DNA from: Paracoccaceae bacterium
GTDB taxonomy: Bacteria; Pseudomonadota; Alphaproteobacteria; Rhodobacterales; Rhodobacteraceae
Assembly: GCA_027486345.1 (NCBI GenBank)
Contig: JAIXPH010000050.1
Coordinates: 62,001 to 126,000 of the forward strand
Direction: 5' to 3'
DNA length: 64,000 nt
Shown: in pieces, positions 1 to 64,000 of the stretch
Layout: each line of letters opens with the position of its first letter
How positions within the stretch are numbered: position 1 is the stretch's first letter
Made by a program: the position numbers and the translations under genes
The notes under the pieces: model-generated
The model's input: the letters and a program-made list of their open reading frames with translations, nothing else
Database searches by the model: none
What the model was told of the DNA's origin: nothing

Positions 1-103
1 CATCCGCAGGGAAGAGGTGGCAAGGGCGGCGGTCCCGCGCCCTTTTGATCCGGCCACGCCCTGCGCGCGGTTTTGATTGAAAACACCCCGCAGCGGGCTT
101 TAT

Positions 104-547
104 ATGGCTGGACAAGGATTGGACCCGCGCATGATCGAGACGGCACAGCAACGGGGCACGGAATGGTTGGCGCGCGGGGGCCTGCGCCCGACGCGGCAGC
201 GGCTTGCGCTGGCGGCGCTGTTGGTCGGCGACGGTCAGGACCGGCACGTGACGGCGGAAAGCCTTTATGCTGCCTCAAGCCAGACGGGCGAAAAGGTCAG
301 CTTGGCCACCGTCTACAACACGCTGCGGGCCTTTTGTTCCGCCGGGTTGATGCAGGAGGTCGTGGTCGATGGCGCGCGCAGCTATTTTGACACGCGCATG
401 GATGACCACCCGCATTTCTATTGGGAAGACCGCGCCGAACTGACCGACGCGCCGGCGGATCAGTTGCGCATCAGCGGCCTGCCCGATGCGCCCGACGGGA
501 TGCAGATTTCCCGCGTGGATGTTGTCATCCGTCTGAAACGGGCCTGA
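104..547 (+). CDS. irr: Irr-type iron response regulator (Fur superfamily)
   Basis: Fur-superfamily transcription factor of 147 residues, called as Irr, the haem/iron-responsive regulator that takes over much of Fur's role in alphaproteobacteria. A winged-helix DNA-binding half includes VSLATVYNTLRAF (65-77). It is followed by a short dimerisation half with HPH at 102-104, where Irr proteins carry their metal/haem histidines. There is no C-terminal CxxC pair, unlike most true Fur and Zur proteins, which supports Irr. Starts at TTG 77 or ATG 131 are possible. An AAGGA at 114-118 lies 12 nt before ATG 131, so the protein may be nine residues shorter. Targets cannot be inferred from the window. 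Confidence 0.87.
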   Translation: MAGQGLDPRMIETAQQRGTEWLARGGLRPTRQRLALAALLVGDGQDRHVTAESLYAASSQTGEKVSLATVYNTLRAFCSAGLMQEVVVDGARSYFDTRMDDHPHFYWEDRAELTDAPADQLRISGLPDAPDGMQISRVDVVIRLKRA

Positions 548-553
548 CACGGC

Positions 554-582
554 AAAAAGGGTGCCGGGTTGCCCCGACACCC
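554..582 (-). terminator. Rho-independent terminator of the fasciclin gene
   Basis: Arms 559-568 and 573-582 (GGGTGCCGGG against CCCGACACCC) pair with one mismatch around a TTGC loop. Read leftwards, the hairpin is followed by five T (complement of A554-A558). It lies just past the fasciclin stop and may also limit readthrough from irr. Confidence 0.7.
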
Positions 583-604
583 CAGTTCGGCCAGCGCGAG
601 GCGA

Positions 605-1153
605 TCAGCGCGGGACCAGAACCGCGTTCACCACATGGATCACACCGTTGGACTGGTTCACGTCGGCAATCGTGACCTTTGACGCGTTCCCCATTTCGTC
701 GATCAGATAGAGGTTCTTGCCTTTGACCTGTGCGGACAGCGCGTCGCCCGACACCGTCTGCATGTGATAGAACCCATCGGGCGCGGCCTTGGCGCGGCGC
801 ATGATGTCGGCCCCGGACAGTTTGCCCGCGACGACATGGGCTGTCAGCACCTTGACCAGCATATCCTTGTTTTCCGGCTTCAGCAGCGTGTCCACCGTGC
901 CTGCGGGCAGGGCGGCGAAGGCGTCATTCACCGGGGCAAAGACGGTGAAGGGGCCGGAGGATTGCAGCGTTTCCACCAAACCTGCGGCCTGCACGGCGGC
1001 GACCAAGGTGGTGTGATCGGCGGAATTCACGGCGTTTTCCACGATGTTCTTTTCGGCGAACATCGGCGCGCCGCCGACCATCGGGTTGTCTTGGGCAAGG
1101 GCGGGCAGGGCCAGAACGGTGGTCAGGATCGCGGCGGCAAAGGTCAGTTTCAT
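605..1153 (-). CDS. Secreted fasciclin (FAS1) domain protein
   Basis: Exported protein of 182 residues with one fasciclin/FAS1 domain, a fold used in adhesion and surface interactions. The first 20 residues form a signal peptide with a hydrophobic core and an ALA cleavage site before QDNP, so the mature protein should be periplasmic or surface-bound. The FAS1 hallmark FTVFAPVNDAFAALPAG and the closing NGVIHVVNAVLVPR are both visible, so the domain is complete. The ATG at 1153 was chosen because it starts directly at the signal peptide; upstream in-frame codons would add 28 arginine/proline-rich residues. The ligand is unknown. Confidence 0.88.
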   Translation of the reverse strand: MKLTFAAAILTTVLALPALAQDNPMVGGAPMFAEKNIVENAVNSADHTTLVAAVQAAGLVETLQSSGPFTVFAPVNDAFAALPAGTVDTLLKPENKDMLVKVLTAHVVAGKLSGADIMRRAKAAPDGFYHMQTVSGDALSAQVKGKNLYLIDEMGNASKVTIADVNQSNGVIHVVNAVLVPR

Positions 1154-1324
1154 GATGCAGGCTCCGGGTTCAGGGTTGCGGCTTTCTGGGCCGTCGCAGC
1201 ATCTACGGGGCGGTTTGGCGGGAAGTTTCCGCCTCACGAAAGCGTCAACAGGTCTGGGGGCTTTCTTTTGGCTTGGCGGGTCGGTAAGGCTACTGAAACG
1301 TTATAGGTGACGGAGGAGCGCCCG

Positions 1325-3775
1325 ATGACCGAAGATGATCTGACCAATTTGGTGGACAGCCTGACCCTGCAAGAGCAGGTTTCCCTGCTGTCGGGGCAGG
1401 ATTTCTGGTCGGTGGCGCCCTTGCCGGATCATGGCATCGGCAGCCTGCGGGTGACGGATGGCCCCAACGGCGCGCGCGGGGGTGGGTCGTTGATTGGTGG
1501 CGTGCAATCGGCGGCGTTTCCGGTGGGGATCGCGCTGGGCAGCACATGGGACCCGGCGCTTTTGGATGAAATCGGTGAGGCCTTGGCCGATGAGGTAAAG
1601 TCGAAGGGCGCGCATGTCCTGCTCGCCCCCACGGTGAACATCCACCGCAGCGTGACCAACGGGCGGAATTTCGAGTGTTATTCCGAAGACCCCGAACTGA
1701 CCGCCGCCCTCGCCGTGGGCTATATCCAGGGTCTGCAATCCAAGGGCATCTCGGCCACGATCAAACATTACGCGGGCAATGAGTCCGAGATTGAGCGCAC
1801 GACGATCAGTTCTGACGTTGATGAGCGGACCTTGCGCGAGATTTACCTGCGCCCGTTCGAGGATGCGGTGAAGAAGGCGGGGACATGGGGGATCATGTCC
1901 TCCTACAACAAGCTCAACGGCACCTATGCGGCGGAAAACCATTGGCTTTTGACCAAGGTGCTGCGCGAGGATTGGGGCTATGACGGCATCGTCATGTCCG
2001 ACTGGTTTGGCTCTCGCACAACTGCGCCGACGGTGAATGCCGGGCTTGATCTGGAAATGCCGGGGCCGACGCGCGACAGGGGGGATAAGCTGATCGCGGC
2101 GGTTGAGGCGGGGGACGTGTCGGCAGGGACGGTGCGGGAACGGGCGTTGAACATGCTGCGGCTGATGGATCGTTGCGGTGCGTTGCGGGATATGTCGGAC
2201 CGGGTGGAACATGCCGACAACCGCCCCGAACACCGCGCCTTGATCCGCCGCGCGGCGGCGGATGGCATGGTGCTTTTGAAGAACAAGGGGATGCTGCCGC
2301 TGGCTGCACCCAAGGGGACGGTTGCGGTGATCGGCCCGAATGCGCGGGTGGCGCAGATCATGGGCGGCGGGTCGGCGCAGTTGAACCCGCATTACGCCAT
2401 CAGCCCATGGGACGGTCTGGCCGCGCGGTTGGGGGCGGATGCGCTATCCTATGCGCCCGGTTGCACCAATCACCGGTGGGAGCCTGCTTTCGCCGGGGCG
2501 CTGACAGTCGAATACTTCGCCAGCCGCGATCTGTCTGGGCCTGTCATGCACACGGAAACTGTCATGGGTGGCACCGCGTTCTGGATTCCGCCTGTAGGGG
2601 GCGGTAAGGTGGACCCGAGCGCGTTTTCGGCACGGATGGTGGGGACATTCACCCCCGAAACTTCAGGCCCGCACCGGGTGGGGATTGTCGCCACGGGGCC
2701 CGTGCGGGTGCTGGTGGATGGCAAGGTGGTGGCCGATGTCTGGACCACGTGGACCAAGGGCCGCACTTTCTTTGAAGAAGGCTGCGATGAGGTGGTGGGT
2801 GAGGTCACGCTTGAGGCGGGCCGCAGCCATGCCATTACGGTCGAATATGCGGCCAAGCAGGGCGATAACCTGACCTTCTCGGCCTTCCGTCTGGGGATCG
2901 GCCGCCCGATGGGCGATACCGAGATTGCCGAGGCGGTGCGCGTTGCGGCAGCGGCTGAGACTGCGGTGGTCTTTGTCGGACGCTCGGGCGAGTGGGATAC
3001 CGAAGGGTCGGACCTTGACGGCATCCGCCTGCCGGGGCGGCAGGATGAGTTGGTGGCGGCGGTGTTGGCTGCCAATCCGCGCACGGTGGTGGTGTTGCAA
3101 ACCGGCGGGCCAGTGGAAATGCCGTGGATGAAGGACGCGCCTGCGATCTTGCAGGCGTGGTATCCGGGGCAGGAATGCGGCAACGCGATTGCCGATGTGC
3201 TGATGGGGAATGCCGAACCGGGCGGACGCCTGCCCCAGACCTTCCCCGAACGGTGGGAGGATAACCCGACGCGATCCCAAGACCCGGAGGTCTATCCCGG
3301 CTTGAACGGCCATGTCCGGTATGAGGAAAAGCTGAACATCGGCTATCGCCATTATGACCGCGTGGGGCATGTGCCGATGTTCCCCTTTGGCCACGGGCTT
3401 GGCTATACCGCGTTCCAGATGTTCGGGGCGACGGTGGAGCAATCCGGCGAAGGTGCGCGCCTGCGGGTCAGCCTGCGCAACACCGGCACGCGGGCCGGGG
3501 CGACGGTGGTGCAGGTCTATGTCGGGGATGATTTGGCGTCGGTGGAGCGTCCGAAGCGGGAGTTGAAGGGCTTCACCAAGGTCCGGGCCGAGGCCGGGGC
3601 AGAGGTGACGGTCACCATCGACTTGTCCCCCCGCGCCTTCATGTTCTGCGATGTGGAGGCGGGCTGTTGGCGGCGTGAGGCGGGGGCCTTTACCCTGTCG
3701 CTTGGTTTTTCGGCTGCTGACATCCGCGCCACCCTGCCGCTGGCGTTTGCGACGGGTGCCACGGAAGCCTATTGA
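1325..3775 (+). CDS. Glycoside hydrolase family 3 beta-glucosidase with PA14 insert
   Basis: Family 3 glycoside hydrolase of 816 residues, expected to release beta-linked glucose or similar sugars. The N-terminal TIM-barrel part carries the nucleophile Asp226 in VMSDWFG. The second alpha/beta domain is interrupted by a PA14 carbohydrate-binding insert at about residues 380-515, as in the PA14-containing beta-glucosidase group. A fibronectin-III-like domain closes the protein (about 690-800). No signal peptide is seen, so it probably works in the cytoplasm on imported oligosaccharides or glycosides. GGAGG at 1312-1316 selects ATG 1325 over the GTG at 1307. It converges with the regulator at 3776 with no gap and no terminator between. 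Confidence 0.9.
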   Translation: MTEDDLTNLVDSLTLQEQVSLLSGQDFWSVAPLPDHGIGSLRVTDGPNGARGGGSLIGGVQSAAFPVGIALGSTWDPALLDEIGEALADEVKSKGAHVLLAPTVNIHRSVTNGRNFECYSEDPELTAALAVGYIQGLQSKGISATIKHYAGNESEIERTTISSDVDERTLREIYLRPFEDAVKKAGTWGIMSSYNKLNGTYAAENHWLLTKVLREDWGYDGIVMSDWFGSRTTAPTVNAGLDLEMPGPTRDRGDKLIAAVEAGDVSAGTVRERALNMLRLMDRCGALRDMSDRVEHADNRPEHRALIRRAAADGMVLLKNKGMLPLAAPKGTVAVIGPNARVAQIMGGGSAQLNPHYAISPWDGLAARLGADALSYAPGCTNHRWEPAFAGALTVEYFASRDLSGPVMHTETVMGGTAFWIPPVGGGKVDPSAFSARMVGTFTPETSGPHRVGIVATGPVRVLVDGKVVADVWTTWTKGRTFFEEGCDEVVGEVTLEAGRSHAITVEYAAKQGDNLTFSAFRLGIGRPMGDTEIAEAVRVAAAAETAVVFVGRSGEWDTEGSDLDGIRLPGRQDELVAAVLAANPRTVVVLQTGGPVEMPWMKDAPAILQAWYPGQECGNAIADVLMGNAEPGGRLPQTFPERWEDNPTRSQDPEVYPGLNGHVRYEEKLNIGYRHYDRVGHVPMFPFGHGLGYTAFQMFGATVEQSGEGARLRVSLRNTGTRAGATVVQVYVGDDLASVERPKRELKGFTKVRAEAGAEVTVTIDLSPRAFMFCDVEAGCWRREAGAFTLSLGFSAADIRATLPLAFATGATEAY

Positions 3776-5173
3776 TCACGCCTCAAACCGTGTCGCGCCC
3801 CGTCGGTGTTCATCGACGGGTTGCGACAGGATCACCGCCTGATGCGCGCGCTGTTCGCAGCCTGCGCGCGGGCAGATGCGGCAGTTGATCCCGACCGGCG
3901 TCATGCGGGCGCCGGTGACGCTGAACGCCTCGGCATAGCCGATCTCGGGCGCGTGCTCGATGGCGCAGCCCATGGCGACGGCAAGGCGGTTGTCTTGCGC
4001 GTGGCGTGCCCAGCTTGGCCGGTCCACGGTGCGTGAGAACACAAAGAACTGCGACCGATCCGGCATTTCCACGAATTGCGGCACGATCCGCCCCGGCGTG
4101 CGGAAACTGGTGTGCACATCCAGACGCGGGCAGGCCCCGCCATGTTCGGCCAGATGAAAGCCTGTGGCGTTGAAGCGTTTGGTGACGTTGCCGCCCTTGT
4201 CGATCCTCAGGAAAAAGAACGGCACCCCCTGCGCCCCATCGCGTTGCAAGGTGGTGGCGCGGTGGCAGGCCTGTTCAAAGCTGACGCCAAAACGCGTGGC
4301 CATGTGGTCAAGGTCGTATTTGGTTGCCCGCGCCTCGGCCAGATAGGCGTCATAGGGCATCAGGACGGCGGCGGCGAAGTAATTGGCCAGTTCCACCCGC
4401 AGCCGGGCCACGCCGCGCGGATCGGTGATGCCGGACCGCGCCGCCAGCATGTCCAGAAGCGGGCGCTGTTCCAGCAGGCCGCACATATGCACAAGCTGGA
4501 AGATGCGGTTGGTGTGGTCCAGCGCCTCGGACAGCAGGATTTCGCCGCGGGCGTCGTCATATTGGCGCAGGGTGCCGGGCAGGTCTTCGACCCGGACCAG
4601 ACGCACGCGCACGCCGACCTGATCGCGCAGGCGCTGCTTGAGGGCGGGGTAAATCTCATCCGATTCTATCGAAGCACCCCGCCAAAATCCTTCGGCTGCG
4701 GTTTCCAACTCGCGGAAATGGTTGCGGTGGCGGCGGAATTCATTGTGCACGGCCGCTTCGGGCGTTGACAGGATTTGTGGCGTATCCCCTGCGGAGAGCG
4801 CCAAAAGCTGATCCGTCGCCGCCTGATAGGCACTGTGCAGCCGCAGAAACGACGCCACCAAGCCCGGCGAATGGACCAAGGCCGCGCGCATCTGGGCGAG
4901 GTCCGGGCGCAGATCGGAAAACAGCGGGTCCTGCATCATCGCCCGCAGATCGGCCAATTGGCTGGTCCCGTCATCATCCGCGATGTCGCGCCAATCGACT
5001 CCATACACCTCAAACACCCGCAGCATCACCGCGACCGAGACGGAGCGTTCGTTGTTTTCCAAGAGGTTGACGTAGGAGGCGCTGATCCCCAGCGCGCGGG
5101 CCATCTGCTGCTGCGTCTCGCCGCGTTCCAGCCGCAAGCGGCGCAGGTGGGGCCCGATGAAGGTTTTCTGCAT
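3776..5173 (-). CDS. ScfR-family XRE regulator (short-chain acyl-CoA responsive type)
   Basis: Transcription factor of 465 residues. An XRE helix-turn-helix at about residues 5-60 (ETQQQMARALGISASYVN) is followed by an IrrE/DUF955-like middle and a DUF2083-type C-terminal domain ending in a cysteine cluster (CRICPRAGC). This is the layout of ScfR proteins such as PccR and RamB, which control short-chain acyl-CoA metabolism. The middle domain shows LVHMCGLLEQ where metallopeptidase relatives have HExxH, so peptidase activity is unlikely. It is transcribed away from the malyl-CoA operon with 147 nt between the starts, so it is inferred to control that operon and itself. ATG 5173 is preferred to GTG 5185. 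Confidence 0.86.
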   Translation of the reverse strand: MQKTFIGPHLRRLRLERGETQQQMARALGISASYVNLLENNERSVSVAVMLRVFEVYGVDWRDIADDDGTSQLADLRAMMQDPLFSDLRPDLAQMRAALVHSPGLVASFLRLHSAYQAATDQLLALSAGDTPQILSTPEAAVHNEFRRHRNHFRELETAAEGFWRGASIESDEIYPALKQRLRDQVGVRVRLVRVEDLPGTLRQYDDARGEILLSEALDHTNRIFQLVHMCGLLEQRPLLDMLAARSGITDPRGVARLRVELANYFAAAVLMPYDAYLAEARATKYDLDHMATRFGVSFEQACHRATTLQRDGAQGVPFFFLRIDKGGNVTKRFNATGFHLAEHGGACPRLDVHTSFRTPGRIVPQFVEMPDRSQFFVFSRTVDRPSWARHAQDNRLAVAMGCAIEHAPEIGYAEAFSVTGARMTPVGINCRICPRAGCEQRAHQAVILSQPVDEHRRGATRFEA

Positions 5174-5184
5174 ACCGTCGCACA

Positions 5185-5276
5185 CAAATTTGGATTGGTT
5201 AAGTTTACAATATTACAAAAATTGCGTTCTGTAAATTCTCGCATTCACAGCGCGACCCGCTTTCATTTTGCACAAA
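5185..5276. promoter_or_regulatory. Candidate operators between the ScfR regulator and the malyl-CoA operon
   Basis: Three AT-rich symmetric elements stand out in a GC-rich genome. CAAATTTG at 5185-5192 lies just upstream of the regulator start. TTTACA at 5204-5209 is mirrored by TGTAAA at 5230-5235. TTTGCACAAA, a perfect 10-base palindrome, is at 5267-5276. The last resembles the TTTGCAAA half-sites I recall for the Rhodobacter ScfR protein PccR. They are inferred binding sites for the divergent regulator; no promoter elements were assigned. Confidence 0.45.
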
Positions 5277-5320
5277 TCCTGAGCGGTGGCATCAGTCCCC
5301 CAACCCCAAGGGAGGACAGC

Positions 5321-6523
5321 ATGAAAACCGGCATCCAGCATCTCTACATCCCCGGCCCGACCAACGTTCCCGAAGCCGTGCGCCAAGCGATGATGGTGCC
5401 GATGCAGGACCACCGCGCGCCGGATTTCGGCGATCTGGGTCTGGGCCTGTTTCGTGACCTGAAGAAGCTTTACAAGACCGAGGCAGGGAAGGTCATGATT
5501 TTCCCGGGTTCCGGCACCGCTGCTTGGGAAGCCGCGATTACCAACACGCTGAACCCCGGCGACCGCGTGCTGATGGCGCGGCATGGCCAGTTCAGCCATC
5601 TGTGGATCGAAATGGCCAAGCGTCTGGGTCTGGATGTGCAGGTGGTCGATCTGGCATGGGGGGCTGGCACGCCGATCAATGAATTCGCCCGTATCCTTGG
5701 CAATGACCGGCACGGGCTGATCAAGGCAGTGTTTGTCACGCACAACGAAACGGCAACCGGCGTGACCTCCGATGTCGCCTTGGTGCGGCGGGCGATGGAT
5801 GATTGCTTCCATGATGCGCTCTTGTTCGTGGATGGTGTGTCGTCCATCGGGTCAATTGATTTTCGCATGGATGAATGGGGCGTCGATCTGGCTGTCACCG
5901 GCAGCCAGAAGGGTCTGATGCTGCCGCCGGGTCTGGGCATTCTGGGCGTCAGCCCCAAGGCGATTGCGGCCTCGGAATCGAACCGCATGCCGCGCGCCTA
6001 TCATGACTTCGCCGATATGCTGCGGATGAATGAGACGGGCTATTTCCCCTACACCCCGCCGATTGGCCTGCTGCACGGCTTGCGCCGCGCCTTGGACCGG
6101 ATGATGGACGAAGGGTTCGAGAACGTCTTTGCCCGTCATCACCGTCTGGCCAAGGGCGTGCGCGCCGCGGTGCAGGCCTGGGGTCTGGACATGGCGGCGG
6201 AACATCCCTCGCTCTATTCCGACACGGTGACCGCCATCCGCACGCCGCAGGGCGTGGATGCGCGGGAGGTGATCAAGATCGCCTATGACCGCTATAGTTG
6301 CTCGCTGGGCTCAGGTCTTGGGCCGCTGGCGGGCAAGGTGTTCCGCATCGGCCATCTGGGCGACCTGAATGAGGGCATGTGCATGACCGCGCTGTCCATC
6401 GCCGAACTGGCGATGGCCGCAGCCGGGGTGCAAGTGCGCTTTGGATCAGGCGTCGTTGCCGCGCAAACCGTTTACGCTGAACCCGTCGCCCGCGCCGTCC
6501 AGCGCCTGCACGCCGCCGAATAA
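5321..6523 (+). CDS. sga: Serine-glyoxylate aminotransferase
   Basis: PLP-dependent class V aminotransferase of 400 residues. It moves the amino group of serine (or a related donor) to glyoxylate, giving glycine. The motif IPGPTNVPEAVR near the N-terminus, the glyoxylate-aminotransferase stretch HNETATGV and the PLP lysine K197 in VTGSQKG are all present. The start has a strong ribosome site (GGGAGGA, 5310-5316). It is first in an operon with malyl-CoA lyase (11-nt gap) and malate thiokinase, which makes the serine-cycle enzyme the best fit. It also resembles the aspartate-glyoxylate aminotransferase BhcA of the beta-hydroxyaspartate cycle, but no other gene of that cycle is nearby. Confidence 0.85.
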   Translation: MKTGIQHLYIPGPTNVPEAVRQAMMVPMQDHRAPDFGDLGLGLFRDLKKLYKTEAGKVMIFPGSGTAAWEAAITNTLNPGDRVLMARHGQFSHLWIEMAKRLGLDVQVVDLAWGAGTPINEFARILGNDRHGLIKAVFVTHNETATGVTSDVALVRRAMDDCFHDALLFVDGVSSIGSIDFRMDEWGVDLAVTGSQKGLMLPPGLGILGVSPKAIAASESNRMPRAYHDFADMLRMNETGYFPYTPPIGLLHGLRRALDRMMDEGFENVFARHHRLAKGVRAAVQAWGLDMAAEHPSLYSDTVTAIRTPQGVDAREVIKIAYDRYSCSLGSGLGPLAGKVFRIGHLGDLNEGMCMTALSIAELAMAAAGVQVRFGSGVVAAQTVYAEPVARAVQRLHAAE

Positions 6524-6534
6524 GGAACCACCCG

Positions 6535-7473
6535 ATGTCCCATACGCTTCACCCGCTGCGGCGCGCACGCCTGCAGCGGTCCGAACTGGCTGTGCCTGCC
6601 TCTAACCCGTCAATGATCGACAAGGCCGCGAATGGGCCTGCGGATTTCGTGTTCCTTGATCTGGAAGATGCTGTGGCTCCGCCCGAAAAGGAACAGGCGC
6701 GCAAGAACTGCATTCAGGCGCTGAATGACATTGATTGGGCGGCCAAGGGCAAGACGGTCTCGGTCCGCATCAACGGGTTGGACACGCATTACATGTACCG
6801 CGATGTGGTGGATGTGATGGAACAGGCGGGCGACCGCGTTCATACCTTGCTGGTCCCCAAGGTGGGTGTCCGCGGCGACCTGTATATGGTCGAGGCGATG
6901 GTCAACCAGATCGAACAGGGCAAGGGCTACACCACCCGCGTGGGACTTGAGGCGCTGATCGAAACCGCGCTGGGCATGGCGAATGTCGAAGACATCGCCC
7001 GCTTTGGCGGCCGGTTGGAGGCGCTGCATTTTGGCGTGGCCGATTTCTCGGCCTCGATGCGCGCCCGCACCACCAATATCGGTGGCTTGAACCCGCATTA
7101 CCCCGGCGATCAATGGCACGCCGCCATCAGCCGGATGGTCACCGCCTGCCGCGCTTATGGGTTGCGCCCCATCGATGGGCCGTTTGGCGATTTCTCGGAC
7201 CCCGAAGGCTATAAGGAAGGTGCCCGCCGCGCCGCTGCCTTAGGGTGTGAGGGCAAATGGGCCATCCACCCATCGCAGGTCAGCATGGCCAATGAGGTGT
7301 TCAGCCCGACCGACGCCGAGGTGACCAAGGCCCGCCGCATCATCGAAGAACTCAAGATCGCGGAGTCCCAAGGCAAGGGCGCCGCCAGCCTTGACGGCAA
7401 GATGATCGACGCCGCGTCCGAGAAAATGGCCCGCAACGTGTTGGTGATCGCCGACGCCATCGCTGGCAAGTAA
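6535..7473 (+). CDS. mclA: Malyl-CoA lyase
   Basis: HpcH/CitE-family lyase of 312 residues that cleaves L-malyl-CoA to acetyl-CoA and glyoxylate; relatives also act on methylmalyl-CoA. The start (LQRSELAVPASNPSMIDKA), the metal-binding FLDLEDAVAPPEKEQARKN, the RINGLDTHYMYRDVVDV segment and PIDGPFGDFSDPEGY match the serine-cycle MclA of methylotrophs better than the Mcl1 of the ethylmalonyl-CoA pathway. AAGGA overlaps the upstream stop, showing tight coupling to the aminotransferase. With the thiokinase genes downstream it forms a malate to acetyl-CoA plus glyoxylate module. Confidence 0.9.
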   Translation: MSHTLHPLRRARLQRSELAVPASNPSMIDKAANGPADFVFLDLEDAVAPPEKEQARKNCIQALNDIDWAAKGKTVSVRINGLDTHYMYRDVVDVMEQAGDRVHTLLVPKVGVRGDLYMVEAMVNQIEQGKGYTTRVGLEALIETALGMANVEDIARFGGRLEALHFGVADFSASMRARTTNIGGLNPHYPGDQWHAAISRMVTACRAYGLRPIDGPFGDFSDPEGYKEGARRAAALGCEGKWAIHPSQVSMANEVFSPTDAEVTKARRIIEELKIAESQGKGAASLDGKMIDAASEKMARNVLVIADAIAGK

Positions 7474-7485
7474 GGGGGGAACGAC

Positions 7486-8658
7486 ATGGATATTCACGAA
7501 TATCAGGCCAAGGAAATCCTCGCCCGTTTTGGCGTGCCCGTGCCGCGCGGCGGTCTGGCCTATAGCCCGGAACAGGCGGGGTATCGTGCCCGCGAACTCG
7601 GCGGCAATGCCTGGGTCGTCAAGGCGCAGGTCCATTCCGGTGGGCGTGGTGCGGCAGGGGGCGTGAAGCTCTGCCGGTCAGAGGCAGAGGTGCAGTCCTT
7701 TGCCGCCACCTTGTTCGGCAAGCAACTGGTCACCAAGCAGACCGATGCCAACGGCAAGGGCGTTTACCGCCTGTGGGTCGAAGGGGCGTCTGACATCGCG
7801 CGGGAGTTGTATCTGGGCCTTGTGCTGGATCGCAAATCCGAACGCATCATGATCGTCGCCTCTGCCCATGGCGGGATGGAGATCGAGGATCTGGCCGAGT
7901 CCGACCCTGAAAGCCTGCGGCGCATGACGGTGGACCCTGCGGTGGGCCTGTCGGAATATCAGGCGCGGGAACTGGCGTTCCAGCTTGGCCTGTCGGGTGG
8001 GCAGATTGCGCAGATGGTGACGATCCTGCGCGCCTGCTATCGCGCGTATCGTGATCTGGACGCCATGATGGTTGAGATCAATCCGCTGGTGGTCACCGGC
8101 GCGGGCGATCTGGTGGCGCTGGATGCCAAGATGTCCTTTGACACCAACGCTCTGTTCCGCCGCCCCGAGATTGCCGAGCTGCGCGACCGGTCCCAAGAGG
8201 ACCCGCGCGAAAGCCGGGCGGGGGATCTGGGTCTGGCTTATGTGGGGCTTGATGGCGACATCGGCTGCATCATCAACGGTGCGGGGCTCGCGATGGCGAC
8301 GATGGACATGATCAAACTGGCCGGGGGTGAGCCTGCGAACTTCCTTGACATCGGGGGTGGTGCAAGCCCGGAACGGGTGGTGCGGGCGTTCCAGACCGTG
8401 CTGGCCGACCAGAAGGTCAGCGTGATCCTTGTCAACATCTTCGCGGGCATCAACCGCTGTGACTGGGTCGCCGAAGGTGTGGTGCAGGCCTACCGCGAGG
8501 TGGGGATGACCCTGCCCGTGATCGTGCGCCTTGCCGGAACCAATGTCGAGGAAGGCCGCCACATCCTTGCCGCGTCCGGCCTGCCGATCATCAGCGCCGA
8601 CACGCTGGCCGATGCCGCCGAAAAGGCCGTCGCCGTGCGTCAACCGCTTGCCGCCTGA
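7486..8658 (+). CDS. mtkA: Malate-CoA ligase (malate thiokinase), beta subunit
   Basis: ATP-grasp acyl-CoA synthetase subunit of 390 residues, homologous to SucC. It begins with the classic [20 protein letters not shown]. The ATP-grasp part runs to about residue 230, and the C-terminal flavodoxin-like domain carries [15 protein letters not shown] and [16 protein letters not shown]. By sequence alone it could be called succinyl-CoA ligase. Its place directly after malyl-CoA lyase and aminotransferase genes points to malate thiokinase, which makes malyl-CoA from malate, CoA and ATP. Ribosome site AGGGGGGAA lies just before the ATG. Confidence 0.85.
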
Positions 8659-8668
8659 GGGGGACACC

Positions 8669-9568
8669 ATGGCAATCCTGATCACCGAAAAGACCCGCGT
8701 CATCGTGCAGGGCATGTCGGGCCGCATCGGCCAGTTCCATGCCGAAGACATGATCAAGCACGGCACCAATGTCGTGGGCGGGGTGACCCCCGGCAAAGGC
8801 GGTTCCACCCTGTTGGGCCGCCCGCTGTTCAACACCGTGCGTGAGGCGGTGGAGGCGACCGGTGCCGAAGCCTCGCTCGTCTTCGTGCCGCCGCCCTTTG
8901 CGGCGGATGCCATCATGGAGGCTGCCGACGCCGGGATCAAAACCGCCGTCTGCGTCACCGACGGCATCCCCTCGCAGGACATGATGAAGGTCAAGCGCTT
9001 CCTGCGCCGCTACCCGTCGGACCGCAAGATGCGGCTGATCGGGCCGAATTGCGCGGGGATCATCAGCCCGGGCAAGGGCTTCATGGGGATCATGCCGCCG
9101 CATATCTACATGCCGGGGCGCGTGGGGATCGTGGGCCGCTCTGGCACGCTGGGTTATGAGGCGGCCTCGCAGATGAAGGCGCTGGGGATCGGGGTTTCGA
9201 CCAGCGTCGGGATTGGCGGCGATCCGATCAACGGGTCCTCCTTCCGCGATATTCTGGAACTGTTCGAGGCGGACCCGGAAACCGATGCCGTGATGATGAT
9301 CGGCGAAATCGGCGGCCCGCAAGAGGCTGAGGCCGCCCTTTACGCCCGCAATGCGATGACCAAGCCCGTGGTGGCCTACATCGCCGGTCTGTCGGCCCCC
9401 AAGGGCCGCAAGATGGGCCATGCGGGCGCGATCATCAGCGCGTTCGGGGAAAGCGCACAGGAAAAGGTGGAAATCCTCTCCGCCGCCGGGATCACCATCG
9501 CGCCGAACCCGTCGGCCATGGGCGAAACCATGGCGCGGGTCTTGTCAGGCCGCCGCGCCGCCGCCTGA
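8669..9568 (+). CDS. mtkB: Malate-CoA ligase (malate thiokinase), alpha subunit
   Basis: CoA-binding/phosphohistidine subunit of 299 residues, partner of the beta subunit 10 nt upstream. It has the N-terminal CoA-binding Rossmann fold ([20 protein letters not shown]), the GPNCAG stretch, and the catalytic histidine H251 in [10 protein letters not shown], which is phosphorylated in this enzyme family. GAGGGGG before the ATG gives a clear ribosome site. Distinguishing it from SucD relies on operon context. It is the last gene before a strong terminator, so the unit is sga-mclA-mtkA-mtkB. Confidence 0.85.
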
Positions 9569-9589
9569 CCTGACCGATCCGTCCGACGC

Positions 9590-9619
9590 AAAGACCCGTG
9601 CCGCTAGGCGCGGGTCTTT
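9590..9619 (+). terminator. Terminator of the sga-mcl-mtk operon
   Basis: Perfect nine-base stem AAAGACCCG (9590-9598) with CGGGTCTTT (9611-9619) around a 12-nt loop, 21 nt after the mtkB stop. The 3' arm ends in TTT. Because of its A/T ends it could work in both directions. Confidence 0.82.
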
Positions 9620-9787
9620 CCGCATTTCCTGCACCACCTTGATCCCGTGCAATCCCCGGCCACAGCGCCGGAACCATGCTGCCTGCCGCATGTTCCCGCC
9701 CCCCGACACCAAGATGCCCCTGCGCCGCACCCGTCCCCTCGCCGGGGCTTGGATCGCGCGGGATGCACCCCCAAAAGGAGACCGACG

Positions 9788-10465
9788 ATGATCGATGATC
9801 TGCACGGCACGGGCTTTTCCCAAGCCAAGGCCAGCACCACCATCACCGGATTTTTCGACAGCCGCCTTGAGGCGGACACGGCCGCCGACCGCCTGCGCGC
9901 CTTGGGCCTGTCGGGCCGGGTCGCCGTCACGGCGGGCGAGGCTGACAGCGCCACGGTCCCTGACGCCGATGCGGGAACCGGCACCGATGCGGGCGAACCG
10001 CGCGGATTCTTCGATGCCCTCTCGGATTTCTTCTTTCCGGAAGAAGACCGCAGCACCTTTGCCGAAGGGTTGGCGCGAGGGGGATATCTGGTCACAGTGG
10101 CGGACCTGTCGCCCGACGATTATGACCGCGCGATGGATGTCCTCGAGGATGCCGGGGCCGTCGATATCGACGAGCGCGCCGAAAGCTGGCGTGCCGAAGG
10201 CTGGACCGGGGCCTATGGCGGAGAGCGATCCCCTGCCATGGACCTGCCGGGCGGCGTGGCTGCGGATTGGGACAGCGCCGCCTCGTCCGGGGCCGAAAAC
10301 CGCCCGCCCATGGGCAAGCGCGATACCGCCCATGGCCGGACAAAGGTGCGATCCTATGTCGTCGAAGCGCCGATGGCAGAACCCGAACCGATGACCGAAG
10401 AAGAGGCCGAGCGCGACGATGACAGGACCGGCGATCTTACGGATCGCCGCCCGTCTGGCCTGTAA
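9788..10465 (+). CDS. YflT-like (general stress protein 17M) domain protein
   Basis: Soluble acidic protein of 225 residues. The N-terminal TITGFFDSRLEADTAADRLR is typical of the small alpha/beta fold of YflT/general-stress-17M domains, which often sit in stress-induced proteins. A central acidic patch (PEEDRSTF) and a second alpha/beta half (GGYLVTVADLSPDDYDRAMDV) follow. The C-terminal 70 residues are low-complexity, rich in Glu, Asp and Arg. There is no signal peptide or membrane segment. AAAAGGAG at 9773-9780 selects ATG 9788. It stands alone between a terminator and rsgA. The molecular role is unknown and a stress role is inference from the family. Confidence 0.68.
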   Translation: MIDDLHGTGFSQAKASTTITGFFDSRLEADTAADRLRALGLSGRVAVTAGEADSATVPDADAGTGTDAGEPRGFFDALSDFFFPEEDRSTFAEGLARGGYLVTVADLSPDDYDRAMDVLEDAGAVDIDERAESWRAEGWTGAYGGERSPAMDLPGGVAADWDSAASSGAENRPPMGKRDTAHGRTKVRSYVVEAPMAEPEPMTEEEAERDDDRTGDLTDRRPSGL

Positions 10466-10545
10466 CGGATGGGGGGCGGGGTGCCGTCTCCTTTTCCGCC
10501 GCGAAAGGCTTGCATCCTGCCTGCGTCCCGCGCATGGAATAGGGT

Positions 10546-11580
10546 GTGAACACAGCATCCGATCAGCCCGCCCCCCCCGATCTGACATCCCTTGGATGGC
10601 GGGACCATTTCGCCGCCCAGATCGCGCCAGAGGAATCTGCGCTGACGCCGATGCGGATCGCCACCGTCCACCGCGACAGGATGAGCGCCGAAGGTCTGGA
10701 TGGCCCCATGCGTCTGATCCTGCCGATCCGCACCCATACCGCGACCTATGCCGTGGGCGACTGGGTTCTGGTTGAGGCCGCCACCCGCACGCTGGTGCGC
10801 CGTCTGGACCGCAGCACATTGGTGCAACGCCGGATCGAAGGCGGGCGCGACATGCAACTGATCGCCGCCAATCTGGACACTCTGTTCATCGTCACATCCT
10901 GCAACGAAGATTTCAACGTCGCCCGGCTGGAGCGCTACCTTGCCATCGCCAATGAGGCCGGGGCCGATCCGTTGATCGTGCTGACCAAGGCCGATCAGGT
11001 GGACAGCGTGCAGCCCTTCCTTGACGCCGTCGCCCCCTTGCAGCGCGGCTTGCAGGCGGTGGCGGTGGATGCCACGGACGGCAGCGCCGCGCAGGTGCTG
11101 GCGCCGTGGTGCGGGCCGGGGCAGACGGTGGCCTTGGTCGGATCGTCCGGGGTGGGGAAATCGTCCTTGCTGAACACCCTGATCGGCAAGACGGGCGAGG
11201 ACGCGCAACTGACCGGCGGCATCCGTGAGGCGGACGCCAAGGGGCGGCACACGACCACCTCCCGCTCGTTGCACCGCATTCCGGGTGGGGGCTGCGCGAT
11301 TGACACGCCGGGGATGCGGACGCTGCATGTCAGCGACCTGTCGGTGGGTCTGGATGTCCTGTATGCCGAGATCATCGACCTTGCCCCCGACTGCCGCTTT
11401 CGCGATTGCACCCATGCGCATGAGCCGGGATGTGCCGTGCAGGCCGCGGTGGCGGATGGACGGCTGGATGCGGTGCGGGTGGCGCGCTGGCGCAAGCTGC
11501 TCGAGGAAAACCGCGACAACACGCCGGTGCAAACCGGCCCGCGCGGCAACAAGGTCTGGGTCAAGACGAAACGGCGCTGA
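10546..11580 (+). CDS. rsgA: Ribosome small subunit-dependent GTPase A
   Basis: Circularly permuted GTPase of 344 residues that helps mature the 30S subunit. An OB-fold part (to about 100) is followed by G motifs in permuted order: G4 TKAD (147-150), G1 GSSGVGKS (199-206) and G3 DTPG (253-256). The C-terminal zinc-binding ligands C283, C288, H290 and C296 are all present. The GTG at 10546 is the best start because LTSLGWRDHF shortly after it belongs to the conserved N-terminus; no strong ribosome site is visible. Monocistronic, with 80 nt upstream. Confidence 0.93.
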   Translation: MNTASDQPAPPDLTSLGWRDHFAAQIAPEESALTPMRIATVHRDRMSAEGLDGPMRLILPIRTHTATYAVGDWVLVEAATRTLVRRLDRSTLVQRRIEGGRDMQLIAANLDTLFIVTSCNEDFNVARLERYLAIANEAGADPLIVLTKADQVDSVQPFLDAVAPLQRGLQAVAVDATDGSAAQVLAPWCGPGQTVALVGSSGVGKSSLLNTLIGKTGEDAQLTGGIREADAKGRHTTTSRSLHRIPGGGCAIDTPGMRTLHVSDLSVGLDVLYAEIIDLAPDCRFRDCTHAHEPGCAVQAAVADGRLDAVRVARWRKLLEENRDNTPVQTGPRGNKVWVKTKRR

Positions 11581-11709
11581 GGCGGCGGGGAGAATATTCT
11601 TCTCTCTCGCCACGGCACGAACCGCTTTCGCTGCGATGGGGCTTGGCTTTGGAAGCACCCTCTCCGCCCCATGCGCTAGACTGGCGCGACGGCAATCAAG
11701 GGGGCGACA

Positions 11710-12441
11710 ATGGCAGATCACGGGTCACAACCGACGCGCCTGCATCTGGAAAGCTGGGCGCTGTGCCCGATCGCGCAGCGCGTGCTGATCGCCGCCGCCC
11801 TGCGCGGCCATCCCGTCACCCGCCGCATCACCAGCGGGGGAGAGCCGCAATCGACCACCATTGAACCCACGATCCTGACCCTGCACAGCGCAGGCGCAGA
11901 GGTGCAGGTGACGGATGGGCTGGCGATGGTCGAACTGGTCGAAGACCTGTTCCCGGATCATCCGCTCCACCCGCGTGACCCTGTCGCGCGCGCCGTCCAC
12001 CGCAACCTGATGGCCATCGCGGCCGAGGCGCAGACCCGTCTGTCGCGCGCGGCGCGGGACCGGCAGGCGCAAGACCTTGACCTGTCCTTGGGCAATCTTG
12101 AGGCGCAGCTTGGCCGGCTTGAGGCGCGACTGGCCGCCGGGGATCATGCGCCGGGGGGCAGGGTGGCCAATGTCGATGTGGTGCTGGCGCCCCTGCTGTG
12201 GCGGTTGCGGATTCTGGACGAACAGGCGGGTACGCATCTGTTGCAGCGCTTTGCCCGGCTGCGGGGCTGGTCGGATTGGCTGGCCGTGCAACCCGTTCTG
12301 CGCGACATCCTGACGGCCGAGGCGGCGGATCTCTATTTCGCCGTCCTGCACGCCCGCCGCGCGCTGATCGTGGATGCCGAGGTGTCGCTGGCGTGGCAAA
12401 GTGTGGCGGGACCGGGGATCGGCTTGCGCGGGGCGGGGTGA
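11710..12441 (+). CDS. Glutathione S-transferase family protein
   Basis: Protein of 243 residues with the outline of a glutathione S-transferase. The N-terminal thioredoxin-like half carries a CPIAQR motif (residues 19-24) in the glutathione-binding position and is followed by an all-helical C-terminal half. AGGGGG at 11699-11704 sits just ahead of the ATG. Sequence conservation with well-known GST classes is low, so substrate and even catalytic activity are uncertain. It lies alone between rsgA and a bidirectional hairpin. Confidence 0.65.
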   Translation: MADHGSQPTRLHLESWALCPIAQRVLIAAALRGHPVTRRITSGGEPQSTTIEPTILTLHSAGAEVQVTDGLAMVELVEDLFPDHPLHPRDPVARAVHRNLMAIAAEAQTRLSRAARDRQAQDLDLSLGNLEAQLGRLEARLAAGDHAPGGRVANVDVVLAPLLWRLRILDEQAGTHLLQRFARLRGWSDWLAVQPVLRDILTAEAADLYFAVLHARRALIVDAEVSLAWQSVAGPGIGLRGAG

Positions 12442-12475
12442 TCCGCGCAGGCAGTGCAAAGAAAACCGGCGCAAA

Positions 12476-12505
12476 GAAAAACGGCCCGGAACCGTGTTCC
12501 GGGCC
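12476..12505 (-). terminator. Terminator for the hydrolase/microprotein operon (possibly bidirectional)
   Basis: Perfect nine-base stem GGCCCGGAA (12483-12491) with TTCCGGGCC (12497-12505) around CCGTG. Read leftwards it is followed by GTTTTTCTTT, a good T-tract for the genes at 12528-13373. Read rightwards, past the GST gene, the T-tract is weak. Confidence 0.78.
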
Positions 12506-12527
12506 GGTTTCCGTTTCGGCTGCCCTG

Positions 12528-12668
12528 TCAGGCCGGGATCAGCAACGCGAGGAGGGCCATGGCCAGCGTTCCGCCCAAGGCCCCCCATTCCAGCAGGCCG
12601 GGCTTGTGCAGGTCGTCGCCGTTTTCGGCCAGAAACAGGGCCAGTCCGGGATCATGGGCGCAGAACAT
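12528..12668 (-). CDS. 46-residue putative membrane microprotein
   Basis: Small protein beginning MFCAHDPGLALFLAENGDD and ending in a hydrophobic helix (GALGGTLAMALLALLIPA) that should anchor it in the membrane. An ideal ribosome site, AAGGAGAG, lies 7 nt before its ATG, inside the end of the preceding small gene whose stop is one base away. I do not recognise the family. Because it is coupled to another 46-residue membrane protein and a serine hydrolase, it is likely a true gene; the function is unknown. Confidence 0.6.
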   Translation of the reverse strand: MFCAHDPGLALFLAENGDDLHKPGLLEWGALGGTLAMALLALLIPA

Positions 12669-12669
12669 C

Positions 12670-12810
12670 TCACTCTCCTTGTTGAACGCTGGGGGTGGCG
12701 CGCAGCCAGTCGGCGGGACCAAAGACGATGGCCAGGGCCCCGAGGTAGGCGATCAGGAAGATCATCAAGGCCGGATAACTGGTGCGGCGGGCGGTGCGGA
12801 TTGTGGTCAT
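12670..12810 (-). CDS. 46-residue putative single-pass membrane microprotein
   Basis: Small protein starting MTTIRTARRTSYPALMIFLI. A basic N-terminus leads into one strongly hydrophobic segment of about 18 residues (residues 14-31), then a short polar tail ending in SVQQGE. Its ATG overlaps the stop of the upstream hydrolase as ATGA, and its own stop is one base from the next start, so translation should be coupled along all three genes. No known family is recognised. The basic-then-hydrophobic pattern suggests an inner-membrane protein with its N-terminus in the cytoplasm. Confidence 0.6.
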   Translation of the reverse strand: MTTIRTARRTSYPALMIFLIAYLGALAIVFGPADWLRATPSVQQGE

Positions 12811-13373
12811 GCTGATGCCCTCTTGGCAGAAAGGTCAAAGGATGTGGCCTTGGCGCGGACGGCCAGCGCGTCCCGCAGGGCCAGCGCGGCAGGCCAGGGG
12901 CCATAGCCGCTGGCGACGTTGATGTGACCGGCAAAGCCCAGATCGATGAGGTCGCCGCCCCAGACGGCGGCCAAGGCGGCACTGCGCGCCATGGGCATCC
13001 ATGGATCGTTGCGGCTGGCAACCACGGTGGTCGGCACGCCAAGCGCGCGTTCGGGGATGGGGCCAAAGGCGGCGATGCGGCGGCTGGTTTCGGGTTCCGC
13101 CGGCGCAACCAGCAGCGCCGCCGCCACCCGAAGTTGCGGCCAGCGCGTCAGGATGCGTGCCGCCGTCACTGCGCCAAGGCTGTGGCCGACAAGGATGCAG
13201 TCCGGATGGCGCAGGATGGCCCCCGCCACCTCGGTCTCCCAGGCCTCGGGCGTGGGGTTGGCCCAGTCGAGCTGTTCGACCATCAGCGCCTGAGGATCGG
13301 TCGCCGCCCACCAGTGCTGCCAATGCGGCGCGGGCGAGCCGTCCAGTCCGGGCAGAATCAGGGTCTTTGGCAT
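12807..13373 (-). CDS. RBBP9/YdeN-type serine hydrolase
   Basis: Alpha/beta hydrolase of 188 residues of the RBBP9/YdeN type, a group of small serine hydrolases with few known substrates. The opening TLILPGLDGSPAPHWQHWW is diagnostic. The nucleophile is S65 in GHSLGA, followed by the acid in SRNDPWMP and the histidine in GHINVASGYGPW, so the triad is complete. There is no signal peptide, so it is cytoplasmic. The gene ends in an ATGA overlap with a membrane microprotein and leads a three-gene micro-operon. The ligand is unknown. Confidence 0.87.
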   Translation of the reverse strand: MPKTLILPGLDGSPAPHWQHWWAATDPQALMVEQLDWANPTPEAWETEVAGAILRHPDCILVGHSLGAVTAARILTRWPQLRVAAALLVAPAEPETSRRIAAFGPIPERALGVPTTVVASRNDPWMPMARSAALAAVWGGDLIDLGFAGHINVASGYGPWPAALALRDALAVRAKATSFDLSAKRASA

Positions 13374-13579
13374 GGCACTCTCCTTTACCCCCTAATATCT
13401 ATCATGGTTGTCGTGATTTTGGTTCCAAAGAATCCGCCACAGAGAGAAAACCCTTCCCGTCTTGTCGGGTCGGGCGGGACGGGGGTGCTGGGGCGGGCGG
13501 TCACGCTTTTGAGGCTTGGCAACCTGCGGTTAACCTGTTGCAATCAGAATGTGTGTTGTTGTGTCTGTCGGGGTTGACC

Positions 13580-15208
13580 GTGAACCATCTCTATTATGGC
13601 GATAACCTGAAGGTCCTGCGCGAAAGCATCAAGGATGAGTCGGTCGATCTGGTCTATCTGGACCCGCCGTTCAATTCCAACGCGGGCTACAACATCCTGT
13701 TCAAGGCCCCGGACGGCAACCAAAGCCACGCGCAGATTGAGGCGTTTGACGACACCTGGCATTGGAACGACAGCGCGGAAGAGGCTTACGGCGATGTGAT
13801 GCGGGGCCGGAACGCCAATGTCAGCACCATGCTGCGGGCGATGCGGTCTGCCTTGGGCGACAATGATATGATGGCCTATCTGACCATGATGGCCGTGCGC
13901 CTTGTGGAGTTGCACCGCGTGCTGGCCCCCACCGGCAGCCTGTACCTGCACTGCGACCCGACCGCGAGCCACTACCTCAAGATCATTCTGGATGCGGTGT
14001 TTGGGGCGACGAATTTCCGTAATGAGATCATTTGGCAAAGGGCTATTGCCAAAGGTGATGCCACGACCAAGCTGTCTTGGAACCACGATGTTATTCTCTG
14101 CGTATCAAAGTCTGATCGCCCTGCGTTTTTCCCGATCTACGCAGACAAAGACGACGATTATGAGGGTCGTTTTCGGCTGGACGATAATGATGGACGAGGG
14201 AAGTATCGGCTGGCACCTCTCGACAGCCCAAACCCGCGCCCCAACCTGACCTATGAGTACAAGGGCTTCCAACCCCCACCCAAAGGGTGGCGAGTAAGCC
14301 TTGACGTGATGAAAAAGCTCGACGAGGAAGGGCGTCTCGCATTTCCAAAGAAACCAGACGGACGCATCGCCAAGAAGCATTATATCTCTGAACAACAGGG
14401 CAGAAAACTCGGTGATGTCTGGACAGACATACCACCCTTGCAGTCGGGACAACGTCTTGGCTATCCGACTGAAAAGCCCCCTTTGTTGCTTGAAAGAATA
14501 CTCTTGGCTTCTACCGTTCCGGGAGACGTGGTTCTCGACCCATTCTGTGGCTGCGGCACTACCGTCCATGTGGCTCAGAACCTCGGTCGCAATTGGATTG
14601 GTATCGATATCACCCACCTTGCCATCGGCCTGATCGAAAAGCGCCTGCGCGATGCCTATCGGATGCGACCGGATGATCTGTTCTTTCAGACCCACGGCGT
14701 GCCGCAAGACCTTGCCGGGGCCAAGGACATGGCCAACCGGGGCAAGACCGACAAGAATTACTATTTCGAGTTTGAAAAATGGGCGCTGTCCCTGATCGCC
14801 GCCCAACCCGGCAACCTGTCGAAAAAGGGCGCGGACAAGGGCATCGACGGCAATATGTGGTTCGGACCCAAGCATGAGGGCCGCGCCATCGTGTCCGTCA
14901 AGGCGGGCGAGAACATCAGCGTCCAGATGATCCGCGACCTGCGCGGTGTCATCGAACGCGAAAAGGCCGCCGTCGGCGTGTTCCTGACCTTGAACGAGCC
15001 CACCAAGCCAATGGTCGCCGAAGCCGCCGGTGCGGGCCAATACATCATGGACGGCTTTCCCCCCGTGCCGCGCATCCAGATCGTCACCATTGACGAGGCG
15101 TTGAAACTGCGCGACCGCGCCGTGAAACTCCCCGCCCGCCGCGATGACACCTTCAAGAAAGCCGCCGTCGAGAAGGACACTTCCTCGCAATGGTCGCTGA
15201 ACCTGTGA
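13580..15208 (+). CDS. DNA methyltransferase (beta-class) with C-terminal Mrr-like domain
   Basis: DNA adenine/cytosine-N4 methyltransferase of about 542 residues. The catalytic motif DPPFN (28-32) precedes the SAM-binding motif FCGCGTT (322-328), the order of beta-class enzymes (N6_N4_Mtase). The region between should hold the target-recognition domain. From about 395 the C-terminus resembles an Mrr-type PD-(D/E)xK nuclease: GADKGIDG with D423, then AIVSVKAG with K441, where serine replaces the usual Glu/Gln two residues before the lysine. It could be a self-contained restriction-modification enzyme or a methylase with a decayed nuclease fold. No restriction partner is adjacent. GTG 13580 or TTG 13574 are both possible starts. 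Base composition drops in the middle (about 14030-14600). Confidence 0.8.
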   Translation: MNHLYYGDNLKVLRESIKDESVDLVYLDPPFNSNAGYNILFKAPDGNQSHAQIEAFDDTWHWNDSAEEAYGDVMRGRNANVSTMLRAMRSALGDNDMMAYLTMMAVRLVELHRVLAPTGSLYLHCDPTASHYLKIILDAVFGATNFRNEIIWQRAIAKGDATTKLSWNHDVILCVSKSDRPAFFPIYADKDDDYEGRFRLDDNDGRGKYRLAPLDSPNPRPNLTYEYKGFQPPPKGWRVSLDVMKKLDEEGRLAFPKKPDGRIAKKHYISEQQGRKLGDVWTDIPPLQSGQRLGYPTEKPPLLLERILLASTVPGDVVLDPFCGCGTTVHVAQNLGRNWIGIDITHLAIGLIEKRLRDAYRMRPDDLFFQTHGVPQDLAGAKDMANRGKTDKNYYFEFEKWALSLIAAQPGNLSKKGADKGIDGNMWFGPKHEGRAIVSVKAGENISVQMIRDLRGVIEREKAAVGVFLTLNEPTKPMVAEAAGAGQYIMDGFPPVPRIQIVTIDEALKLRDRAVKLPARRDDTFKKAAVEKDTSSQWSLNL

Positions 15209-15384
15209 GCGGCACCTTGCGCGCGATCATCCCCCGTCGCGGTAGATCCCCCACACCCGTCTCCGCGCGCATGCGCGAGGGGCGGGGAATGTGGCCCCCC
15301 GGATGGGGGCTGGAAACAGGGGAAATCTTCCGGCCAAGGTCCCGCCTTTGGAATGGCAAAGCCGCTGATCTGGGCGCATGTTTA

Positions 15385-15407
15385 ATCACGACGAAACGAA
15401 TCGTGAT
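15385..15407. promoter_or_regulatory. Inverted repeat upstream of the monooxygenase operon
   Basis: ATCACGA (15385-15391) and TCGTGAT (15401-15407) form a perfect seven-base inverted repeat with a nine-base spacer, extended by TTTA/TAAA-like flanks. It ends 11 nt before the FMN reductase start. The position suits a repressor operator, though it could also be part of a leader hairpin. Confidence 0.5.
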
Positions 15408-15418
15408 AAAGGCCCGCC

Positions 15419-15976
15419 ATGACACAGAAGATCATCGGTTTTTCCGGAAACCTCGACCGCCCGTCAAAGACCCGCACGCTGGTGCAGACCGTCGTGCAAG
15501 CCTCTGCGACGCGGTTTGACGCCATCGGCGCGGTGTTCGATCTGGCGGATTTCGGCCCGTCCTTCCCCTTGGCGCGGCGGGCATCGGACCTTGAGGGTCC
15601 GGCCAAGGCGGCGCTGGAGGTGATCCTTTCGGCGGATGCGCTGGTGGTGGGCAGCCCGGTCTACAAGGGCAGTTACACCGGTCTCTTCAAGCATCTGATC
15701 GACTTGATCGACCCCGAGGCGCTGCGCGGCAAGCCGGTCCTGTTGACCGCGACCGGGGGCGGGGACCGTCATGCGCTGATGGTGGAACATCAACTCCGCC
15801 CGCTGTTCGGCTTCTTTGAGGCGCAGACCTTGCCGACCGCACTTTACGCCTCGGACCGCGATTTCACCGATGGCCAGCCCACCGCCCAGGCGTTGCTGGA
15901 CCGGCTGGAACGCGCGGTTGAGCAGTTCTCGCCCTGGTTTGTGCGGCGGGCCGTTTCGGTCGCCCGCTCCGCCTGA
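15419..15976 (+). CDS. NADPH-dependent FMN reductase (SsuE/MsuE-like)
   Basis: Flavodoxin-like FMN reductase of 185 residues. It supplies reduced flavin to a two-component monooxygenase. The N-terminal GFSGNLDRPSKTRTLV loop and the GSPVYKGSYTGLFKHLIDL segment are typical of SsuE/MsuE proteins. It is first in an operon whose next gene encodes the likely partner, a flavin-dependent LLM oxygenase. Genes for an ABC importer follow. An inverted repeat sits right before the start. Confidence 0.86.
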   Translation: MTQKIIGFSGNLDRPSKTRTLVQTVVQASATRFDAIGAVFDLADFGPSFPLARRASDLEGPAKAALEVILSADALVVGSPVYKGSYTGLFKHLIDLIDPEALRGKPVLLTATGGGDRHALMVEHQLRPLFGFFEAQTLPTALYASDRDFTDGQPTAQALLDRLERAVEQFSPWFVRRAVSVARSA

Positions 15977-16060
15977 TCCCACTTCGCCTGTCCCTGCCGC
16001 CGCGCGACGCCCCTTCGGGCGGCGCATGCCCTCGGCTTGCCCTTTGAAAGGAACCTTTCC

Positions 16061-17413
16061 ATGACCCGCAAGATCCGCCTTGGTGCCTTCCTTCCCGGTG
16101 GGGGCCAGCATGTCGCCGCGTGGCGTCACCCCGACAGCCCGGCCGACGGGGCGACCAATTTCGCCTTCCATGTGCACCTCGCGCAGGAGGCAGAGCGCGG
16201 GCTGTTCGACGCCTATTTCCTGGCCGATGGTTTGGCCGTCAGCTTTGGCGGCGGGATGGAGGGGGGCAATGCCAAGGTGGCGGGGTTCGAACCCGTCACG
16301 CTGTTTTCGGCCCTTGCGCCTTTGACAAAGACCATCGGCTTCATCGCCACGGCCTCGACGACCTATGAGGAACCTTACAATCTGGCGCGCAAGTTCGCGT
16401 CGCTCGACCTGATCTCCGGCGGGCGTGCGGGCTGGAACGTGGTGACCACGGCGACTGAGGCGGCGGCGCAGAACTTCAATCTGGATCAGCAGCACCCGCA
16501 CGCCACCCGCTACGCCCGGGCGGCGGAACATGTCGAGGTGGTCAAGAAGCTGTGGGACAGCTTCGAGGATGACGTCTTCCTGCGCGACAAAGAGTCGGGT
16601 CGCTTCTTCCATGAGGGCAAGCTGCATCTGACCGACCATCGCGGTGAGCATTTCAAGGTGAAGGGGCCGCTGAACGTCTCCCGCTCGCCGCAAGGCCATC
16701 CGGTGATTGTGCAGGCGGGCCAGTCCGAGGATGGGCGCGGTCTGGCGGCGGCGACGGCAGAGGTGATCTTTACCGCGCATCAGCGGCTGGACACGGCGCA
16801 AGAGTTCTACCGTGACATCAAATCCCGCGCGCGGGGGCTGGGGCGTGATCCGGCGCATATCCTTGTGATGCCGGGTGTGTCGCCCTTCGTGGGCGGGACG
16901 CTGGCAGAGGCGCAGGCGAAGTATGACCAACTGACCAGCCTGATCCTGCCCGAAGACGGGATTTCCCTGCTGAACGGTCTGACCGGCGGCACCTTGGACC
17001 TGAAGGGCTATGATCTGGACGGCCCCTTGCCGCCCGCCCCACCGACCGAAGGGATGAAGTCGCGCCAAGCGCTGATCCGCCAGATTGCCGACGACAACAA
17101 CTTCACCATCCGCCAGTTGTATCAATGGGTCGCCTCGGCCCGCGGGCATTTCACCGTGGTCGGCACGCCGGAAACCATCGTCGATACCCTGCAAGAGTGG
17201 TTCGAGAATGAGGCCGCGGATGGGTTCAACATCCTGCCGCCGTGGTTGCCCACCGGGTTGACCGATTTCGTGGACCTCGTGATCCCGGAATTGCAGCGCC
17301 GGGGTCTGTTCCGCACGGAATATGAGGGCCAAACCCTGCGCGAAAATCTGGGCCTGCCCTTCCCCACCAACCGCCACGCTGCCGCCCGCAGCGCGCGCCA
17401 CGCGGCGGAGTGA
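16061..17413 (+). CDS. LLM-class flavin-dependent monooxygenase (NtaA/SnaA/DszA type)
   Basis: Luciferase-like TIM-barrel monooxygenase of 450 residues from the NtaA/SnaA/DszA/DmoA subgroup. It uses FMNH2 from a partner reductase to oxygenate a small substrate. Typical pieces are LGAFLPGGGQHVAAWRHP at the start, STTYEEPYNLARKFASLD, GRAGWNVVTT, and HPVIVQAGQSEDGR. Members attack nitrilotriacetate, EDTA, dimethyl sulfide or dibenzothiophene sulfone. Here the downstream SsuA-type transporter argues for an organosulfur compound, but the substrate cannot be read from the sequence. AAAGGA at 16048-16053 fixes the start at 16061. Confidence 0.86.
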   Translation: MTRKIRLGAFLPGGGQHVAAWRHPDSPADGATNFAFHVHLAQEAERGLFDAYFLADGLAVSFGGGMEGGNAKVAGFEPVTLFSALAPLTKTIGFIATASTTYEEPYNLARKFASLDLISGGRAGWNVVTTATEAAAQNFNLDQQHPHATRYARAAEHVEVVKKLWDSFEDDVFLRDKESGRFFHEGKLHLTDHRGEHFKVKGPLNVSRSPQGHPVIVQAGQSEDGRGLAAATAEVIFTAHQRLDTAQEFYRDIKSRARGLGRDPAHILVMPGVSPFVGGTLAEAQAKYDQLTSLILPEDGISLLNGLTGGTLDLKGYDLDGPLPPAPPTEGMKSRQALIRQIADDNNFTIRQLYQWVASARGHFTVVGTPETIVDTLQEWFENEAADGFNILPPWLPTGLTDFVDLVIPELQRRGLFRTEYEGQTLRENLGLPFPTNRHAAARSARHAAE

Positions 17414-17418
17414 CAGCC

Positions 17419-18243
17419 ATGAGCTTGCAATCCATCGACACGCCGCTGAATGCGCCATCGCTGACCGGCCTTGCCCAACGAGCAGGGCAAGCGCTGCGGT
17501 CTGGCCTGTCGCGCTATGGCCTGCTGCTGGGCTTTCTGGCGCTTTGGCAAGTGGGCAGCACGACAGGCTGGATCAACGCGACGGTCTTTCCGCCGCTGGA
17601 CCTGATCGCCGTGGCGCTGTGGCAGGCGCTGATTTCTGGCGCGCTTCTGGATGACATCGCCATCAGCCTGCAACGCTCCGGCCTCGCCTTTGCCGCCGCC
17701 GTGGGCTTGGGCATCCCGCTGGGTCTGTTCATGGGTCAGATCCGCGCGGTGGAACAGGCGCTGGACCCTATCCTGCAATTCTTCCGCCAGACCTCGGCGC
17801 TTGCGCTCTACCCCGTGTTCATTCTGCTTCTGGGCTTGGGTGAGGCGTCCAAGGTCTTCGTGATCTTCTGGGCCACGCTCTTCCCGGTGCTTTTGGCCAC
17901 CATCGGCGGGGTCAAGGAAGTGGACCGCAAGCTGATCGAGATGGCGCGCACCTATGGCGCGGACCGCAAGACGGTGTTCTTGCGGGTGGTCCTGCCGGCG
18001 TCCGTCCCGTCGATCTTTGTTGGCCTGCGCCTGTCGGCCACCACGGCGCTGCTGCTGCTGATCGCGGCCGAGATGATCGGCGCCAACAAGGGCTTGGGCT
18101 TTCAGGTGATGAACGCCCAGTACAATTTCCAGATCCCGCTGATGTTCGCGGCGATCTTCCTGCTGGCGCTCTTGGGCCTTGCTGCCAACTACGCGCTGGT
18201 CTCGCTGCAAAACCGCCTGTGCCGCTGGGCCGTGGCGAACTGA
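17419..18243 (+). CDS. ABC transporter permease (sulfonate/nitrate/taurine type)
   Basis: Inner-membrane permease of 274 residues, BPD_transp_1 family, with about six hydrophobic segments. The EAA-loop region around EVDRKLIEMARTYGADRKT, where the ATPase docks, is clear. It belongs to the SsuC/TauC/NrtB group and sits between the monooxygenase and the binding-protein gene. ATG 17419 is used; a GTG at 17410 overlaps the upstream stop. Confidence 0.87.
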   Translation: MSLQSIDTPLNAPSLTGLAQRAGQALRSGLSRYGLLLGFLALWQVGSTTGWINATVFPPLDLIAVALWQALISGALLDDIAISLQRSGLAFAAAVGLGIPLGLFMGQIRAVEQALDPILQFFRQTSALALYPVFILLLGLGEASKVFVIFWATLFPVLLATIGGVKEVDRKLIEMARTYGADRKTVFLRVVLPASVPSIFVGLRLSATTALLLLIAAEMIGANKGLGFQVMNAQYNFQIPLMFAAIFLLALLGLAANYALVSLQNRLCRWAVAN

Positions 18244-18286
18244 TCTCCTCCAACCTCCTCCTCATGACTGACAAGGAAACCTGACG

Positions 18287-19264
18287 ATGACTTCTCTTTT
18301 CCGTACCCTTTCCCTGACCACCGCCTTGGGTCTGGGCCTTGCCTCTGCCGCATCGGCGGATGTGACCATCCGCTACCTGGCCAGCCAAGGCGGCTTGAAC
18401 GCCCACGAACTGGCGGCTGAGCTGGGCTATTACGATGGCACCGGTATCACGCTGGAAAACGTGGGCTATGCCCAGGGTGGCCCGGCCTCGCTGGTGGCCC
18501 TCGCGGGTGGCAGTGTGGAGCTTGGGTCGGCGGCGACCGCTGCCGTGCTGAACTCCATCGCCGCCGGCAATGACTTCGTCGCGGCCTATCCGTCCAACGG
18601 CATCAACGATGAGGCGCAGTCGATTTTTTACGTGCTGGAAGACAGCCCGATCAAGACCATCGAGGATATCGCAGGCAAGACCATCGCCGTGAACACCCTT
18701 GGCGCACACTTGGATTATGTGGTGCGTGAGGCGCTGTTCCAGAAGGGTCTGCCCAAGGACGCTGCCAATCTGGTCGTGGTGCCGGGTCCGCAACTGGAAC
18801 AGGTGCTGCGGTCCAAACAGGTTGATGTGTCGGCTTTTGGCTACTGGCAGACCACGTTCGAAGGGGCGGCGCGTCAGGCGGGCGGTCTGCGCGCGGTGTT
18901 TGATGACACCGACATCATCGGCGATATCGCAGGCGGCTTTGTCGTTCTGCGCCGCGACTGGATCGCCGACCACCCGGCTGAGGCCAAGGCTTTTGTCGAC
19001 GGTGCTGCCAAGGCGTTGGATTATGCCCGCGAACACCCCGAGGAAACCAAGGCGATCTTTGCCAAAGTGCTGGCTGAGCGTGGCGAAAACCCCGATGTGG
19101 CGCAGTATTTCGCCGGATACGGCGTGCGCGATGGCGGGTTGGCGGTGGAGCGTGACATCCAGTTCTGGATCGACGTTCTGGAACGCGAAGGCACGGTGAA
19201 GCCGGGTCAACTGGTGGCCAAGAACATCCTTTACACCACGGGCGACGCCCCGGCGACGAACTGA
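18287..19264 (+). CDS. ABC transporter substrate-binding protein (SsuA-like)
   Basis: Periplasmic binding protein of 325 residues with a signal peptide (1-24, cleaved after ASA before DVTIRY). The mature part is an SsuA/NMT1-type type-II binding fold: GGPASLVALAGGSVELGSAA near the front and DIAGKTIAVNTLGAHLDYVV in the middle. It should bring the monooxygenase substrate to the permease. Ligands of this class include alkanesulfonates, taurine and nitrate. The monooxygenase context favours a sulfur compound. Confidence 0.85.
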   Translation: MTSLFRTLSLTTALGLGLASAASADVTIRYLASQGGLNAHELAAELGYYDGTGITLENVGYAQGGPASLVALAGGSVELGSAATAAVLNSIAAGNDFVAAYPSNGINDEAQSIFYVLEDSPIKTIEDIAGKTIAVNTLGAHLDYVVREALFQKGLPKDAANLVVVPGPQLEQVLRSKQVDVSAFGYWQTTFEGAARQAGGLRAVFDDTDIIGDIAGGFVVLRRDWIADHPAEAKAFVDGAAKALDYAREHPEETKAIFAKVLAERGENPDVAQYFAGYGVRDGGLAVERDIQFWIDVLEREGTVKPGQLVAKNILYTTGDAPATN

Positions 19265-19276
19265 CGGTTCGGGGCG

Positions 19277-20050
19277 ATGGCTTTGGCAGAACCCATCACC
19301 CGGAAAGGAGAGGTCACGGTGCGTGACCTCTCCAAATCCTTTTCCCTGAATGGCCAGCGGCTTGAGGTGCTGCGCGGCCTGAACCTGAGCGTGAAGGGCG
19401 GCGAGGCGCTGGCCATCGTCGGCCCCTCGGGCTGCGGCAAGACCACGCTTCTGCGCGTGCTGGCCGGGTTGGAACAGCCTGACCGGGGCGAAGTGCGGAT
19501 CGACGGCGCGCCGGTGCAGGGGATCGGCTCGCAACGCGCGGTGATCTTTCAGGAACCACGCCTGCTGCCGTGGCTGACCGTGTTGCAAAACGTGGCCTTC
19601 GGGCTGGAGGTGCGGGGACTGGACCGCGACGGTGCACAGGACAAGGCCCGGCATTACATCCGCCTTGTGGGGCTAGCGGGGTTCGAGGACGCCTATCCCC
19701 GCCAGCTTTCGGGTGGCATGGCGCAGCGGGTGGGCATTGCCCGCGCGCTGACGGTGCAGCCGGAAATCCTGTTGCTGGATGAACCGCTTGGTGCATTGGA
19801 CGCCATGACCAAGCTGACGATGCAGGAAGAACTGGCCCGCATCTGGCGCGAGGAGGGCGTGACGATGATCCTTGTCACCCATGATCTGGAAGAGGCGATC
19901 CATCTGGCCGACCGCGTGCTGGTGTTGGCCAAGGAAAACGCCGCCCCGCCGCGCCTGATCGACGTGGACCTGCCCCGCCCGCGCGACCGCAGCGCCCCGG
20001 ATTTTGTCGCCATGCGGCGGCGGTTGATGGCGGAATTCGGCCTGCATTGA
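19277..20050 (+). CDS. ABC transporter ATP-binding protein (SsuB-like)
   Basis: ATPase of 257 residues energising the importer. It shows Walker A GPSGCGKTT, the Q-loop in VIFQEPRLLPWLTV, signature LSGGMAQRVGIARAL, Walker B LLLDEPLGALD and the switch histidine in LVTHDLEEAI. The EPRLLPW segment is characteristic of nitrate/sulfonate/taurine importers. It is last of the five-gene operon, 12 nt after the binding protein, and is followed by a strong terminator. Confidence 0.9.
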   Translation: MALAEPITRKGEVTVRDLSKSFSLNGQRLEVLRGLNLSVKGGEALAIVGPSGCGKTTLLRVLAGLEQPDRGEVRIDGAPVQGIGSQRAVIFQEPRLLPWLTVLQNVAFGLEVRGLDRDGAQDKARHYIRLVGLAGFEDAYPRQLSGGMAQRVGIARALTVQPEILLLDEPLGALDAMTKLTMQEELARIWREEGVTMILVTHDLEEAIHLADRVLVLAKENAAPPRLIDVDLPRPRDRSAPDFVAMRRRLMAEFGLH

Positions 20051-20068
20051 CCCTGTTGCAGGCCGATG

Positions 20069-20112
20069 CCGCAGCGGGACCGTCCCTCCTCTTGGTCCTG
20101 CTGCGGTTTTTT
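20069..20112 (+). terminator. Strong Rho-independent terminator of the ABC/monooxygenase operon
   Basis: A 13-base stem (CCGCAGCGGGACC, 20069-20081, with GGTCCTGCTGCGG, 20094-20106) pairs completely if one G-U is allowed, and is followed directly by six T (20107-20112). It starts 18 nt after the ATPase stop. Confidence 0.9.
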
Positions 20113-20153
20113 GCGCTGTGGTCTTTTCCACCGCTTCGCGCTAAGGCGCGGGC

Positions 20154-20489
20154 ATGAGCGATACCTTGCCCCCATGCCCCGAATGTTCCTCGGCTTTTGT
20201 CTATCAGGCCCACGCCCTGCTGTCCTGCCCGGAATGCGGCCATGAATGGTCCCCGGTTGCCGCTGCCGAAGGCGGCGTGCGTGACGCCGTGGGCAACCTG
20301 CTGGCCGATGGCGACACGGTGACGGTGATCAAGGACCTGAAGTTGAAAGGGTCCTCCACCGTCATCAAGGTCGGCACCAAGGTCCGCGGCATCCGTCTGG
20401 TGGATGGCGATCACGACATTGATTGCAAGCTGCCGGGGGTAGGCCAGATCGGCCTGAAATCGCAGTTCGTGAAAAAGGTGGCGGAATAA
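20154..20489 (+). CDS. phnA: PhnA/YjdM family zinc-ribbon protein
   Basis: Small protein of 111 residues. An N-terminal zinc ribbon with cysteines C8, C11, C25 and C28 is followed by the PhnA C-terminal domain (GDTVTVIKDLKLKGSSTVIK, then KVRGIRLV). Despite the historical name linked to alkylphosphonate use, its role is not settled. It is a stand-alone gene after the operon terminator, with 25 nt to the next gene on the same strand. Confidence 0.9.
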   Translation: MSDTLPPCPECSSAFVYQAHALLSCPECGHEWSPVAAAEGGVRDAVGNLLADGDTVTVIKDLKLKGSSTVIKVGTKVRGIRLVDGDHDIDCKLPGVGQIGLKSQFVKKVAE

Positions 20490-20514
20490 GCCGCCGGGTT
20501 GCTATGCCTGCGGA

Positions 20515-21711
20515 ATGACCGCACCTATCCTGCCCAATCCCGCCGCCCGCCGCCATTTTCTGGCGCGGCATTTGTTGGTTGATCCTCCGGTTGGACCCGC
20601 TACGGGCGCGGCTTTGGCGGGGGTGATTGACCGTCTGGGTTTTGTGCAGGTGGACAGCATCCGCACGGTCGAACGCGCGCATCACATGATCCTCTGGGCG
20701 CGGCGGCAGTCGTATCGGCCTGTCGCGCTGGCCCCCTTGCTGGAACGGGATCGCGTGCTGTTCGAGCATTGGACGCATGACGCCTCGATCCTGCCTGTCA
20801 GTTTGTTTCCGATCTGGAAACACCGTTTCGCCCGCGATGCCCAGCGGATGGAGGCGAATTGGCAGAAGTGGTTCCGCCCCGGCTACCGAGAGGTGATGGC
20901 GGACATCCTGACCCGCATCCGCGACCATGGCCCTGTCAGCAGTGCCGAGGTGGGCGAGGGTGAGGCGCGGGGGAAGGGCGGTTGGTGGGATTGGCACCCG
21001 TCGAAAACCGCACTGGAATGGCTGTGGCGGACGGGCGCGTTGGCGATCACGGGGCGCGACAATTTTCGCAAGCTCTATGATCTGACGGAACGGGTGATCC
21101 CTGAGGCGCATCGCCTGCCGGAATTGACCGCGCAGCAGGCGGCGGACAGGGCTTGTGACAAGGCGCTGGATCGGTTGGGGTTTGGCACGGTGCAAGACGT
21201 GCAGGCCTTCTGGAACGCCGTCCCCGCTGATCAGGCAGGCGATTGGGCCGCGCGGGCGGTGGCCTCGGGCGCGGCGGTTCAGGTTCGGGTGGAATGCACC
21301 GATGGGTCTTTGCGCCCCGCTTTGGCCCGCCCCGACATCCTGACCGGACCTGTGCCGGAACCCGGACCCCGCATCCGCATCCTGTCACCCTTCGACCCCG
21401 CCCTGCGCGACCGCAACCGGGCAGAGCGGTTGTTCGGCTTCTTCTACCGGATCGAGGTCTTCGTGCCCGAGGCCAAGCGCCAATACGGCTATTACGTCTT
21501 TCCCGTGCTGGAAGGTGCGCGCCTGATCGGCCGCATCGACGTCAAGGCCGACCGCGACGGAGACCGTCTGGCCGTGCGGGCGTTCTGGGCAGAGGCGGGG
21601 GTGAAGATGACTCAGGGTCGGCTGTCACGGCTGGAGTCCGAGTTGGACCGCATGGCCGCTTTCGCCGGGGTGTCAGACGTGACCTATGCGGTGGATTGGC
21701 TGCGGGTGTAG
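20515..21711 (+). CDS. YcaQ/AlkZ-like DNA glycosylase (winged-helix, HTH_42)
   Basis: Protein of 398 residues of the YcaQ/AlkZ family, made of tandem winged-helix domains. Studied members remove bulky alkylated bases or unhook DNA interstrand crosslinks. The catalytic-loop motif is QVD (Q45-V46-D47), the QxD form of the YcaQ branch rather than the QxQ form of antibiotic-cluster AlkZ. A conserved HMILWARRQSYRP segment follows, and the C-terminus contains RILSPFDPALRDRNRAERLFGF. It may share a transcript with phnA (25-nt gap). The stop is TAG at 21709-21711. Confidence 0.86.
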   Translation: MTAPILPNPAARRHFLARHLLVDPPVGPATGAALAGVIDRLGFVQVDSIRTVERAHHMILWARRQSYRPVALAPLLERDRVLFEHWTHDASILPVSLFPIWKHRFARDAQRMEANWQKWFRPGYREVMADILTRIRDHGPVSSAEVGEGEARGKGGWWDWHPSKTALEWLWRTGALAITGRDNFRKLYDLTERVIPEAHRLPELTAQQAADRACDKALDRLGFGTVQDVQAFWNAVPADQAGDWAARAVASGAAVQVRVECTDGSLRPALARPDILTGPVPEPGPRIRILSPFDPALRDRNRAERLFGFFYRIEVFVPEAKRQYGYYVFPVLEGARLIGRIDVKADRDGDRLAVRAFWAEAGVKMTQGRLSRLESELDRMAAFAGVSDVTYAVDWLRV

Positions 21712-21754
21712 GGGCGTGAGCTTGCGTCAGCCCATCGGCGTATTCGATGCGCCG

Positions 21755-22972
21755 CTAAGGGTTGATGGTGCGCTGCCCGATTAAGGACATCAGCACGCTG
21801 CGCGCAAGTTGCCCGGCATCGGCGCTGTTCCCGTCTTGCCGCAATGCGTGCAACGCCCGGGCGGCGCTGGTCCGGATCAGGTCGGGATCACTGTCGGGCA
21901 CATGAAGCGCGGTCTGCATCGTGAACCGCAGTACGGGTGTCGTTTCCGCCTCGGCCTGCCGGGTATACAGCGCCATCGCCTTTGCGATCATGCCGTCCAT
22001 CCGATCAAAATTGACGCCGGGCCCACACTGCCGAAACATCCAGACGAAGCGATGCAGGCTATAAATCCTGCCGGGCTTTGACGCGGGATCACGCTGGCCG
22101 ATGTCAAGGATCAGGCCCACGATCGACTTTTCCATGACGGTCTGCGCCGTTTTGATATCGCCGGACATGGCAAGGGCGCATCCGTGGACACCGGTGGATG
22201 GCATCCATGTGCCCTTGGCCTTGGCCAAGGTGATGAAGGGCGCGATGAAGCCCGGTTGCCCTGACTTCATCAGCCAGAAAGTGAGGGCGCTTGTGATCGC
22301 CTCATCCTGCCCTTGGACGGATTCAACGTCGAACAGTTTCATCATGCGGTCAAACTGTGCGGCGGCCCGCGTGTCATCGCCAAGGAAAGAGTAAGCGGCC
22401 ATTGATGCGGCTTGGATTGCCAACCGTTCCTGATACGAGGCATCCCCGACGCTTCGCACCAGAAGCCCCGGCAACAGTTTCGACACAGCGTCTTTGCTGC
22501 CCTGATCCATCGCGAAACTCGTCAGATCGATCAATGCCTCGGATGGGACGGTTTCGAATAACAGACGGCCGGAGTTCTTGAAGTACGTGGTGACAGCCTC
22601 CGGGCCAAGGAGAACGGCGCGATTCAATTCAAAGATCAGGTCCACTGGGGCTTCGGCGGGCGAAGGGCTCTGCAAAACCGCCCTCTGCTGTTCAGGACTG
22701 TCCAGCGCAAGGATTTGCAGCACCAGGTCTTTGGCCAGCGGCGCATCTTCGGGCGCGTCCAGTTGGGACAGGATGGCCATGGCGTCGTTGATGATACAGC
22801 CCATGAGGTCGGGCTTGCATGCGGCCAAGTCATCCTCGGCTTGGCCCGGGGCGTCAGACGGAGCCACGGTTTCGGCAAGTGCCGGAACGGAAGTGGCCGC
22901 AAAGAAGACATTGCGGCATTGGCAAGAAACAGACGCATCACCATCACCGAACTGAACCCATGTCACAGGCAT
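21755..22972 (-). CDS. Putative exported protein of unknown family (start region disturbed)
   Basis: Unrecognised protein of up to 405 residues, mostly alpha-helical, with a pair of cysteines in DLAACKPDLMGC that could form a disulfide. The N-terminus is odd. In this frame NVFFAATSVPALAETV looks like the end of a signal peptide (ALA before ET), but the residues in front are polar. The matching basic start MVMRLFLANA lies in another frame (from 22944). A one- or two-base shift near 22915-22935 would join them into a normal signal peptide, so this is either a sequencing or real frameshift, or the protein starts at 22972 without a proper signal. It follows dapD on the same strand with hairpins between. 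Function unknown. Confidence 0.55.
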   Translation of the reverse strand: MPVTWVQFGDGDASVSCQCRNVFFAATSVPALAETVAPSDAPGQAEDDLAACKPDLMGCIINDAMAILSQLDAPEDAPLAKDLVLQILALDSPEQQRAVLQSPSPAEAPVDLIFELNRAVLLGPEAVTTYFKNSGRLLFETVPSEALIDLTSFAMDQGSKDAVSKLLPGLLVRSVGDASYQERLAIQAASMAAYSFLGDDTRAAAQFDRMMKLFDVESVQGQDEAITSALTFWLMKSGQPGFIAPFITLAKAKGTWMPSTGVHGCALAMSGDIKTAQTVMEKSIVGLILDIGQRDPASKPGRIYSLHRFVWMFRQCGPGVNFDRMDGMIAKAMALYTRQAEAETTPVLRFTMQTALHVPDSDPDLIRTSAARALHALRQDGNSADAGQLARSVLMSLIGQRTINP

Positions 22973-23043
22973 AGGGCAGTCTGGATGGTGGGTCAGGCAG
23001 CCGCAAGGCAAACCTTTTGCGCCGAACCTCGCACCGTCTTGCT

Positions 23044-23107
23044 CAGGCCGCCTGTCCATAGCGGCCTGACTTCAGTGTTTGGGGTTTGTGGGGCCTGCTC
23101 CGCAGGC
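23044..23107 (-). terminator. Two hairpins after dapD, probable terminator region
   Basis: GCCTGC (23093-23098) pairs with GCAGGC (23102-23107) around TCC. CAGGCCGC (23044-23051) pairs perfectly with GCGGCCTG (23061-23068) over nine bases. No clear T-tract follows either, so termination may be partial. Confidence 0.5.
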
Positions 23108-23123
23108 TGGCCCCGGTGCTGGA

Positions 23124-23951
<828 letters not shown>

Positions 23952-24026
23952 GGCCTTCCCCTTTTGATTTCTCTTTGCGGTTGCCGCCCTATAAGGCTTG
24001 GGCAATGACCTTGCAATCAAGGACCG

Positions 24027-24842
24027 ATGATGACCCCCAACGACGAACCGCGCAGCCATCCGTTCCGCGACAGCACGCAGGACGCGGCGGCACAGGACCG
24101 CTTGCCCGACACCGCCCAGACCCGCGCACCGGCCTATCGTCTGGCCTTCACCGACAGCGATTTCATGATGCGCGAGGAGTTGCGCCCCGTTCGCCTGCAG
24201 CTGGAGCTGCTGAAGCCGCAACTGGTGCTGGATGAGCGCGGGGTGAAATCCACGGTGGTGCTGATGGGATCGGCCCGCATCCGCCCCGATGGCAAGGGCG
24301 CGGACCCCGCCTTGATGCACTGGTATGACGAGGCGCGGCGTCTGGCGCATATGATCACGCAGGAGAGCCTGAAATCCTACGGGCGCGAATGGGTCGTGGT
24401 CACCGGTGGTGGGCCGGGCATCATGGAGGCGGGCAATCGCGGGGCATCAGATGCGGGCGGACAGTCCATCGGCCTGAACATCGTGCTGCCCCATGAGCAG
24501 GCCCCGAACCCCTATGTCACGCCGGATTTGTGTTTCAACTTCCACTACTTCGCCATCCGCAAGATGCATTTCCTGATGCGCGCGCGGGCGATCTGCATCT
24601 TTCCCGGCGGCTTTGGCACGCTGGACGAGATGTTCGAGAGCCTGACCCTGATCCAGACCGGACGGATGAAGCGGGTGCCGTTCATCCTGTTCGGGCAAGA
24701 GTTCTGGGACAAGGTGATCGACTGGAAGTCTTTGGCCGATGCGGGGCTGATCTCGCCCGGCGATCTGGACCTGTTCCGCTATGTGGACAAGGCCGAGGAT
24801 GCGCTGGAGATGATGCTGACCTGGGATGATCCCGGCGCCTGA
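24027..24842 (+). CDS. LOG family protein (cytokinin-riboside monophosphate phosphoribohydrolase type)
   Basis: LOG-family protein of 271 residues. Characterised relatives cleave nucleoside 5'-monophosphates to base and ribose phosphate, including cytokinin precursors. Both hallmarks are intact: GGGPGIMEA (127-135) and PGGFGTLDE (193-201). An 80-residue N-terminal extension precedes the Rossmann core, as in the longer bacterial group. It is divergent from dapD with 75 nt between starts. Tandem ATGs at 24027 and 24030 leave the first residue uncertain. Confidence 0.88.
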
Positions 24843-25095
24843 CCGCACACGACCCGCAGCCAGCCGTTTTCGTGCAGGCGCGGCGCGGTGACATGGGGCG
24901 GTGGCAGGTGACCTTGGTTGAGTCGTCGCTCTGCGCGGCAAAGGCCACCCTGTCCCGCTGCCGCCGCGTCGGGGCAGGTAGCCAAGACACAAGCGACACA
25001 TCCCTGCCAACCGGAACGGTCCGTCTCTTAGGTTCTGGCGGTGGCGCGGTGCAGCGGATAGAAGGGCCTTCGCGCCGCCAAGGAAGGAGCCTGCG

Positions 25096-25476
25096 ATGAC
25101 CGAAGACAGCGACCTGCCCGACGGCGAAGGCCCTGAAGACGGCCCGGCAAAACCCGCCCGCGTCAAGCGCCCGCAAAAGGTGTTTACGCTGGTGGTTGAA
25201 GTGGGCCGCAAGCCCGGCGACGGCCTGCCTGACAAATCCACCGGGGCAGCGCTGATGTGCTATGCCAGCGGCGTGGACGAGGAAGAGGCCGTCCGCGAAA
25301 CCGTGGCCATCCTGAAACAGGCCGACCTCGCCCCCTTGGATGTGTCGGGCTATGGCACGCTTGAGGACCGGCTGAAGGCCGGGGATGAGATTGACGGCGA
25401 AGAACGCGCCCTGATGCAGCGCGCGCTGGACGAAAACAGCGTCATCGTGGCGCAGATGACGCCGTTCTTCGACTGA
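25096..25476 (+). CDS. Conserved small acidic protein of unknown function
   Basis: Soluble protein of 126 residues with a polar acidic/proline-rich N-terminus (to about 28). A compact alpha/beta core follows (KVFTLVVEVGRKPGDGLPD, then EEEAVRETVAILKQADLAP). A good AAGGAAGGAG ribosome site 6 nt before the ATG supports the start. I do not recognise a family. It converges with the Hint-like gene with a 3-nt gap. The 250 bases upstream hold no gene I can support. Confidence 0.6.
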   Translation: MTEDSDLPDGEGPEDGPAKPARVKRPQKVFTLVVEVGRKPGDGLPDKSTGAALMCYASGVDEEEAVRETVAILKQADLAPLDVSGYGTLEDRLKAGDEIDGEERALMQRALDENSVIVAQMTPFFD

Positions 25477-25479
25477 TCC

Positions 25480-26487
25480 TCAGATGCGCTGCCGGATCGC
25501 CATGCGCTGATCCCGCAGCGCCATCAGGGGCACGGCCTCAAACGCATCCAAGGTCCGGCGCGGCATTTGCAGCCCCGGTGCCACATGGCTGCAGGTCATC
25601 ACACCGTCGCAGTCGATCAGTTCCGGCGTGCCAAGGTCCAGCGCCAGCCCCACCGCCACGCTGCGCCGGTCGTCCCACAGCGCGGCACGCCCATCGACCA
25701 TGTGGCCGGCGGCGACCAGCACCTCATCCTCGGCGAAGAGGTATTCTGTGGCGGGGCCGGAATAGAGCACGGGCTGGTCCGCCGACAGGAGGATATCGCC
25801 ACGCGTCTGGAAATAGCCTGCGCGCAGCAGCACCGGCGCACAAGAGCCTCGGCTGGGGGCAAGGGTGCGCTGCACGCGCAACAGCGTGACGGCCCCGTTG
25901 TCCGCCGTCTCGATCCGGTCGCCCGGTTGCAGGCTGCCCGCAGGCCGCAAACCAAGGTCGGTCAGCACCGGGGTGGCCATGCCGATCCAGGGGCCGGGGT
26001 CGGGCAGCGCCGCGCCGCGCGTGACACCGAACCACAGCACCGAAGGATGGCGCCGGGTATCGGGTTTGCACAGCGTTTGCAGGTCCGACAGGCGCGGGGC
26101 CATGGGCTTGACCCCCTCGGTCCGCAGGACATCGCCTTGCGGCAGGGTCAGGGCGAGCGTCCAGCGATCCGCCGTCATGTCCCAGGCATAGCTCATCCGT
26201 GCGGTGCCAGCCCGGTCGGGCAAGGGGCCGCGCAACAGGTGGCGGACCAGACGTGTGCCCTGTCGCTGCATCACGGCAAGGCCGATCTGGCGGTCCAGGA
26301 ACACCGAAAACACGCGCGGCAGGCCATCCTCGGACCGCAGGTCCAGCAGGACCGGGCCGGGGGCAGCGGGCAGGGCTATCTCCATCGTGAACTGCGCCTG
26401 TGGCAGGGGGCGGGGGTCCGCATCGCTTGCGGCGGGATGATCCGACAGCGCCAACCATCCCGCGGTGGAGGGGATGCCAACGGTCAT
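25480..26487 (-). CDS. Hint-domain-like protein (degenerate Hint_2)
   Basis: Protein of 335 residues. The C-terminal half resembles the Hint_2 domains common in Rhodobacterales: GLRPAGSLQPGDRIETADNG, then ILLSADQPVLY, and a tail resembling the end of these proteins. In active Hint domains this block begins CFTPGT; here the equivalent is IGMATPV with no cysteine, so autoprocessing is unlikely. The N-terminal half (about 1-160) is beta-rich and unrecognised. No signal peptide is visible. A six-base hairpin (CACCCC 26492-26497, GGGGTG 26503-26508) stands right before the start codon. Confidence 0.65.
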   Translation of the reverse strand: MTVGIPSTAGWLALSDHPAASDADPRPLPQAQFTMEIALPAAPGPVLLDLRSEDGLPRVFSVFLDRQIGLAVMQRQGTRLVRHLLRGPLPDRAGTARMSYAWDMTADRWTLALTLPQGDVLRTEGVKPMAPRLSDLQTLCKPDTRRHPSVLWFGVTRGAALPDPGPWIGMATPVLTDLGLRPAGSLQPGDRIETADNGAVTLLRVQRTLAPSRGSCAPVLLRAGYFQTRGDILLSADQPVLYSGPATEYLFAEDEVLVAAGHMVDGRAALWDDRRSVAVGLALDLGTPELIDCDGVMTCSHVAPGLQMPRRTLDAFEAVPLMALRDQRMAIRQRI

Positions 26488-26523
26488 GTGCCACCCCGCG
26501 AAGGGGTGTCATTGTGGGAAAAC

Positions 26524-26694
26524 ATGCTCTGCCTCATCTATCGCCGGCTTCTATGGCCGGTCGTTGTTCGAAAAGTGATAGGGCCTGTTCGTGCGCTTGT
26601 CACCCTTGGTGCAACGGCGGGTGGAAAATTCCCGGCGCGGCATGGCTTTGCTGCCGCAGGTGGGGTGATTGCAGGCGCGCTGTGGCGGCGGTAA
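26524..26694 (+). CDS. Candidate 56-residue basic/hydrophobic small protein
   Basis: Short open frame beginning MLCLIYRRLLWPVVVRKVIG, with repeated basic-hydrophobic pattern and ending AGALWRR. GGGAA lies just upstream of the ATG, a weak ribosome site. It is 27 nt from dapE on the same strand. Composition is unlike random frames of this GC content (Leu, Val and Arg rich), but there is no homology evidence, so this is tentative. Confidence 0.28.
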   Translation: MLCLIYRRLLWPVVVRKVIGPVRALVTLGATAGGKFPARHGFAAAGGVIAGALWRR

Positions 26695-26721
26695 TGCTGG
26701 TCCCCGAACCCGGAGACCGCC

Positions 26722-27873
26722 ATGACCCACACCCCCGTCGATCCCGTCGCCCTGACCGCTGACCTGATCCGCTGCCCCTCCGTCACGCCGGTAGAAGGCG
26801 GCGCGCTGGTGGTGCTGGAGCGGTTGTTGTCCGGCGCGGGGTTCACCTGCACGCGGGTGGATCGGGGGCAGACGTCGAACCTTTATGCCCGCTGGGGGGC
26901 CAAGGGGGCGAACAAAAGCTTTGGGTTTAATGGTCACACCGATGTCGTCCCTGTGGGTGATGTGGCGGCTTGGACGCAAGACCCCTTTGGCGCGGCGGTG
27001 ATTGACGGCTGGATGTATGGGCGCGGGGCGACCGACATGAAATCGGGTGTCGCGGCCTTTGCGGCGGCGGCGGTGGATTTCGTGCGCGAAACCCCGCCCG
27101 ACGGCGCGGTGATTCTTGCCATCACCGGGGATGAAGAGGGCGATGCCACCGATGGCACGGTCGCCTTGCTGGATTGGATGGCCGGAAACGGTGAGCGGAT
27201 GGCGCATTGTCTGGTGGGCGAACCCACCTGCCCGAATGAAATGGGCGAGATGATGAAGATCGGCCGTCGCGGGTCGATGACGGCATGGATCACGGCGACG
27301 GGCGTGCAGGGCCATTCGGCCTATCCCCACCGCGCCAAGAACCCGATGAGTGCGCTGGTCAAGCTGCTGACCCGGCTGGAGGCGCAGCCTTTGGATCAGG
27401 GGACGGATCACTTCGACGCCTCCACCCTTGCCATCACCACCATCGACTGCGGCAATCCGGCCAACAATGTGATCCCCGCCAAGGGCACGGCGACGGTCAA
27501 TATCCGCTTCAACGATCTGCATTCGGGGGCCTCGTTGTCCGACTGGCTGCAAGGCCATGCAGCGGCGGTAGAGGCGGAAACCGAGGTGACCATCGCCCTC
27601 AGGATCAGCGTCTCGGGCGAAAGTTTCCTGACCCCGCCGGGGGAGTTGTCGGCACTTGTCGCCCGCGCCGTGCAGGCAGAAACCGGACGCCTGCCGGAGT
27701 TTTCCACCTCGGGCGGGACGTCCGATGCGCGGTTCGTCAAGGATCACTGCCCGGTGGTGGAATTCGGTCTGGTGGGCAAGACGATGCATCAGGTCGATGA
27801 ACGGGTTCAGGTCGCCCAGATTGGCCAGTTGAAAGCCATCTACACCCGCATCTTGCAGGACTACTTCGCATGA
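26722..27873 (+). CDS. dapE: Succinyl-diaminopimelate desuccinylase
   Basis: M20-family dinuclear zinc hydrolase of 383 residues. It removes succinate from N-succinyl-LL-diaminopimelate for lysine and cell-wall synthesis. Metal ligands are visible in order: [17 protein letters not shown] and [12 protein letters not shown], then the C-terminal [14 protein letters not shown] with the final histidine. The stop overlaps the next gene's start as ATGA, so the acetyltransferase is translated with it. Confidence 0.96.
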
Positions 27874-28295
27874 GCCTGACGATTGAGGTGACCGACGACA
27901 TCGCCACCTGCCGCGCCCTGCGCCGTATCGTGTTCATCGAAGAGCAAGGCGTCAGCGAGGCGGATGAGGTCGATGATCTGGACGGTCAGGCGATCCACCT
28001 GCTGGCCACGCTGGACGGCGTGCCGGTCGGATCTGCGCGGCTTTTGCCGATGGGCAAGGTTGGCAAGGTGGGCCGGGTCTGTGTGCTGGCACAGGCGCGC
28101 GGCACGGGCCTTGGCGCGGCGCTGATGCGTGCGGCGGTTGCGCATTTCCGGACGCTGCCCGGGATCGAAACGGTCAAGCTGGGCGCACAGACCCATGCGC
28201 TGGGTTTTTACGAACGTCTGGGGTTCGTGGCGGTGGGGCCGGAGTACATGGACGCCGGCATCCCCCACCGCGACATGGTGCTGGCGCTTCAGTAA
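27870..28295 (+). CDS. GNAT family N-acetyltransferase (ElaA-like)
   Basis: Acetyl-CoA-dependent N-acetyltransferase of 141 residues. The acetyl-CoA-binding loop [15 protein letters not shown] is clear, preceded by [16 protein letters not shown] and followed by [18 protein letters not shown]. The [21 protein letters not shown] front end is typical of the ElaA/YjcF group. It overlaps dapE by four bases, but nothing shows a role in lysine synthesis. The acceptor is unknown. Confidence 0.88.
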
Positions 28296-29281
28296 GTCGG
28301 CTCGCCGATATCCTCGGGCGGGAGGCGCAGGTCTTCGGGCAACAGCGTCGGCGGGGCGGCCCCGCCGACCGGATCGGCAAGGATGGACTCGGCCAAGGCG
28401 CGGTCCGGTTCCGCCCCGGTGACCAAGGCGCGCAGCAAGGCACTGTCCTCGGCAAAGCGGTCGGCGCTGATCGCATCGGCAAGGTGTAGCTTTTCCATCT
28501 CGGCCAGAACTTCGGCCCCGTATTGCGCCAGACCGGCAAGGTCCAGCGTGCCATGCGTCAGGGATTCCAGCCGGATCGCATGGGCAAAGCCGAACAGCAC
28601 CAGTTGCATCAGCGCGTCACCCGCCGTGGCCCCTTTGGCCATGCGGTCGGCCACCAGCGCCTCACCGGCAAAGGTCATGGGCATGCCGATCACGTCCAGC
28701 ATCTCGCGCAGGCCGTCGATGATGTCCGGGTCCACGCGGAAGGCGGGGACCAGCGGTACATCCTCGGCCGGAATGCCGCCCAAGTCATCGGTATAGGCGT
28801 TGACCGGCAAGGGCTTGCGCCGGGGGGCCGGGCGCGGTGCGGCGGGTTCGACGGGGACTTCGGCAGGTGCCGGGTCCATCGCCGCCTCGACGGCGGGCAC
28901 GCTGTCCGGGCTGGTCAACGGTTCGGCGCTGGCCTCGGGGGCAATCTCTGTGTCCGGGACCGGCGGGGCGGGCAGATCTGCCGGGGCGGCCACCGGTTCG
29001 ACGGGCGCAGGGGCCATCAGGGCCAACCCGGCGGCGGTGGGCCGAATCTGCGCGATGGGTTTCGCGCCCAGCAGGCGGGACAGGAAGAACGGCTTCTTCA
29101 CCACCTCTTCGACAAGGCCCTGAACACGCAACACACTGAGCGCGCGCCCGAACTCCAGCCCCTGACCGCGTGCCTCGACCGACAACACGTCCCGGTTGAT
29201 CGGCCCACGCGTGGCGTGCAGTCGGACGATCACGGCCAACAGGTCCAGTTCTGCTTTCTGCATCGGTTTCTGCGGTTGCAT
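28289..29281 (-). CDS. Protein of unknown function with proline/alanine-rich linker
   Basis: 330-residue protein of unknown family with three parts. The first 75 residues look like a helical DNA-binding-like module (ELDLLAVIVRLHATRGPINR). Next is a long Pro/Ala/Glu linker (about 80-165). A helical C-terminal domain (about 175-320; VDPDIIDGLREMLDVIGMPM) completes it. The start at 29281 is the first of several closely spaced methionines; an upstream in-frame codon would add 18 residues. It overlaps the acetyltransferase by 7 nt, convergently, and is divergent from rnr. Confidence 0.6.
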   Translation of the reverse strand: MQPQKPMQKAELDLLAVIVRLHATRGPINRDVLSVEARGQGLEFGRALSVLRVQGLVEEVVKKPFFLSRLLGAKPIAQIRPTAAGLALMAPAPVEPVAAPADLPAPPVPDTEIAPEASAEPLTSPDSVPAVEAAMDPAPAEVPVEPAAPRPAPRRKPLPVNAYTDDLGGIPAEDVPLVPAFRVDPDIIDGLREMLDVIGMPMTFAGEALVADRMAKGATAGDALMQLVLFGFAHAIRLESLTHGTLDLAGLAQYGAEVLAEMEKLHLADAISADRFAEDSALLRALVTGAEPDRALAESILADPVGGAAPPTLLPEDLRLPPEDIGEPTY

Positions 29282-29442
29282 GGCGGTCTCCAAAGCGTGT
29301 CGCGCAATCGCAGATCGCCCGCTTTGCGTCAACACACGTCGCGGCAGTTTGGCCCCGTCTCCTTCAGCCTGTGCCTTCTATGTTTTGCCGCCGCGCCGTT
29401 TCCCGGCGTGACCTTGCAGCCGTTGCATGTTAGGGGGCAGGG

Positions 29443-31701
29443 ATGCAGCAGCTTCCCACAAAAGAGCAGATCCTTCAGTGGATCACCGACAATCCCGGCC
29501 AAGCGGCCAAGCGCGATATTGCCAAGGCGTTCTCGATCAAGGGGGCCGCCCGGATCGAGTTGAAGCGCTTGCTGGCAGAGCTTGAAGACGACGGCGCGCT
29601 GGAAAAGAAAAAGCGTGCCTATCGCGATCCGGGCAAGCTGCCGCCGGTGTCCTTGCTGACGGTGATCGGGCCGGATGAGGCGGGCGATCTGTTCCTGCAC
29701 GCGATGGAATGGCAGGGCGAAGGCACGCCACCGCGCATCCTGTTCATCCCGAAAAAGGGCGATCCGGCGATGGGTCCGGGCGACAAGCTGCTGGCGCGGC
29801 TGTCAGAGGTGAACCTTGAGGACCGCGAGTATGAGGCGCGGCTGATCCGCAAGCTGGGATCGAACGCGATCAAGGTGCTGGGCATCTATCGCAAAGGGTC
29901 TGACGGTGGGCGGATTGTGCCCATCGACAAGGGTGCCGACAAGGAATGGCGCGTCGGTCGCGACGATGACCTGAACGCGCGGGATGGCGAGTTGGTTGAG
30001 GCCGAACAGGCCGGACCCAAGCGGATGGGCCTGCCCTCTGCCCGGATCATCGCGCGCTTGGGCGATCCGGCGGGGCCAAAGGCGGTTTCCCTCATCGCTA
30101 TCCACCAGCACGGCATTCCCGACCGTTTCCCCGATCAGGTTTTGGCCGAGGCGGATGCCGCGCAGCCCGTGGGTCTGGCGGGGCGCGACGATCTGCGCGA
30201 TGTGCCACTTGTGACCATCGACCCCAGCGATGCGCGCGACCATGACGATGCGGTGTTCGCTGAGGCCGATAGTGATCCTGCCAACCCCGGCGGGCATATC
30301 GTCTGGGTCGCCATCGCCGATGTCGCCCATTACGTCCGCCCCGGTTCGGCGCTGGATCGTGAGGCGCGGAAACGCGGGAATTCCACCTATTTTCCTGACC
30401 GTGTGGTGCCGATGCTGCCCGATACGCTGTCAGGCGACCTCTGTTCGCTGCACGAAGGCGTGGACCGCCCCTGTATCGCGGTGCGGATGCGGCTGGACGC
30501 GCAGGGCCACAAGATCGGGCACCGCTTTGTGCGCGGCTTGATGCGCTCTGCCGCCAGTCTGCATTACGGAGAGGTGCAAGAGGCGCAGGACGGCAACCCC
30601 AATGACCGTTGCGCCCCCCTGATGGACCGCGTGATCCGCCCGCTTTACGCCGCCTATGCTGCCGCCTGCATCGCGCGGACGGAACGCCAGCCGCTGGACC
30701 TTGAGCTGCCCGAACGCAAGGTCGTGCTGTCCGAGGAGGGCAAGGTCTTGTCCGTTGCCTTCCGTGACCGCTTTGACGCCCATAAGCTGATCGAGGAGTT
30801 CATGATCCTCGCCAATGTCGCGGCGGCGGAAGAGTTGGAGCGTTTGAAACGCCCGTTGCTGTATCGTGTCCACGAAGAACCCACGCCCGAAAAGCTGGAG
30901 TCCTTGCGAGAAGTGGCCGAGGCGTCAGGCTTCACCCTTGGCAAAGGCCAGGTGCTGAAGACCGCGCATCTGAACCGGCTGCTGACACAGGCGCGGGGGT
31001 CGGATCAAAGCGAACTCATCAACATCTCGACCCTGCGGTCGATGACGCAGGCCTATTACCACGCGCAGAATTTCGGGCATTTCGGGCTTGCGCTGCGGTC
31101 CTACGCGCATTTCACCAGCCCGATCCGGCGCTATTCCGACCTGATCGTGCACCGCGCCTTGGTGGCCGGGCATCGTTGGGGCGATGACGGCTTGTCGGCT
31201 TGGGACGTGGACAATCTGGATGAGACCGCAAAGCTGATCTCTGACGCTGAACGCCGCAGCATGGCGGCGGAACGCGACACGGTGGACCGCTATCTGGCCG
31301 CCTATCTGGCGGACCGGGTGGGGATGACCTTCACGGGCCGGATTTCCGGGGTGCAACGCTTTGGGCTGTTCGTGAAGCTGGACGAAACCGGGGCGGATGG
31401 GTTGATCCCGATCCGCGATGTGGGACGAGAGTTTTTCCACTTTGACGCCGACAGCCAGACCCTGATGGGGGCCGATACCGGCGTGATGATCGGCATCGGT
31501 CAGCGCGTGACGGTCAGGCTGGCCGAGGCTGTGCCCGTGACCGGCGGTCTGGTCCTGGAACTGCTGGAGCTGGAGGGCGGGAGTTTGCCCAACGGCCGCG
31601 CCGGCAAGAAAAAGGCCAGCCGCTTTGCGCCACGCAAACCGTCGCAGCGGGCCGCACGGGATGCAGGCGTGGCGCGCAAGGTTGTGCGGAAGCGGAAGTA
31701 G
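29443..31701 (+). CDS. rnr: Ribonuclease R
   Basis: 3'-5' exoribonuclease of 752 residues that digests structured RNA. An N-terminal winged-helix/cold-shock part is followed by the RNB catalytic domain with the acidic cluster DPSDARDHDDAVFAE (about residue 258-272), FPDRVVPMLP and HFTSPIRRYSDLIVHRAL. An S1 domain (TGRISGVQRFGLFVKLDETG) and a basic Lys/Arg tail complete the protein. AGGGGGCAGGG lies just before the ATG. It converges with zapE across a GC-rich hairpin block. Confidence 0.96.
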   Translation: MQQLPTKEQILQWITDNPGQAAKRDIAKAFSIKGAARIELKRLLAELEDDGALEKKKRAYRDPGKLPPVSLLTVIGPDEAGDLFLHAMEWQGEGTPPRILFIPKKGDPAMGPGDKLLARLSEVNLEDREYEARLIRKLGSNAIKVLGIYRKGSDGGRIVPIDKGADKEWRVGRDDDLNARDGELVEAEQAGPKRMGLPSARIIARLGDPAGPKAVSLIAIHQHGIPDRFPDQVLAEADAAQPVGLAGRDDLRDVPLVTIDPSDARDHDDAVFAEADSDPANPGGHIVWVAIADVAHYVRPGSALDREARKRGNSTYFPDRVVPMLPDTLSGDLCSLHEGVDRPCIAVRMRLDAQGHKIGHRFVRGLMRSAASLHYGEVQEAQDGNPNDRCAPLMDRVIRPLYAAYAAACIARTERQPLDLELPERKVVLSEEGKVLSVAFRDRFDAHKLIEEFMILANVAAAEELERLKRPLLYRVHEEPTPEKLESLREVAEASGFTLGKGQVLKTAHLNRLLTQARGSDQSELINISTLRSMTQAYYHAQNFGHFGLALRSYAHFTSPIRRYSDLIVHRALVAGHRWGDDGLSAWDVDNLDETAKLISDAERRSMAAERDTVDRYLAAYLADRVGMTFTGRISGVQRFGLFVKLDETGADGLIPIRDVGREFFHFDADSQTLMGADTGVMIGIGQRVTVRLAEAVPVTGGLVLELLELEGGSLPNGRAGKKKASRFAPRKPSQRAARDAGVARKVVRKRK

Positions 31702-31747
31702 CCATTTGCCCTTGTGGCAACGTCAGCCAAGGGGCGCGCGCGCACCG

Positions 31748-31823
31748 CGGGGTGGGTGCACGTATACGTGCGCCCGCCCCGTGGGGGCGGTGCGGGCGCG
31801 CCCCGATGCTTTGGGCATCGGGG
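31748..31823. repeat. Long palindrome plus hairpin between rnr and zapE
   Basis: A 34-base palindrome is centred between 31764 and 31765. Its core GCACGTATACGTGC (31758-31771) is perfect, and the outer arms (31748-31757 with 31772-31781) pair with two G-U. A second hairpin follows: CCCCGATGC (31801-31809) with GCATCGGGG (31815-31823), loop TTTGG. It lies between convergent genes, so a shared terminator or a mobile palindromic unit is possible. Confidence 0.6.
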
Positions 31824-31861
31824 CAATCCCTATCGTTGCGCCGGAAGATGCCAGTTTAGGC

Positions 31862-32968
31862 TTACCCCCGCCCCCACTCCGCCCCTTGCATCTCTCGCAA
31901 CCGGCTTGCCGTGCGTTCAAACTCGAATGATCCCGACCCTTCAGAATAGAGCCGCTCGGGGATGTCGGCGGCGGAACAGACCAGCCGCACTTTCGCCTCA
32001 TACAGAGCGTCGATCAGGGTGACGAAGCGTTTCGCCTCGTTGTAATTCGACGATGACAGCTGCGGGATATCCTCGAGGATCAGCACCCGCACCGCCTGCG
32101 CGATGGCCAGATAATCGCCGGGGCCAAGCGGACGCGCGCACAGCTCCCAGAAACTCGCCCGGCCCACGCCATTGGCAAAGCGTGGCAATTCAACCGTGCG
32201 CGCGTTCACCGGCAGGCGCAGCGCCGCGCCCGGATCGCCCCCGGTCAGATCGTCCCAGACCTGCTGGATATGCCCGCGTGCCGTGCCTGCCGGGTGGAAG
32301 TAGACCTGCGCCCCGTTCAGGCGATGCTGGCGATAGTCGTTCGGTCCGACCAGTTCCACCACCTGCATCCGGTCCCGGATCATCCCGATGAAGGGCAGGA
32401 ACACCTCACGGTTCAGGCCGTTCTTGTACAGGTCTTCGGGTACGCGGTTCGAGGTGGTGACCACCACCACCCCTGCAGCAAACAGCTTTTCGAAGAGCCG
32501 CCCCACCACCATTGCATCGGTGATGTCGGTGATCTGCATCTCATCGAATGCCAAAAGCCGCACCTCGCGCGCCAAGGCCTCCGCCACGGGGGCGATGGGA
32601 TCATCCACCCCCTTTTTTCGCGCCTCATGCATCCCTTTGTGGATGTCCTGCATGAAGGCATGGAAATGCACCCGTCGCTTGGCCTTTATGGCAAGGCTTT
32701 CGGTGAACAGGTCCATCAGCATGGATTTGCCCCGTCCGACGCCGCCCCAGAGATACAGCCCCTTGGGGGGGGTGACAGGCTTGGCAAACAGGCCCGCGAA
32801 CAGGCCGACACGGCGCTCCGCATGCGCCTCCAGCCAATCGCGCAACCCGTCCAGCACAGGCAAAATCCCATGCTGTGCAGGGTCTGCGCGCAGGGTTCCG
32901 GCGGCAACGCGGGCGTCGTAAAGCTGGGTGAGGGTCTGTCGCATACCGTTGTATACCGCGTTTGCCAT
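31862..32968 (-). CDS. zapE: Cell division protein ZapE (AFG1-like ATPase)
   Basis: P-loop ATPase of 368 residues. In E. coli ZapE contacts the Z-ring; the family is homologous to mitochondrial AFG1. Walker A is GGVGRGKS (75-82), Walker B region FDEMQITD (141-148), and VVTTSNRVPEDLYKNGL is a family signature. The C-terminus FERTASRLREMQ is complete. ATG 32968 is used; ATG 32944 is equally possible, as neither has a strong ribosome site. Confidence 0.92.
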   Translation of the reverse strand: MANAVYNGMRQTLTQLYDARVAAGTLRADPAQHGILPVLDGLRDWLEAHAERRVGLFAGLFAKPVTPPKGLYLWGGVGRGKSMLMDLFTESLAIKAKRRVHFHAFMQDIHKGMHEARKKGVDDPIAPVAEALAREVRLLAFDEMQITDITDAMVVGRLFEKLFAAGVVVVTTSNRVPEDLYKNGLNREVFLPFIGMIRDRMQVVELVGPNDYRQHRLNGAQVYFHPAGTARGHIQQVWDDLTGGDPGAALRLPVNARTVELPRFANGVGRASFWELCARPLGPGDYLAIAQAVRVLILEDIPQLSSSNYNEAKRFVTLIDALYEAKVRLVCSAADIPERLYSEGSGSFEFERTASRLREMQGAEWGRG

Positions 32969-33004
32969 CCCAAGAAAAGCCGCCCACCCGTGTGTCGGGC
33001 CCGG

Positions 33005-33032
33005 CTAAACCTGCCCGTTTTATAGCCGTAGC
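33005..33032 (+). promoter_or_regulatory. Candidate sigma-28 (FliA) promoter
   Basis: CTAAA (33005-33009), 15 bases, then GCCGTAGC (33025-33032) fits the flagellar sigma-28 pattern TAAA-N15-GCCGATAA in the -35 and the first half of the -10. It lies 30 nt before the GAF-like gene, which runs towards fliA. Confidence 0.45.
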
Positions 33033-33061
33033 AGGACTTGACCCAAAATGGAGGGACAAGA

Positions 33062-34024
33062 ATGACCCGACAGGCAATCTGGAGCCTGCAAGCCACCGAT
33101 CCGCTGGATATGGAGGCGGTGGCCGAATTGGCGCGCCGCATCGCGGGCGGTGGGTCGTGCTGCATCCGGCTGAATGACGATGGCTTTGGCCGCCCGGTGA
33201 CGCGGCTGTTCCCGCACCGTCCCGGCATCCTCGACATCGGGCCGAACCTGCCCGATGGCCATATGCCCTCCTCCGCCCCGCCTGCGGCGCAGCTGCCGAA
33301 GATGGGCTTCTGGGCCGACTTCCCGATCATCGGCCCGGATGGCGAGGTGGTGGGGCTTGCCGCCGTGTTCGATGATCGTGCCCGCGATCTGCCGCAATAT
33401 GCGCCCTCCACGCTGCGCCTACTGGCGCGGGCCTTCTCTGCCGCGGTCCGGGTGGCGATCCATGCCGGTCTGGAACAGGTGATTCCGCCCCCGGTCGAAG
33501 AGCTGTCCGTCTGCGCGCGTTTCGAGGCCTTCGCCCGCCTGCGGATCGGCGAGGCGGTGCATGACATCGGGCGCTGCGACACGACCGACCGCATGGCCTT
33601 CCGCCCGACCGGGACGGATCACGATTGGCTGCCCTTGATGCACAGCTTTGAACAGGGTTGGCCCGAGATCGCGGCCGAGATCATCGCCCGCACCCGCAAC
33701 GCCATGCGCGATTACATCCGCATGCACATGATCCGCCATCGCGAGGTGGCCATGCCCGAGGGGGAGCGGGAATACGATCTCTATGGCCTGATGTGGCGCG
33801 TGCGCGGCACGGGCGAGGCGGCAGAGGTCTGGCTCGATGCCAGCGGTTGGGTGGAGTTCGACACCAGCCCTGTCGCCGAAAGCCATGACCCGCGCGATCT
33901 GGCGGCACAGGCCCTGATCGCCGCGATTCCCGATCTGGATGAGCGCATCGGCAGCGACGTTCAGGGCTGGGCGCGGCGGCTGGCGCAGGGGGCGCAGATC
34001 AGCCCGATCCTGCAAGCGGCCTGA
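33062..34024 (+). CDS. GAF-like domain protein, possibly motility-linked
   Basis: Protein of 320 residues. The first 150 resemble a GAF-type sensor fold (GFWADFPIIGPDGEVVGLAAVFDD). The C-terminal half is helical and unrecognised, with a HMIRHREVAMPEGEREYDLYGLMWRV segment. No enzymatic motif is seen. GGAGGGACAAGA before ATG 33062 gives the start; TTG 33038 is less likely. It converges on fliA, and a sigma-28-like sequence precedes it, so a flagellar or chemotaxis-related role is a reasonable inference. Confidence 0.6.
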   Translation: MTRQAIWSLQATDPLDMEAVAELARRIAGGGSCCIRLNDDGFGRPVTRLFPHRPGILDIGPNLPDGHMPSSAPPAAQLPKMGFWADFPIIGPDGEVVGLAAVFDDRARDLPQYAPSTLRLLARAFSAAVRVAIHAGLEQVIPPPVEELSVCARFEAFARLRIGEAVHDIGRCDTTDRMAFRPTGTDHDWLPLMHSFEQGWPEIAAEIIARTRNAMRDYIRMHMIRHREVAMPEGEREYDLYGLMWRVRGTGEAAEVWLDASGWVEFDTSPVAESHDPRDLAAQALIAAIPDLDERIGSDVQGWARRLAQGAQISPILQAA

Positions 34025-34093
34025 GAGCGGCCCCCGCGACTGGCCTCAGCCGCGCGGACGGCTGGCAGGGCGCGTCTTCGGACGCGCCCTTTC

Positions 34094-34807
34094 CTATTCG
34101 CTTTCCATCTCGGCGATCGACTCGCGCAGGCGGCCGACGGCGGCTTTCTTGATCTGGCTGACCCGCCCTGTGGTCACGCCCAGGATGTCGGCGATTTCAT
34201 AGACGTTCAGTTCCTCGACGAAATAGAGTTGCAGCACCAGGGCCTCGCGCTGGGGCAGGCGTTCCAGCGCGCGGCGCAAGAGGCGGCGCATCTCATCGTT
34301 CTGCATCTTGTCTTCGACGGTGCGCGCCCCGTCCGAGAACAGCATGGAATGGTCGGTATAGACCTCGTCCAGCGATTTGATCTGGCTGGCGCCGAATTGG
34401 GTCTGCCAATCCTCCAGCTCACCCACGGTCAGGCCCATTTCGGCGGCAAGCTCGCCCTTTTCGGGCGCGCGCATCAACTGTTGTTCCAGCTTCAGCGTGG
34501 CGGCGCGCATCTTTTGCTGCATCGCGATGGTGGCGCGGCAGAGCGAGCTTGAGGCGCGCAGGAAGTCGATGATCGACCCGCGGATGCGGATGGCGGCATA
34601 GGCGGCGAAGGTCGCGCCCTGTCGGGGCGTATAGCGTTGGGCGGCATCGACAAGGCCCATGTAGCCCACTTGCAGCATGTCGTCGATTTCGGCCATCCGG
34701 CCGACGCGCCCATGGAGGTGCCACGCGATCTTGCGCACGAGGTCCATATGGGTCTGGACCAGCCGGTCGGGCGAGGGGGTTTGTTCGGGGTAACGACGGG
34801 CCAGCAT
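34094..34807 (-). CDS. fliA: Flagellar sigma-28 factor FliA
   Basis: Sigma-70 family factor of 237 residues of the FliA group, which transcribes late flagellar genes. Region 2 is visible as DDMLQVGYMGLVDAAQRYTP and ATFAAYAAIRIRGSIIDFLR, and region 4 as LPQREALVLQLYFVEELNVY with helix-turn-helix YEIADILGVTTGRVSQIKK. It is the last gene of flhA-flhF-fliA; its ATG overlaps the flhF stop as TGATG. The anti-sigma gene flgM is in the divergent operon. Confidence 0.94.
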   Translation of the reverse strand: MLARRYPEQTPSPDRLVQTHMDLVRKIAWHLHGRVGRMAEIDDMLQVGYMGLVDAAQRYTPRQGATFAAYAAIRIRGSIIDFLRASSSLCRATIAMQQKMRAATLKLEQQLMRAPEKGELAAEMGLTVGELEDWQTQFGASQIKSLDEVYTDHSMLFSDGARTVEDKMQNDEMRRLLRRALERLPQREALVLQLYFVEELNVYEIADILGVTTGRVSQIKKAAVGRLRESIAEMESE

Positions 34808-36021
34808 CAGGCCGTTCCTCCCAATGGGGCGCGGTTGAAGAGTTTGAACGCCGGGCGCGCGGCGGCGGCGACAAGGCTTGCCGGGGGTACTGCATCCGCC
34901 GTGCCAGCCGCGCGCGGGGTGGCCGAAATTGCGCTCGCTGGCCGGTTGGCGGTCGTGGCGGCCACCACGGGCGGCTCACGGCGCAGGTCCGGTGCGACGG
35001 GCTCCTCGGCCCGCGTGGCAAAGCGGCGCGACAAGGCCCCCTTCAGCGGGCCGATGCGGCCCCGGATGGCCGGGGCAGCGGTCTGTGGCGTTGGGGCCGG
35101 GGCGCGGTCCTCTGCCGCGGCGGATCGGGGGAGGGCGGTTTGGGGCGTGGGCTTGGCGGGGGGCGCCGCATTCCAGCCCTCCGCCCAATGGCGCAGGTCG
35201 GACGGCTGCGGCACACGCAAGCAATCGAGCAGTCCCGCTCCATCGGCCAGCAGCGCCAAGGGCAGGCCATCCGTCCCGGCATAGGCCAGCATCTCGTCGG
35301 GTTCGGGTTCCCACAGGTCCAGCCGTGTCAGGCACAGCCGCGCGCTGAAGGGCTGCCACAGCCCGCATTCCCGCGCCGCACGGGCGGGGTGCAGACCGGC
35401 GGGCAGGACAAGCAGAACTTCGGTCCCGCGTGCCAGCAGGGTGGCGGCGATGTCGGGCGCGTGGTCGGGCACTTCGGACAGGTCGATGATCTCGGGCTTG
35501 GTCGGATCGGGGGCGGGCAGGGCCAGCACCTCGGCCACGAGCGGTTGTTCGGGGACCAGCCCCATCAGCCGCGCCCAGCCGCGCAGGCGGTCCTCGGTCA
35601 GGCGGGGACCCGACAGGGGCACGATCAGGCGCGGGCGGGCGTTGGGTGTGTCGCGCCGGATATGGGCGGCAAGCCGTGCCGCCAGCATGGATTTCCCCGC
35701 CCCCGGCGGTCCCACCAGCAGGATGCGCGCGGGCATGCGGCGCAACAGGTCCGGTCCGCCCAGCAGGCGGTCGGCCAGATCATCGGGATCGACGGCATAG
35801 GTCGGGCGCGGTTCGCCCAAAGGCAGCGGGGCCGTGCGCAGCGTGCCGCCTTTGGCCGGGGCCGTCACCGCACGCGCGTTGGGCAATTCCCGCGCGGCGC
35901 GCATTTCGATCATGCCCCCCGATTGCACGGTGGACAGGATGTAGGCATCCGCGCCAAGGCGGCGCATCACCTCGTCCATGGCCTTTTGGGTATCCGGGGC
36001 GCGCACGATGAGAACGGTCAT
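34807..36021 (-). CDS. flhF: FlhF-like SRP-family GTPase (divergent)
   Basis: 404-residue protein at the flhF position between flhA and fliA. It has an FlhF-type front (KAMDEVMRRLGADAYILSTV) and a P-loop GPPGAGKS (104-111). Other GTPase motifs are weak: where SRP GTPases have DTAGR there is DLSE (180-183), and TKxD is replaced by TRLD (232-235). About 120 residues of Pro/Ala-rich tail (from about 285) follow the core, which is unusual. FlhF normally sets flagellar position and number; GTP hydrolysis here is doubtful. Confidence 0.8.
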   Translation of the reverse strand: MTVLIVRAPDTQKAMDEVMRRLGADAYILSTVQSGGMIEMRAARELPNARAVTAPAKGGTLRTAPLPLGEPRPTYAVDPDDLADRLLGGPDLLRRMPARILLVGPPGAGKSMLAARLAAHIRRDTPNARPRLIVPLSGPRLTEDRLRGWARLMGLVPEQPLVAEVLALPAPDPTKPEIIDLSEVPDHAPDIAATLLARGTEVLLVLPAGLHPARAARECGLWQPFSARLCLTRLDLWEPEPDEMLAYAGTDGLPLALLADGAGLLDCLRVPQPSDLRHWAEGWNAAPPAKPTPQTALPRSAAAEDRAPAPTPQTAAPAIRGRIGPLKGALSRRFATRAEEPVAPDLRREPPVVAATTANRPASAISATPRAAGTADAVPPASLVAAAARPAFKLFNRAPLGGTA

Positions 36022-36024
36022 CTA

Positions 36025-38145
36025 TCAGGTCTCCCTGCGGAACGGCAGTTGGCTTTGGCCCCCGATCGAGGCGACGACCTCGACCCGGCGGGATTGCGGA
36101 AGTTCGTTGATGCCCAGCACGATGGCGTCGGGCAGATGCGGGCGCAGGAATTGCGCAAAGGCGCGGCGCAACTGGCTGGCGACGATCACCACGGGCTGTT
36201 TGCCCTGCCCGATGGCATCCTCCAGTGCGTCGCCCAGCGATTTGACAATCGTTCCGGCAAGGCCGGTGTCCAGCATCAGCCCTTCTTCGCCTTGGCGGCG
36301 GGCGCGGATGAGCAGTTGTTCCAGTTCCGGGTCGAGCGTGACCAAGGGCAGCGCCACGTTGATCGGGGTCATCTGTTGCAAGAGGAGCGGCACCAGCATC
36401 GGGCGCAGCGCCTCGGCCATATCCGGTGCGGCCAGGTTGCGGGCAGAGAGGTCGGCCAGCCCTTCCAGAATACGGCGCAGATCGCCAATCGGGATTCGCT
36501 CGGCCAGAAGCGCGCGCAGCACGGCGGTGACGGTGTGCAGCGGGATCAGTTTCGGCACCACGGCAGAGACCAGCGTGGGCGCGGCCCGCGACAGGCTGTC
36601 CAGCAAGGTCTGCACATCATCGGGACCGATCAGGTCGGGTGCGTGCTTGACCAGAAGCTGCGACAGATGCGTGGCGATGACCGACTCCGGTTCCACCACC
36701 ACGTGGTCATCCGCCTCGGCCTCGGCCAGTTGATGCGGCAGGATCCAGACGGCATCAAGGCCGAAGGAGGGGTCTTTCACCTCGATCCCCTTCAGCTTGC
36801 GGGCCGATGAACTGCCGGGGATGGCGAGTTTGCGGTCGGGATAGACCACATCCTCGCCCCGGATCACCTGACCGATGCGGATGCGGTATTGGTTGGGCGG
36901 CAGGGTCAGGTCGTCGCGGATGCGCACGCCGGGGACGACGAAGCCCATGGCCTTGGACACCTCGCGCCGGATGGCGGTGATGCGGGCGACCAGGGCACCG
37001 CCGCCTTCGCCCGCCAAGGGGATCAGGCCGTAGCCGATTTGCAAGGACACCGGCGCATGGTCGGTGACGTCGTCCGGCGTGATGCCTTCGGACGGGGATT
37101 TCTCGCCCCCCGGTCCGGGCAGGGCGTCTGGGCCCTGCACTTCACCATCCACGGCTTGGGCTTCGGGGGACAGGTCGGTGCGGCCGAACCACGCGATGAC
37201 ACCACAAAAGGCTGCACCCAAGAGGAACATCGCATTCGGCATCCCCGGCACGACACCGATCAGCGCCATCACCCCCGCCACCGGGAGCCATGCCTGACGC
37301 AGGTGGATCTGGCTTTTGATCAGCCCGCCCATGTCGTGGCTGGAGGAGACGCGCGTGACGATGATCGCGGTGGCGATGGACAAGAGGAGCGCCGGGATCT
37401 GCGCGACCAGACCGTCGCCGATGGACAGCAGCACATAGGTCTCTGCCGCCTGCCCAAGGCTGAGGCCATGTTGCAGCGTGCCGATCAGGATGCCGCCGAT
37501 GATGTTGATGGCCAGGATCAGGATGCCTGCCATCGCATCGCCTTTGACGAATTTCCCGGCCCCGTCCATGGAGCCGTAGAAATCCGCCTCTGCCGCCACC
37601 TCGGCCCGGCGGGCGCGGGCCTGATCCGGTGTCAGAAGTCCGGCGTTCAGGTCAGCGTCGATGGCCATCTGCTTGCCGGGCATGGCGTCCAGCGTGAAGC
37701 GGGCCGAGACTTCGGACACGCGGCCAGAGCCTTTGGTGATCACGACAAGATTGATGATCACAAGGATCGCAAAGACCAACAGGCCCACGATGAAGTTCCC
37801 GGCGATGACGAATTCGCCAAAGGACTGGATGACCTTGCCCGCCGCCTCGTGCCCGTCATGGCCATGGGTCAGCACGATGCGGGTCGAGGCCACGTTCAGC
37901 GCCAGCCGGAAGATGGTGGCGATCAGCAACAGGTTGGGAAAGCTGGAGAAATCAAGCGGGCGGTAGCTGTAAAGGGCGACCATCAGGATCACCAGCGACA
38001 GCAGGATGTTGAAGACGAAGAACAGGTCCAGCAGCACCACGGGCAGCGGCAGGACCATCATCGCGATGATGATCAGGATGCCCATAGGCAGCACGAGGCC
38101 GCCCAGCATCTGCGTCAGGCCTTGTGGTCTGGGGGCTGCGGTCAT
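36025..38145 (-). CDS. flhA: Flagellar export gate protein FlhA
   Basis: FHIPEP-family inner-membrane protein of 706 residues, part of the flagellar type III export gate. Eight hydrophobic segments fill the first 330 residues; the conserved cytoplasmic loop SMDGAGKFVKGDA and SIGDGLVAQIPALLLS are present. A linker rich in Pro/Asp/Gly (about 330-370) joins the C-terminal chaperone/substrate-docking domain. It is first of the leftward operon, 3 nt from flhF, with a sigma-54 promoter about 107 nt upstream. Confidence 0.97.
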   Translation of the reverse strand: MTAAPRPQGLTQMLGGLVLPMGILIIIAMMVLPLPVVLLDLFFVFNILLSLVILMVALYSYRPLDFSSFPNLLLIATIFRLALNVASTRIVLTHGHDGHEAAGKVIQSFGEFVIAGNFIVGLLVFAILVIINLVVITKGSGRVSEVSARFTLDAMPGKQMAIDADLNAGLLTPDQARARRAEVAAEADFYGSMDGAGKFVKGDAMAGILILAINIIGGILIGTLQHGLSLGQAAETYVLLSIGDGLVAQIPALLLSIATAIIVTRVSSSHDMGGLIKSQIHLRQAWLPVAGVMALIGVVPGMPNAMFLLGAAFCGVIAWFGRTDLSPEAQAVDGEVQGPDALPGPGGEKSPSEGITPDDVTDHAPVSLQIGYGLIPLAGEGGGALVARITAIRREVSKAMGFVVPGVRIRDDLTLPPNQYRIRIGQVIRGEDVVYPDRKLAIPGSSSARKLKGIEVKDPSFGLDAVWILPHQLAEAEADDHVVVEPESVIATHLSQLLVKHAPDLIGPDDVQTLLDSLSRAAPTLVSAVVPKLIPLHTVTAVLRALLAERIPIGDLRRILEGLADLSARNLAAPDMAEALRPMLVPLLLQQMTPINVALPLVTLDPELEQLLIRARRQGEEGLMLDTGLAGTIVKSLGDALEDAIGQGKQPVVIVASQLRRAFAQFLRPHLPDAIVLGINELPQSRRVEVVASIGGQSQLPFRRET

Positions 38146-38251
38146 GCGGCGCTCCGGTCACGGAGGCGCGTCGGGCCGTGGGCTTTGTCGGTCTGGCGCA
38201 TGGGTCATTGTCCTTGTCGCGGCAAAGGGGCGTGCCGCTGCACGGATTGCG

Positions 38252-38268
38252 TGCAAGCCTCGTGCCAG
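38252..38268 (-). promoter_or_regulatory. Sigma-54 promoter for flhA-flhF-fliA
   Basis: On the minus strand CTGGCACG (38268-38261) and TTGCA (38256-38252) keep GG and GC exactly ten bases apart, matching the -24/-12 consensus TGGCACG-N4-TTGCA at every fixed position. Transcription should begin near 38240, leaving a leader of about 95 nt before flhA. Confidence 0.85.
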
Positions 38269-38362
38269 ACGGAAAGCCGACACGGGGCTTTTCGACCTTG
38301 TCTTCCCCATTGGTCCGCGTCGCGCGCATGAGGCGAGGATTGTGCGGGGCCGGTTCACCGGT

Positions 38363-38379
38363 CTGGCACGCCGTTTGCA
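38363..38379 (+). promoter_or_regulatory. Sigma-54 promoter for flgP-flgT-flgA-flgM
   Basis: CTGGCACG (38363-38370), CCGT, TTGCA (38375-38379): a perfect -24/-12 element with correct spacing. The start of transcription is expected near 38391, 27 nt before the flgP ATG. It points away from the flhA promoter about 95 nt to the left. Confidence 0.87.
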
Positions 38380-38417
38380 CTGACCGCCCCAAGCGACCCA
38401 ACCCTTCAGGAGGCCCG

Positions 38418-38960
38418 ATGCGCCGCCCCTCCGCGATCCTGCCCCCCGTCCTCGTCCTTTTGCTGGCCGCCTGTGCCCCGGCACCTGAGACCGCAACCGA
38501 TGCCCTGCCGATGGATGCCACCGGGCTGACCAAGCAGCTTGCCACGGTGAAGGATGATCTGGATGCTGCCGATGTGGCGGCTGCCCCGCCGCCTCCACCC
38601 GCGGCACCCGTGGCGGCGGCGGATGCCGTGCCCGCGCTGAAAGGGTTGGGGTTCGCCCAGATTGCCGGGCAACCCGGCGACACGATGAATGAAAAGCGCC
38701 TGATGGCGATCCGCGCGGCCCGGATGGATGCGCTGCGCGATCTGGCCGAACAGGTCCACGGCATCCGCCTGTCGGCCAGCACCAGCATTCGCGATGCGGT
38801 GGTTCTGGATGACAGCCTGGCCGCGCTGGTCGAAGGCACGATCCGGGGCGCGCGCACCGTGCGGGTTACGCCCAAGGGAACCGACAGCTATGAGGTCGAG
38901 ATGATGCTGGACCGCGACACCGTGGCCTATATCGTCCGCGCGCTGAAGGGGCGGGTCTGA
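38418..38960 (+). CDS. flgP: Flagellar LPP20-family lipoprotein FlgP
   Basis: Lipoprotein of 180 residues: signal with lipobox LAAC (Cys19 lipidated), an Ala/Pro linker, then an LPP20 domain (NEKRLMAIRAARMDALRDLA, about 95-180). FlgP proteins form the outer-membrane disk or H-ring around the flagellar motor. AGGAGG precedes the ATG. It is first in the sigma-54 operon and 3 nt from flgT, which supports the flagellar assignment over a generic LPP20 lipoprotein. Confidence 0.85.
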   Translation: MRRPSAILPPVLVLLLAACAPAPETATDALPMDATGLTKQLATVKDDLDAADVAAAPPPPPAAPVAAADAVPALKGLGFAQIAGQPGDTMNEKRLMAIRAARMDALRDLAEQVHGIRLSASTSIRDAVVLDDSLAALVEGTIRGARTVRVTPKGTDSYEVEMMLDRDTVAYIVRALKGRV

Positions 38961-38963
38961 CCG

Positions 38964-40052
38964 ATGCGTGCCCTTGTCCTTGGCCTTGTGCTGCTGCTGG
39001 CCACGCCCCTGCACGCCGCCGAAGGGCTGTGGGTCGAGGTGACGGGGTACGGCTTCCTGTCCGGGGCCGATCCCGACTCCGCCCGCCGCCGCGCTGTGGC
39101 GGATGCCTTGCTGGCGGCCGCCTTGGCGGGCGGGGCAGAGGTGCGGGGGCATACGGCGGTGGACAAATCCCGCGTCACCGCCGACCTGCTGATCGTGCGG
39201 CCCGTCGGGCGTGTCTTGCAGCATGAAGTGTTGGGCGTCCGCCAGAGCGGCGATCAGGTGGCGGTGACGATCCGCGCCAAGGTGGGCATCGATGCGGGCG
39301 GAGACTGCGACAGCCGACGCCATCTCGTGGTCACGGCCTATGCGCCCGACATCCGCGTCACGCCCTATGCGCCCGCCTGGGCCGAACCGATGGCGACCGA
39401 GATCGTTGCGGCCTTGCTGGAGGCTTTGGGACGTCATCCGGCGGTGGAGCATGTGCGCACCACGCAGCGCGCCCTTCCCGGCATGACCCCGGGGCGCGAG
39501 GCGGTGGATTACGCCAGCCTGACGCGTGGTTCGGTGCGTCTGGCGGCGGGCGATCACGCATTTGTCCCGACCGTGCGGTTGGAGGTCGAGAGCGACGGGA
39601 TCAGCAAGCAACTGGTCCTAACGCTGGATCTGAATTTCGTCGGCGGTCAGGGCGAGGTGATGCAGCGCCGCATCGAACGCCGTGTGACTTTGCCGGGACC
39701 CTCGCCGTTGGGCCAGGCCGGGGCGTTGGTCGCGCCGAAACGCGCGGCGATGGTGGCCAAGCTGACCAAGGGGCTGGACCGCGACTTCGCCGCCATGCTG
39801 GACGGGGAAACCTGCAAGCCGGTGGTGGCAACGCTGGCGGCCGCCGGGGGCAAGATCACCGCGCCGTTCGGATCGCGTCAGGGGCTGTCGCGCGGGTCCA
39901 TCGCCTTTACCGTCGATCGCAGCAACACGACGGAACTGCTCGAGGTGGTGTCGCTGTCGCGCACCTCGGTCGAGTTGCGCCCGCTGGACCCCAACCGCCC
40001 GGCCGCCGCCTTTGACGGGCGGGCGGTGCGGTTCCTCGAGACAGGGAGGTAA
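38964..40052 (+). CDS. flgT: FlgT-like flagellar H-ring protein
   Basis: Exported protein of 362 residues with a signal peptide (1-18, LHA before AEGLWVEV). The N-terminal domain (about 20-110; GADPDSARRRAVADALLAAA) matches the FlgT N-domain. The middle holds a predicted beta/alpha domain, and the C-terminus ends in ITAPFGSRQGLSRGSIAF, as in FlgT. In Rhodobacter a distant FlgT homologue is needed for rotation and contacts stator proteins. Identification rests on these features plus position between flgP and flgA. Confidence 0.8.
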   Translation: MRALVLGLVLLLATPLHAAEGLWVEVTGYGFLSGADPDSARRRAVADALLAAALAGGAEVRGHTAVDKSRVTADLLIVRPVGRVLQHEVLGVRQSGDQVAVTIRAKVGIDAGGDCDSRRHLVVTAYAPDIRVTPYAPAWAEPMATEIVAALLEALGRHPAVEHVRTTQRALPGMTPGREAVDYASLTRGSVRLAAGDHAFVPTVRLEVESDGISKQLVLTLDLNFVGGQGEVMQRRIERRVTLPGPSPLGQAGALVAPKRAAMVAKLTKGLDRDFAAMLDGETCKPVVATLAAAGGKITAPFGSRQGLSRGSIAFTVDRSNTTELLEVVSLSRTSVELRPLDPNRPAAAFDGRAVRFLETGR

Positions 40053-40055
40053 GCG

Positions 40056-40754
40056 ATGCGCGCGGCGGTGCTGATCCTGATGCTGGCAGCCAAGGCGGCG
40101 CTGGCGGGCTATCCCGATGGCGTGCCGGGGGCAGAGGTCGGGCGTCTGGTCCGCGCCGCCCTGTCGGCGGCGGGGGAAAAGGCCAGCGTGACCGACCCGA
40201 TCCGCCCCTATCCGCCTTGCGATGCCGCGCCAGTGGTCACCGGGCAGGGTGGTGCCTGGGGCAATGTCGAGATCACTTGTGCCGCGCCGCGTTGGCAGCG
40301 CGTTCTGCGCACCGGGCTTGGCCCCGTGCCGCGCATCACCCTCACCCCGGAGGAACCGGCGGAACAGCCAAAGGCGCTGACCCTGCGGCGCAGTCTGGCC
40401 AAGGGGGCGCCCATCGGGGCCGAAGACATCGAACTTGCCCCCATGGCCGGTCTTGGTCCGGATCAGGTTTTCACCGACCCCGCCGATGTGGTGGGGCGGC
40501 GGCTGCGACAGGGCCTTGGCGCGGGCCGGACCGTTCTGGCCCGGCATCTGGAACCGCGCTGGATGGTCACACCCGGCGCGCCTCTGGTGCTGGTGGCGCA
40601 GGCCGGTGGCCTGTCCGTCTCGGCCCCGGCCGAGGCGCGCGACGCGGGCGGCGAGGGCGATGTGGTGCGTGTGGTCAATCTCTCTTCGGGGCGCGAGGTC
40701 AAGGCGATCGTCACTGGACCAAATACCGTTACCGCCCAGACTAACATGCGCTGA
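40056..40754 (+). CDS. flgA: Flagellar P-ring assembly chaperone FlgA
   Basis: Periplasmic protein of 232 residues with a signal peptide (about 1-17, before GYPDG). A C-terminal SAF domain runs from about 105 (KALTLRRSLAKGAPIGAEDI), followed by the FlgA end GEGDVVRVVNLSSGREVKAI and VTAQTNMR. It helps assemble the P-ring around the flagellar rod. It lies 3 nt after flgT with GGGAGG before the ATG. The last codons overlap a sigma-28-like element for flgM. Confidence 0.92.
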   Translation: MRAAVLILMLAAKAALAGYPDGVPGAEVGRLVRAALSAAGEKASVTDPIRPYPPCDAAPVVTGQGGAWGNVEITCAAPRWQRVLRTGLGPVPRITLTPEEPAEQPKALTLRRSLAKGAPIGAEDIELAPMAGLGPDQVFTDPADVVGRRLRQGLGAGRTVLARHLEPRWMVTPGAPLVLVAQAGGLSVSAPAEARDAGGEGDVVRVVNLSSGREVKAIVTGPNTVTAQTNMR

Positions 40755-40768
40755 GGTGGTGCCGTAAT
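40741..40768 (+). promoter_or_regulatory. Candidate sigma-28 promoter for flgM
   Basis: CTAAC (40741-40745), 15 bases, GCCGTAAT (40761-40768), overlapping the end of flgA and 21 nt before the flgM ATG. It has the same layout as the site at 33005. In enterics flgM also has its own FliA promoter. Confidence 0.5.
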
Positions 40769-40789
40769 GACTGTGAAACGGAGGGTCTC

Positions 40790-41104
40790 ATGGTAGAACC
40801 GATTTCCACATCCTCGGCACGCCCGCGCATCGCTCGCCCGGGCGAAGACATCGGCGTGCCGGCGAAGGCGGCCGGCACGACCGAGGCGAAAAGCACCGTG
40901 GCGGCATCCCCCGCCACGGGCGACAGTGTTTCGCTGAGTGCAGCCGCGCAGTCCATGCCGGCCGAACTCAAGGATCCCAGCCCCCCCATGGATCTGGAGA
41001 TCGTCAAGCGGATCAAGGATGCGATTGCCGAAGGGAAGTATCCCATCGACCTTGAGAAGATCACGGAAAGCCTGTTCCAGGATTATCTGGAACTGGTGAA
41101 CTGA
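40790..41104 (+). CDS. flgM: Anti-sigma-28 factor FlgM
   Basis: Protein of 104 residues, disordered and Ala/Ser-rich at the front, with the FlgM C-terminal sigma-binding helices (DLEIVKRIKDAIAEGKYPID, LEKITESLF). FlgM holds FliA inactive until the hook is finished and FlgM is exported. It lies 35 nt after flgA, a larger gap than elsewhere in the operon, and that gap holds the putative sigma-28 element. Confidence 0.9.
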   Translation: MVEPISTSSARPRIARPGEDIGVPAKAAGTTEAKSTVAASPATGDSVSLSAAAQSMPAELKDPSPPMDLEIVKRIKDAIAEGKYPIDLEKITESLFQDYLELVN

Positions 41105-41144
41105 TCGGCTCTTGCCCCGTTCGTAGAAGACCCGGAGTTTCCGA

Positions 41145-41558
41145 ATGACCCTTTCCGTCGCCGCCATCCTTCTTGCCGTGTCTGCGGCGGGACTGGCGTT
41201 GATCGTCGTCGGCTGGCGTGCCCGTCGGGCCGCGGCCGCCTCTCTGGCGGCGCAGGCGGCGCCCGACCTGCACCCCGAGGCCGCGCCCGCCGATCCGGTG
41301 GTCGAGGCGACCGAGGCGATCAGTGCCCGGGTCGCGGCGCTGCTGCAGGATCATGAACGGCGGATGACCGACGCCTTTTCGCATGTGCGCGAAGACCTTA
41401 GCGGTCTGAAATCGGATGTGGAGTGGCTGGCCGGTGAGCGCATGATCGAACAGGCCATCGCGCTGGCCCAGACGGGCAGCGACGCGGAAGAAATCGGTCA
41501 GGAATTGGGCTTGTCGCGCGATCAGGCGGCAACCATCGCCCTGTTCCGCAAACACTGA
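41145..41558 (+). CDS. Membrane-anchored DUF2802-like protein in flagellar operon
   Basis: 137-residue protein: one N-terminal transmembrane helix (about 4-24), an Ala/Pro linker, a short coiled region (about 55-80) and a C-terminal helix-turn-helix-like stretch (AEEIGQELGLSRDQAATIAL). This layout matches the DUF2802-type proteins found with flagellar genes; their role is unknown. It follows flgM by 40 nt and could fill the flgN slot of other Rhodobacter operons, but its membrane anchor is not a FlgN feature. Confidence 0.65.
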   Translation: MTLSVAAILLAVSAAGLALIVVGWRARRAAAASLAAQAAPDLHPEAAPADPVVEATEAISARVAALLQDHERRMTDAFSHVREDLSGLKSDVEWLAGERMIEQAIALAQTGSDAEEIGQELGLSRDQAATIALFRKH

Positions 41559-41685
41559 CACCTGCCCGCCCGGTCCCTCGCGGAAAGTTGCGCGAAATTC
41601 GCGCGCGAAAGAGTGGTTATACATACTTTAGGATGTGTATGAGCCGTAAGGCTGTGGCTCCACTCCGCGTTGCGCGCGTTAGCCT

Positions 41686-41706
41686 CCCGACATTGTTTAA
41701 GTCGGG
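41686..41706. promoter_or_regulatory. Hairpin just before the hybrid kinase start
   Basis: CCCGAC (41686-41691) and GTCGGG (41701-41706) pair perfectly over ATTGTTTAA. The 3' arm ends 9 nt before the ATG, in the place a ribosome site would occupy, and no other Shine-Dalgarno is evident. It could limit translation or end transcription from upstream. Confidence 0.35.
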
Positions 41707-41715
41707 CGCGCAACC

Positions 41716-43986
41716 ATGGGTATTGTTAACGCGATTCTGAACTCTGTGGCCGATCCGGCCATCCTGCTTGATCCGGAGGGGGTCATCCGCCGGGCCAACA
41801 GCCTGTGGTCCGAACGATTGGGCTTGGACCCCGCCGCCCTGATCGGCAGGCGGTGGATTGACCATCTTCACCCCGCAGACCACGCTGAAGCCGCCGCTGC
41901 CCTGGTGGCGCTGGCGGCGGGGGGGCGGGTGGAGCAACTGACCTGTCGGTGGCAGGACGAGGCGGGGGGCTGGCACGATCTGGATTGGTCGGCCCGCTAC
42001 AACCCCGCCATTCTGGGCAGCGTGGCGGTGGCCCGCATCCTGTCGCCCGGTCATAATGCCATCGCCCGTCTGGATGAGATCGAGACCGTCTCGGGTGTGG
42101 GAAGTTGGGAAGCCTCTGTCGATACGGGGCAGATTTACTGGTCACCGCTGACCTTCCGCCTGCACGACCTTGCCCCGGACAAGCAACCCGACCTTGCCTC
42201 GGCGCTGTCCTTCTTCACCGGCGCGGCGCGCGCCACGGTCGAGTCGGCCTTCGACCGCTTGCGCAGCGATGGCACCCCCTATGATCTGGAACTGCCCTTC
42301 ACCACAGCGACGGGCCGGTCGATCTGGGTGCGTGCGACCGGGGCCGCGCAGTTCCGCGACGGGCGGCTGGTGCGCGCTTACGGGACATTTCAGGACATCT
42401 CGGACCGCCGCGCGCGCGAGCAGCATCTGCAAGACGCGCGGCAAGCCGCTGTGGCGGCGCGCGAACAGCTTGTCACCGCGGTCGAAAGTCTGCCGGATGG
42501 CTTCGTGCTTTACGACCATGCCGATCGTCTGGTCATCGCCAACCGGCGCTATCGCGAAATCTATGCCGAAAGTGCTGCCGCGATGATCCCCGGCACGCGG
42601 TTTCAGGATATCCTGCAATACGGGCTGGACCGGGGCCAATACCGCGATGCCGTCGGACGCGAGGCGGACTGGCTGGCCGAGCGGCTGGAGCGTCATCGCA
42701 ACCCCGTGGGGGTGATCGAACAGCGGTTGGCCAATGGCCGGGTCCTGCGGATCTTCGAGCGCCGCACCCCCGAGGGTGGCAGCGTGGGCCTGCGGGTCGA
42801 CATGACCGAGCTTTACGACGCGCGCGAAAGGGCCGAGGCCGCGAACCGCGCCAAGGCGCATTTCCTCGCCAACATGAGCCACGAGCTGCGCACGCCGTTG
42901 AACGGCATCCTCGGGATGGCTGATCTTCTGGCGGCCGACCTCACCGACCCCGCCAAGCTGGCCTTGGCCGACAGCATCCGCGACAGCGGCGAAACGCTGC
43001 TGGCCGTGCTGAACGACCTGCTGGACATGTCCAAGATCGACGCGGGCCGGATGGAGTTGGAAAACGCGCCCTTCGTCCCCGCCGATATCCTGCGCCGGGT
43101 TGAGGCGCTTTATGCTTTGCGGGCGCAGGAAAAGGGTCTGAAACTGACGGTGGACCTGCCGCCATCGGCCGAAGAGCCGCGCCGGGGCGACGGGCATCGG
43201 GTGGCGCAAATCCTGCACAACCTGTTGTCCAATGCGGTGAAATTCACCTCAAGCGGTCAGGTCGCGGTCACGGTGCGGGCAGAAGGGCCCTTGGTGGTGA
43301 CGGTCAGGGACAGCGGCATCGGCATGAGCCCTGATGAGGTGGCGCGCATCTTCGACGATTTCGAGCAGGCCGACCGCGGCACCAACCGGCGTTTCGGCGG
43401 CACGGGCCTGGGCCTGTCCATCGTGCGAAAGCTGGTGGCGATGATGGGCGGATTGGTGGAGGTGGACAGCGTCAAGGGTCAGGGCACGACCATCACGGTG
43501 ACCTTGCCCTTGCCACGGGTCGTGGCCACGGATGCGGCGGACCCGCCCAAACCCGCGTCCTGCGCCCTCGCACGGCTTGCGGGCAAACGGGCGCTGATCG
43601 CGGATGATAACCCGGTCAATCTGCAGATCCTGCATGCCTATCTGACGCGCTTCGGCCTGTCGGTCACCATGGCAGAGAACGGGCGTCAGGCGGTCGATCT
43701 GTTCCGGCAGGGGTCCTTCGACCTGATCTGTCTGGACATCTCAATGCCCGAACTGGACGGAGTCACCGCGCTGGCCGAGATCGACCGCATTGCTCGCCGC
43801 TCTGGCATCGCGCGCCCGCCCGCCGTCGCTGTCACGGCGAATGCGATGGCCCATCACGTCGAGGAATATCTTGCCGCGGGCTTTGATGCCCATCTGGCCA
43901 AGCCGATCCGGCGCGAACAGACCGGGCATACCCTTGCCGCGCTGCTGGATGCGGGGGTGCAGAGCGAGGTCCAGAGGGCGACCTAA
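41716..43986 (+). CDS. PAS-containing hybrid sensor histidine kinase
   Basis: Hybrid two-component kinase of 756 residues with no membrane segments, so a cytoplasmic sensor. Three PAS-like domains (about 1-110, 115-235, 245-375) are followed by HisKA with H389 in NMSHELRTPLNG. Next come HATPase_c with NLLSNAVKF, DSGIGM and FGGTGLGLSI, and a C-terminal receiver with phospho-accepting D674 (CLDISMPELDG) and K in LAKPIRR. No Hpt domain or cognate regulator is nearby. It follows the flagellar operon on the same strand after 157 nt; a motility link is possible but not shown. Confidence 0.9.
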   Translation: MGIVNAILNSVADPAILLDPEGVIRRANSLWSERLGLDPAALIGRRWIDHLHPADHAEAAAALVALAAGGRVEQLTCRWQDEAGGWHDLDWSARYNPAILGSVAVARILSPGHNAIARLDEIETVSGVGSWEASVDTGQIYWSPLTFRLHDLAPDKQPDLASALSFFTGAARATVESAFDRLRSDGTPYDLELPFTTATGRSIWVRATGAAQFRDGRLVRAYGTFQDISDRRAREQHLQDARQAAVAAREQLVTAVESLPDGFVLYDHADRLVIANRRYREIYAESAAAMIPGTRFQDILQYGLDRGQYRDAVGREADWLAERLERHRNPVGVIEQRLANGRVLRIFERRTPEGGSVGLRVDMTELYDARERAEAANRAKAHFLANMSHELRTPLNGILGMADLLAADLTDPAKLALADSIRDSGETLLAVLNDLLDMSKIDAGRMELENAPFVPADILRRVEALYALRAQEKGLKLTVDLPPSAEEPRRGDGHRVAQILHNLLSNAVKFTSSGQVAVTVRAEGPLVVTVRDSGIGMSPDEVARIFDDFEQADRGTNRRFGGTGLGLSIVRKLVAMMGGLVEVDSVKGQGTTITVTLPLPRVVATDAADPPKPASCALARLAGKRALIADDNPVNLQILHAYLTRFGLSVTMAENGRQAVDLFRQGSFDLICLDISMPELDGVTALAEIDRIARRSGIARPPAVAVTANAMAHHVEEYLAAGFDAHLAKPIRREQTGHTLAALLDAGVQSEVQRAT

Positions 43987-44855
43987 AGCGCCACCATGTC
44001 CACCGCCTGGCTGGAGCTTTGCCCCCCCGCGATCCGCAGCACACCGGCGACCGGGGCAACGTCGCCATAATCGCGGCCATGTGCGACGGTCACGTGATCC
44101 TCACCGGCGAAACAGGCATTGGTCGGGTCATAGTCGATCCAGCCTGCGCGCGGCCCGGCCCAGACCCGCACCCAGGCGTGCATGGCATCCGCGCCCTCCA
44201 GCCGGGGTTGGCCGGGCGGGGGCAGGGTCCGCAGGTAGCCCGAGACATAGCCCGCCGGGACCCCCATCCCGCGCAGGCCGGCAATCATGATCTGGGCGAA
44301 GTCCTGACAGACCCCAGTCTTCTTGGCAAAGGCCTCGGACGGGGGGGTGTCCACCGTCGTGGCCAGTGCGTCAAAGGTCAGGGTGTCGTGCAAGGCGCGC
44401 CCCAGGGCCTCGGTCACGGCGATCAGGCCGTGGTGGCCTGCGACCACCTCACGCGCAAAGGCGGTGATGGCCGCATCGGGTGGAATGCGCGGCGAGGGGG
44501 GCAGGAAATGATGCGGGGCATCTGGCGCGATGGACAGATAGCCCGACAGGAGTGCGGGCAGGTCCGTCAGCGCCCCATCCGTTTGCGGCAGCGATTGGGG
44601 CAGGCGGTCCACCACGGCGCGGGCCTCGAAGGCCACGGCGTCATGGCCTGCGGGCAGCGACAGTTCGGTGACGGCATTGCCGAAGAAGTCGGTGAAATTG
44701 CGCCGCTCCACCGGCTGCGGGTGGATCGTCAGCGCAGATGAGCGCACCGTCTGCCGCCCCGGCAGATGCGCGGGCAACAGCCGCAGCAGGTGGCGCCCGC
44801 CCCCGGCCGGTGTGGCGTAGTCATAGCGGATCACCAGTTTGATGTCATAGAGCAT
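43983..44855 (-). CDS. Transglutaminase-like protein of the ATP-grasp/alpha-E cluster
   Basis: Cysteine-protease-fold protein of 290 residues with a transglutaminase N-terminal beta domain (about 1-85) and core (about 160-245). The triad is intact: C183 in TGVCQDFAQIM, H226 in DAMHAWVRVW and D243 in DYDPTN. Such proteins may cut or form amide bonds. The start overlaps the preceding stop (TGATG), so it is the third gene of a coupled three-gene operon with the ATP-grasp/alpha-E and DUF2126 proteins. Its real substrate is unknown. Confidence 0.9.
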   Translation of the reverse strand: MLYDIKLVIRYDYATPAGGGRHLLRLLPAHLPGRQTVRSSALTIHPQPVERRNFTDFFGNAVTELSLPAGHDAVAFEARAVVDRLPQSLPQTDGALTDLPALLSGYLSIAPDAPHHFLPPSPRIPPDAAITAFAREVVAGHHGLIAVTEALGRALHDTLTFDALATTVDTPPSEAFAKKTGVCQDFAQIMIAGLRGMGVPAGYVSGYLRTLPPPGQPRLEGADAMHAWVRVWAGPRAGWIDYDPTNACFAGEDHVTVAHGRDYGDVAPVAGVLRIAGGQSSSQAVDMVAL

Positions 44856-47218
44856 CAGCGCAGGTATCCTTCGGTCACCAGATCGGACAGGGCCGCCAGA
44901 TCGGCGCGGAACGTCCAAAGCGCCGCCGTATCCAGCGTCTCGGGTGTGGCGCGGTCCAATCGGCTGTGCAGCGCCGCCACGGCCCGCGACAGTGCCACGG
45001 TCGATCCCCGCCCACTGGCCCCCGGCAGATGCGAAAGCTGGTCGCGGATGCCGTCCAGTTGAAAGCGGATGGCGCGGGGGTTCATCTCATCCAGCGCCAG
45101 AAGCTCCACCACCGTCTCGCGCGCGGTCACAAGGGCAAAGCGGCGGCGGTGGGTCATCACGCTGTCGCCCACCTCAATCGCCAGATCGAGCGCACCTTCG
45201 GGGGCTGTCGGATCGGCCAGCGTGGCAAGGATCGCCGTCATCCCCATCGCGCGTTCATGGTGCTGGCCCAGTTTCAGGAAGCGCCAGCCAAGGAAGCGAT
45301 ACATGTTCTCATGCACCAGACCGGAAAATCCCGTCAGCTTGCGCAACAGCTTGCCGATCGCGCGGGCGGCATCGTCGCCCACAGTCACGCGCTGCGCCAT
45401 CCGCCGCATGGTCTTGTCGAGGTCAGCCAGCGCCGACCAACCGTCTGGCGAGAAGCGGTCGCGCACCGCGCCTGCGCTGTAGATGGCCGCGCCGAGGGTC
45501 TGGATCAGGCCCTGTGGGATGCCCTCATTGGGATCGACGCCCAGCACGGTCAGCAGCGGGTCCATTCCGGACAGCAAGGGACTTGCCGCGCTGCCGCCTT
45601 CGGCCAGCCGTGCGTTGCGGGCGCGCAAGAGGCGCAGGATGCCTTCGGTGCGTTCAACATAGCGGCCCAGCCAGAACAGGTTGTCCGCCGCCCGCGCGGG
45701 CAGGACCGACAAGCCACGGCGGGCAACCTCTCCACCTGCGGGCAGCAGGGTGGCGGCCTCGACCGAGCGGGGGCTGACGATCCAGACATCCGCCGCCGCG
45801 CCACCCTTTTGCATGGCGATGGCGGCGGCATCCCCGCCGCGCCCGATGCGGGCAAAGCCGCCGGGCATCACCTCCCACCCTTGGGAGGTGCGCAGAAGAA
45901 AGACCCGCAGGCTCATGGGACGCGGGCGCAGGCGGCCATCGACAAAGGCGGGGGTGGTGGACAGGGTGACCCGCTCCTGCCCCACATACTGCGCGCCATG
46001 CTCAGCCAGCCAATCGGGCAGGGGGCCGATGGGGCGATGATCCTGACCATCCTCATAGGGCGGGCGAGTGGAGAGCGCCGGAGAGATGAACATCCGGTCC
46101 GCATTGGCGGCGACATGATCGCGTTCGGCAGGTTGCCCGCACCACCATGTGGCGACATTGGGCAGGATCAGGTCTTGGCCCAGCAGCGCCCGCGCGATCT
46201 TGGGCAGAAAGGCCAGAAACGCCCGCGTTTCCAACACGCCAGAGCCAAGGGCATTGACCATCGTCGCGGTCTGATCCCGCAGCGCCGACACCATCCCCGG
46301 CGTGCCCAAGCGGCTGGCGGGGTCCAGTTCCAACGGGTCCGCCCAGCCGGAATCCAGCCGCCGCCACAGCACGGACACCGGGGTCAACCCGGCCACAGTG
46401 CGGATCATCAGGCGGCCATCGCTGACAGTCAGATCTTCGCCCTGCGCGAGCAGAAAGCCCAGATAGCGGGCGATATAGGCGTGCTCGAAATAGGTATCGG
46501 TCAGCGGCCCCGGCGTCAGGATCGCCACACGGCTGTCAGGCTCGGCCCGCAGGTCCATCAGCGCGTTGCGGAAACTGCGAAAGAACCCGGCCAAGCGGTG
46601 CACATGCGCGCCGGGGTAGAAATCGGAAAACACGCGCGACGTCGCCACCCGGTTTTCCAACGCGAACCCGGCACCAGATGGCGCTTGCGTGCGGTCCCCC
46701 AAGACCCACCAACGGCCATCGGGTCCGCGCCCGATCTCGAAGGCCACGAAATGCAGATGATGCCCGCCACGCGGGGTGATCCCCACCATCGGGCGCAGCC
46801 ATTCGGGGTTTCCCGCCACAAGCGCGGGCGGCAAGTGGCCCTCTGTCACCAGCCGACCGGGGCCGTAAAGATCGGCCATCACCTGTTCCAAAAGGTTCGC
46901 GCGTTGGATCAGGCCGCGGGTGATGTCGCCCCAATCGGATTCCTCGATCAGCACCGGGACATGCGACAGCGGCCATTCCCGCTCGGCCGGGCCAGACTCG
47001 CCGTAATGGCGCAGGTAGACCCCTTGATCACGCAGATATTGATCGCCGCGCGCAAAGCGTTGGGCCCAGCCTTCGGGTGCGGTGGCCGACAGATGCGCCA
47101 ACAGACCCGCCCAGACCGGACGGACCGTGCCATCGGGGGCCAAAAGCTCGTCCGCGACCCCGGCAAGGGGGCGATATCCCGCCAAGAGGGGCGGCAAAGG
47201 CAGGGGCAGCGGGTCCAT
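44855..47218 (-). CDS. Circularly permuted ATP-grasp / alpha-E fusion protein
   Basis: Fusion of 787 residues. The first 480 or so are a circularly permuted ATP-grasp (type 2, COG2308), with HYGESGPAEREWPLSHVPVL, GITPRGGHHLHFVAFEIG and LGDRTQAPSGAGFALENR. From about 495 an alpha-E helical domain follows (LPARAADNLFWLGRYVERTE). Many genomes encode the two parts separately. ATP-grasp enzymes usually join a carboxylate to an amine, so a peptide or amide ligase is predicted. Six bases separate it from the DUF2126 gene and it overlaps the next transglutaminase gene. No substrate is known to me. Confidence 0.9.
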   Translation of the reverse strand: MDPLPLPLPPLLAGYRPLAGVADELLAPDGTVRPVWAGLLAHLSATAPEGWAQRFARGDQYLRDQGVYLRHYGESGPAEREWPLSHVPVLIEESDWGDITRGLIQRANLLEQVMADLYGPGRLVTEGHLPPALVAGNPEWLRPMVGITPRGGHHLHFVAFEIGRGPDGRWWVLGDRTQAPSGAGFALENRVATSRVFSDFYPGAHVHRLAGFFRSFRNALMDLRAEPDSRVAILTPGPLTDTYFEHAYIARYLGFLLAQGEDLTVSDGRLMIRTVAGLTPVSVLWRRLDSGWADPLELDPASRLGTPGMVSALRDQTATMVNALGSGVLETRAFLAFLPKIARALLGQDLILPNVATWWCGQPAERDHVAANADRMFISPALSTRPPYEDGQDHRPIGPLPDWLAEHGAQYVGQERVTLSTTPAFVDGRLRPRPMSLRVFLLRTSQGWEVMPGGFARIGRGGDAAAIAMQKGGAAADVWIVSPRSVEAATLLPAGGEVARRGLSVLPARAADNLFWLGRYVERTEGILRLLRARNARLAEGGSAASPLLSGMDPLLTVLGVDPNEGIPQGLIQTLGAAIYSAGAVRDRFSPDGWSALADLDKTMRRMAQRVTVGDDAARAIGKLLRKLTGFSGLVHENMYRFLGWRFLKLGQHHERAMGMTAILATLADPTAPEGALDLAIEVGDSVMTHRRRFALVTARETVVELLALDEMNPRAIRFQLDGIRDQLSHLPGASGRGSTVALSRAVAALHSRLDRATPETLDTAALWTFRADLAALSDLVTEGYLR

Positions 47219-47224
47219 TCCTGT

Positions 47225-50200
47225 TTACAGACCCGGCGCGCGCCGAAGGTCAAGCGTCATCGGAAATTCCGGATGCGGATGTTCTGGCGGCGGCGCATAG
47301 CGTCCGGGGGTGTGGCCATGCGGTTCAAAGCGGGACAGACGCCGCGCCTCGGCCTCATTGCCGTTGATGGGGAAGGTCTCATAGTTGCGCCCGCCGGGAT
47401 GGGCGACGTGATAGACACAGCCCGCCAAGGCCCGGCCCGACCAGCGATCAAAGATGTCAAAGGTCAGCGGCGCATCGACGCGCAGCACGGGATGCATGGC
47501 GCTGGCGGGTTGCCACGCCTTATACCGCACGCCGCCCACCGCTTGGCCCGCCTGTCCCGTCGCGCGCAACGGCACGCGGCGGCCATTGCAGGCGACATCA
47601 TAGCGCGACGGATCGGCGGTGGTCAGTTGCACCTGCACCCGCTCGGTCGAGCTATCCGTATAGCGCACCGTTCCACCGATGGCCCCGGTTTCGCCCAAGA
47701 CATGCCACGGCTCCAGCGCCTGACGGATTTCCAGATGCACGCCCTCGGCCTGAACCTCGCCGCAGAAGGGGAAGCGGAATTCCAGATGGGCGGCAAACCA
47801 ATCCGGGTCAAAGTCAAAGCCATGCGCGCGCAGATCGGCCAGAACGTCTTGGAAATCCTGCCAGACATAGGCCGGCAGCATGAAGCGATCATGCAGGGCG
47901 GTGCCCCAGCGGGTCAGTGCCCCATCTGCAGGATTGGCCCAGAACCGCGCGATCAGGGCGCGCAGCAGCAGTTGTTGGGCAAGGCTCATCTTCGCATCGG
48001 GCGGCATCTCAAAGCCGCGAAACTCCACCAGACCCAACCGGCCTGTGGGACCATCGGGGGAGAACATCTTGTCGATGCAAATCTCGGCCCGGTGGGTGTT
48101 GCCGGTGACATCGGTCAGGATATTGCGCAGCAGACGGTCGGTCAGCCACGGCAAGGGCGGCACACCCTGACCGGGGGCGGGGATTTGGGCCAGCGCGATT
48201 TCCAGCTCATACAGACTGTCGTGTCGCGCCTCATCGATGCGGGGGGCTTGTGACGTGGGGCCGATGAAGAGGCCTGAGAACAGGTAGGACAGCGACGGAT
48301 GCCGGTTCCAGTGCAGGATCAGGCTTTTCAGCAGATCCGGCCGCCGCAGGAAGGGGCTGTCGTTCGGCGTCGCCCCCCCGACCACCACATGGTTGCCGCC
48401 GCCCGTGCCACAATGCTTGCCGTCGATCATGAACTTGTCGGCACCAAGGCGGCACAGGCGGGCCTCTTCATAGACCGCCGTGGTGATGTCCACACAGTCT
48501 TGCCAGTTGGTGGCGGGGTGGATGTTCACCTCGATCACACCCGGATCAGGGGCAACGCGGATGACGTTCAGACGCGGGTCATGCGGCGGGGCGTAGCCTT
48601 CGATGTGGACGGGCATGCCCAGCCGCTTTGCCGCCGCCTCTGCCGCGCGGATCAGGTCGAGGTATTCTTCCATGCTGACGGTCGGCGGCATGAAGACGCA
48701 CAGCCTGCCATCCCGCGCCTCAACGCTGACAGCCGTGCGGACGTGGCCGTCGATTTCCACCGTGGTCTGGGCCACTTGGGTCTGGTTGCCGACATTGGGC
48801 AGGAAACTGGCCATCGGCTGCGCCTTGCGCCCGCCCTCAATGGGGGCGACGTCGGGCAGGGGCGCGCGATCCACAGTGGGATCGGTCGGGTTGATGTAAG
48901 GGTAAGCCGAAGGCGGCACCCACGGCAGCGCCGACAGCGGCAGGCGATAGCCCACGGGGCTGTCACCGGGGACAAGGAACATATGCCCTCGCCGCAGCCG
49001 CCAGCGTTCGGACCGCCAGCGCCGCCGGTCGGTTGACGCGCCCTGCCACGCCTGCACCGGCAGGACAAAGCCGGTGGGCACGGTCAGACCGCGGTTGAAG
49101 ACGGTGGCCAGACGGTGCCGTTCTTCGGGGTCCTCAAGTTTGGAGTTGGCGGGGGTGACGTTGGCGGGCAGGTTCGCCTCTTTCACCAGCCACTCTGCCG
49201 GGTCCTCATAGGCGGGCAGGATGTATTCCTCGGTCACCTCAAGCTCTGCCGCGATTTCGCGCAGCAATTCCTGCGCGTCGTGCGAGGAAACCTTACGACG
49301 GTCGCCTTCCTCGGCCACCAAAGCCGCATCCTGCCAGATCGGCTGCCCGTCCCGCCGCCAATAGAGCGAGAAGGTCCAGCGCGGCAAGGTCTCACCCGGA
49401 TACCACTTGCCCTGCCCGTAATGCAGAAATCCCCCCGGCGCGAAGCGGTCGCGCAGGCGGCGGATCAACTGATCCGCCAGCGTGCGCTTGGTCGGCCCCA
49501 CGGCGGCGGTGTTCCATTCCGGCGCTTCGAAATCGTCGATGGAGACAAACGTCGGCTCTCCGCCCATGGTCAGACGCACATCGCCTGCCTCAAGCGCGGC
49601 ATCGACCTTTTGGCCGAGGGTGTTCAGCGCCTGCCAACCTGCATCGTCAAAGGGTTTGGTGATGCGCGGATGTTCGGAAACGCGGGTCACCTGCATGTCA
49701 AAGGCGAAATCCACCTTTTCCGTCACGCCGAAATAGCCGCCGGAAATCGGCGCGGCATTGCGGTAATGCGGGGTGGCGGCCAAGGGGATATGGCTTTCGC
49801 CCGCCAGAAGGCCGCTCGTCGGGTCCAGCCCGATCCAGCCCGCGCCGGGCAGATAGACCTCAACCCACGCATGCAGGTCGGTGAAATCCACCTCTGTCCC
49901 CGATGGGCCGTCCAGCGCCTTCAGGTCGGGTTTCAACTGGATCAGATAGCCCGACACAAAGCGCGCGGCGAACCCCAGATGGCGCAGGGCCTGCACCAGC
50001 AGCCAAGAGGAATCCCGGCAAGAGCCTGATCCAAGCCCAAGCGTTTCCTCAGGAGTCTGCACCCCGGCCTCCATGCGGATGGTGTAGTTCACCACCTGCG
50101 CGATTTGCGCGTTCAGGCCGACGACGAAATCCACCGTGCGTTTGCGGTCGCATGGCACGGTTTCAAGGAAAGCCCGCAAGAGGTCACCCGCTGGTTCGGG

Positions 50201-50554
50201 GGTCGTATAGATCACCAGATCGCGTTGCAGATCGAGGGGGTAGTCAAAGGGCCACTCCTCGGCGCTTTCCTCGACGAAAAAGTCAAAGGGGTTATAGACC
50301 GACATGTCGGCGACAAGATCGACCTCGATCTTGAACTCTGTCACCGGCTCGGGAAAGACAAAGCGGGCCAGCCAGTTGCCGTAGATGTCCTGCTGGTGGT
50401 TCACGAAATGCTTGGCCGGGCTGACCTTCAGCGAATGGCTGATCACCCGCGTGCGGCTGTGCGGGGCGGGGCGCAGGCGGATGATCTGCGGGCCAAGCAG
50501 GACCGGGCGGTCATAGGTGTACTGCGTCAGGTGGTGGATGCTGGCCTTGATCAT
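47225..50554 (-). CDS. DUF2126 protein with N-terminal transglutaminase domain
   Basis: Large protein of 1109 residues. An N-terminal transglutaminase unit (to about 290) has the complete triad C179 ([12 protein letters not shown]), H228 (LHAWVEV) and D244 (GLDPTSG). The rest is DUF2126, with a glycine-rich signature [17 protein letters not shown] near residue 710 and NIHPATNWQ, reminiscent of glutamate-cysteine-ligase-like amidoligases. No signal peptide. It is first of the three-gene operon; AT-richer DNA and divergent dadA lie upstream. The family is widespread and uncharacterised. Confidence 0.9.
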
Positions 50555-50714
50555 GGGGTCCGTTCCGCTGGGCTTTGGGCCACGCTTTCACAGGCGGGGG
50601 CGGTTTGGCCACCGCCAAGCCGCCAGAAGGCGCAGATTGGCCGCGCAATCTTCGGGCAGTGCCTGATTTTTGGGCGATGGCAAGGTTTCCCGCCGATTCT
50701 GAAATCGGACGGAC

Positions 50715-50738
50715 TTTATTGCGTGAGTTATCAATAAA
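50715..50738. promoter_or_regulatory. AT-rich inverted repeat upstream of dadA
   Basis: TTTATTG (50715-50721) and CAATAAA (50732-50738) form a perfect seven-base inverted repeat with a ten-base spacer, in a strikingly AT-rich part of the 319-base gap 50555-50873. It is a candidate operator for dadA or for the divergent DUF2126 operon. Confidence 0.45.
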
Positions 50739-50757
50739 AGGTGGAAATCATCTTCAT

Positions 50758-50877
50758 ATGACTAGTATGGCCGAAGAAGCTTGCACAAAGGTCAGTAAAT
50801 CTGCCCATCTTCGCCAAAACCTTTCCGTGCCTTCCGCTATTCTGGGCAGGACTCAAGCAAAAGGGTGCGGGCGATGA
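50758..50877 (+). CDS. Candidate 39-residue leader ORF overlapping dadA
   Basis: Short frame beginning [20 protein letters not shown] whose TGA overlaps the dadA ATG as ATGA. AAGGTGG lies 12 nt before its ATG, a loose ribosome site. It could couple translation of dadA, or be chance; codon use is less GC-rich than in nearby genes. Confidence 0.3.
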
Positions 50878-52178
50878 AGATCGTGGTTCTGGGCAGCGGC
50901 GTGATCGGGGTGACCTCGGCTTGGTATCTGGCCAAGGCGGGGCATGAGGTCACGGTGATCGACCGCCAGCCTGCCCCCGCGCTGGAAACCAGTTTTGCCA
51001 ATGCGGGCGAAGTCAGCCCCGGCTATTCCGCCCCTTGGGCCGCGCCGGGCATCCCGCTGAAGGCCATGAAATGGCTGTTCATGGAACATGCGCCGCTGAT
51101 CATCCAGCCCAAGCCCGATTGGGCCAAGCTGAAATGGATGGCGCGGATGCTGATGAACTGCACTGCCGACGCCTATGCCGTGAACAAGTCGCGCATGGTG
51201 CGGCTGGCAGAATACTCGCGCGATTGCCTCGCCGATCTGCGCGAGGAAACCGCGCTGCACTATGACGAACGCATGCAGGGCACGTTGCAACTGTTCCGCA
51301 CCGAAAAGCAGGTGGCGGCGGCGGCCAAGGATATTGCCGTCCTGCAAGCCGATGGCGTGCCGTTTGAGGTGCTGAGCGCGGATGAATGTGTGGCCGCAGA
51401 GCCGGGCCTTGCCGATGCGCGGGCCAAGATCGCGGGCGGTTTGCGCCTGCCGGGCGATGAAACCGGCGATTGCTTCAAGTTCACCAATGGTCTGGCGGCG
51501 CTGGCCGAACAGGCGGGCGTGACCTTCCGCTATGGCGTGGGGATTGAGGGGCTGGAGGAATCGGCTGGCCGCATCGTCGCCGTTCGCACCGCCGAAGGCC
51601 GCGTGACGGCGGATGCTTTCGTGGTGGCGCTGGGGTCCTATTCGCCTTTCCTCGTGAAGCCGTTGGGGATCGACCTGCCGGTCTATCCGGTCAAGGGCTA
51701 TTCGATCACCGTCCCGGTGGTGAACGACGCCCGCGCGCCGGTCTCCACCGTGATGGACGAAACCCACAAGATTGCCATCACCCGTTTGGGCGACCGCATC
51801 CGCGTGGGTGGCATGGCCGAGATTGCAGGGTTCGACCTGTCCCTGAACCCCAAACGCCGCGCGACGCTGGAGCATTCCGTTGAGGATCTGTTCGGCGGCG
51901 CGGGGGATCAGTCGAAAGCCAGCTTCTGGTGTGGTCTGCGCCCGATGACGCCCGATGGCACACCCGTTGTTGGACGCACCGGCTTTGCCAACCTGTTCCT
52001 AAACACCGGGCATGGCACCTTGGGTTGGACCATGGCAGCCGGGTCGGGTCGGGTGCTGGCCGATATCGTCAGCGGTCGCGCGACGGAGATTGACGCGACC
52101 GACCTTGGCCTGTCGCGCTACCTGCGCGCCACGCGCCGCGCACCCATGGCGGGCAAGGCAATTCCGGCGGCGGTCTGA
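50874..52178 (+). CDS. dadA: D-amino acid dehydrogenase
   Basis: FAD-dependent D-amino acid dehydrogenase small subunit, 434 residues. It oxidises D-alanine and other D-amino acids to 2-oxo acids and passes electrons to the membrane chain. The FAD-binding [17 protein letters not shown] (7-23) opens the protein; [20 protein letters not shown] and the C-terminal [18 protein letters not shown] are DadA hallmarks. AAGGG at 50861-50865 supports ATG 50874. No alanine racemase or Lrp-type regulator gene is adjacent. Confidence 0.95.
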
Positions 52179-52280
52179 GTCTGCCGACAGCCATCGCGTG
52201 GTCCGTCAGATTTTCGGCGTGACGGGGGCGACAAACCCGCCCTCGCTTCCCATCTGAAGTAAAACCGCCGCGGAGAGATC

Positions 52281-52469
52281 ATGGCCGTCGATTTGCCCCC
52301 CACCGTGCCTTATGTGGACGTCCAGTCCGAGACGCAGATTGAGAAGCGCGGGCGTAAGCGCGCGGCGCTGGCCATCGGGGCGATCATCATCCTCTCCGAT
52401 GGATCGGAATGCCAGATCGTGGGCTTTGACGCCCAGGGCCGCCCTCTCTGTGCGCCGGTACAACCCTGA
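52281..52469 (+). CDS. Small protein of unknown function (62 residues)
   Basis: Short gene with a clear ribosome site (GGAGAG, 52272-52277). The N-terminus is polar (VPYVDVQSETQIEKRGRKR). A hydrophobic stretch ALAIGAIIILSDGS could be a beta-strand core rather than a membrane helix. The end GFDAQGRPLCAPVQP is short and polar. No family recognised. It lies between dadA and the antiporter gene, in its own gap. Confidence 0.55.
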   Translation: MAVDLPPTVPYVDVQSETQIEKRGRKRAALAIGAIIILSDGSECQIVGFDAQGRPLCAPVQP

Positions 52470-52678
52470 CGGTGCAGCGATAACGCGCAAACCGCAGGCA
52501 TTTTCGGTCACAATCCGGTAACATACTGCAATATCGCACAGATTCTTCGCCATGGCGATTGATCCGTGCGCGGTCGCCTTTATCCTGAAGGCATCCCAAG
52601 CCGTTCCGCCAAGGGCCATCCCGATGTTCAGGGATGCGACCCGCCATATCCATTTCAAACCCTGCAATAGAGGTGCCG

Positions 52679-53944
52679 ATGCCCCATGACACGCCCCTGA
52701 TCTCAACCATCGTGATTGGCCTGAGCCTTGCCTTCCTGTTCGGATTGGTGGCCCAGCGGATGCGATTGCCGTTGATTGCGGGCTATCTGATGGCGGGCAT
52801 CGTGATCGGGCCATTTACCCCCGGATATGTCGCGGATCAGGCGCTGGCGCTGGAACTGGCAGAGCTTGGGGTGATCCTGCTGATGTTTGGCGTGGGGCTG
52901 CACTTTTCGGTGCGTGACCTGTTGTCGGTCAAGAACATCGCCATTCCGGGGGCCTTGGGGCAGATCGCGGTGGCGACAGGATTTGGCACCTTTGTCGGCT
53001 GGGTTTCGGGTTGGGGGATTGGAGCGGGCATCATCTTTGGCCTTGCGCTGTCGGTCGCCTCGACCGTGGTGCTGTTGCGCGCATTGCAGGACCGGGGGCT
53101 TGTCACCTCGGACCGGGGCAGGATTGCGGTGGGCTGGCTGATCGTCGAAGACCTTGTGATGGTCATCAGCCTTGTCCTGATCCCGCCCTTGGCCGGGCTT
53201 TTGGGCGGGCGTGCGGTGCCGGTGACCGAGGATGCGGCGCAGGTGGCGGCCTTGGGCTTTGGCCCGGTGGCGGCGACGGTGCTGGTCACCTTAGTCAAGG
53301 TCGGGGCCTTTGTCGCGCTGATGCTGATCGTGGGGCGCAAGCTGATCCCCGCCATCCTGCATTACGTCGCCCTGACTGGCAGCCGTGAGCTGTTCCGTCT
53401 GGCGGTGCTGTCCATCGCGCTGGGCGTGGCCTTTGGGTCCTCGGTCTTCTTCGGGGTCAGTTTCGCGCTGGGGGCGTTCTTTGCCGGCATGGTGATGGCC
53501 GGATCGACCCTGTCGCAACAGGCCATGCGCGAGACCTTGCCGCTGCGCGATGCCTTTGCCGTGTTGTTCTTCGTCTCGGTCGGGATGCTGTTCAACCCGG
53601 CGGTGCTGCTGGACCAACCCGCGCATCTGGCGGCGACGGTGGTGGTGATCGTGTTAGTCAAGTCGCTGGCCGCTTATGCCATCGTGCGCGCCTTCGGCTA
53701 TCCCAAGGGTGTGGCGCTGACGATTGCCACGGCACTGGCGCAGATCGGCGAGTTTTCCTTCATCCTGATCGTCATGGGTGTAAAACTGGCCATCGTCCCG
53801 CCTGAGGCGAAGGATCTGGTGGTGGCAGGGGCGATGATCTCGATCCTCGTGAACCCGATCCTCTTCCGCGCGCTGGACCGTTGGACCGCCCGACATGAGC
53901 CGCCCGAGGCGGAGGCTGGTCCGCCTGCCGCCAAGGCGGCCTGA
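52679..53944 (+). CDS. KefB/RosB-like cation:proton antiporter without RCK domain
   Basis: CPA2-family monovalent cation:proton antiporter, 421 residues, with about 12 membrane segments. Typical elements are LIAGYLMAGIVIGPFTPGY, the ELGVILLMFGVGLHFSVRDL stretch and AQIGEFSFIL. KefB, KefC and YbaL add a cytoplasmic TrkA_N/RCK domain of about 200 residues; here the protein stops after the membrane part with a short Pro/Glu/Ala tail. Substrate (K+ or Na+) unknown. The ATG at 52679 starts directly at the first helix. Confidence 0.86.
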   Translation: MPHDTPLISTIVIGLSLAFLFGLVAQRMRLPLIAGYLMAGIVIGPFTPGYVADQALALELAELGVILLMFGVGLHFSVRDLLSVKNIAIPGALGQIAVATGFGTFVGWVSGWGIGAGIIFGLALSVASTVVLLRALQDRGLVTSDRGRIAVGWLIVEDLVMVISLVLIPPLAGLLGGRAVPVTEDAAQVAALGFGPVAATVLVTLVKVGAFVALMLIVGRKLIPAILHYVALTGSRELFRLAVLSIALGVAFGSSVFFGVSFALGAFFAGMVMAGSTLSQQAMRETLPLRDAFAVLFFVSVGMLFNPAVLLDQPAHLAATVVVIVLVKSLAAYAIVRAFGYPKGVALTIATALAQIGEFSFILIVMGVKLAIVPPEAKDLVVAGAMISILVNPILFRALDRWTARHEPPEAEAGPPAAKAA

Positions 53945-53947
53945 GCG

Positions 53948-54715
53948 TCAGCCCGCCCAGACCTGCCAGATCAGCCGCAGCGCCATCGCCGATGAGGTGA
54001 CAACGAGCAGCGGCTTGATCAGCTTTGCCCCCACCCGCATCGCCAGCCTTGCGCCAAGGCTGGCCCCTGCCACCTGCGCCAAGGCCATGGCAATCCCCAC
54101 CGCCCACCATGTGGCCCCGGACGGGATGAACACCAGAAGCGAGCCGATGTTGGAGGCAAAGTTCAGCGTCTTGGTATGGGCCGTGGCCTTCAGCACGCCA
54201 AAGCCCGCCAGCATGACAAAGCCGATCATGAAGAAAGACCCGGTGCCGGGGCCGAAGAACCCGTCATAGGCGGCGATCAGCGGCACGGCGGTAAAGGTAA
54301 AAACGGCGGGCTTCATCCGCTCCACCCGGTCATGATCCGACAGGCCGGGTTTCAGCGCAAAGAACAGCGCCACCGCGATCAGAATGACGGGCATGGTCAG
54401 GCGAAGCACGTCAGCCGGGATCAGATGGGCGACCAAGGCCCCCGCCGCGCCCGCTGCCGCGCTGACTGCCGCCATCAGAAGCTGGTCTTGCAGGCGCACA
54501 TGGCCCGCACGGGCATAGGTCAGCATCGCGGTGCCTGCGCCAAAGGTGCCTTGCAGCTTGTTCGTGGCCAGCGCCTGCAACGGGTTCGCGCCCGCCAGCA
54601 AGAGCGCGGGCACGGTGATCAACCCGCCGCCACCGGCGATGGAATCCACGAACCCCGCCACGAAACCGGCAAGGATCAGCAACAGCGCAAGATGGGTGGC
54701 GACTTCGAACATCAT
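53948..54715 (-). CDS. TSUP/TauE-SafE family membrane transporter
   Basis: Inner-membrane protein of 255 residues with seven to eight hydrophobic helices. GFVDSIAGGGGLITVPALLL near the N-terminus and FFGPGTGSFFMIGFVMLAG in the second half are the paired TauE signatures. Members export sulfite, sulfoacetate or other small anions. No sulfur gene is adjacent; the organosulfur operon is 34 kb away. It ends 3 nt from the antiporter, convergently. Confidence 0.88.
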   Translation of the reverse strand: MMFEVATHLALLLILAGFVAGFVDSIAGGGGLITVPALLLAGANPLQALATNKLQGTFGAGTAMLTYARAGHVRLQDQLLMAAVSAAAGAAGALVAHLIPADVLRLTMPVILIAVALFFALKPGLSDHDRVERMKPAVFTFTAVPLIAAYDGFFGPGTGSFFMIGFVMLAGFGVLKATAHTKTLNFASNIGSLLVFIPSGATWWAVGIAMALAQVAGASLGARLAMRVGAKLIKPLLVVTSSAMALRLIWQVWAG

Positions 54716-54757
54716 GCCGCCTTGATGGTCGGGCGGGTGGGTGAAGTAAAGCCCCCC

Positions 54758-55918
54758 TCAGACCCGTTCGATGGCCACCGCGATGCCCTGACCGCCGCCG
54801 ATGCACATGGTGACAAGGGCGGTGGACAGATCGCGCCGCTCCAGCGCGTGCAGCGCCTTGACCATCAAGATTGCCCCCGTCGCGCCCACGGGATGGCCAA
54901 GGGCGATGGCCCCGCCGTCGGGGTTCACCTTTTCCGGGTCCAACTCCAGCGCACGGGTGACGGCCAGCGCCTGCGCGGCGAAGGCCTCGTTGCTTTCGAC
55001 CAGATCGAAATCCTGCGGGCGGAGGCCCAGCTTGGCACAAAGCGCCTGCACGGCGGGGATCGGCCCCAGACCCATGACACGGGGGGCGACACCGGCCACC
55101 GCCCAACCCATGATCCGCGCCCTTGCGCCCTTTTGCCAACCCTTGGACAGCACCAGCGCCGCCGCGCCATCGTTCAGGCCCGAGGCATTGCCCGCCGTCA
55201 CCGTGCCCTCTTTCTGGAAGGCCGGGCGCAGGGCGGACAGCGCCTCAAGCGATGTGGCCTTGGGGTGTTCGTCTTGGGCAAAGGTGGTCGGCCCCTTGCG
55301 TCCGGCCAGCTCCAGCGGGGCAATCTCGGCGGTGAAATGGCCCGATGCGATGGCCGCCGCCGCGCGGGTCTGGCTTGCCAACGCGAAGGCGTCCTGATCC
55401 GCGCGGGAGATGCCGTGATCCAGTGCCACGTTTTCCGCCGTGATCCCCATATGCCCGGTGCCAAATGGGCAGGTCAGCGCCCCCACCATCATATCGACCA
55501 CCCGCGCATCGCCCATCTTCTGGCCAAAGCGCGCGGCGGGGACGGCATAGGGGGAACGGCTCATGCATTCCGCCCCACCGACGAGGGCGATGTCGGCATC
55601 CCCCAGCAGCAGGGATTGCGCGCCGGATACCACCGCCTGCAAGCCAGACCCGCAGAGGCGGTTCACGTTCATCGCGGGCACGGTTTCCGGCACGCCCGCC
55701 TGCATCGCCGCGACGCGGGACAGATACATGTCGCGCGGTTCGGTGTTGATGACATGGCCGAAGACGGTGGTTCCCACGTGGGTCGGCGCAATCCCGGCAC
55801 GGTCGAGTGCGGCGCGGGCCGCATGGGCGGCAAGGTCTATTGGCGGGGTGGCGGCGAGCGCGCCGCCGAAAGAGCCGATGCCCGTCCGCGCGCCAGACAG
55901 GATGTGGATGTCGGTCAT
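54758..55918 (-). CDS. Acetyl-CoA C-acetyltransferase (thiolase)
   Basis: Thiolase of 386 residues. It condenses two acetyl-CoA to acetoacetyl-CoA or runs the reverse. The acyl-accepting C89 lies in NRLCGSGLQAV; the second site is GHPVGATGA and the general-base cysteine in CIGGGQG. GGGAGG before ATG 55918 fixes the start. No partner hydroxyacyl-CoA dehydrogenase or PHB synthase is nearby, so PhaA-, BktB- or AtoB-type use cannot be told apart. 42 nt from the TSUP gene on the same strand. Confidence 0.92.
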   Translation of the reverse strand: MTDIHILSGARTGIGSFGGALAATPPIDLAAHAARAALDRAGIAPTHVGTTVFGHVINTEPRDMYLSRVAAMQAGVPETVPAMNVNRLCGSGLQAVVSGAQSLLLGDADIALVGGAECMSRSPYAVPAARFGQKMGDARVVDMMVGALTCPFGTGHMGITAENVALDHGISRADQDAFALASQTRAAAAIASGHFTAEIAPLELAGRKGPTTFAQDEHPKATSLEALSALRPAFQKEGTVTAGNASGLNDGAAALVLSKGWQKGARARIMGWAVAGVAPRVMGLGPIPAVQALCAKLGLRPQDFDLVESNEAFAAQALAVTRALELDPEKVNPDGGAIALGHPVGATGAILMVKALHALERRDLSTALVTMCIGGGQGIAVAIERV

Positions 55919-56058
55919 GGCATGCCTCCCCGATGGTTTTTCCCATGCTGGCATGGCGGCAGCGCCGCGACCAGTTTGACGCTGCGTTCCCGGCGCGGCA
56001 TTGACAGCGCCGCAGCCTCGCCGCATGGAAAGGAACATTTACAAGATCGGATAATGCC

Positions 56059-57159
56059 TTGCGTCTGCCGCTCTCTTCTCAAGCCGCGCTGTTGATGGCC
56101 GGTGTGTTGACCTTTGTCGTGATGGGGGCGGGGCAGTCGATCTACGGCCCGGCGCTGCCCGCGTTTTCGCGCGACTTCGGCGTTTCGGTGGCCGAGGCCG
56201 GGGCGCTGATCTCGGCGCTCTGGATCGGGTCGGCGGTGGGGACGGTGATCATGCTGCTGATCGGTCGCCGCATGCAGCCCGCCCATGCGCTGGCGGTGAT
56301 GGCGGCGGGGGCGGCCTTGGTGGCGGCAGGGATCGGCTGGTGGGCGACGGTGGCGGCCTCGGTCATTTTCGGCACGGGCTATGGCATCGCGGCGGCGGTG
56401 TTCAATCCGCGCGTGTTGAAGGCCTATGCCGACCGGGGGCCAGCGATGGTCAGCCTGCTGAATGCCATGTTCGCGGCGGGGGCAATCCTTGCGCCCTTGG
56501 CCTATGTCTGGGGCGGGTCGCGCCCGGTGCTGGCCTTTGGCGTGGTGGCCGTCTTGTGCGCGCTGATCTTTGTCGCGGCTTTGCCTGCCAGTCGGGACGG
56601 GGCCGAGGCAGCAAAGGCCGTGACGCAACCCTATCGCTTTCGTCCGTTGATCCTGACCTTTGCCGTCTTTGGCATCGCGACCGAGGCCTGTCTGATCGGC
56701 CTTGGCCCCACCGCCCTGATCCGCGCCGGGTTGACCGAGGCGACGGCGGCGCAACTCTTGTCGGGCTTCTTCGTGTCCTTCCTTTTGATCCGCATTGCGC
56801 TGGTCTTTGTGGCAGGGCTGTTCCAGCCCTTTACGCTCTACATCGCGGCCATGGGATTTTCGGCGCTGTGCGCGCTGGCGGCGGTGCTGCTGCCGCCGGG
56901 ACCGTTCTTCGTGCTTTTGGGCCTGAGCGCGGGGATGTTCTTTCCCGGGGCCTATGTCACGGCGACGCGGCAGATGGGGGATCACCCGAATGTTGCGCCC
57001 TCGATCCTTGCCGCCGGGCAGGTGGGGGGCATCGCCTCGCCCATCCTCTTGGGGATGGCGGTGCAAGGGATGGGGGATCGCGGGTTCTTCTGGGTGATCG
57101 GTTTGGTCGCGCTGGCGGTGACGGTCGTGGCCGTGCTGCTGCGCCGCCGGATGGTCTAA
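56059..57159 (+). CDS. Major facilitator superfamily transporter
   Basis: Membrane transporter of about 366 residues with 11-12 helices, shorter than the usual 400. The MFS loop motif is relaxed (MLLIGRRMQPAHALA). A helix pair GAGQSIYGPALPAFSRDFGV opens the protein, as in small-solute/sugar importers and FucP-like members. The start is TTG 56059 because an ATG at 56054 is in another frame; ATG 56095 would cut into the first helix. Substrate unknown. Divergent from the thiolase; overlaps the phosphatase gene by 4 nt. Confidence 0.78.
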   Translation: MRLPLSSQAALLMAGVLTFVVMGAGQSIYGPALPAFSRDFGVSVAEAGALISALWIGSAVGTVIMLLIGRRMQPAHALAVMAAGAALVAAGIGWWATVAASVIFGTGYGIAAAVFNPRVLKAYADRGPAMVSLLNAMFAAGAILAPLAYVWGGSRPVLAFGVVAVLCALIFVAALPASRDGAEAAKAVTQPYRFRPLILTFAVFGIATEACLIGLGPTALIRAGLTEATAAQLLSGFFVSFLLIRIALVFVAGLFQPFTLYIAAMGFSALCALAAVLLPPGPFFVLLGLSAGMFFPGAYVTATRQMGDHPNVAPSILAAGQVGGIASPILLGMAVQGMGDRGFFWVIGLVALAVTVVAVLLRRRMV

Positions 57160-57893
57160 GGCGTCAGGGGCACGCGGCCCTGTTCGGTCAGCACGAAGAC
57201 ATCGCGCCCCTCGACCACCACCGCCGTCAGCGGCCCGCCATAGGCGGCAGAGGAGTCGATGTTCACCCGGTTGCCGTAATGCGTGGCATGGTCCAAGGCC
57301 GTGTGGCCATGCACCACCAGAAAGCCATGGTCGCGCGTGTCATCCAGCCAGCCGTCGCGAATCCAGACCAGATCGGTTTCGGCCTGATCCGCCATCGCCA
57401 CACCGGGACGGATGCCCGCATGGACATAGACCACGTCGCCGCGTTGCAGCCATGTCGGGCGACTGTCGATGAAGTCGATATGGGATTGGGGCACGGCCGC
57501 CACTGCCTCGGCATGGACGGGGGCGATGGGGCGGTCGGCGGCGTTCCTGACGCCGTAAGAGGAGAGGGTCGCCGCCCCACCCAGTCGCGGATGCAGCCAG
57601 GACAGGCCCGGTTTCAACCCCGGTTCAGGTTCCTTCGGATCGCGCAGAAAGCGGGTGAACATGCGGTCATGATTGCCCTTGAGCACCTGCCACGGTTGAC
57701 CTGCCGCCATTCCATCGATCAGGAATTGCACCACCGCGCGGCAATCGGGACCCCGGTCCACCAGATCGCCCAGATGGATCACCGGAGAGTCGTGATCCCC
57801 CGTGCGGGCGCGGTCGGCGGCGATCAAGGTGTGGACATACTCCAGCAGCGCGATATGGCCGTGGATGTCACCGATGGCATAGGTTCTGGTCAT
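57156..57893 (-). CDS. Metallophosphoesterase (serine/threonine phosphatase-like, PrpA/ApaH type)
   Basis: Calcineurin-like phosphoesterase of 245 residues with metal ligands in AIGDIHGH, HLGDLVDRGPD and KGNHDRM, plus later histidines VYVHAGIRPG and VVHGHT. This pattern fits PrpA/PrpB-type protein phosphatases or diadenosine tetraphosphatase-like enzymes. Real substrates are not evident. It overlaps the MFS gene end by 4 nt. Confidence 0.9.
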   Translation of the reverse strand: MTRTYAIGDIHGHIALLEYVHTLIAADRARTGDHDSPVIHLGDLVDRGPDCRAVVQFLIDGMAAGQPWQVLKGNHDRMFTRFLRDPKEPEPGLKPGLSWLHPRLGGAATLSSYGVRNAADRPIAPVHAEAVAAVPQSHIDFIDSRPTWLQRGDVVYVHAGIRPGVAMADQAETDLVWIRDGWLDDTRDHGFLVVHGHTALDHATHYGNRVNIDSSAAYGGPLTAVVVEGRDVFVLTEQGRVPLTP

Positions 57894-57917
57894 CGCGCGC
57901 CTTTGTGTCTGACAGCA

Positions 57918-57966
57918 GCGGGGGTTTCACACCCCCGCACCCCCGTGGGATATTTGCACAACGGGG
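57918..57966. repeat. Hairpin plus copy 1 of a 29-bp repeat
   Basis: GCGGGGG (57918-57924) pairs with CCCCCGC (57932-57938). Next to it, 57938-57966 (minus strand) matches 62445-62473 at 24 of 29 positions; shared blocks are CCCCGTTG, CAAATATCC and CGGGGG. It sits in the 194-base gap between divergent genes. Confidence 0.55.
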
Positions 57967-58087
57967 AAGGGGGAAGCGGAAAAGAAGGGGCGGCCCGTCC
58001 GTCCGGCGGGTTGTGGCCCGAAAGGACAGGGTCCGCAGATCATCCGCGCGGTCTTGACGCCAGACCGGAAACCGAGGCTAGGCTGCC

Positions 58088-58510
58088 ATGCTGTGGTTGT
58101 CCGGAGGGATGGTCTTGTCGTTCGATCCGCTTTTCGCCGCGTCCAGCCCGATCCCCTTGCATGCGCTGCTGGCCATCGCGGCCCTTGCGGTTGGCGCGGT
58201 TCAAATGCTGGCCGCCAAGGGCACGCGGTGGCATCGCGGTCTGGGGTATCTCTGGATCACCCTGATGGCCGGGGTCGCGGTGTCGGGGTTTTTCATCCAC
58301 ACGATCCGGTGGATCGGCCCCTTCAGCCCGATCCATGCGCTTTCGGTCCTGACGCTCTGGACGCTGGTCGTCGCGATGGCTGCCGCGCGCAGGGGTGACA
58401 TCGCGCGGCACCGCAAAGCCATGCGCGCACTGTTCTTTCAGGCCCTGATCCTTGCCGGGGCCTTCACGCTTTTGCCCGGCCGGATCATGCACAGCGTCCT
58501 GTTCGGCTAG
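58088..58510 (+). CDS. DUF2306 membrane protein
   Basis: 140-residue membrane protein with four hydrophobic helices. WHRGLGYLWITLMAGVAVSG and ARHRKAMRALFFQALI are typical of DUF2306, whose conserved histidines may bind haem or metal, but no function is established. ATG 58088 is used; ATG 58109 would drop seven residues. It ends 27 nt before a strong terminator. Confidence 0.8.
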   Translation: MLWLSGGMVLSFDPLFAASSPIPLHALLAIAALAVGAVQMLAAKGTRWHRGLGYLWITLMAGVAVSGFFIHTIRWIGPFSPIHALSVLTLWTLVVAMAAARRGDIARHRKAMRALFFQALILAGAFTLLPGRIMHSVLFG

Positions 58511-58536
58511 GCCGCCACACAGTGGCCGAGTACAAT

Positions 58537-58562
58537 AAAGGGCGGGGATGACCCCGCCCTTT
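58537..58562. terminator. Bidirectional terminator between DUF2306 gene and serA
   Basis: Perfect 11-base stem AAAGGGCGGGG (58537-58547) with CCCCGCCCTTT (58552-58562), loop ATGA. A/T ends on both sides let it serve both converging genes; it ends 14 nt from the serA stop. Confidence 0.88.
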
Positions 58563-58575
58563 GCCTGTCTTGGTC

Positions 58576-60171
58576 TCAGGCGACGTCGAATTCCAGCGGC
58601 TTGACCTGTTGGAACAGGCCCGTGGACTCCAGCGTGTCCACCACCTTGGGATCGATCTTCTGATCCAGATAGAGGATCGCGATCGCATCCTGCCCCACGC
58701 CCGAGCGGCCCAAGGTAAAGTTCGCGATGTTGACGTTGTTCTTGCCCATGGTCATGCCCAAGAGGCCGATGATGCCCGGAACGTCCTCGTTCGTGGTGTA
58801 AAGCATATGGCGACCGATCTCGGCGTCGATGTTGATGCCCTTGATCTGGATGAAGCGCGGCTTGCCATCCGAGAAGCAGGTGCCCGCGACTGACCGTTCA
58901 CGCTTGTCCGTCACCATCGTCACCTTGATATAGGCGTCAAAGGTGCCGGTCTTGTCCTGACGCGTGGTCGAGATCTGGATGCCGCGTTCCTTGGCCACCA
59001 CGGGGGCAGAGACAAGGTTGACGTCGGGGTTATGCGCTTTCAGCACGCCCGCGATCACCGACTGGTTCAGCGCGGCAAGGTTCATCGCGGCGACAGAGCC
59101 ATCGTAGAGGATGTTGATCGCCTTGATCGGCTCATCCGTCATCTGGCCGATGAAAGCGCCCAGATGCGCGGCGAGTTTCACCCACGGCCCCATCACGGCG
59201 GCTTCTTCGGCGGTGACGTTGGGCATGTTCAGCGCGTTCGACACGGCACCGGTCAGCAGGTAGTCGGACATCTGTTCGGCCACTTGCAGCGCCACGTTTT
59301 CCTGCGCCTCGGTGGTAGAGGCCCCCAGATGCGGCGTGCAGACCACGTTGGGCAGGTTGAACAGCGGGTTTTCGGTGGCGGGTTCCACCTCGAACACATC
59401 CAGCGCGGCACCGGCGACATGGCCCGCGTTCAGCGCATCAACCAAGGCCGCCTCGTCAATCAGGCCGCCACGGGCGCAATTGATGATCCGCACGCCCTTT
59501 TTGGTCTTGGCAAGGTTCTCGCGCGACAGGATGTTGCGGGTCTTGTCGGTCAGTGGCACGTGCAGGGTGATGAAATCGGCCCGCGCCAGCAGGTCATCGA
59601 GTTCGACCTTGGTCACGCCCAATTGCTTGGCGCGTTCGTCGGACAGGAAGGGGTCATAGGCCACCACCTTCATCTTCAGCCCCACGGCGCGGTCACAGAC
59701 GATGCCGCCGATATTGCCCGCGCCGATCACGCCGAGGGTCTTGTTGAACAGTTCCACCCCCATGAACTTGGACTTTTCCCACTTGCCCGCGTGGGTCGAG
59801 GCGTTGGCCTCGGGGATCTGCCGCGCCACGGCGAACATCATGGCGATGGCATGTTCGGCGGTGGTGATCGAATTGCCGAAAGGCGTGTTCATCACGATCA
59901 CGCCTTGCTTGGAGGCGGCGGGGATGTCGACGTTATCGACGCCAATCCCCGCACGACCCACGACCTTCAGATTCGTGGCCTTTTCCAGAAGCGCTGCGGT
60001 CACCTTGGTGGCCGACCGGATGGCGAGGCCATCATATTCGCCGATGATCTCGGCCAGCTTTTCCTTGTCCTTGCCGAGTTTCGGCAAGTAATCCACCTCG
60101 ACCCCACGGTCGCGGAAGATCTGGACGGCGGTTTCAGAGAGTTCGTCGGAAACGAGAACGCGGGGGGCCAT
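58576..60171 (-). CDS. serA: D-3-phosphoglycerate dehydrogenase
   Basis: First enzyme of serine synthesis, 531 residues, long (type I) form. The NAD-binding domain carries LGVIGAGNIGGIV; the catalytic Arg, Glu and His lie in NCARGGLIDE, DVFEVEP and TPHLGAST. An intervening domain (about 315-450) and a C-terminal ACT domain (about 455-531; TTNEDVPGIIGLLG) complete it. The ACT domain normally mediates serine feedback. It follows serC after a 65-nt gap with a hairpin. Confidence 0.97.
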   Translation of the reverse strand: MAPRVLVSDELSETAVQIFRDRGVEVDYLPKLGKDKEKLAEIIGEYDGLAIRSATKVTAALLEKATNLKVVGRAGIGVDNVDIPAASKQGVIVMNTPFGNSITTAEHAIAMMFAVARQIPEANASTHAGKWEKSKFMGVELFNKTLGVIGAGNIGGIVCDRAVGLKMKVVAYDPFLSDERAKQLGVTKVELDDLLARADFITLHVPLTDKTRNILSRENLAKTKKGVRIINCARGGLIDEAALVDALNAGHVAGAALDVFEVEPATENPLFNLPNVVCTPHLGASTTEAQENVALQVAEQMSDYLLTGAVSNALNMPNVTAEEAAVMGPWVKLAAHLGAFIGQMTDEPIKAINILYDGSVAAMNLAALNQSVIAGVLKAHNPDVNLVSAPVVAKERGIQISTTRQDKTGTFDAYIKVTMVTDKRERSVAGTCFSDGKPRFIQIKGINIDAEIGRHMLYTTNEDVPGIIGLLGMTMGKNNVNIANFTLGRSGVGQDAIAILYLDQKIDPKVVDTLESTGLFQQVKPLEFDVA

Positions 60172-60201
60172 GGCGGGCTCCTATGCAAATGGGATTGGGG
60201 T

Positions 60202-60224
60202 GCCCCCGCGCGACTGGCGGGGGC
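60202..60224 (-). terminator. Hairpin between serC and serA
   Basis: GCCCCCGC (60202-60209) pairs perfectly with GCGGGGGC (60217-60224) around GCGACTG. No T-tract follows, so it more likely reduces readthrough or stabilises the serC mRNA end than fully terminates. Confidence 0.45.
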
Positions 60225-60236
60225 GGGGAATGGGGA

Positions 60237-61394
60237 TCAGGCGGCTTTTGTCAGCGCGGCGATCTCAGCCTCGAACGCGTGTTTGATCCACGGCATCAGG
60301 GCGGCGACATCGGCGGTTTCCACCGTCGATCCGCACCAGATGCGCAGGCCGGGGGGGGCATCGCGGTAGGCACCCACGTCATAGGCCACGCCCGCCTTTT
60401 CCAATCGCTTGGCCACGGCCTTGGCAAAAGCCTCACCATCCGTGATCCGAGCATCGGCGAATTTCAGGCAGACCGAGGTGGTCGATGCCGTCGCCGCATC
60501 CACGGCGAGGTTTTGCAGCCAAGGATTGGCGGCGCAGAAATCCCAGACCACTTGCGCATTGGCGGCAGCGCGGTCGATCAGACCCTTCAGCCCGCCCACC
60601 GATTTGGCCCATTTCAGCGCGACAAGGTAATCTTCCACCGCCAGCATCGACGGGGTGTTGATCGTCTCACCCACAAAGACGCCTTCGGTCAGTTTGCCCT
60701 TCGAGGTCAGGCGGAACACCTTGGGCAGCGGCCATGCGGGGGTGTAGGTCTCCAACCGCTCCACCGCGCGGGGCGACAGGATCAGCATGCCATGCGCGCC
60801 TTCGCCGCCCAGCACCTTTTGCCAAGAGAAGGTCACCACATCCAGCTTGTCCCACGGTAGGTCCATCGCGAAGGCGGCAGAGGTGGCGTCGCAGATGGTC
60901 AGACCGGCGCGGGTGGCGGGGATCGCATCGCCATTGGGGACGCGCACGCCTGAGGTGGTGCCGTTCCAGGTGAAGACCACGTCCTTGTCGAAATCGACTT
61001 CGGCCAAGTCCACGATCTGGCCATAGGCGGCCTTGCGGACGGTGGCATCCAGTTTCAACTGCTTGACGGCATCGGTCACCCAGCCTTCGCCGAAGGACTC
61101 CCAGGCCAGCATTTCCACGCCACGCGCACCCAGCATGGTCCACATCGCCATCTCGACCGCGCCGGTATCGGAACCGGGGACGATGCCGATGCGGTACTCC
61201 GCCGGAACACCAAGGATTTCACGGGTCAGGTCGATCGCCTCTTTCAGCTTGGCCTTGCCAACGGCGGCGCGGTGCGACCGGCCCAGCGGTGCGTCTGCCA
61301 GCATGTCGAGGGAGAAGCCGGGCACTTTCGCGCAGGGGCCCGAAGAGAAACGCGGATTAGCCGGCCGCGTGGCCGGAACGGTCATGTCCGTCAT
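60237..61394 (-). CDS. serC: Phosphoserine aminotransferase
   Basis: PLP enzyme of 385 residues that converts 3-phosphohydroxypyruvate to phosphoserine. It is of the longer alphaproteobacterial type: [18 protein letters not shown] at the front, [20 protein letters not shown], then the PLP-lysine segment [18 protein letters not shown]. The C-terminus contains [16 protein letters not shown]. Gene order serC-serA is common in this group; serB is divergent 156 nt away. A hairpin (CCCTAC 61415-61420, GTAGGG 61427-61432) lies in the leader. Confidence 0.95.
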
Positions 61395-61550
61395 GGCATC
61401 CTTCCAGAGTGCTGCCCTACGTTGGGGTAGGGTGTCCCGCCGATGGGGTTACAGGGCGTCCCGCTCTGGCACAAGACGGAAAATCGTCGTAAAGCGCCGC
61501 TTGTCCGCGCAAAACCGACGCGCTTCTCCACTATCGGAAACTTGCCCCCC

Positions 61551-62441
61551 ATGAGCCAGCCCATGTTCATCGCCATCCTGCTGACCGATCCTTCCCGCCC
61601 GATCCTTGACCGCGCCACGGTGGAATCGGTCCGCAACGCCTGGGGCGGCGGCGACGCGCGCTGGCTCGATCCCGGCGTGGCGGCGGAATTTCCTCTTGAG
61701 GCGATGCCTGACAATCGCTGGGCGGTCTGGGAGGGGTTGCAAACCCTGAAAGTCGATCTGGTGATCCAACCGGCCGATGGGCGCAAGAAGCGCCTGCTGC
61801 TCGCGGATATGGACTCGACCATGATCCAGCAGGAATGCATCGACGAATTGGCGGATGAGGCGGGCGTGGGCGCCCATGTCGCCGCCATCACCGCCCGCGC
61901 GATGAATGGGGAACTGGATTTCGAGGCGGCCTTGCGGGAACGCGTCGGCTTGCTCAAGGGCCTGCCCGTGACCACCATCGCCAACGTCCTCCGTGACCGC
62001 ATCACCCTGATGCCGGGCGGTCCGGCGCTTCTGGCGACGATGAAGGCCAACGGGGCCTATGCTGCGCTGGTGTCGGGCGGCTTCACCGCCTTTACCGGTG
62101 TCATCGCCGCGCGCCTTGGCTTTGACGAAAACCGCGCCAATACGCTGGTGACCGAAGGCGACACCCTTGCCGGTACCGTGACCGATCCGATCCTCGGCAA
62201 ACAGGCCAAGGTCGATGCGCTGAACGAGATCTCCGCGCGCCTCGGCATTCCGCTCTCCGACACGATGGCGGTGGGCGATGGCGCGAATGACCTTGGCATG
62301 CTCTCGTTGGCGGGCGCAGGCGTCGCCCTTCACGCCAAACCCGTGGTCGCGGCACAATGCGACATCCGTATCAACCACGGCGACCTGACCGCGCTCTTGT
62401 TCCTCCAAGGTTACTCGCGCGAGGAGTTTGTCAGCGCCTGA
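61551..62441 (+). CDS. serB: Phosphoserine phosphatase
   Basis: HAD-family phosphatase of 296 residues that releases serine from phosphoserine. The nucleophile is D86 in DMDST (86-90); SGGFTAFTGVIAARLG and the metal loop AVGDGANDLGML follow. The N-terminal 75 residues form the regulatory-like domain of the longer SerB type. ATG 61551 is used. With serC and serA the pathway from 3-phosphoglycerate is complete in this window. Confidence 0.96.
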   Translation: MSQPMFIAILLTDPSRPILDRATVESVRNAWGGGDARWLDPGVAAEFPLEAMPDNRWAVWEGLQTLKVDLVIQPADGRKKRLLLADMDSTMIQQECIDELADEAGVGAHVAAITARAMNGELDFEAALRERVGLLKGLPVTTIANVLRDRITLMPGGPALLATMKANGAYAALVSGGFTAFTGVIAARLGFDENRANTLVTEGDTLAGTVTDPILGKQAKVDALNEISARLGIPLSDTMAVGDGANDLGMLSLAGAGVALHAKPVVAAQCDIRINHGDLTALLFLQGYSREEFVSA

Positions 62442-62444
62442 TTT

Positions 62445-62573
62445 CCCCGTTGCACAAATATCCTCCGGGGGAGTCGCGGCCCTTGCCGCGACCGGGGGGC
62501 GGACAGCCCCCCGCGCGCCCTTGGTCGCGCCTTGGCGCGGGCAAGGGCTTGTGGCTTGCGCGCCTTGGCGCGC
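62445..62573. repeat. Copy 2 of the 29-bp repeat followed by four hairpins
   Basis: The repeat occupies 62445-62473. Hairpins follow: GTCGCGGC/GCCGCGAC (62473-62492); GGGGGG/CCCCCC (62494-62512); CGCGCC-TT-GGCGCG (62526-62539) inside an outer GCCCTTG/CAAGGGC stem (62517-62548); and GCGCGCC-TT-GGCGCGC (62558-62573). The region fills the gap between convergent serB and pbpC. Confidence 0.65.
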
Positions 62574-62591
62574 GCCGCCGGATCACCGTCG

Positions 62592-64000
62592 TTACCTGAT
62601 CCGGATGGTGGACCGGGCCGACCGGCCCGCCGCGTCGATCACCGACAGGGTAACGAACCCGCGCGTGGTCAGGGGCAACATCGCCTCGCGCTGGCCCAGA
62701 CCCGTGACTGCGGGCAGGCCATCCACCAGCCATGAAAACGGGGCAATGCCGCCCTCGACCCGGACTTTCAGCCCGGCGGCCAGCGGCTCCAGCACCGCGC
62801 CCTCCGGCGGAAAGGTCAGCTTGGGCGCATCCTCCACCGCGAAGGCCGCCCCGCGCGGGCGAAAGCGTTGCAGGGGCGCGGGCAGTTGGGCATTGGCCAC
62901 AAGCAGCGTCGCGGGCGGGGCAGGGGGCTGTGGCTCCAGCTTCGGGGTCACCCGCGCGAAGGCCTGAAACAGCACGGGGGCGGCTACATCCGCGCCAAAG
63001 GCCCCGGGCACCGGCGTGCCATCGGCGCGGCCCATCCAGACCCCCACCACATGCCGCCCGTCAAAGCCGATGGCCCAGGCGTCGCGGTGGCCGTAGCTGG
63101 TGCCGGTCTTGTAGGCGAGGCGGTTTTCCGGCGCGCCGGGGGGCGGGGGCAGACCGGCAAGAATATCGCCGACTTGCCACGCCGCGATGTCGGACAGCAC
63201 CCGTGCGCCCGGCGGCGCATTCCCCTCCATCCGCCAGCGCAGCGGCAGGGCGGTGCCACCGCGCGCGATGGCGGCGTAAAGCTGCACCATGTCCTGCAAG
63301 CTGACACCCAACCCGCCCAAGGAAATCGCCAGCCCCGGATCATCCAGCGGGATGGCATAGCCCACCCGCGCCCGATCCAACGCCGCCAGCAGGCGGGCGG
63401 GTCCCAGCGCCTCGGTCAATGCCACCACGGGAATGTTCAGCGACATCTGCAATGCCTCCCGCACGCGGATGGTGCCGCGATACTGGCGGTCAAAGTTCTG
63501 CGGGGCGTAGGTGCCGAACCGCGTCGGGCGATCCTCGATCAGCGTTTCGGGATGGGCTAAGCCCTCGTCAAAGGCCAAGCCGTAGACCAGCGGTTTCAGC
63601 GTCGACCCCGGCGAGCGCAGCGCCCGCGTCATATCGACGAATCCCTGCCGCTGATCTGCCGTGAATGCCGCAGACCCCACCGAGGCAAGGATCTCGCCAT
63701 TGGCATGATCGGCCACGACGATGGCGATCTGCATCCGCTCGCCCATCGCAGCGACGCTATCGGCGGCGAGTTTCTCCAGTGCCACCTGCAAGCCCCGGTC
63801 AATTGTCAGCCGATGCGTCAGCGCCCCGGGCTGCTCGGCCCTGGCGCGATCCGCCAGATGCGGCGCAAGCGCGGGCACCGGGCGGCGCTGTGTCGGCACG
63901 GGTTCGGACCGCGCCACCGCCCCGGCATCCGCCGTCAGCACACCTGCGCCCACAGCACGGGCCAGCACGCGGTCCCGCGCCGCGGCGGCGGGGTGGCGGT
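62592..64000 (-). CDS. pbpC: Penicillin-binding protein 1C, C-terminal part (gene runs off the window)
   Basis: C-terminal portion (about 469 codons, open to the right edge) of a class A penicillin-binding protein of the PBP1C type. The transpeptidase motifs are complete: SxxK in SPGSTLKPLVYG, SLN in MSLNIPVV, and KTG in YKTGTSYGHRD. The C-terminal BiPBP_C beta domain (about the last 95 residues; PKLTFPPEGAVLEPL) identifies PBP1C. The first visible residues RHPAAAARDRVLARAV are the end of the glycosyltransferase-linker region; the transglycosylase lies outside. Expected in the inner membrane facing the periplasm. Confidence 0.92.
   Translation of the reverse strand, partial: RHPAAAARDRVLARAVGAGVLTADAGAVARSEPVPTQRRPVPALAPHLADRARAEQPGALTHRLTIDRGLQVALEKLAADSVAAMGERMQIAIVVADHANGEILASVGSAAFTADQRQGFVDMTRALRSPGSTLKPLVYGLAFDEGLAHPETLIEDRPTRFGTYAPQNFDRQYRGTIRVREALQMSLNIPVVALTEALGPARLLAALDRARVGYAIPLDDPGLAISLGGLGVSLQDMVQLYAAIARGGTALPLRWRMEGNAPPGARVLSDIAAWQVGDILAGLPPPPGAPENRLAYKTGTSYGHRDAWAIGFDGRHVVGVWMGRADGTPVPGAFGADVAAPVLFQAFARVTPKLEPQPPAPPATLLVANAQLPAPLQRFRPRGAAFAVEDAPKLTFPPEGAVLEPLAAGLKVRVEGGIAPFSWLVDGLPAVTGLGQREAMLPLTTRGFVTLSVIDAAGRSARSTIRIR

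Follow-up and report, generated by a model that had tools for sequence, protein, structure and literature searches.

What does an operon do that brings together two transglutaminase-like proteins, DUF2126, an ATP-grasp domain and an Alpha-E domain? The operon lies within the window, the 64,000-nucleotide stretch of a Paracoccaceae genome analysed here, where its three genes span 50554-43983 on one strand (minus) behind a presumed promoter region:

50555..50864, minus strand: upstream intergenic region, presumed promoter region, common to the operon and a divergent DAO-family gene
47225..50554, minus strand: gene 1 (P0001), 1109 aa, transglutaminase-like N-terminal region and core fused to DUF2126 (Pfam, triad, motifs, fold search)
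44855..47218, minus strand: gene 2 (P0002), 787 aa, circularly permuted ATP-grasp domain fused to Alpha-E (Pfam, 3n6x match)
43983..44855, minus strand: gene 3 (P0003), 290 aa from ATG, stand-alone transglutaminase-like protein (Pfam, triad)

The divergent gene is one that we take to be DadA-like, and the region between it and the operon showed no sigma-54-like site. Pfam profiles place Bact_transglu_N (5-82), Transglut_core (147-245) and DUF2126 (280-1104, 1336 bits) in gene 1, CP_ATPgrasp_2 (88-458, 439 bits) and Alpha-E (506-786, 178 bits) in gene 2, and Bact_transglu_N with Transglut_core in gene 3; an NCBIfam search of the operon proteins returned nothing up to E 0.1. These genes, coordinates and domains, including the fusion of a permuted ATP-grasp to Alpha-E, agree with an earlier sequence-only reading of the locus. 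The same is true of the gap of 6 nt between P0001 and P0002 and of the overlap between P0002 and P0003, which amounts to 1 nt (TGATG) with a P0003 start codon at the 44855 ATG and to 64 nt with one at the upstream TTG. That reading also regarded the three genes as a single conserved system, and they do form one operon: the complete trio is present in the same order and on a single strand at 71 of 80 related loci, including one (L106) in which gene 2 is broken across two frames, and the arrangement is therefore not due to chance. Among the remaining nine loci, five are truncated by a contig end and four have no partner inside about 9 kb. The trio is also present in Sinorhizobium fredii USDA 205 (L044).

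Ligase-plus-peptidase gene sets are found in some defence systems, and the operon might on that account be considered an anti-phage or other conflict system. This is very improbable, given the even conservation (DUF2126 is 63-73% identical in 6 rows of the same class and 53-58% in 8 other rows) and the fixed gene order. Moreover, the operon proteins matched no PADLOC defence family up to E 1, and we rejected the defence reading on this result.

Both transglutaminase-like proteins carry an intact Cys-His-Asp triad, as had been claimed from the sequence. The triad of gene 1 (C179/H228/D244) is invariant across all 101 sequences, that of the window counted, and the residues of the gene 3 triad (C183/H226/D243, numbered from the ATG at 44855) are kept in 90, 90 and 89 of 90 sequences, the sole exception being a gap. 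Structure matches of gene 3 include 6g49 (2e-8) and 3isr (1e-6). Judged by these residues, the transglutaminase-fold domains of genes 1 and 3 are active-looking, putative cysteine enzymes; their sequences fit a peptidase, a transferase or an amidase alike.

The ATP-grasp domain of gene 2 was examined at the presumed ATP/Mg positions D198, E211, N213, K372 and K419 (L035 numbering), where the protein of the window has E, G, R, R and S, respectively. In the E-x-N motif, all 102 fused sequences have another residue in place of the Asn, and 100 of them have one in place of the Glu. Few of 91 fused proteins retain E211 (1), K372 (2) or K419 (6); N510 is kept by 2 and N213 by none (R in 88). The fused proteins of 11 further genomes follow the same pattern, with E211 kept by 1 and N213 by 0, and position 198 is acidic (D or E) throughout, in 91/91 and 11/11. 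When conservative D/E and N/D swaps are counted as kept, 80 of the 91 proteins retain one of the five positions, 10 retain two and 1 retains three. In contrast, both the Glu and the Asn of E-x-N are kept in 34/34 stand-alone ATP-grasps of the sister (Anbu) operon, as are K372, K419 and N510, and the stand-alone and fused proteins fall into distinct clades (split support 1.0). When the stand-alone ATP-grasp was compared with E. coli Gss, 21 columns were aligned at E 0.31, which is no real alignment, so that a catalytic role of the lost positions is presumed from general knowledge of ATP-grasp enzymes and from the invariance of these residues. GspS was dropped as a residue yardstick for this reason; a literature search for GspS residues found nothing relevant, and one for 'inactive ATP-grasp' phrases found no papers.

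This pattern of substitutions suggests that gene 2 probably encodes a pseudo-enzyme and is, with high likelihood, dead as a ligase. If so, the fused ATP-grasp assayed by itself would show no activity and the result would be misinterpreted, and the testable ligases would be DUF2126 and the distal ATP-grasp. The Alpha-E portion, although predicted at pLDDT 93.4, had no match among PDB folds better than E 0.055, and the top rows did not exceed a TM of 0.40; assignment to a known fold was rejected, as there was no significant solved relative.

Searching solved structures by sequence gave no credible match for DUF2126. In a fold search with its predicted model, which is of moderate confidence (pLDDT 72.9), glutamine synthetases (GS) accounted for 49 of the 50 PDB matches listed, all of them weak; the best had E 0.02 with a target TM of about 0.25, and none reached E 0.001. 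Profile comparison (hhalign) aligned GVIEVN and GTGGGNH with the GS motifs GQFEVN and GSGLH, again weakly (E 0.013, probability 3.4%), the one control, Alpha-E, giving E 0.24. The ordered motifs GGEPTF, GVIEVN, GTGGGNH, SQAPR and EFR are conserved across homologues and, partly as judged by eye, resemble those of the GS paralogues of the genome. DUF2126 thus looks glutamine-synthetase-like, and a putative role as an active GS-like ligase is likely; compared with the GS superfamily, it is distinguished by its length (about 830 residues with insertions), its fusion to a transglutaminase and a sequence and fold match short of significance. Among 50 of 252 plasmid rows, the sole row from outside Pseudomonadota, a cyanobacterial one, matched the transglutaminase part only. 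Synechococcus elongatus, however placed in that phylum, did give matches to DUF2126 and Alpha-E. Within the papers covered, our literature searches turned up no functional study of DUF2126; the abstract of Iyer et al. 2009 reportedly covers it.

A full Anbu operon (ATP-grasp, Alpha-E, transglutaminase, Anbu) of the same genome is found on another contig (C60), where the intact ATP-grasp adjoins Anbu. The co-occurrence of the two modules was assessed, like the residues, within the window's own phylum, Pseudomonadota. DUF2126 is present in 92 of 299 sampled genomes, and all 92 also carry an Alpha-E and an intact-type ATP-grasp gene; the three-gene system proposed from the sequence is accordingly too small. 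Anbu is found in 58/92 genomes with DUF2126 vs 57/207 others (Fisher p 9e-9, kinship not corrected), and it is not obligatory because 34 of the 92 genomes are without it. Eleven genomes have gene 2 without DUF2126, ten of them together with gene 3 and the eleventh alone, and all 11 also have a stand-alone ATP-grasp. DUF2126 is hence not needed for the role of gene 2, a strict tie between the two was rejected, and the presumed partner of gene 2 shifts from DUF2126 towards the intact ATP-grasp.

These genomes also bear on the idea that DUF2126 and the fused ATP-grasp are both active ATP-dependent ligases that jointly make or attach a peptide at the locus. The strong score of the fused domain as CP_ATPgrasp_2, the many residues that it keeps and the conserved acidic position 198 would fit such a pair. 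However, the loss of E211, N213, K372, K419 and N510 in nearly all fused proteins argues against it, as do 5 of the 92 DUF2126 genomes, in which the single ATP-grasp match scores as the intact type, and we consider this reading improbable. The ligase pair postulated from the sequence therefore survives in one member, DUF2126, as a putative ligase, and not in the other, in which the Asn is missing throughout.

It is very probable that the operon is part of an Anbu-associated amidoligase system. Under the model that we favour, the DUF2126 part of gene 1 would be a working ligase, in which ATP activates a carboxylate that is then joined to an amine, and would act as an additional enzyme next to the intact ATP-grasp/Alpha-E pair beside Anbu. 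Gene 2 would most likely be a scaffold for that pair, bind its substrate or regulate it. In genes 1 and 3, the transglutaminase-like domains could hold the product as a thioester and trim, release or transfer it; the chances that ligation is opposed by transglutaminase-type enzymes appear to be even. As a whole, this explanation, with a DUF2126 ligase, a pseudo-ATP-grasp, transglutaminase trimming or transfer and one system shared with the Anbu module, is somewhat favoured, and the adjacency of modules counts for it as well; we infer the complex, the chemistry and any tag. A more ambitious version is rather unlikely: this operon and that of Anbu, far apart as they are, would form one seven-protein peptide-conjugation machine, with the GS-like protein and the intact ATP-grasp as two ligases, the pseudo-ATP-grasp/Alpha-E fusion as scaffold or carrier, three transglutaminase-fold enzymes for trimming or transfer and Anbu as an optional peptidase. 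In available passages, one study detected no peptidase activity of Anbu. The favoured model would supply a concrete partner set for this proteasome relative, and the co-occurrence pattern indicates which proteins to purify together.

Alternatively, the product could stay free, with nothing attached to protein: the system would then make a small metabolite (a peptide or an amide) or a nitrogen store under nitrogen limitation. Published passages provide some evidence to this effect. In Pseudomonas putida on nitrate vs ammonium, the Anbu gene rises by 4.44 and the CP ATP-grasp gene by 3.99 log2, together with urt and ure genes (PMC8050072); an NtrC-regulon table of Burkholderia cenocepacia lists a DUF404/407 gene at -8.2 and a DUF403 gene at -9.4 (PMC5491218); and marine metagenomes show the domains clustered with urea metabolism (PMC3597751). 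Furthermore, we found no conserved small ORF fit for a ribosomal tag beside the operon at 81 loci, and the widest neighbour family, downstream, spans 15 of the 81; a ribosomal tag was thus rejected. However, as far as these passages go, the evidence on nitrogen refers to the Anbu-type module and not to DUF2126, and no widely conserved biosynthetic or export gene lies nearby. A regular-expression search likewise found no sigma-54-like site upstream of DUF2126 (80 sequences) or of 14 stand-alone ATP-grasp genes, and a nitrogen promoter was rejected. A free product appears to be a substantial, if less probable, alternative to the favoured model.

The sequence-only reading considered the system a strong candidate for an undescribed one. 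This is not supported: passages of later papers (PMC5666114, PMC6376114, PMC3597751) attribute to Iyer et al. 2009 the proposal that ATP-grasp, Alpha-E, transglutaminase and Anbu make up a system for peptide synthesis or tagging, although these passages do not name DUF2126. The operon has the CP ATP-grasp, Alpha-E and transglutaminase families in common with that system, which reportedly includes a GS-like amidoligase too, along with the idea of peptide synthesis, modification or tagging, and encodes them together with DUF2126, the combination by which we compared the two. It differs in that the DUF2126 operon stands apart from the Anbu operon and that its own ATP-grasp is without most of the presumed ATP/Mg positions. 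The Anbu operon, for example that of Yersinia bercovieri, has paralogous ATP-grasp, Alpha-E and transglutaminase genes, but it has no DUF2126, encodes ATP-grasp and Alpha-E separately and includes the Ntn-hydrolase Anbu; its ATP-grasp retains the ATP/Mg residues that gene 2 mostly does not. In the published passages, the Y. bercovieri protein releases phosphate from ATP (PMC6376114), and a pull-down showed no specific interactions among Anbu-operon proteins. The solved CP ATP-grasp 3n6x, a putative glutathionylspermidine synthase, belongs to the same permuted family as gene 2 (215.7 bits) but matches the stand-alone paralogue far better (673 bits) and shares with it the E-D-N and NSSQGGGxKDTW motifs absent from gene 2. 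The Pseudomonas RloABC/RimBK systems resemble the operon in the logic of ATP-grasp, transglutaminase fold and peptidase (Rlo) and differ in that their membrane transglutaminase is inactive and their peptidases are of the aspartic type, the available passages mentioning neither Alpha-E nor DUF2126 (PMC12239564). Against this background, the loss of ATP/Mg residues in the fused ATP-grasp, the GS likeness of DUF2126, the co-occurrence across genomes and the persistence of gene 2 without DUF2126 are what the present analysis adds.

The three genes that the sequence-only reading had picked out form an intact operon, and their coordinates, packing and domains are as it had claimed.

Operon and neighbouring genes (window coordinates)
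50554 to 43983, minus strand: three-gene operon, intact and tightly packed
Gene 1 (Pfam): Bact_transglu_N, Transglut_core and DUF2126
Gene 2 (Pfam): CP_ATPgrasp_2 and Alpha-E
Gene 3 (Pfam): Bact_transglu_N and Transglut_core
41716-43986, plus strand: hybrid sensor histidine kinase (PAS and receiver domains), convergent with gene 3
50865-52178, plus strand: DAO-family FAD oxidoreductase, upstream of the operon and divergent

Genes 1 and 2 are separated by 6 nt (TAA ACAGGA ATG), genes 2 and 3 overlap by one base in TGATG, provided that gene 3 begins at ATG, and the 3' ends of gene 3 and the histidine kinase gene overlap by 4 nt. The DAO-family gene is presumably DadA-like. No neighbour family common to more than 15 of 81 loci was found beside the operon. 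Elsewhere in the window, a 735 aa protein (13001-15208, plus strand) joins an N6/N4 DNA methylase domain to an Mrr-type restriction endonuclease domain.

The arrangement of the trio is neither chance nor rare. Among the 80 loci compared, which are the best 80 of at least 593 confirmed matches, the closest come from Rhodobacteraceae (Pseudorhodobacter sp. and a MAG of this family, 80% identity each), the family to which the genome therefore probably belongs. Of these 80 related alphaproteobacterial loci, 71 carry the complete trio in the same order. Contig ends interrupt five loci (L053, L058, L064, L085 and L093), and at four others no partner lies within about 9 kb (L054, L073, L078 and L095). 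At one of the 71, L106 from Bradyrhizobium macuxiense, gene 2 lies in two overlapping frames, the single such case among the 80, reflecting a sequencing error or a broken gene.

Several lines of evidence suggest that DUF2126 is likely to be the glutamine synthetase (GS)-like ligase of gene 1, a reading that is supported rather than proven by sequence and model comparisons. The domain is highly conserved, with its named motifs at least 98% conserved at most positions across 101 sequences. A fold search (350,542 chains) with its AlphaFold2 model, built from 41 sequences (pLDDT 72.9, pTM 0.77), returned GS in 49 of the 50 PDB rows among the matches listed, none of them significant singly (best E 0.02, target TM about 0.25). 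When the DUF2126 profile was compared with the five GS paralogues of this genome, a ten-residue segment aligned with GQFEVNL, and GTGGGNH with GSGLH; the match is weak (E 0.013, probability 3.4%), and the one control, alpha-E, gave E 0.24. By eye, the motifs GGEPTF, GVIEVN, GTGGGNH, SQAPR and EFR follow in order at the places of the acidic, GSG-H, arginine and ExR motifs of GS, the roles of which we assume from general knowledge. The confident model of alpha-E (pLDDT 93.4) found no significant solved relative in the fold search (best E 0.055), and we therefore describe it simply as a helical domain.

Judging from the residues of its ATP-grasp domain, gene 2 is unlikely to be a ligase. We aligned 14 stand-alone ATP-grasps with 91 fused ones, the window's included, drawn from 101 DUF2126 loci, 10 of which gave none at 60% coverage. 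D198, E211, N213, K372, K419, the GGYG stretch and N510 (numbering of L035, a stretch of contig C60 from the same genome) are invariant in the 14 stand-alone proteins and in all of another 20, which come from 19 DUF2126 genomes. Among the fused proteins, E211 is kept in 1/91 (D in 3), N213 in none (R 88, H 2, K 1), K372 in two, K419 in six and N510 in two; at position 198, 49 carry E and 42 carry D. Positions of this type we take to bind ATP and Mg, from general ATP-grasp knowledge and their invariance. Scoring D/E, E/D, N/D, K and K as kept at 198, 211, 213, 372 and 419, 80 of the 91 keep one of the five, 10 keep two and one keeps three. The loss is selective, with R143, D153, D212, R227, E285, D302, D334 and R499 retained in at least 86/91, and the conservation of the arginine replacing N213 argues for re-use, not decay. 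Fused and stand-alone proteins fall into separate clades (split support 1.0); sampled pairs share on average 49% identity among the fused, 59% among the stand-alone and 30% across the two kinds. A direct comparison of the stand-alone ATP-grasp with E. coli Gss yielded no real alignment.

The second alpha-E gene and the Anbu gene of this genome sit together on C60, in an operon that is likely to be the partner module of the DUF2126 operon.

Second module
Contig C60 of genome G000, 67333-72154 (L035:5331-10155): stand-alone ATP-grasp, alpha-E, transglutaminase and the proteasome relative Anbu in a single run

Among 299 genomes of the phylum, the one phylum that all residue and co-occurrence tests cover, DUF2126 is present in 92, Anbu in 115 and alpha-E in 171; 58 have both DUF2126 and Anbu, 34 only DUF2126, 57 only Anbu and 150 neither (Fisher p 9e-9, not corrected for kinship). 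All 92 DUF2126 genomes encode alpha-E (two copies in 83, three in 3, one in 6), and those with Anbu alone have one alpha-E (55) or none (2). The Anbu-operon ATP-grasp query matches 172 genomes, including all 92 with DUF2126, where the best E, read by eye, is 1.1e-140 or better. These best matches are assigned to the stand-alone type because, in the aligned loci, bit scores for that query are 470 to 1219 with the 14 stand-alone ATP-grasps versus 201 to 306 with the 91 fused ones. The dependence runs one way: no genome of this sample has DUF2126 without a stand-alone ATP-grasp, but many have the stand-alone ATP-grasp and no DUF2126.

The two modules also occur side by side. In Pseudooceanicola pacificus (L038) they adjoin, 201 nt apart and divergent. 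A further 20 loci are more distant, and several were chosen because Anbu was close by; 12 of the 20 have a stand-alone ATP-grasp and alpha-E in the fetched stretch (L116, L117, L119-L122, L124, L126, L127 and L132-L134), and at L118 Anbu adjoins DUF2126. Of the 58 genomes with both DUF2126 and Anbu, 17 were measured, and in 11 of these the match-to-match distance between the two is below 1 kb. In one of six Anbu-type module transglutaminases examined (L124, genome G270), Ser replaces the catalytic Cys.

A simple DUF2126 module containing gene 2 is argued against by 11 of the 299 genomes, which have at least two alpha-E genes and no DUF2126 or Anbu match. All 11 (L190-L200) carry fused gene 2, adjoined by gene 3 in 10; at L199, gene 3 was not found beside it. 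Their fused ATP-grasps keep E211 in 1/11 and lack N213 in 11/11 (R, H, G or Q), suggesting that gene 2 is a pseudo-ATP-grasp in genomes lacking DUF2126 as well. Because each of the 11 has a match to the stand-alone ATP-grasp too, this protein rather than DUF2126 is the constant companion, and thus the presumed partner, of gene 2. The ATP-dependent ligase pair of the sequence-only reading has to be revised: the locus encodes one probable ligase, DUF2126, and one probable pseudo-ligase, and the intact ATP-grasp and Anbu are encoded elsewhere in the genome.

The Anbu-type module, which the published sources concern, responds to nitrogen. We take one COG of a sigma-54 regulon survey to be Anbu. 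That survey includes this COG (PMC12316311); excerpts of other sources report PP_2685 (Anbu) up 4.44 log2 and PP_2688 (ATP-grasp) up 3.99 log2 in P. putida on nitrate (PMC8050072), and a DUF404/407 gene at -8.2 and a DUF403 gene at -9.4 in an NtrC-regulon table of B. cenocepacia (PMC5491218). However, one paper describes operon expression as unaffected by a variety of conditions, nitrogen limitation excepted (PMC5666114). A regular expression found no sigma-54-like site upstream of DUF2126 in 80 sequences or of the 14 stand-alone ATP-grasp genes.

Given the system proposed by Iyer et al. 2009 and the label of putative amidoligase that DUF2126 already bears in Pfam, the mechanism first suggested for this locus is close to a published proposal. 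The abstract of that study reportedly lists a permuted glutamine-synthetase-like ligase among the components too. Passages in three papers credit Iyer et al. with proposing a system of ATP-grasp, alpha-E and transglutaminase for peptide synthesis, modification or tagging (PMC5666114, PMC6376114, PMC3597751), so that 'undescribed' does not apply; the first two include Anbu, and the crediting passages do not name DUF2126. The ATP-grasp of the Y. bercovieri Anbu operon, reported in part of one of these papers to release phosphate from ATP (PMC6376114), is of the stand-alone kind, not the fused kind of gene 2.
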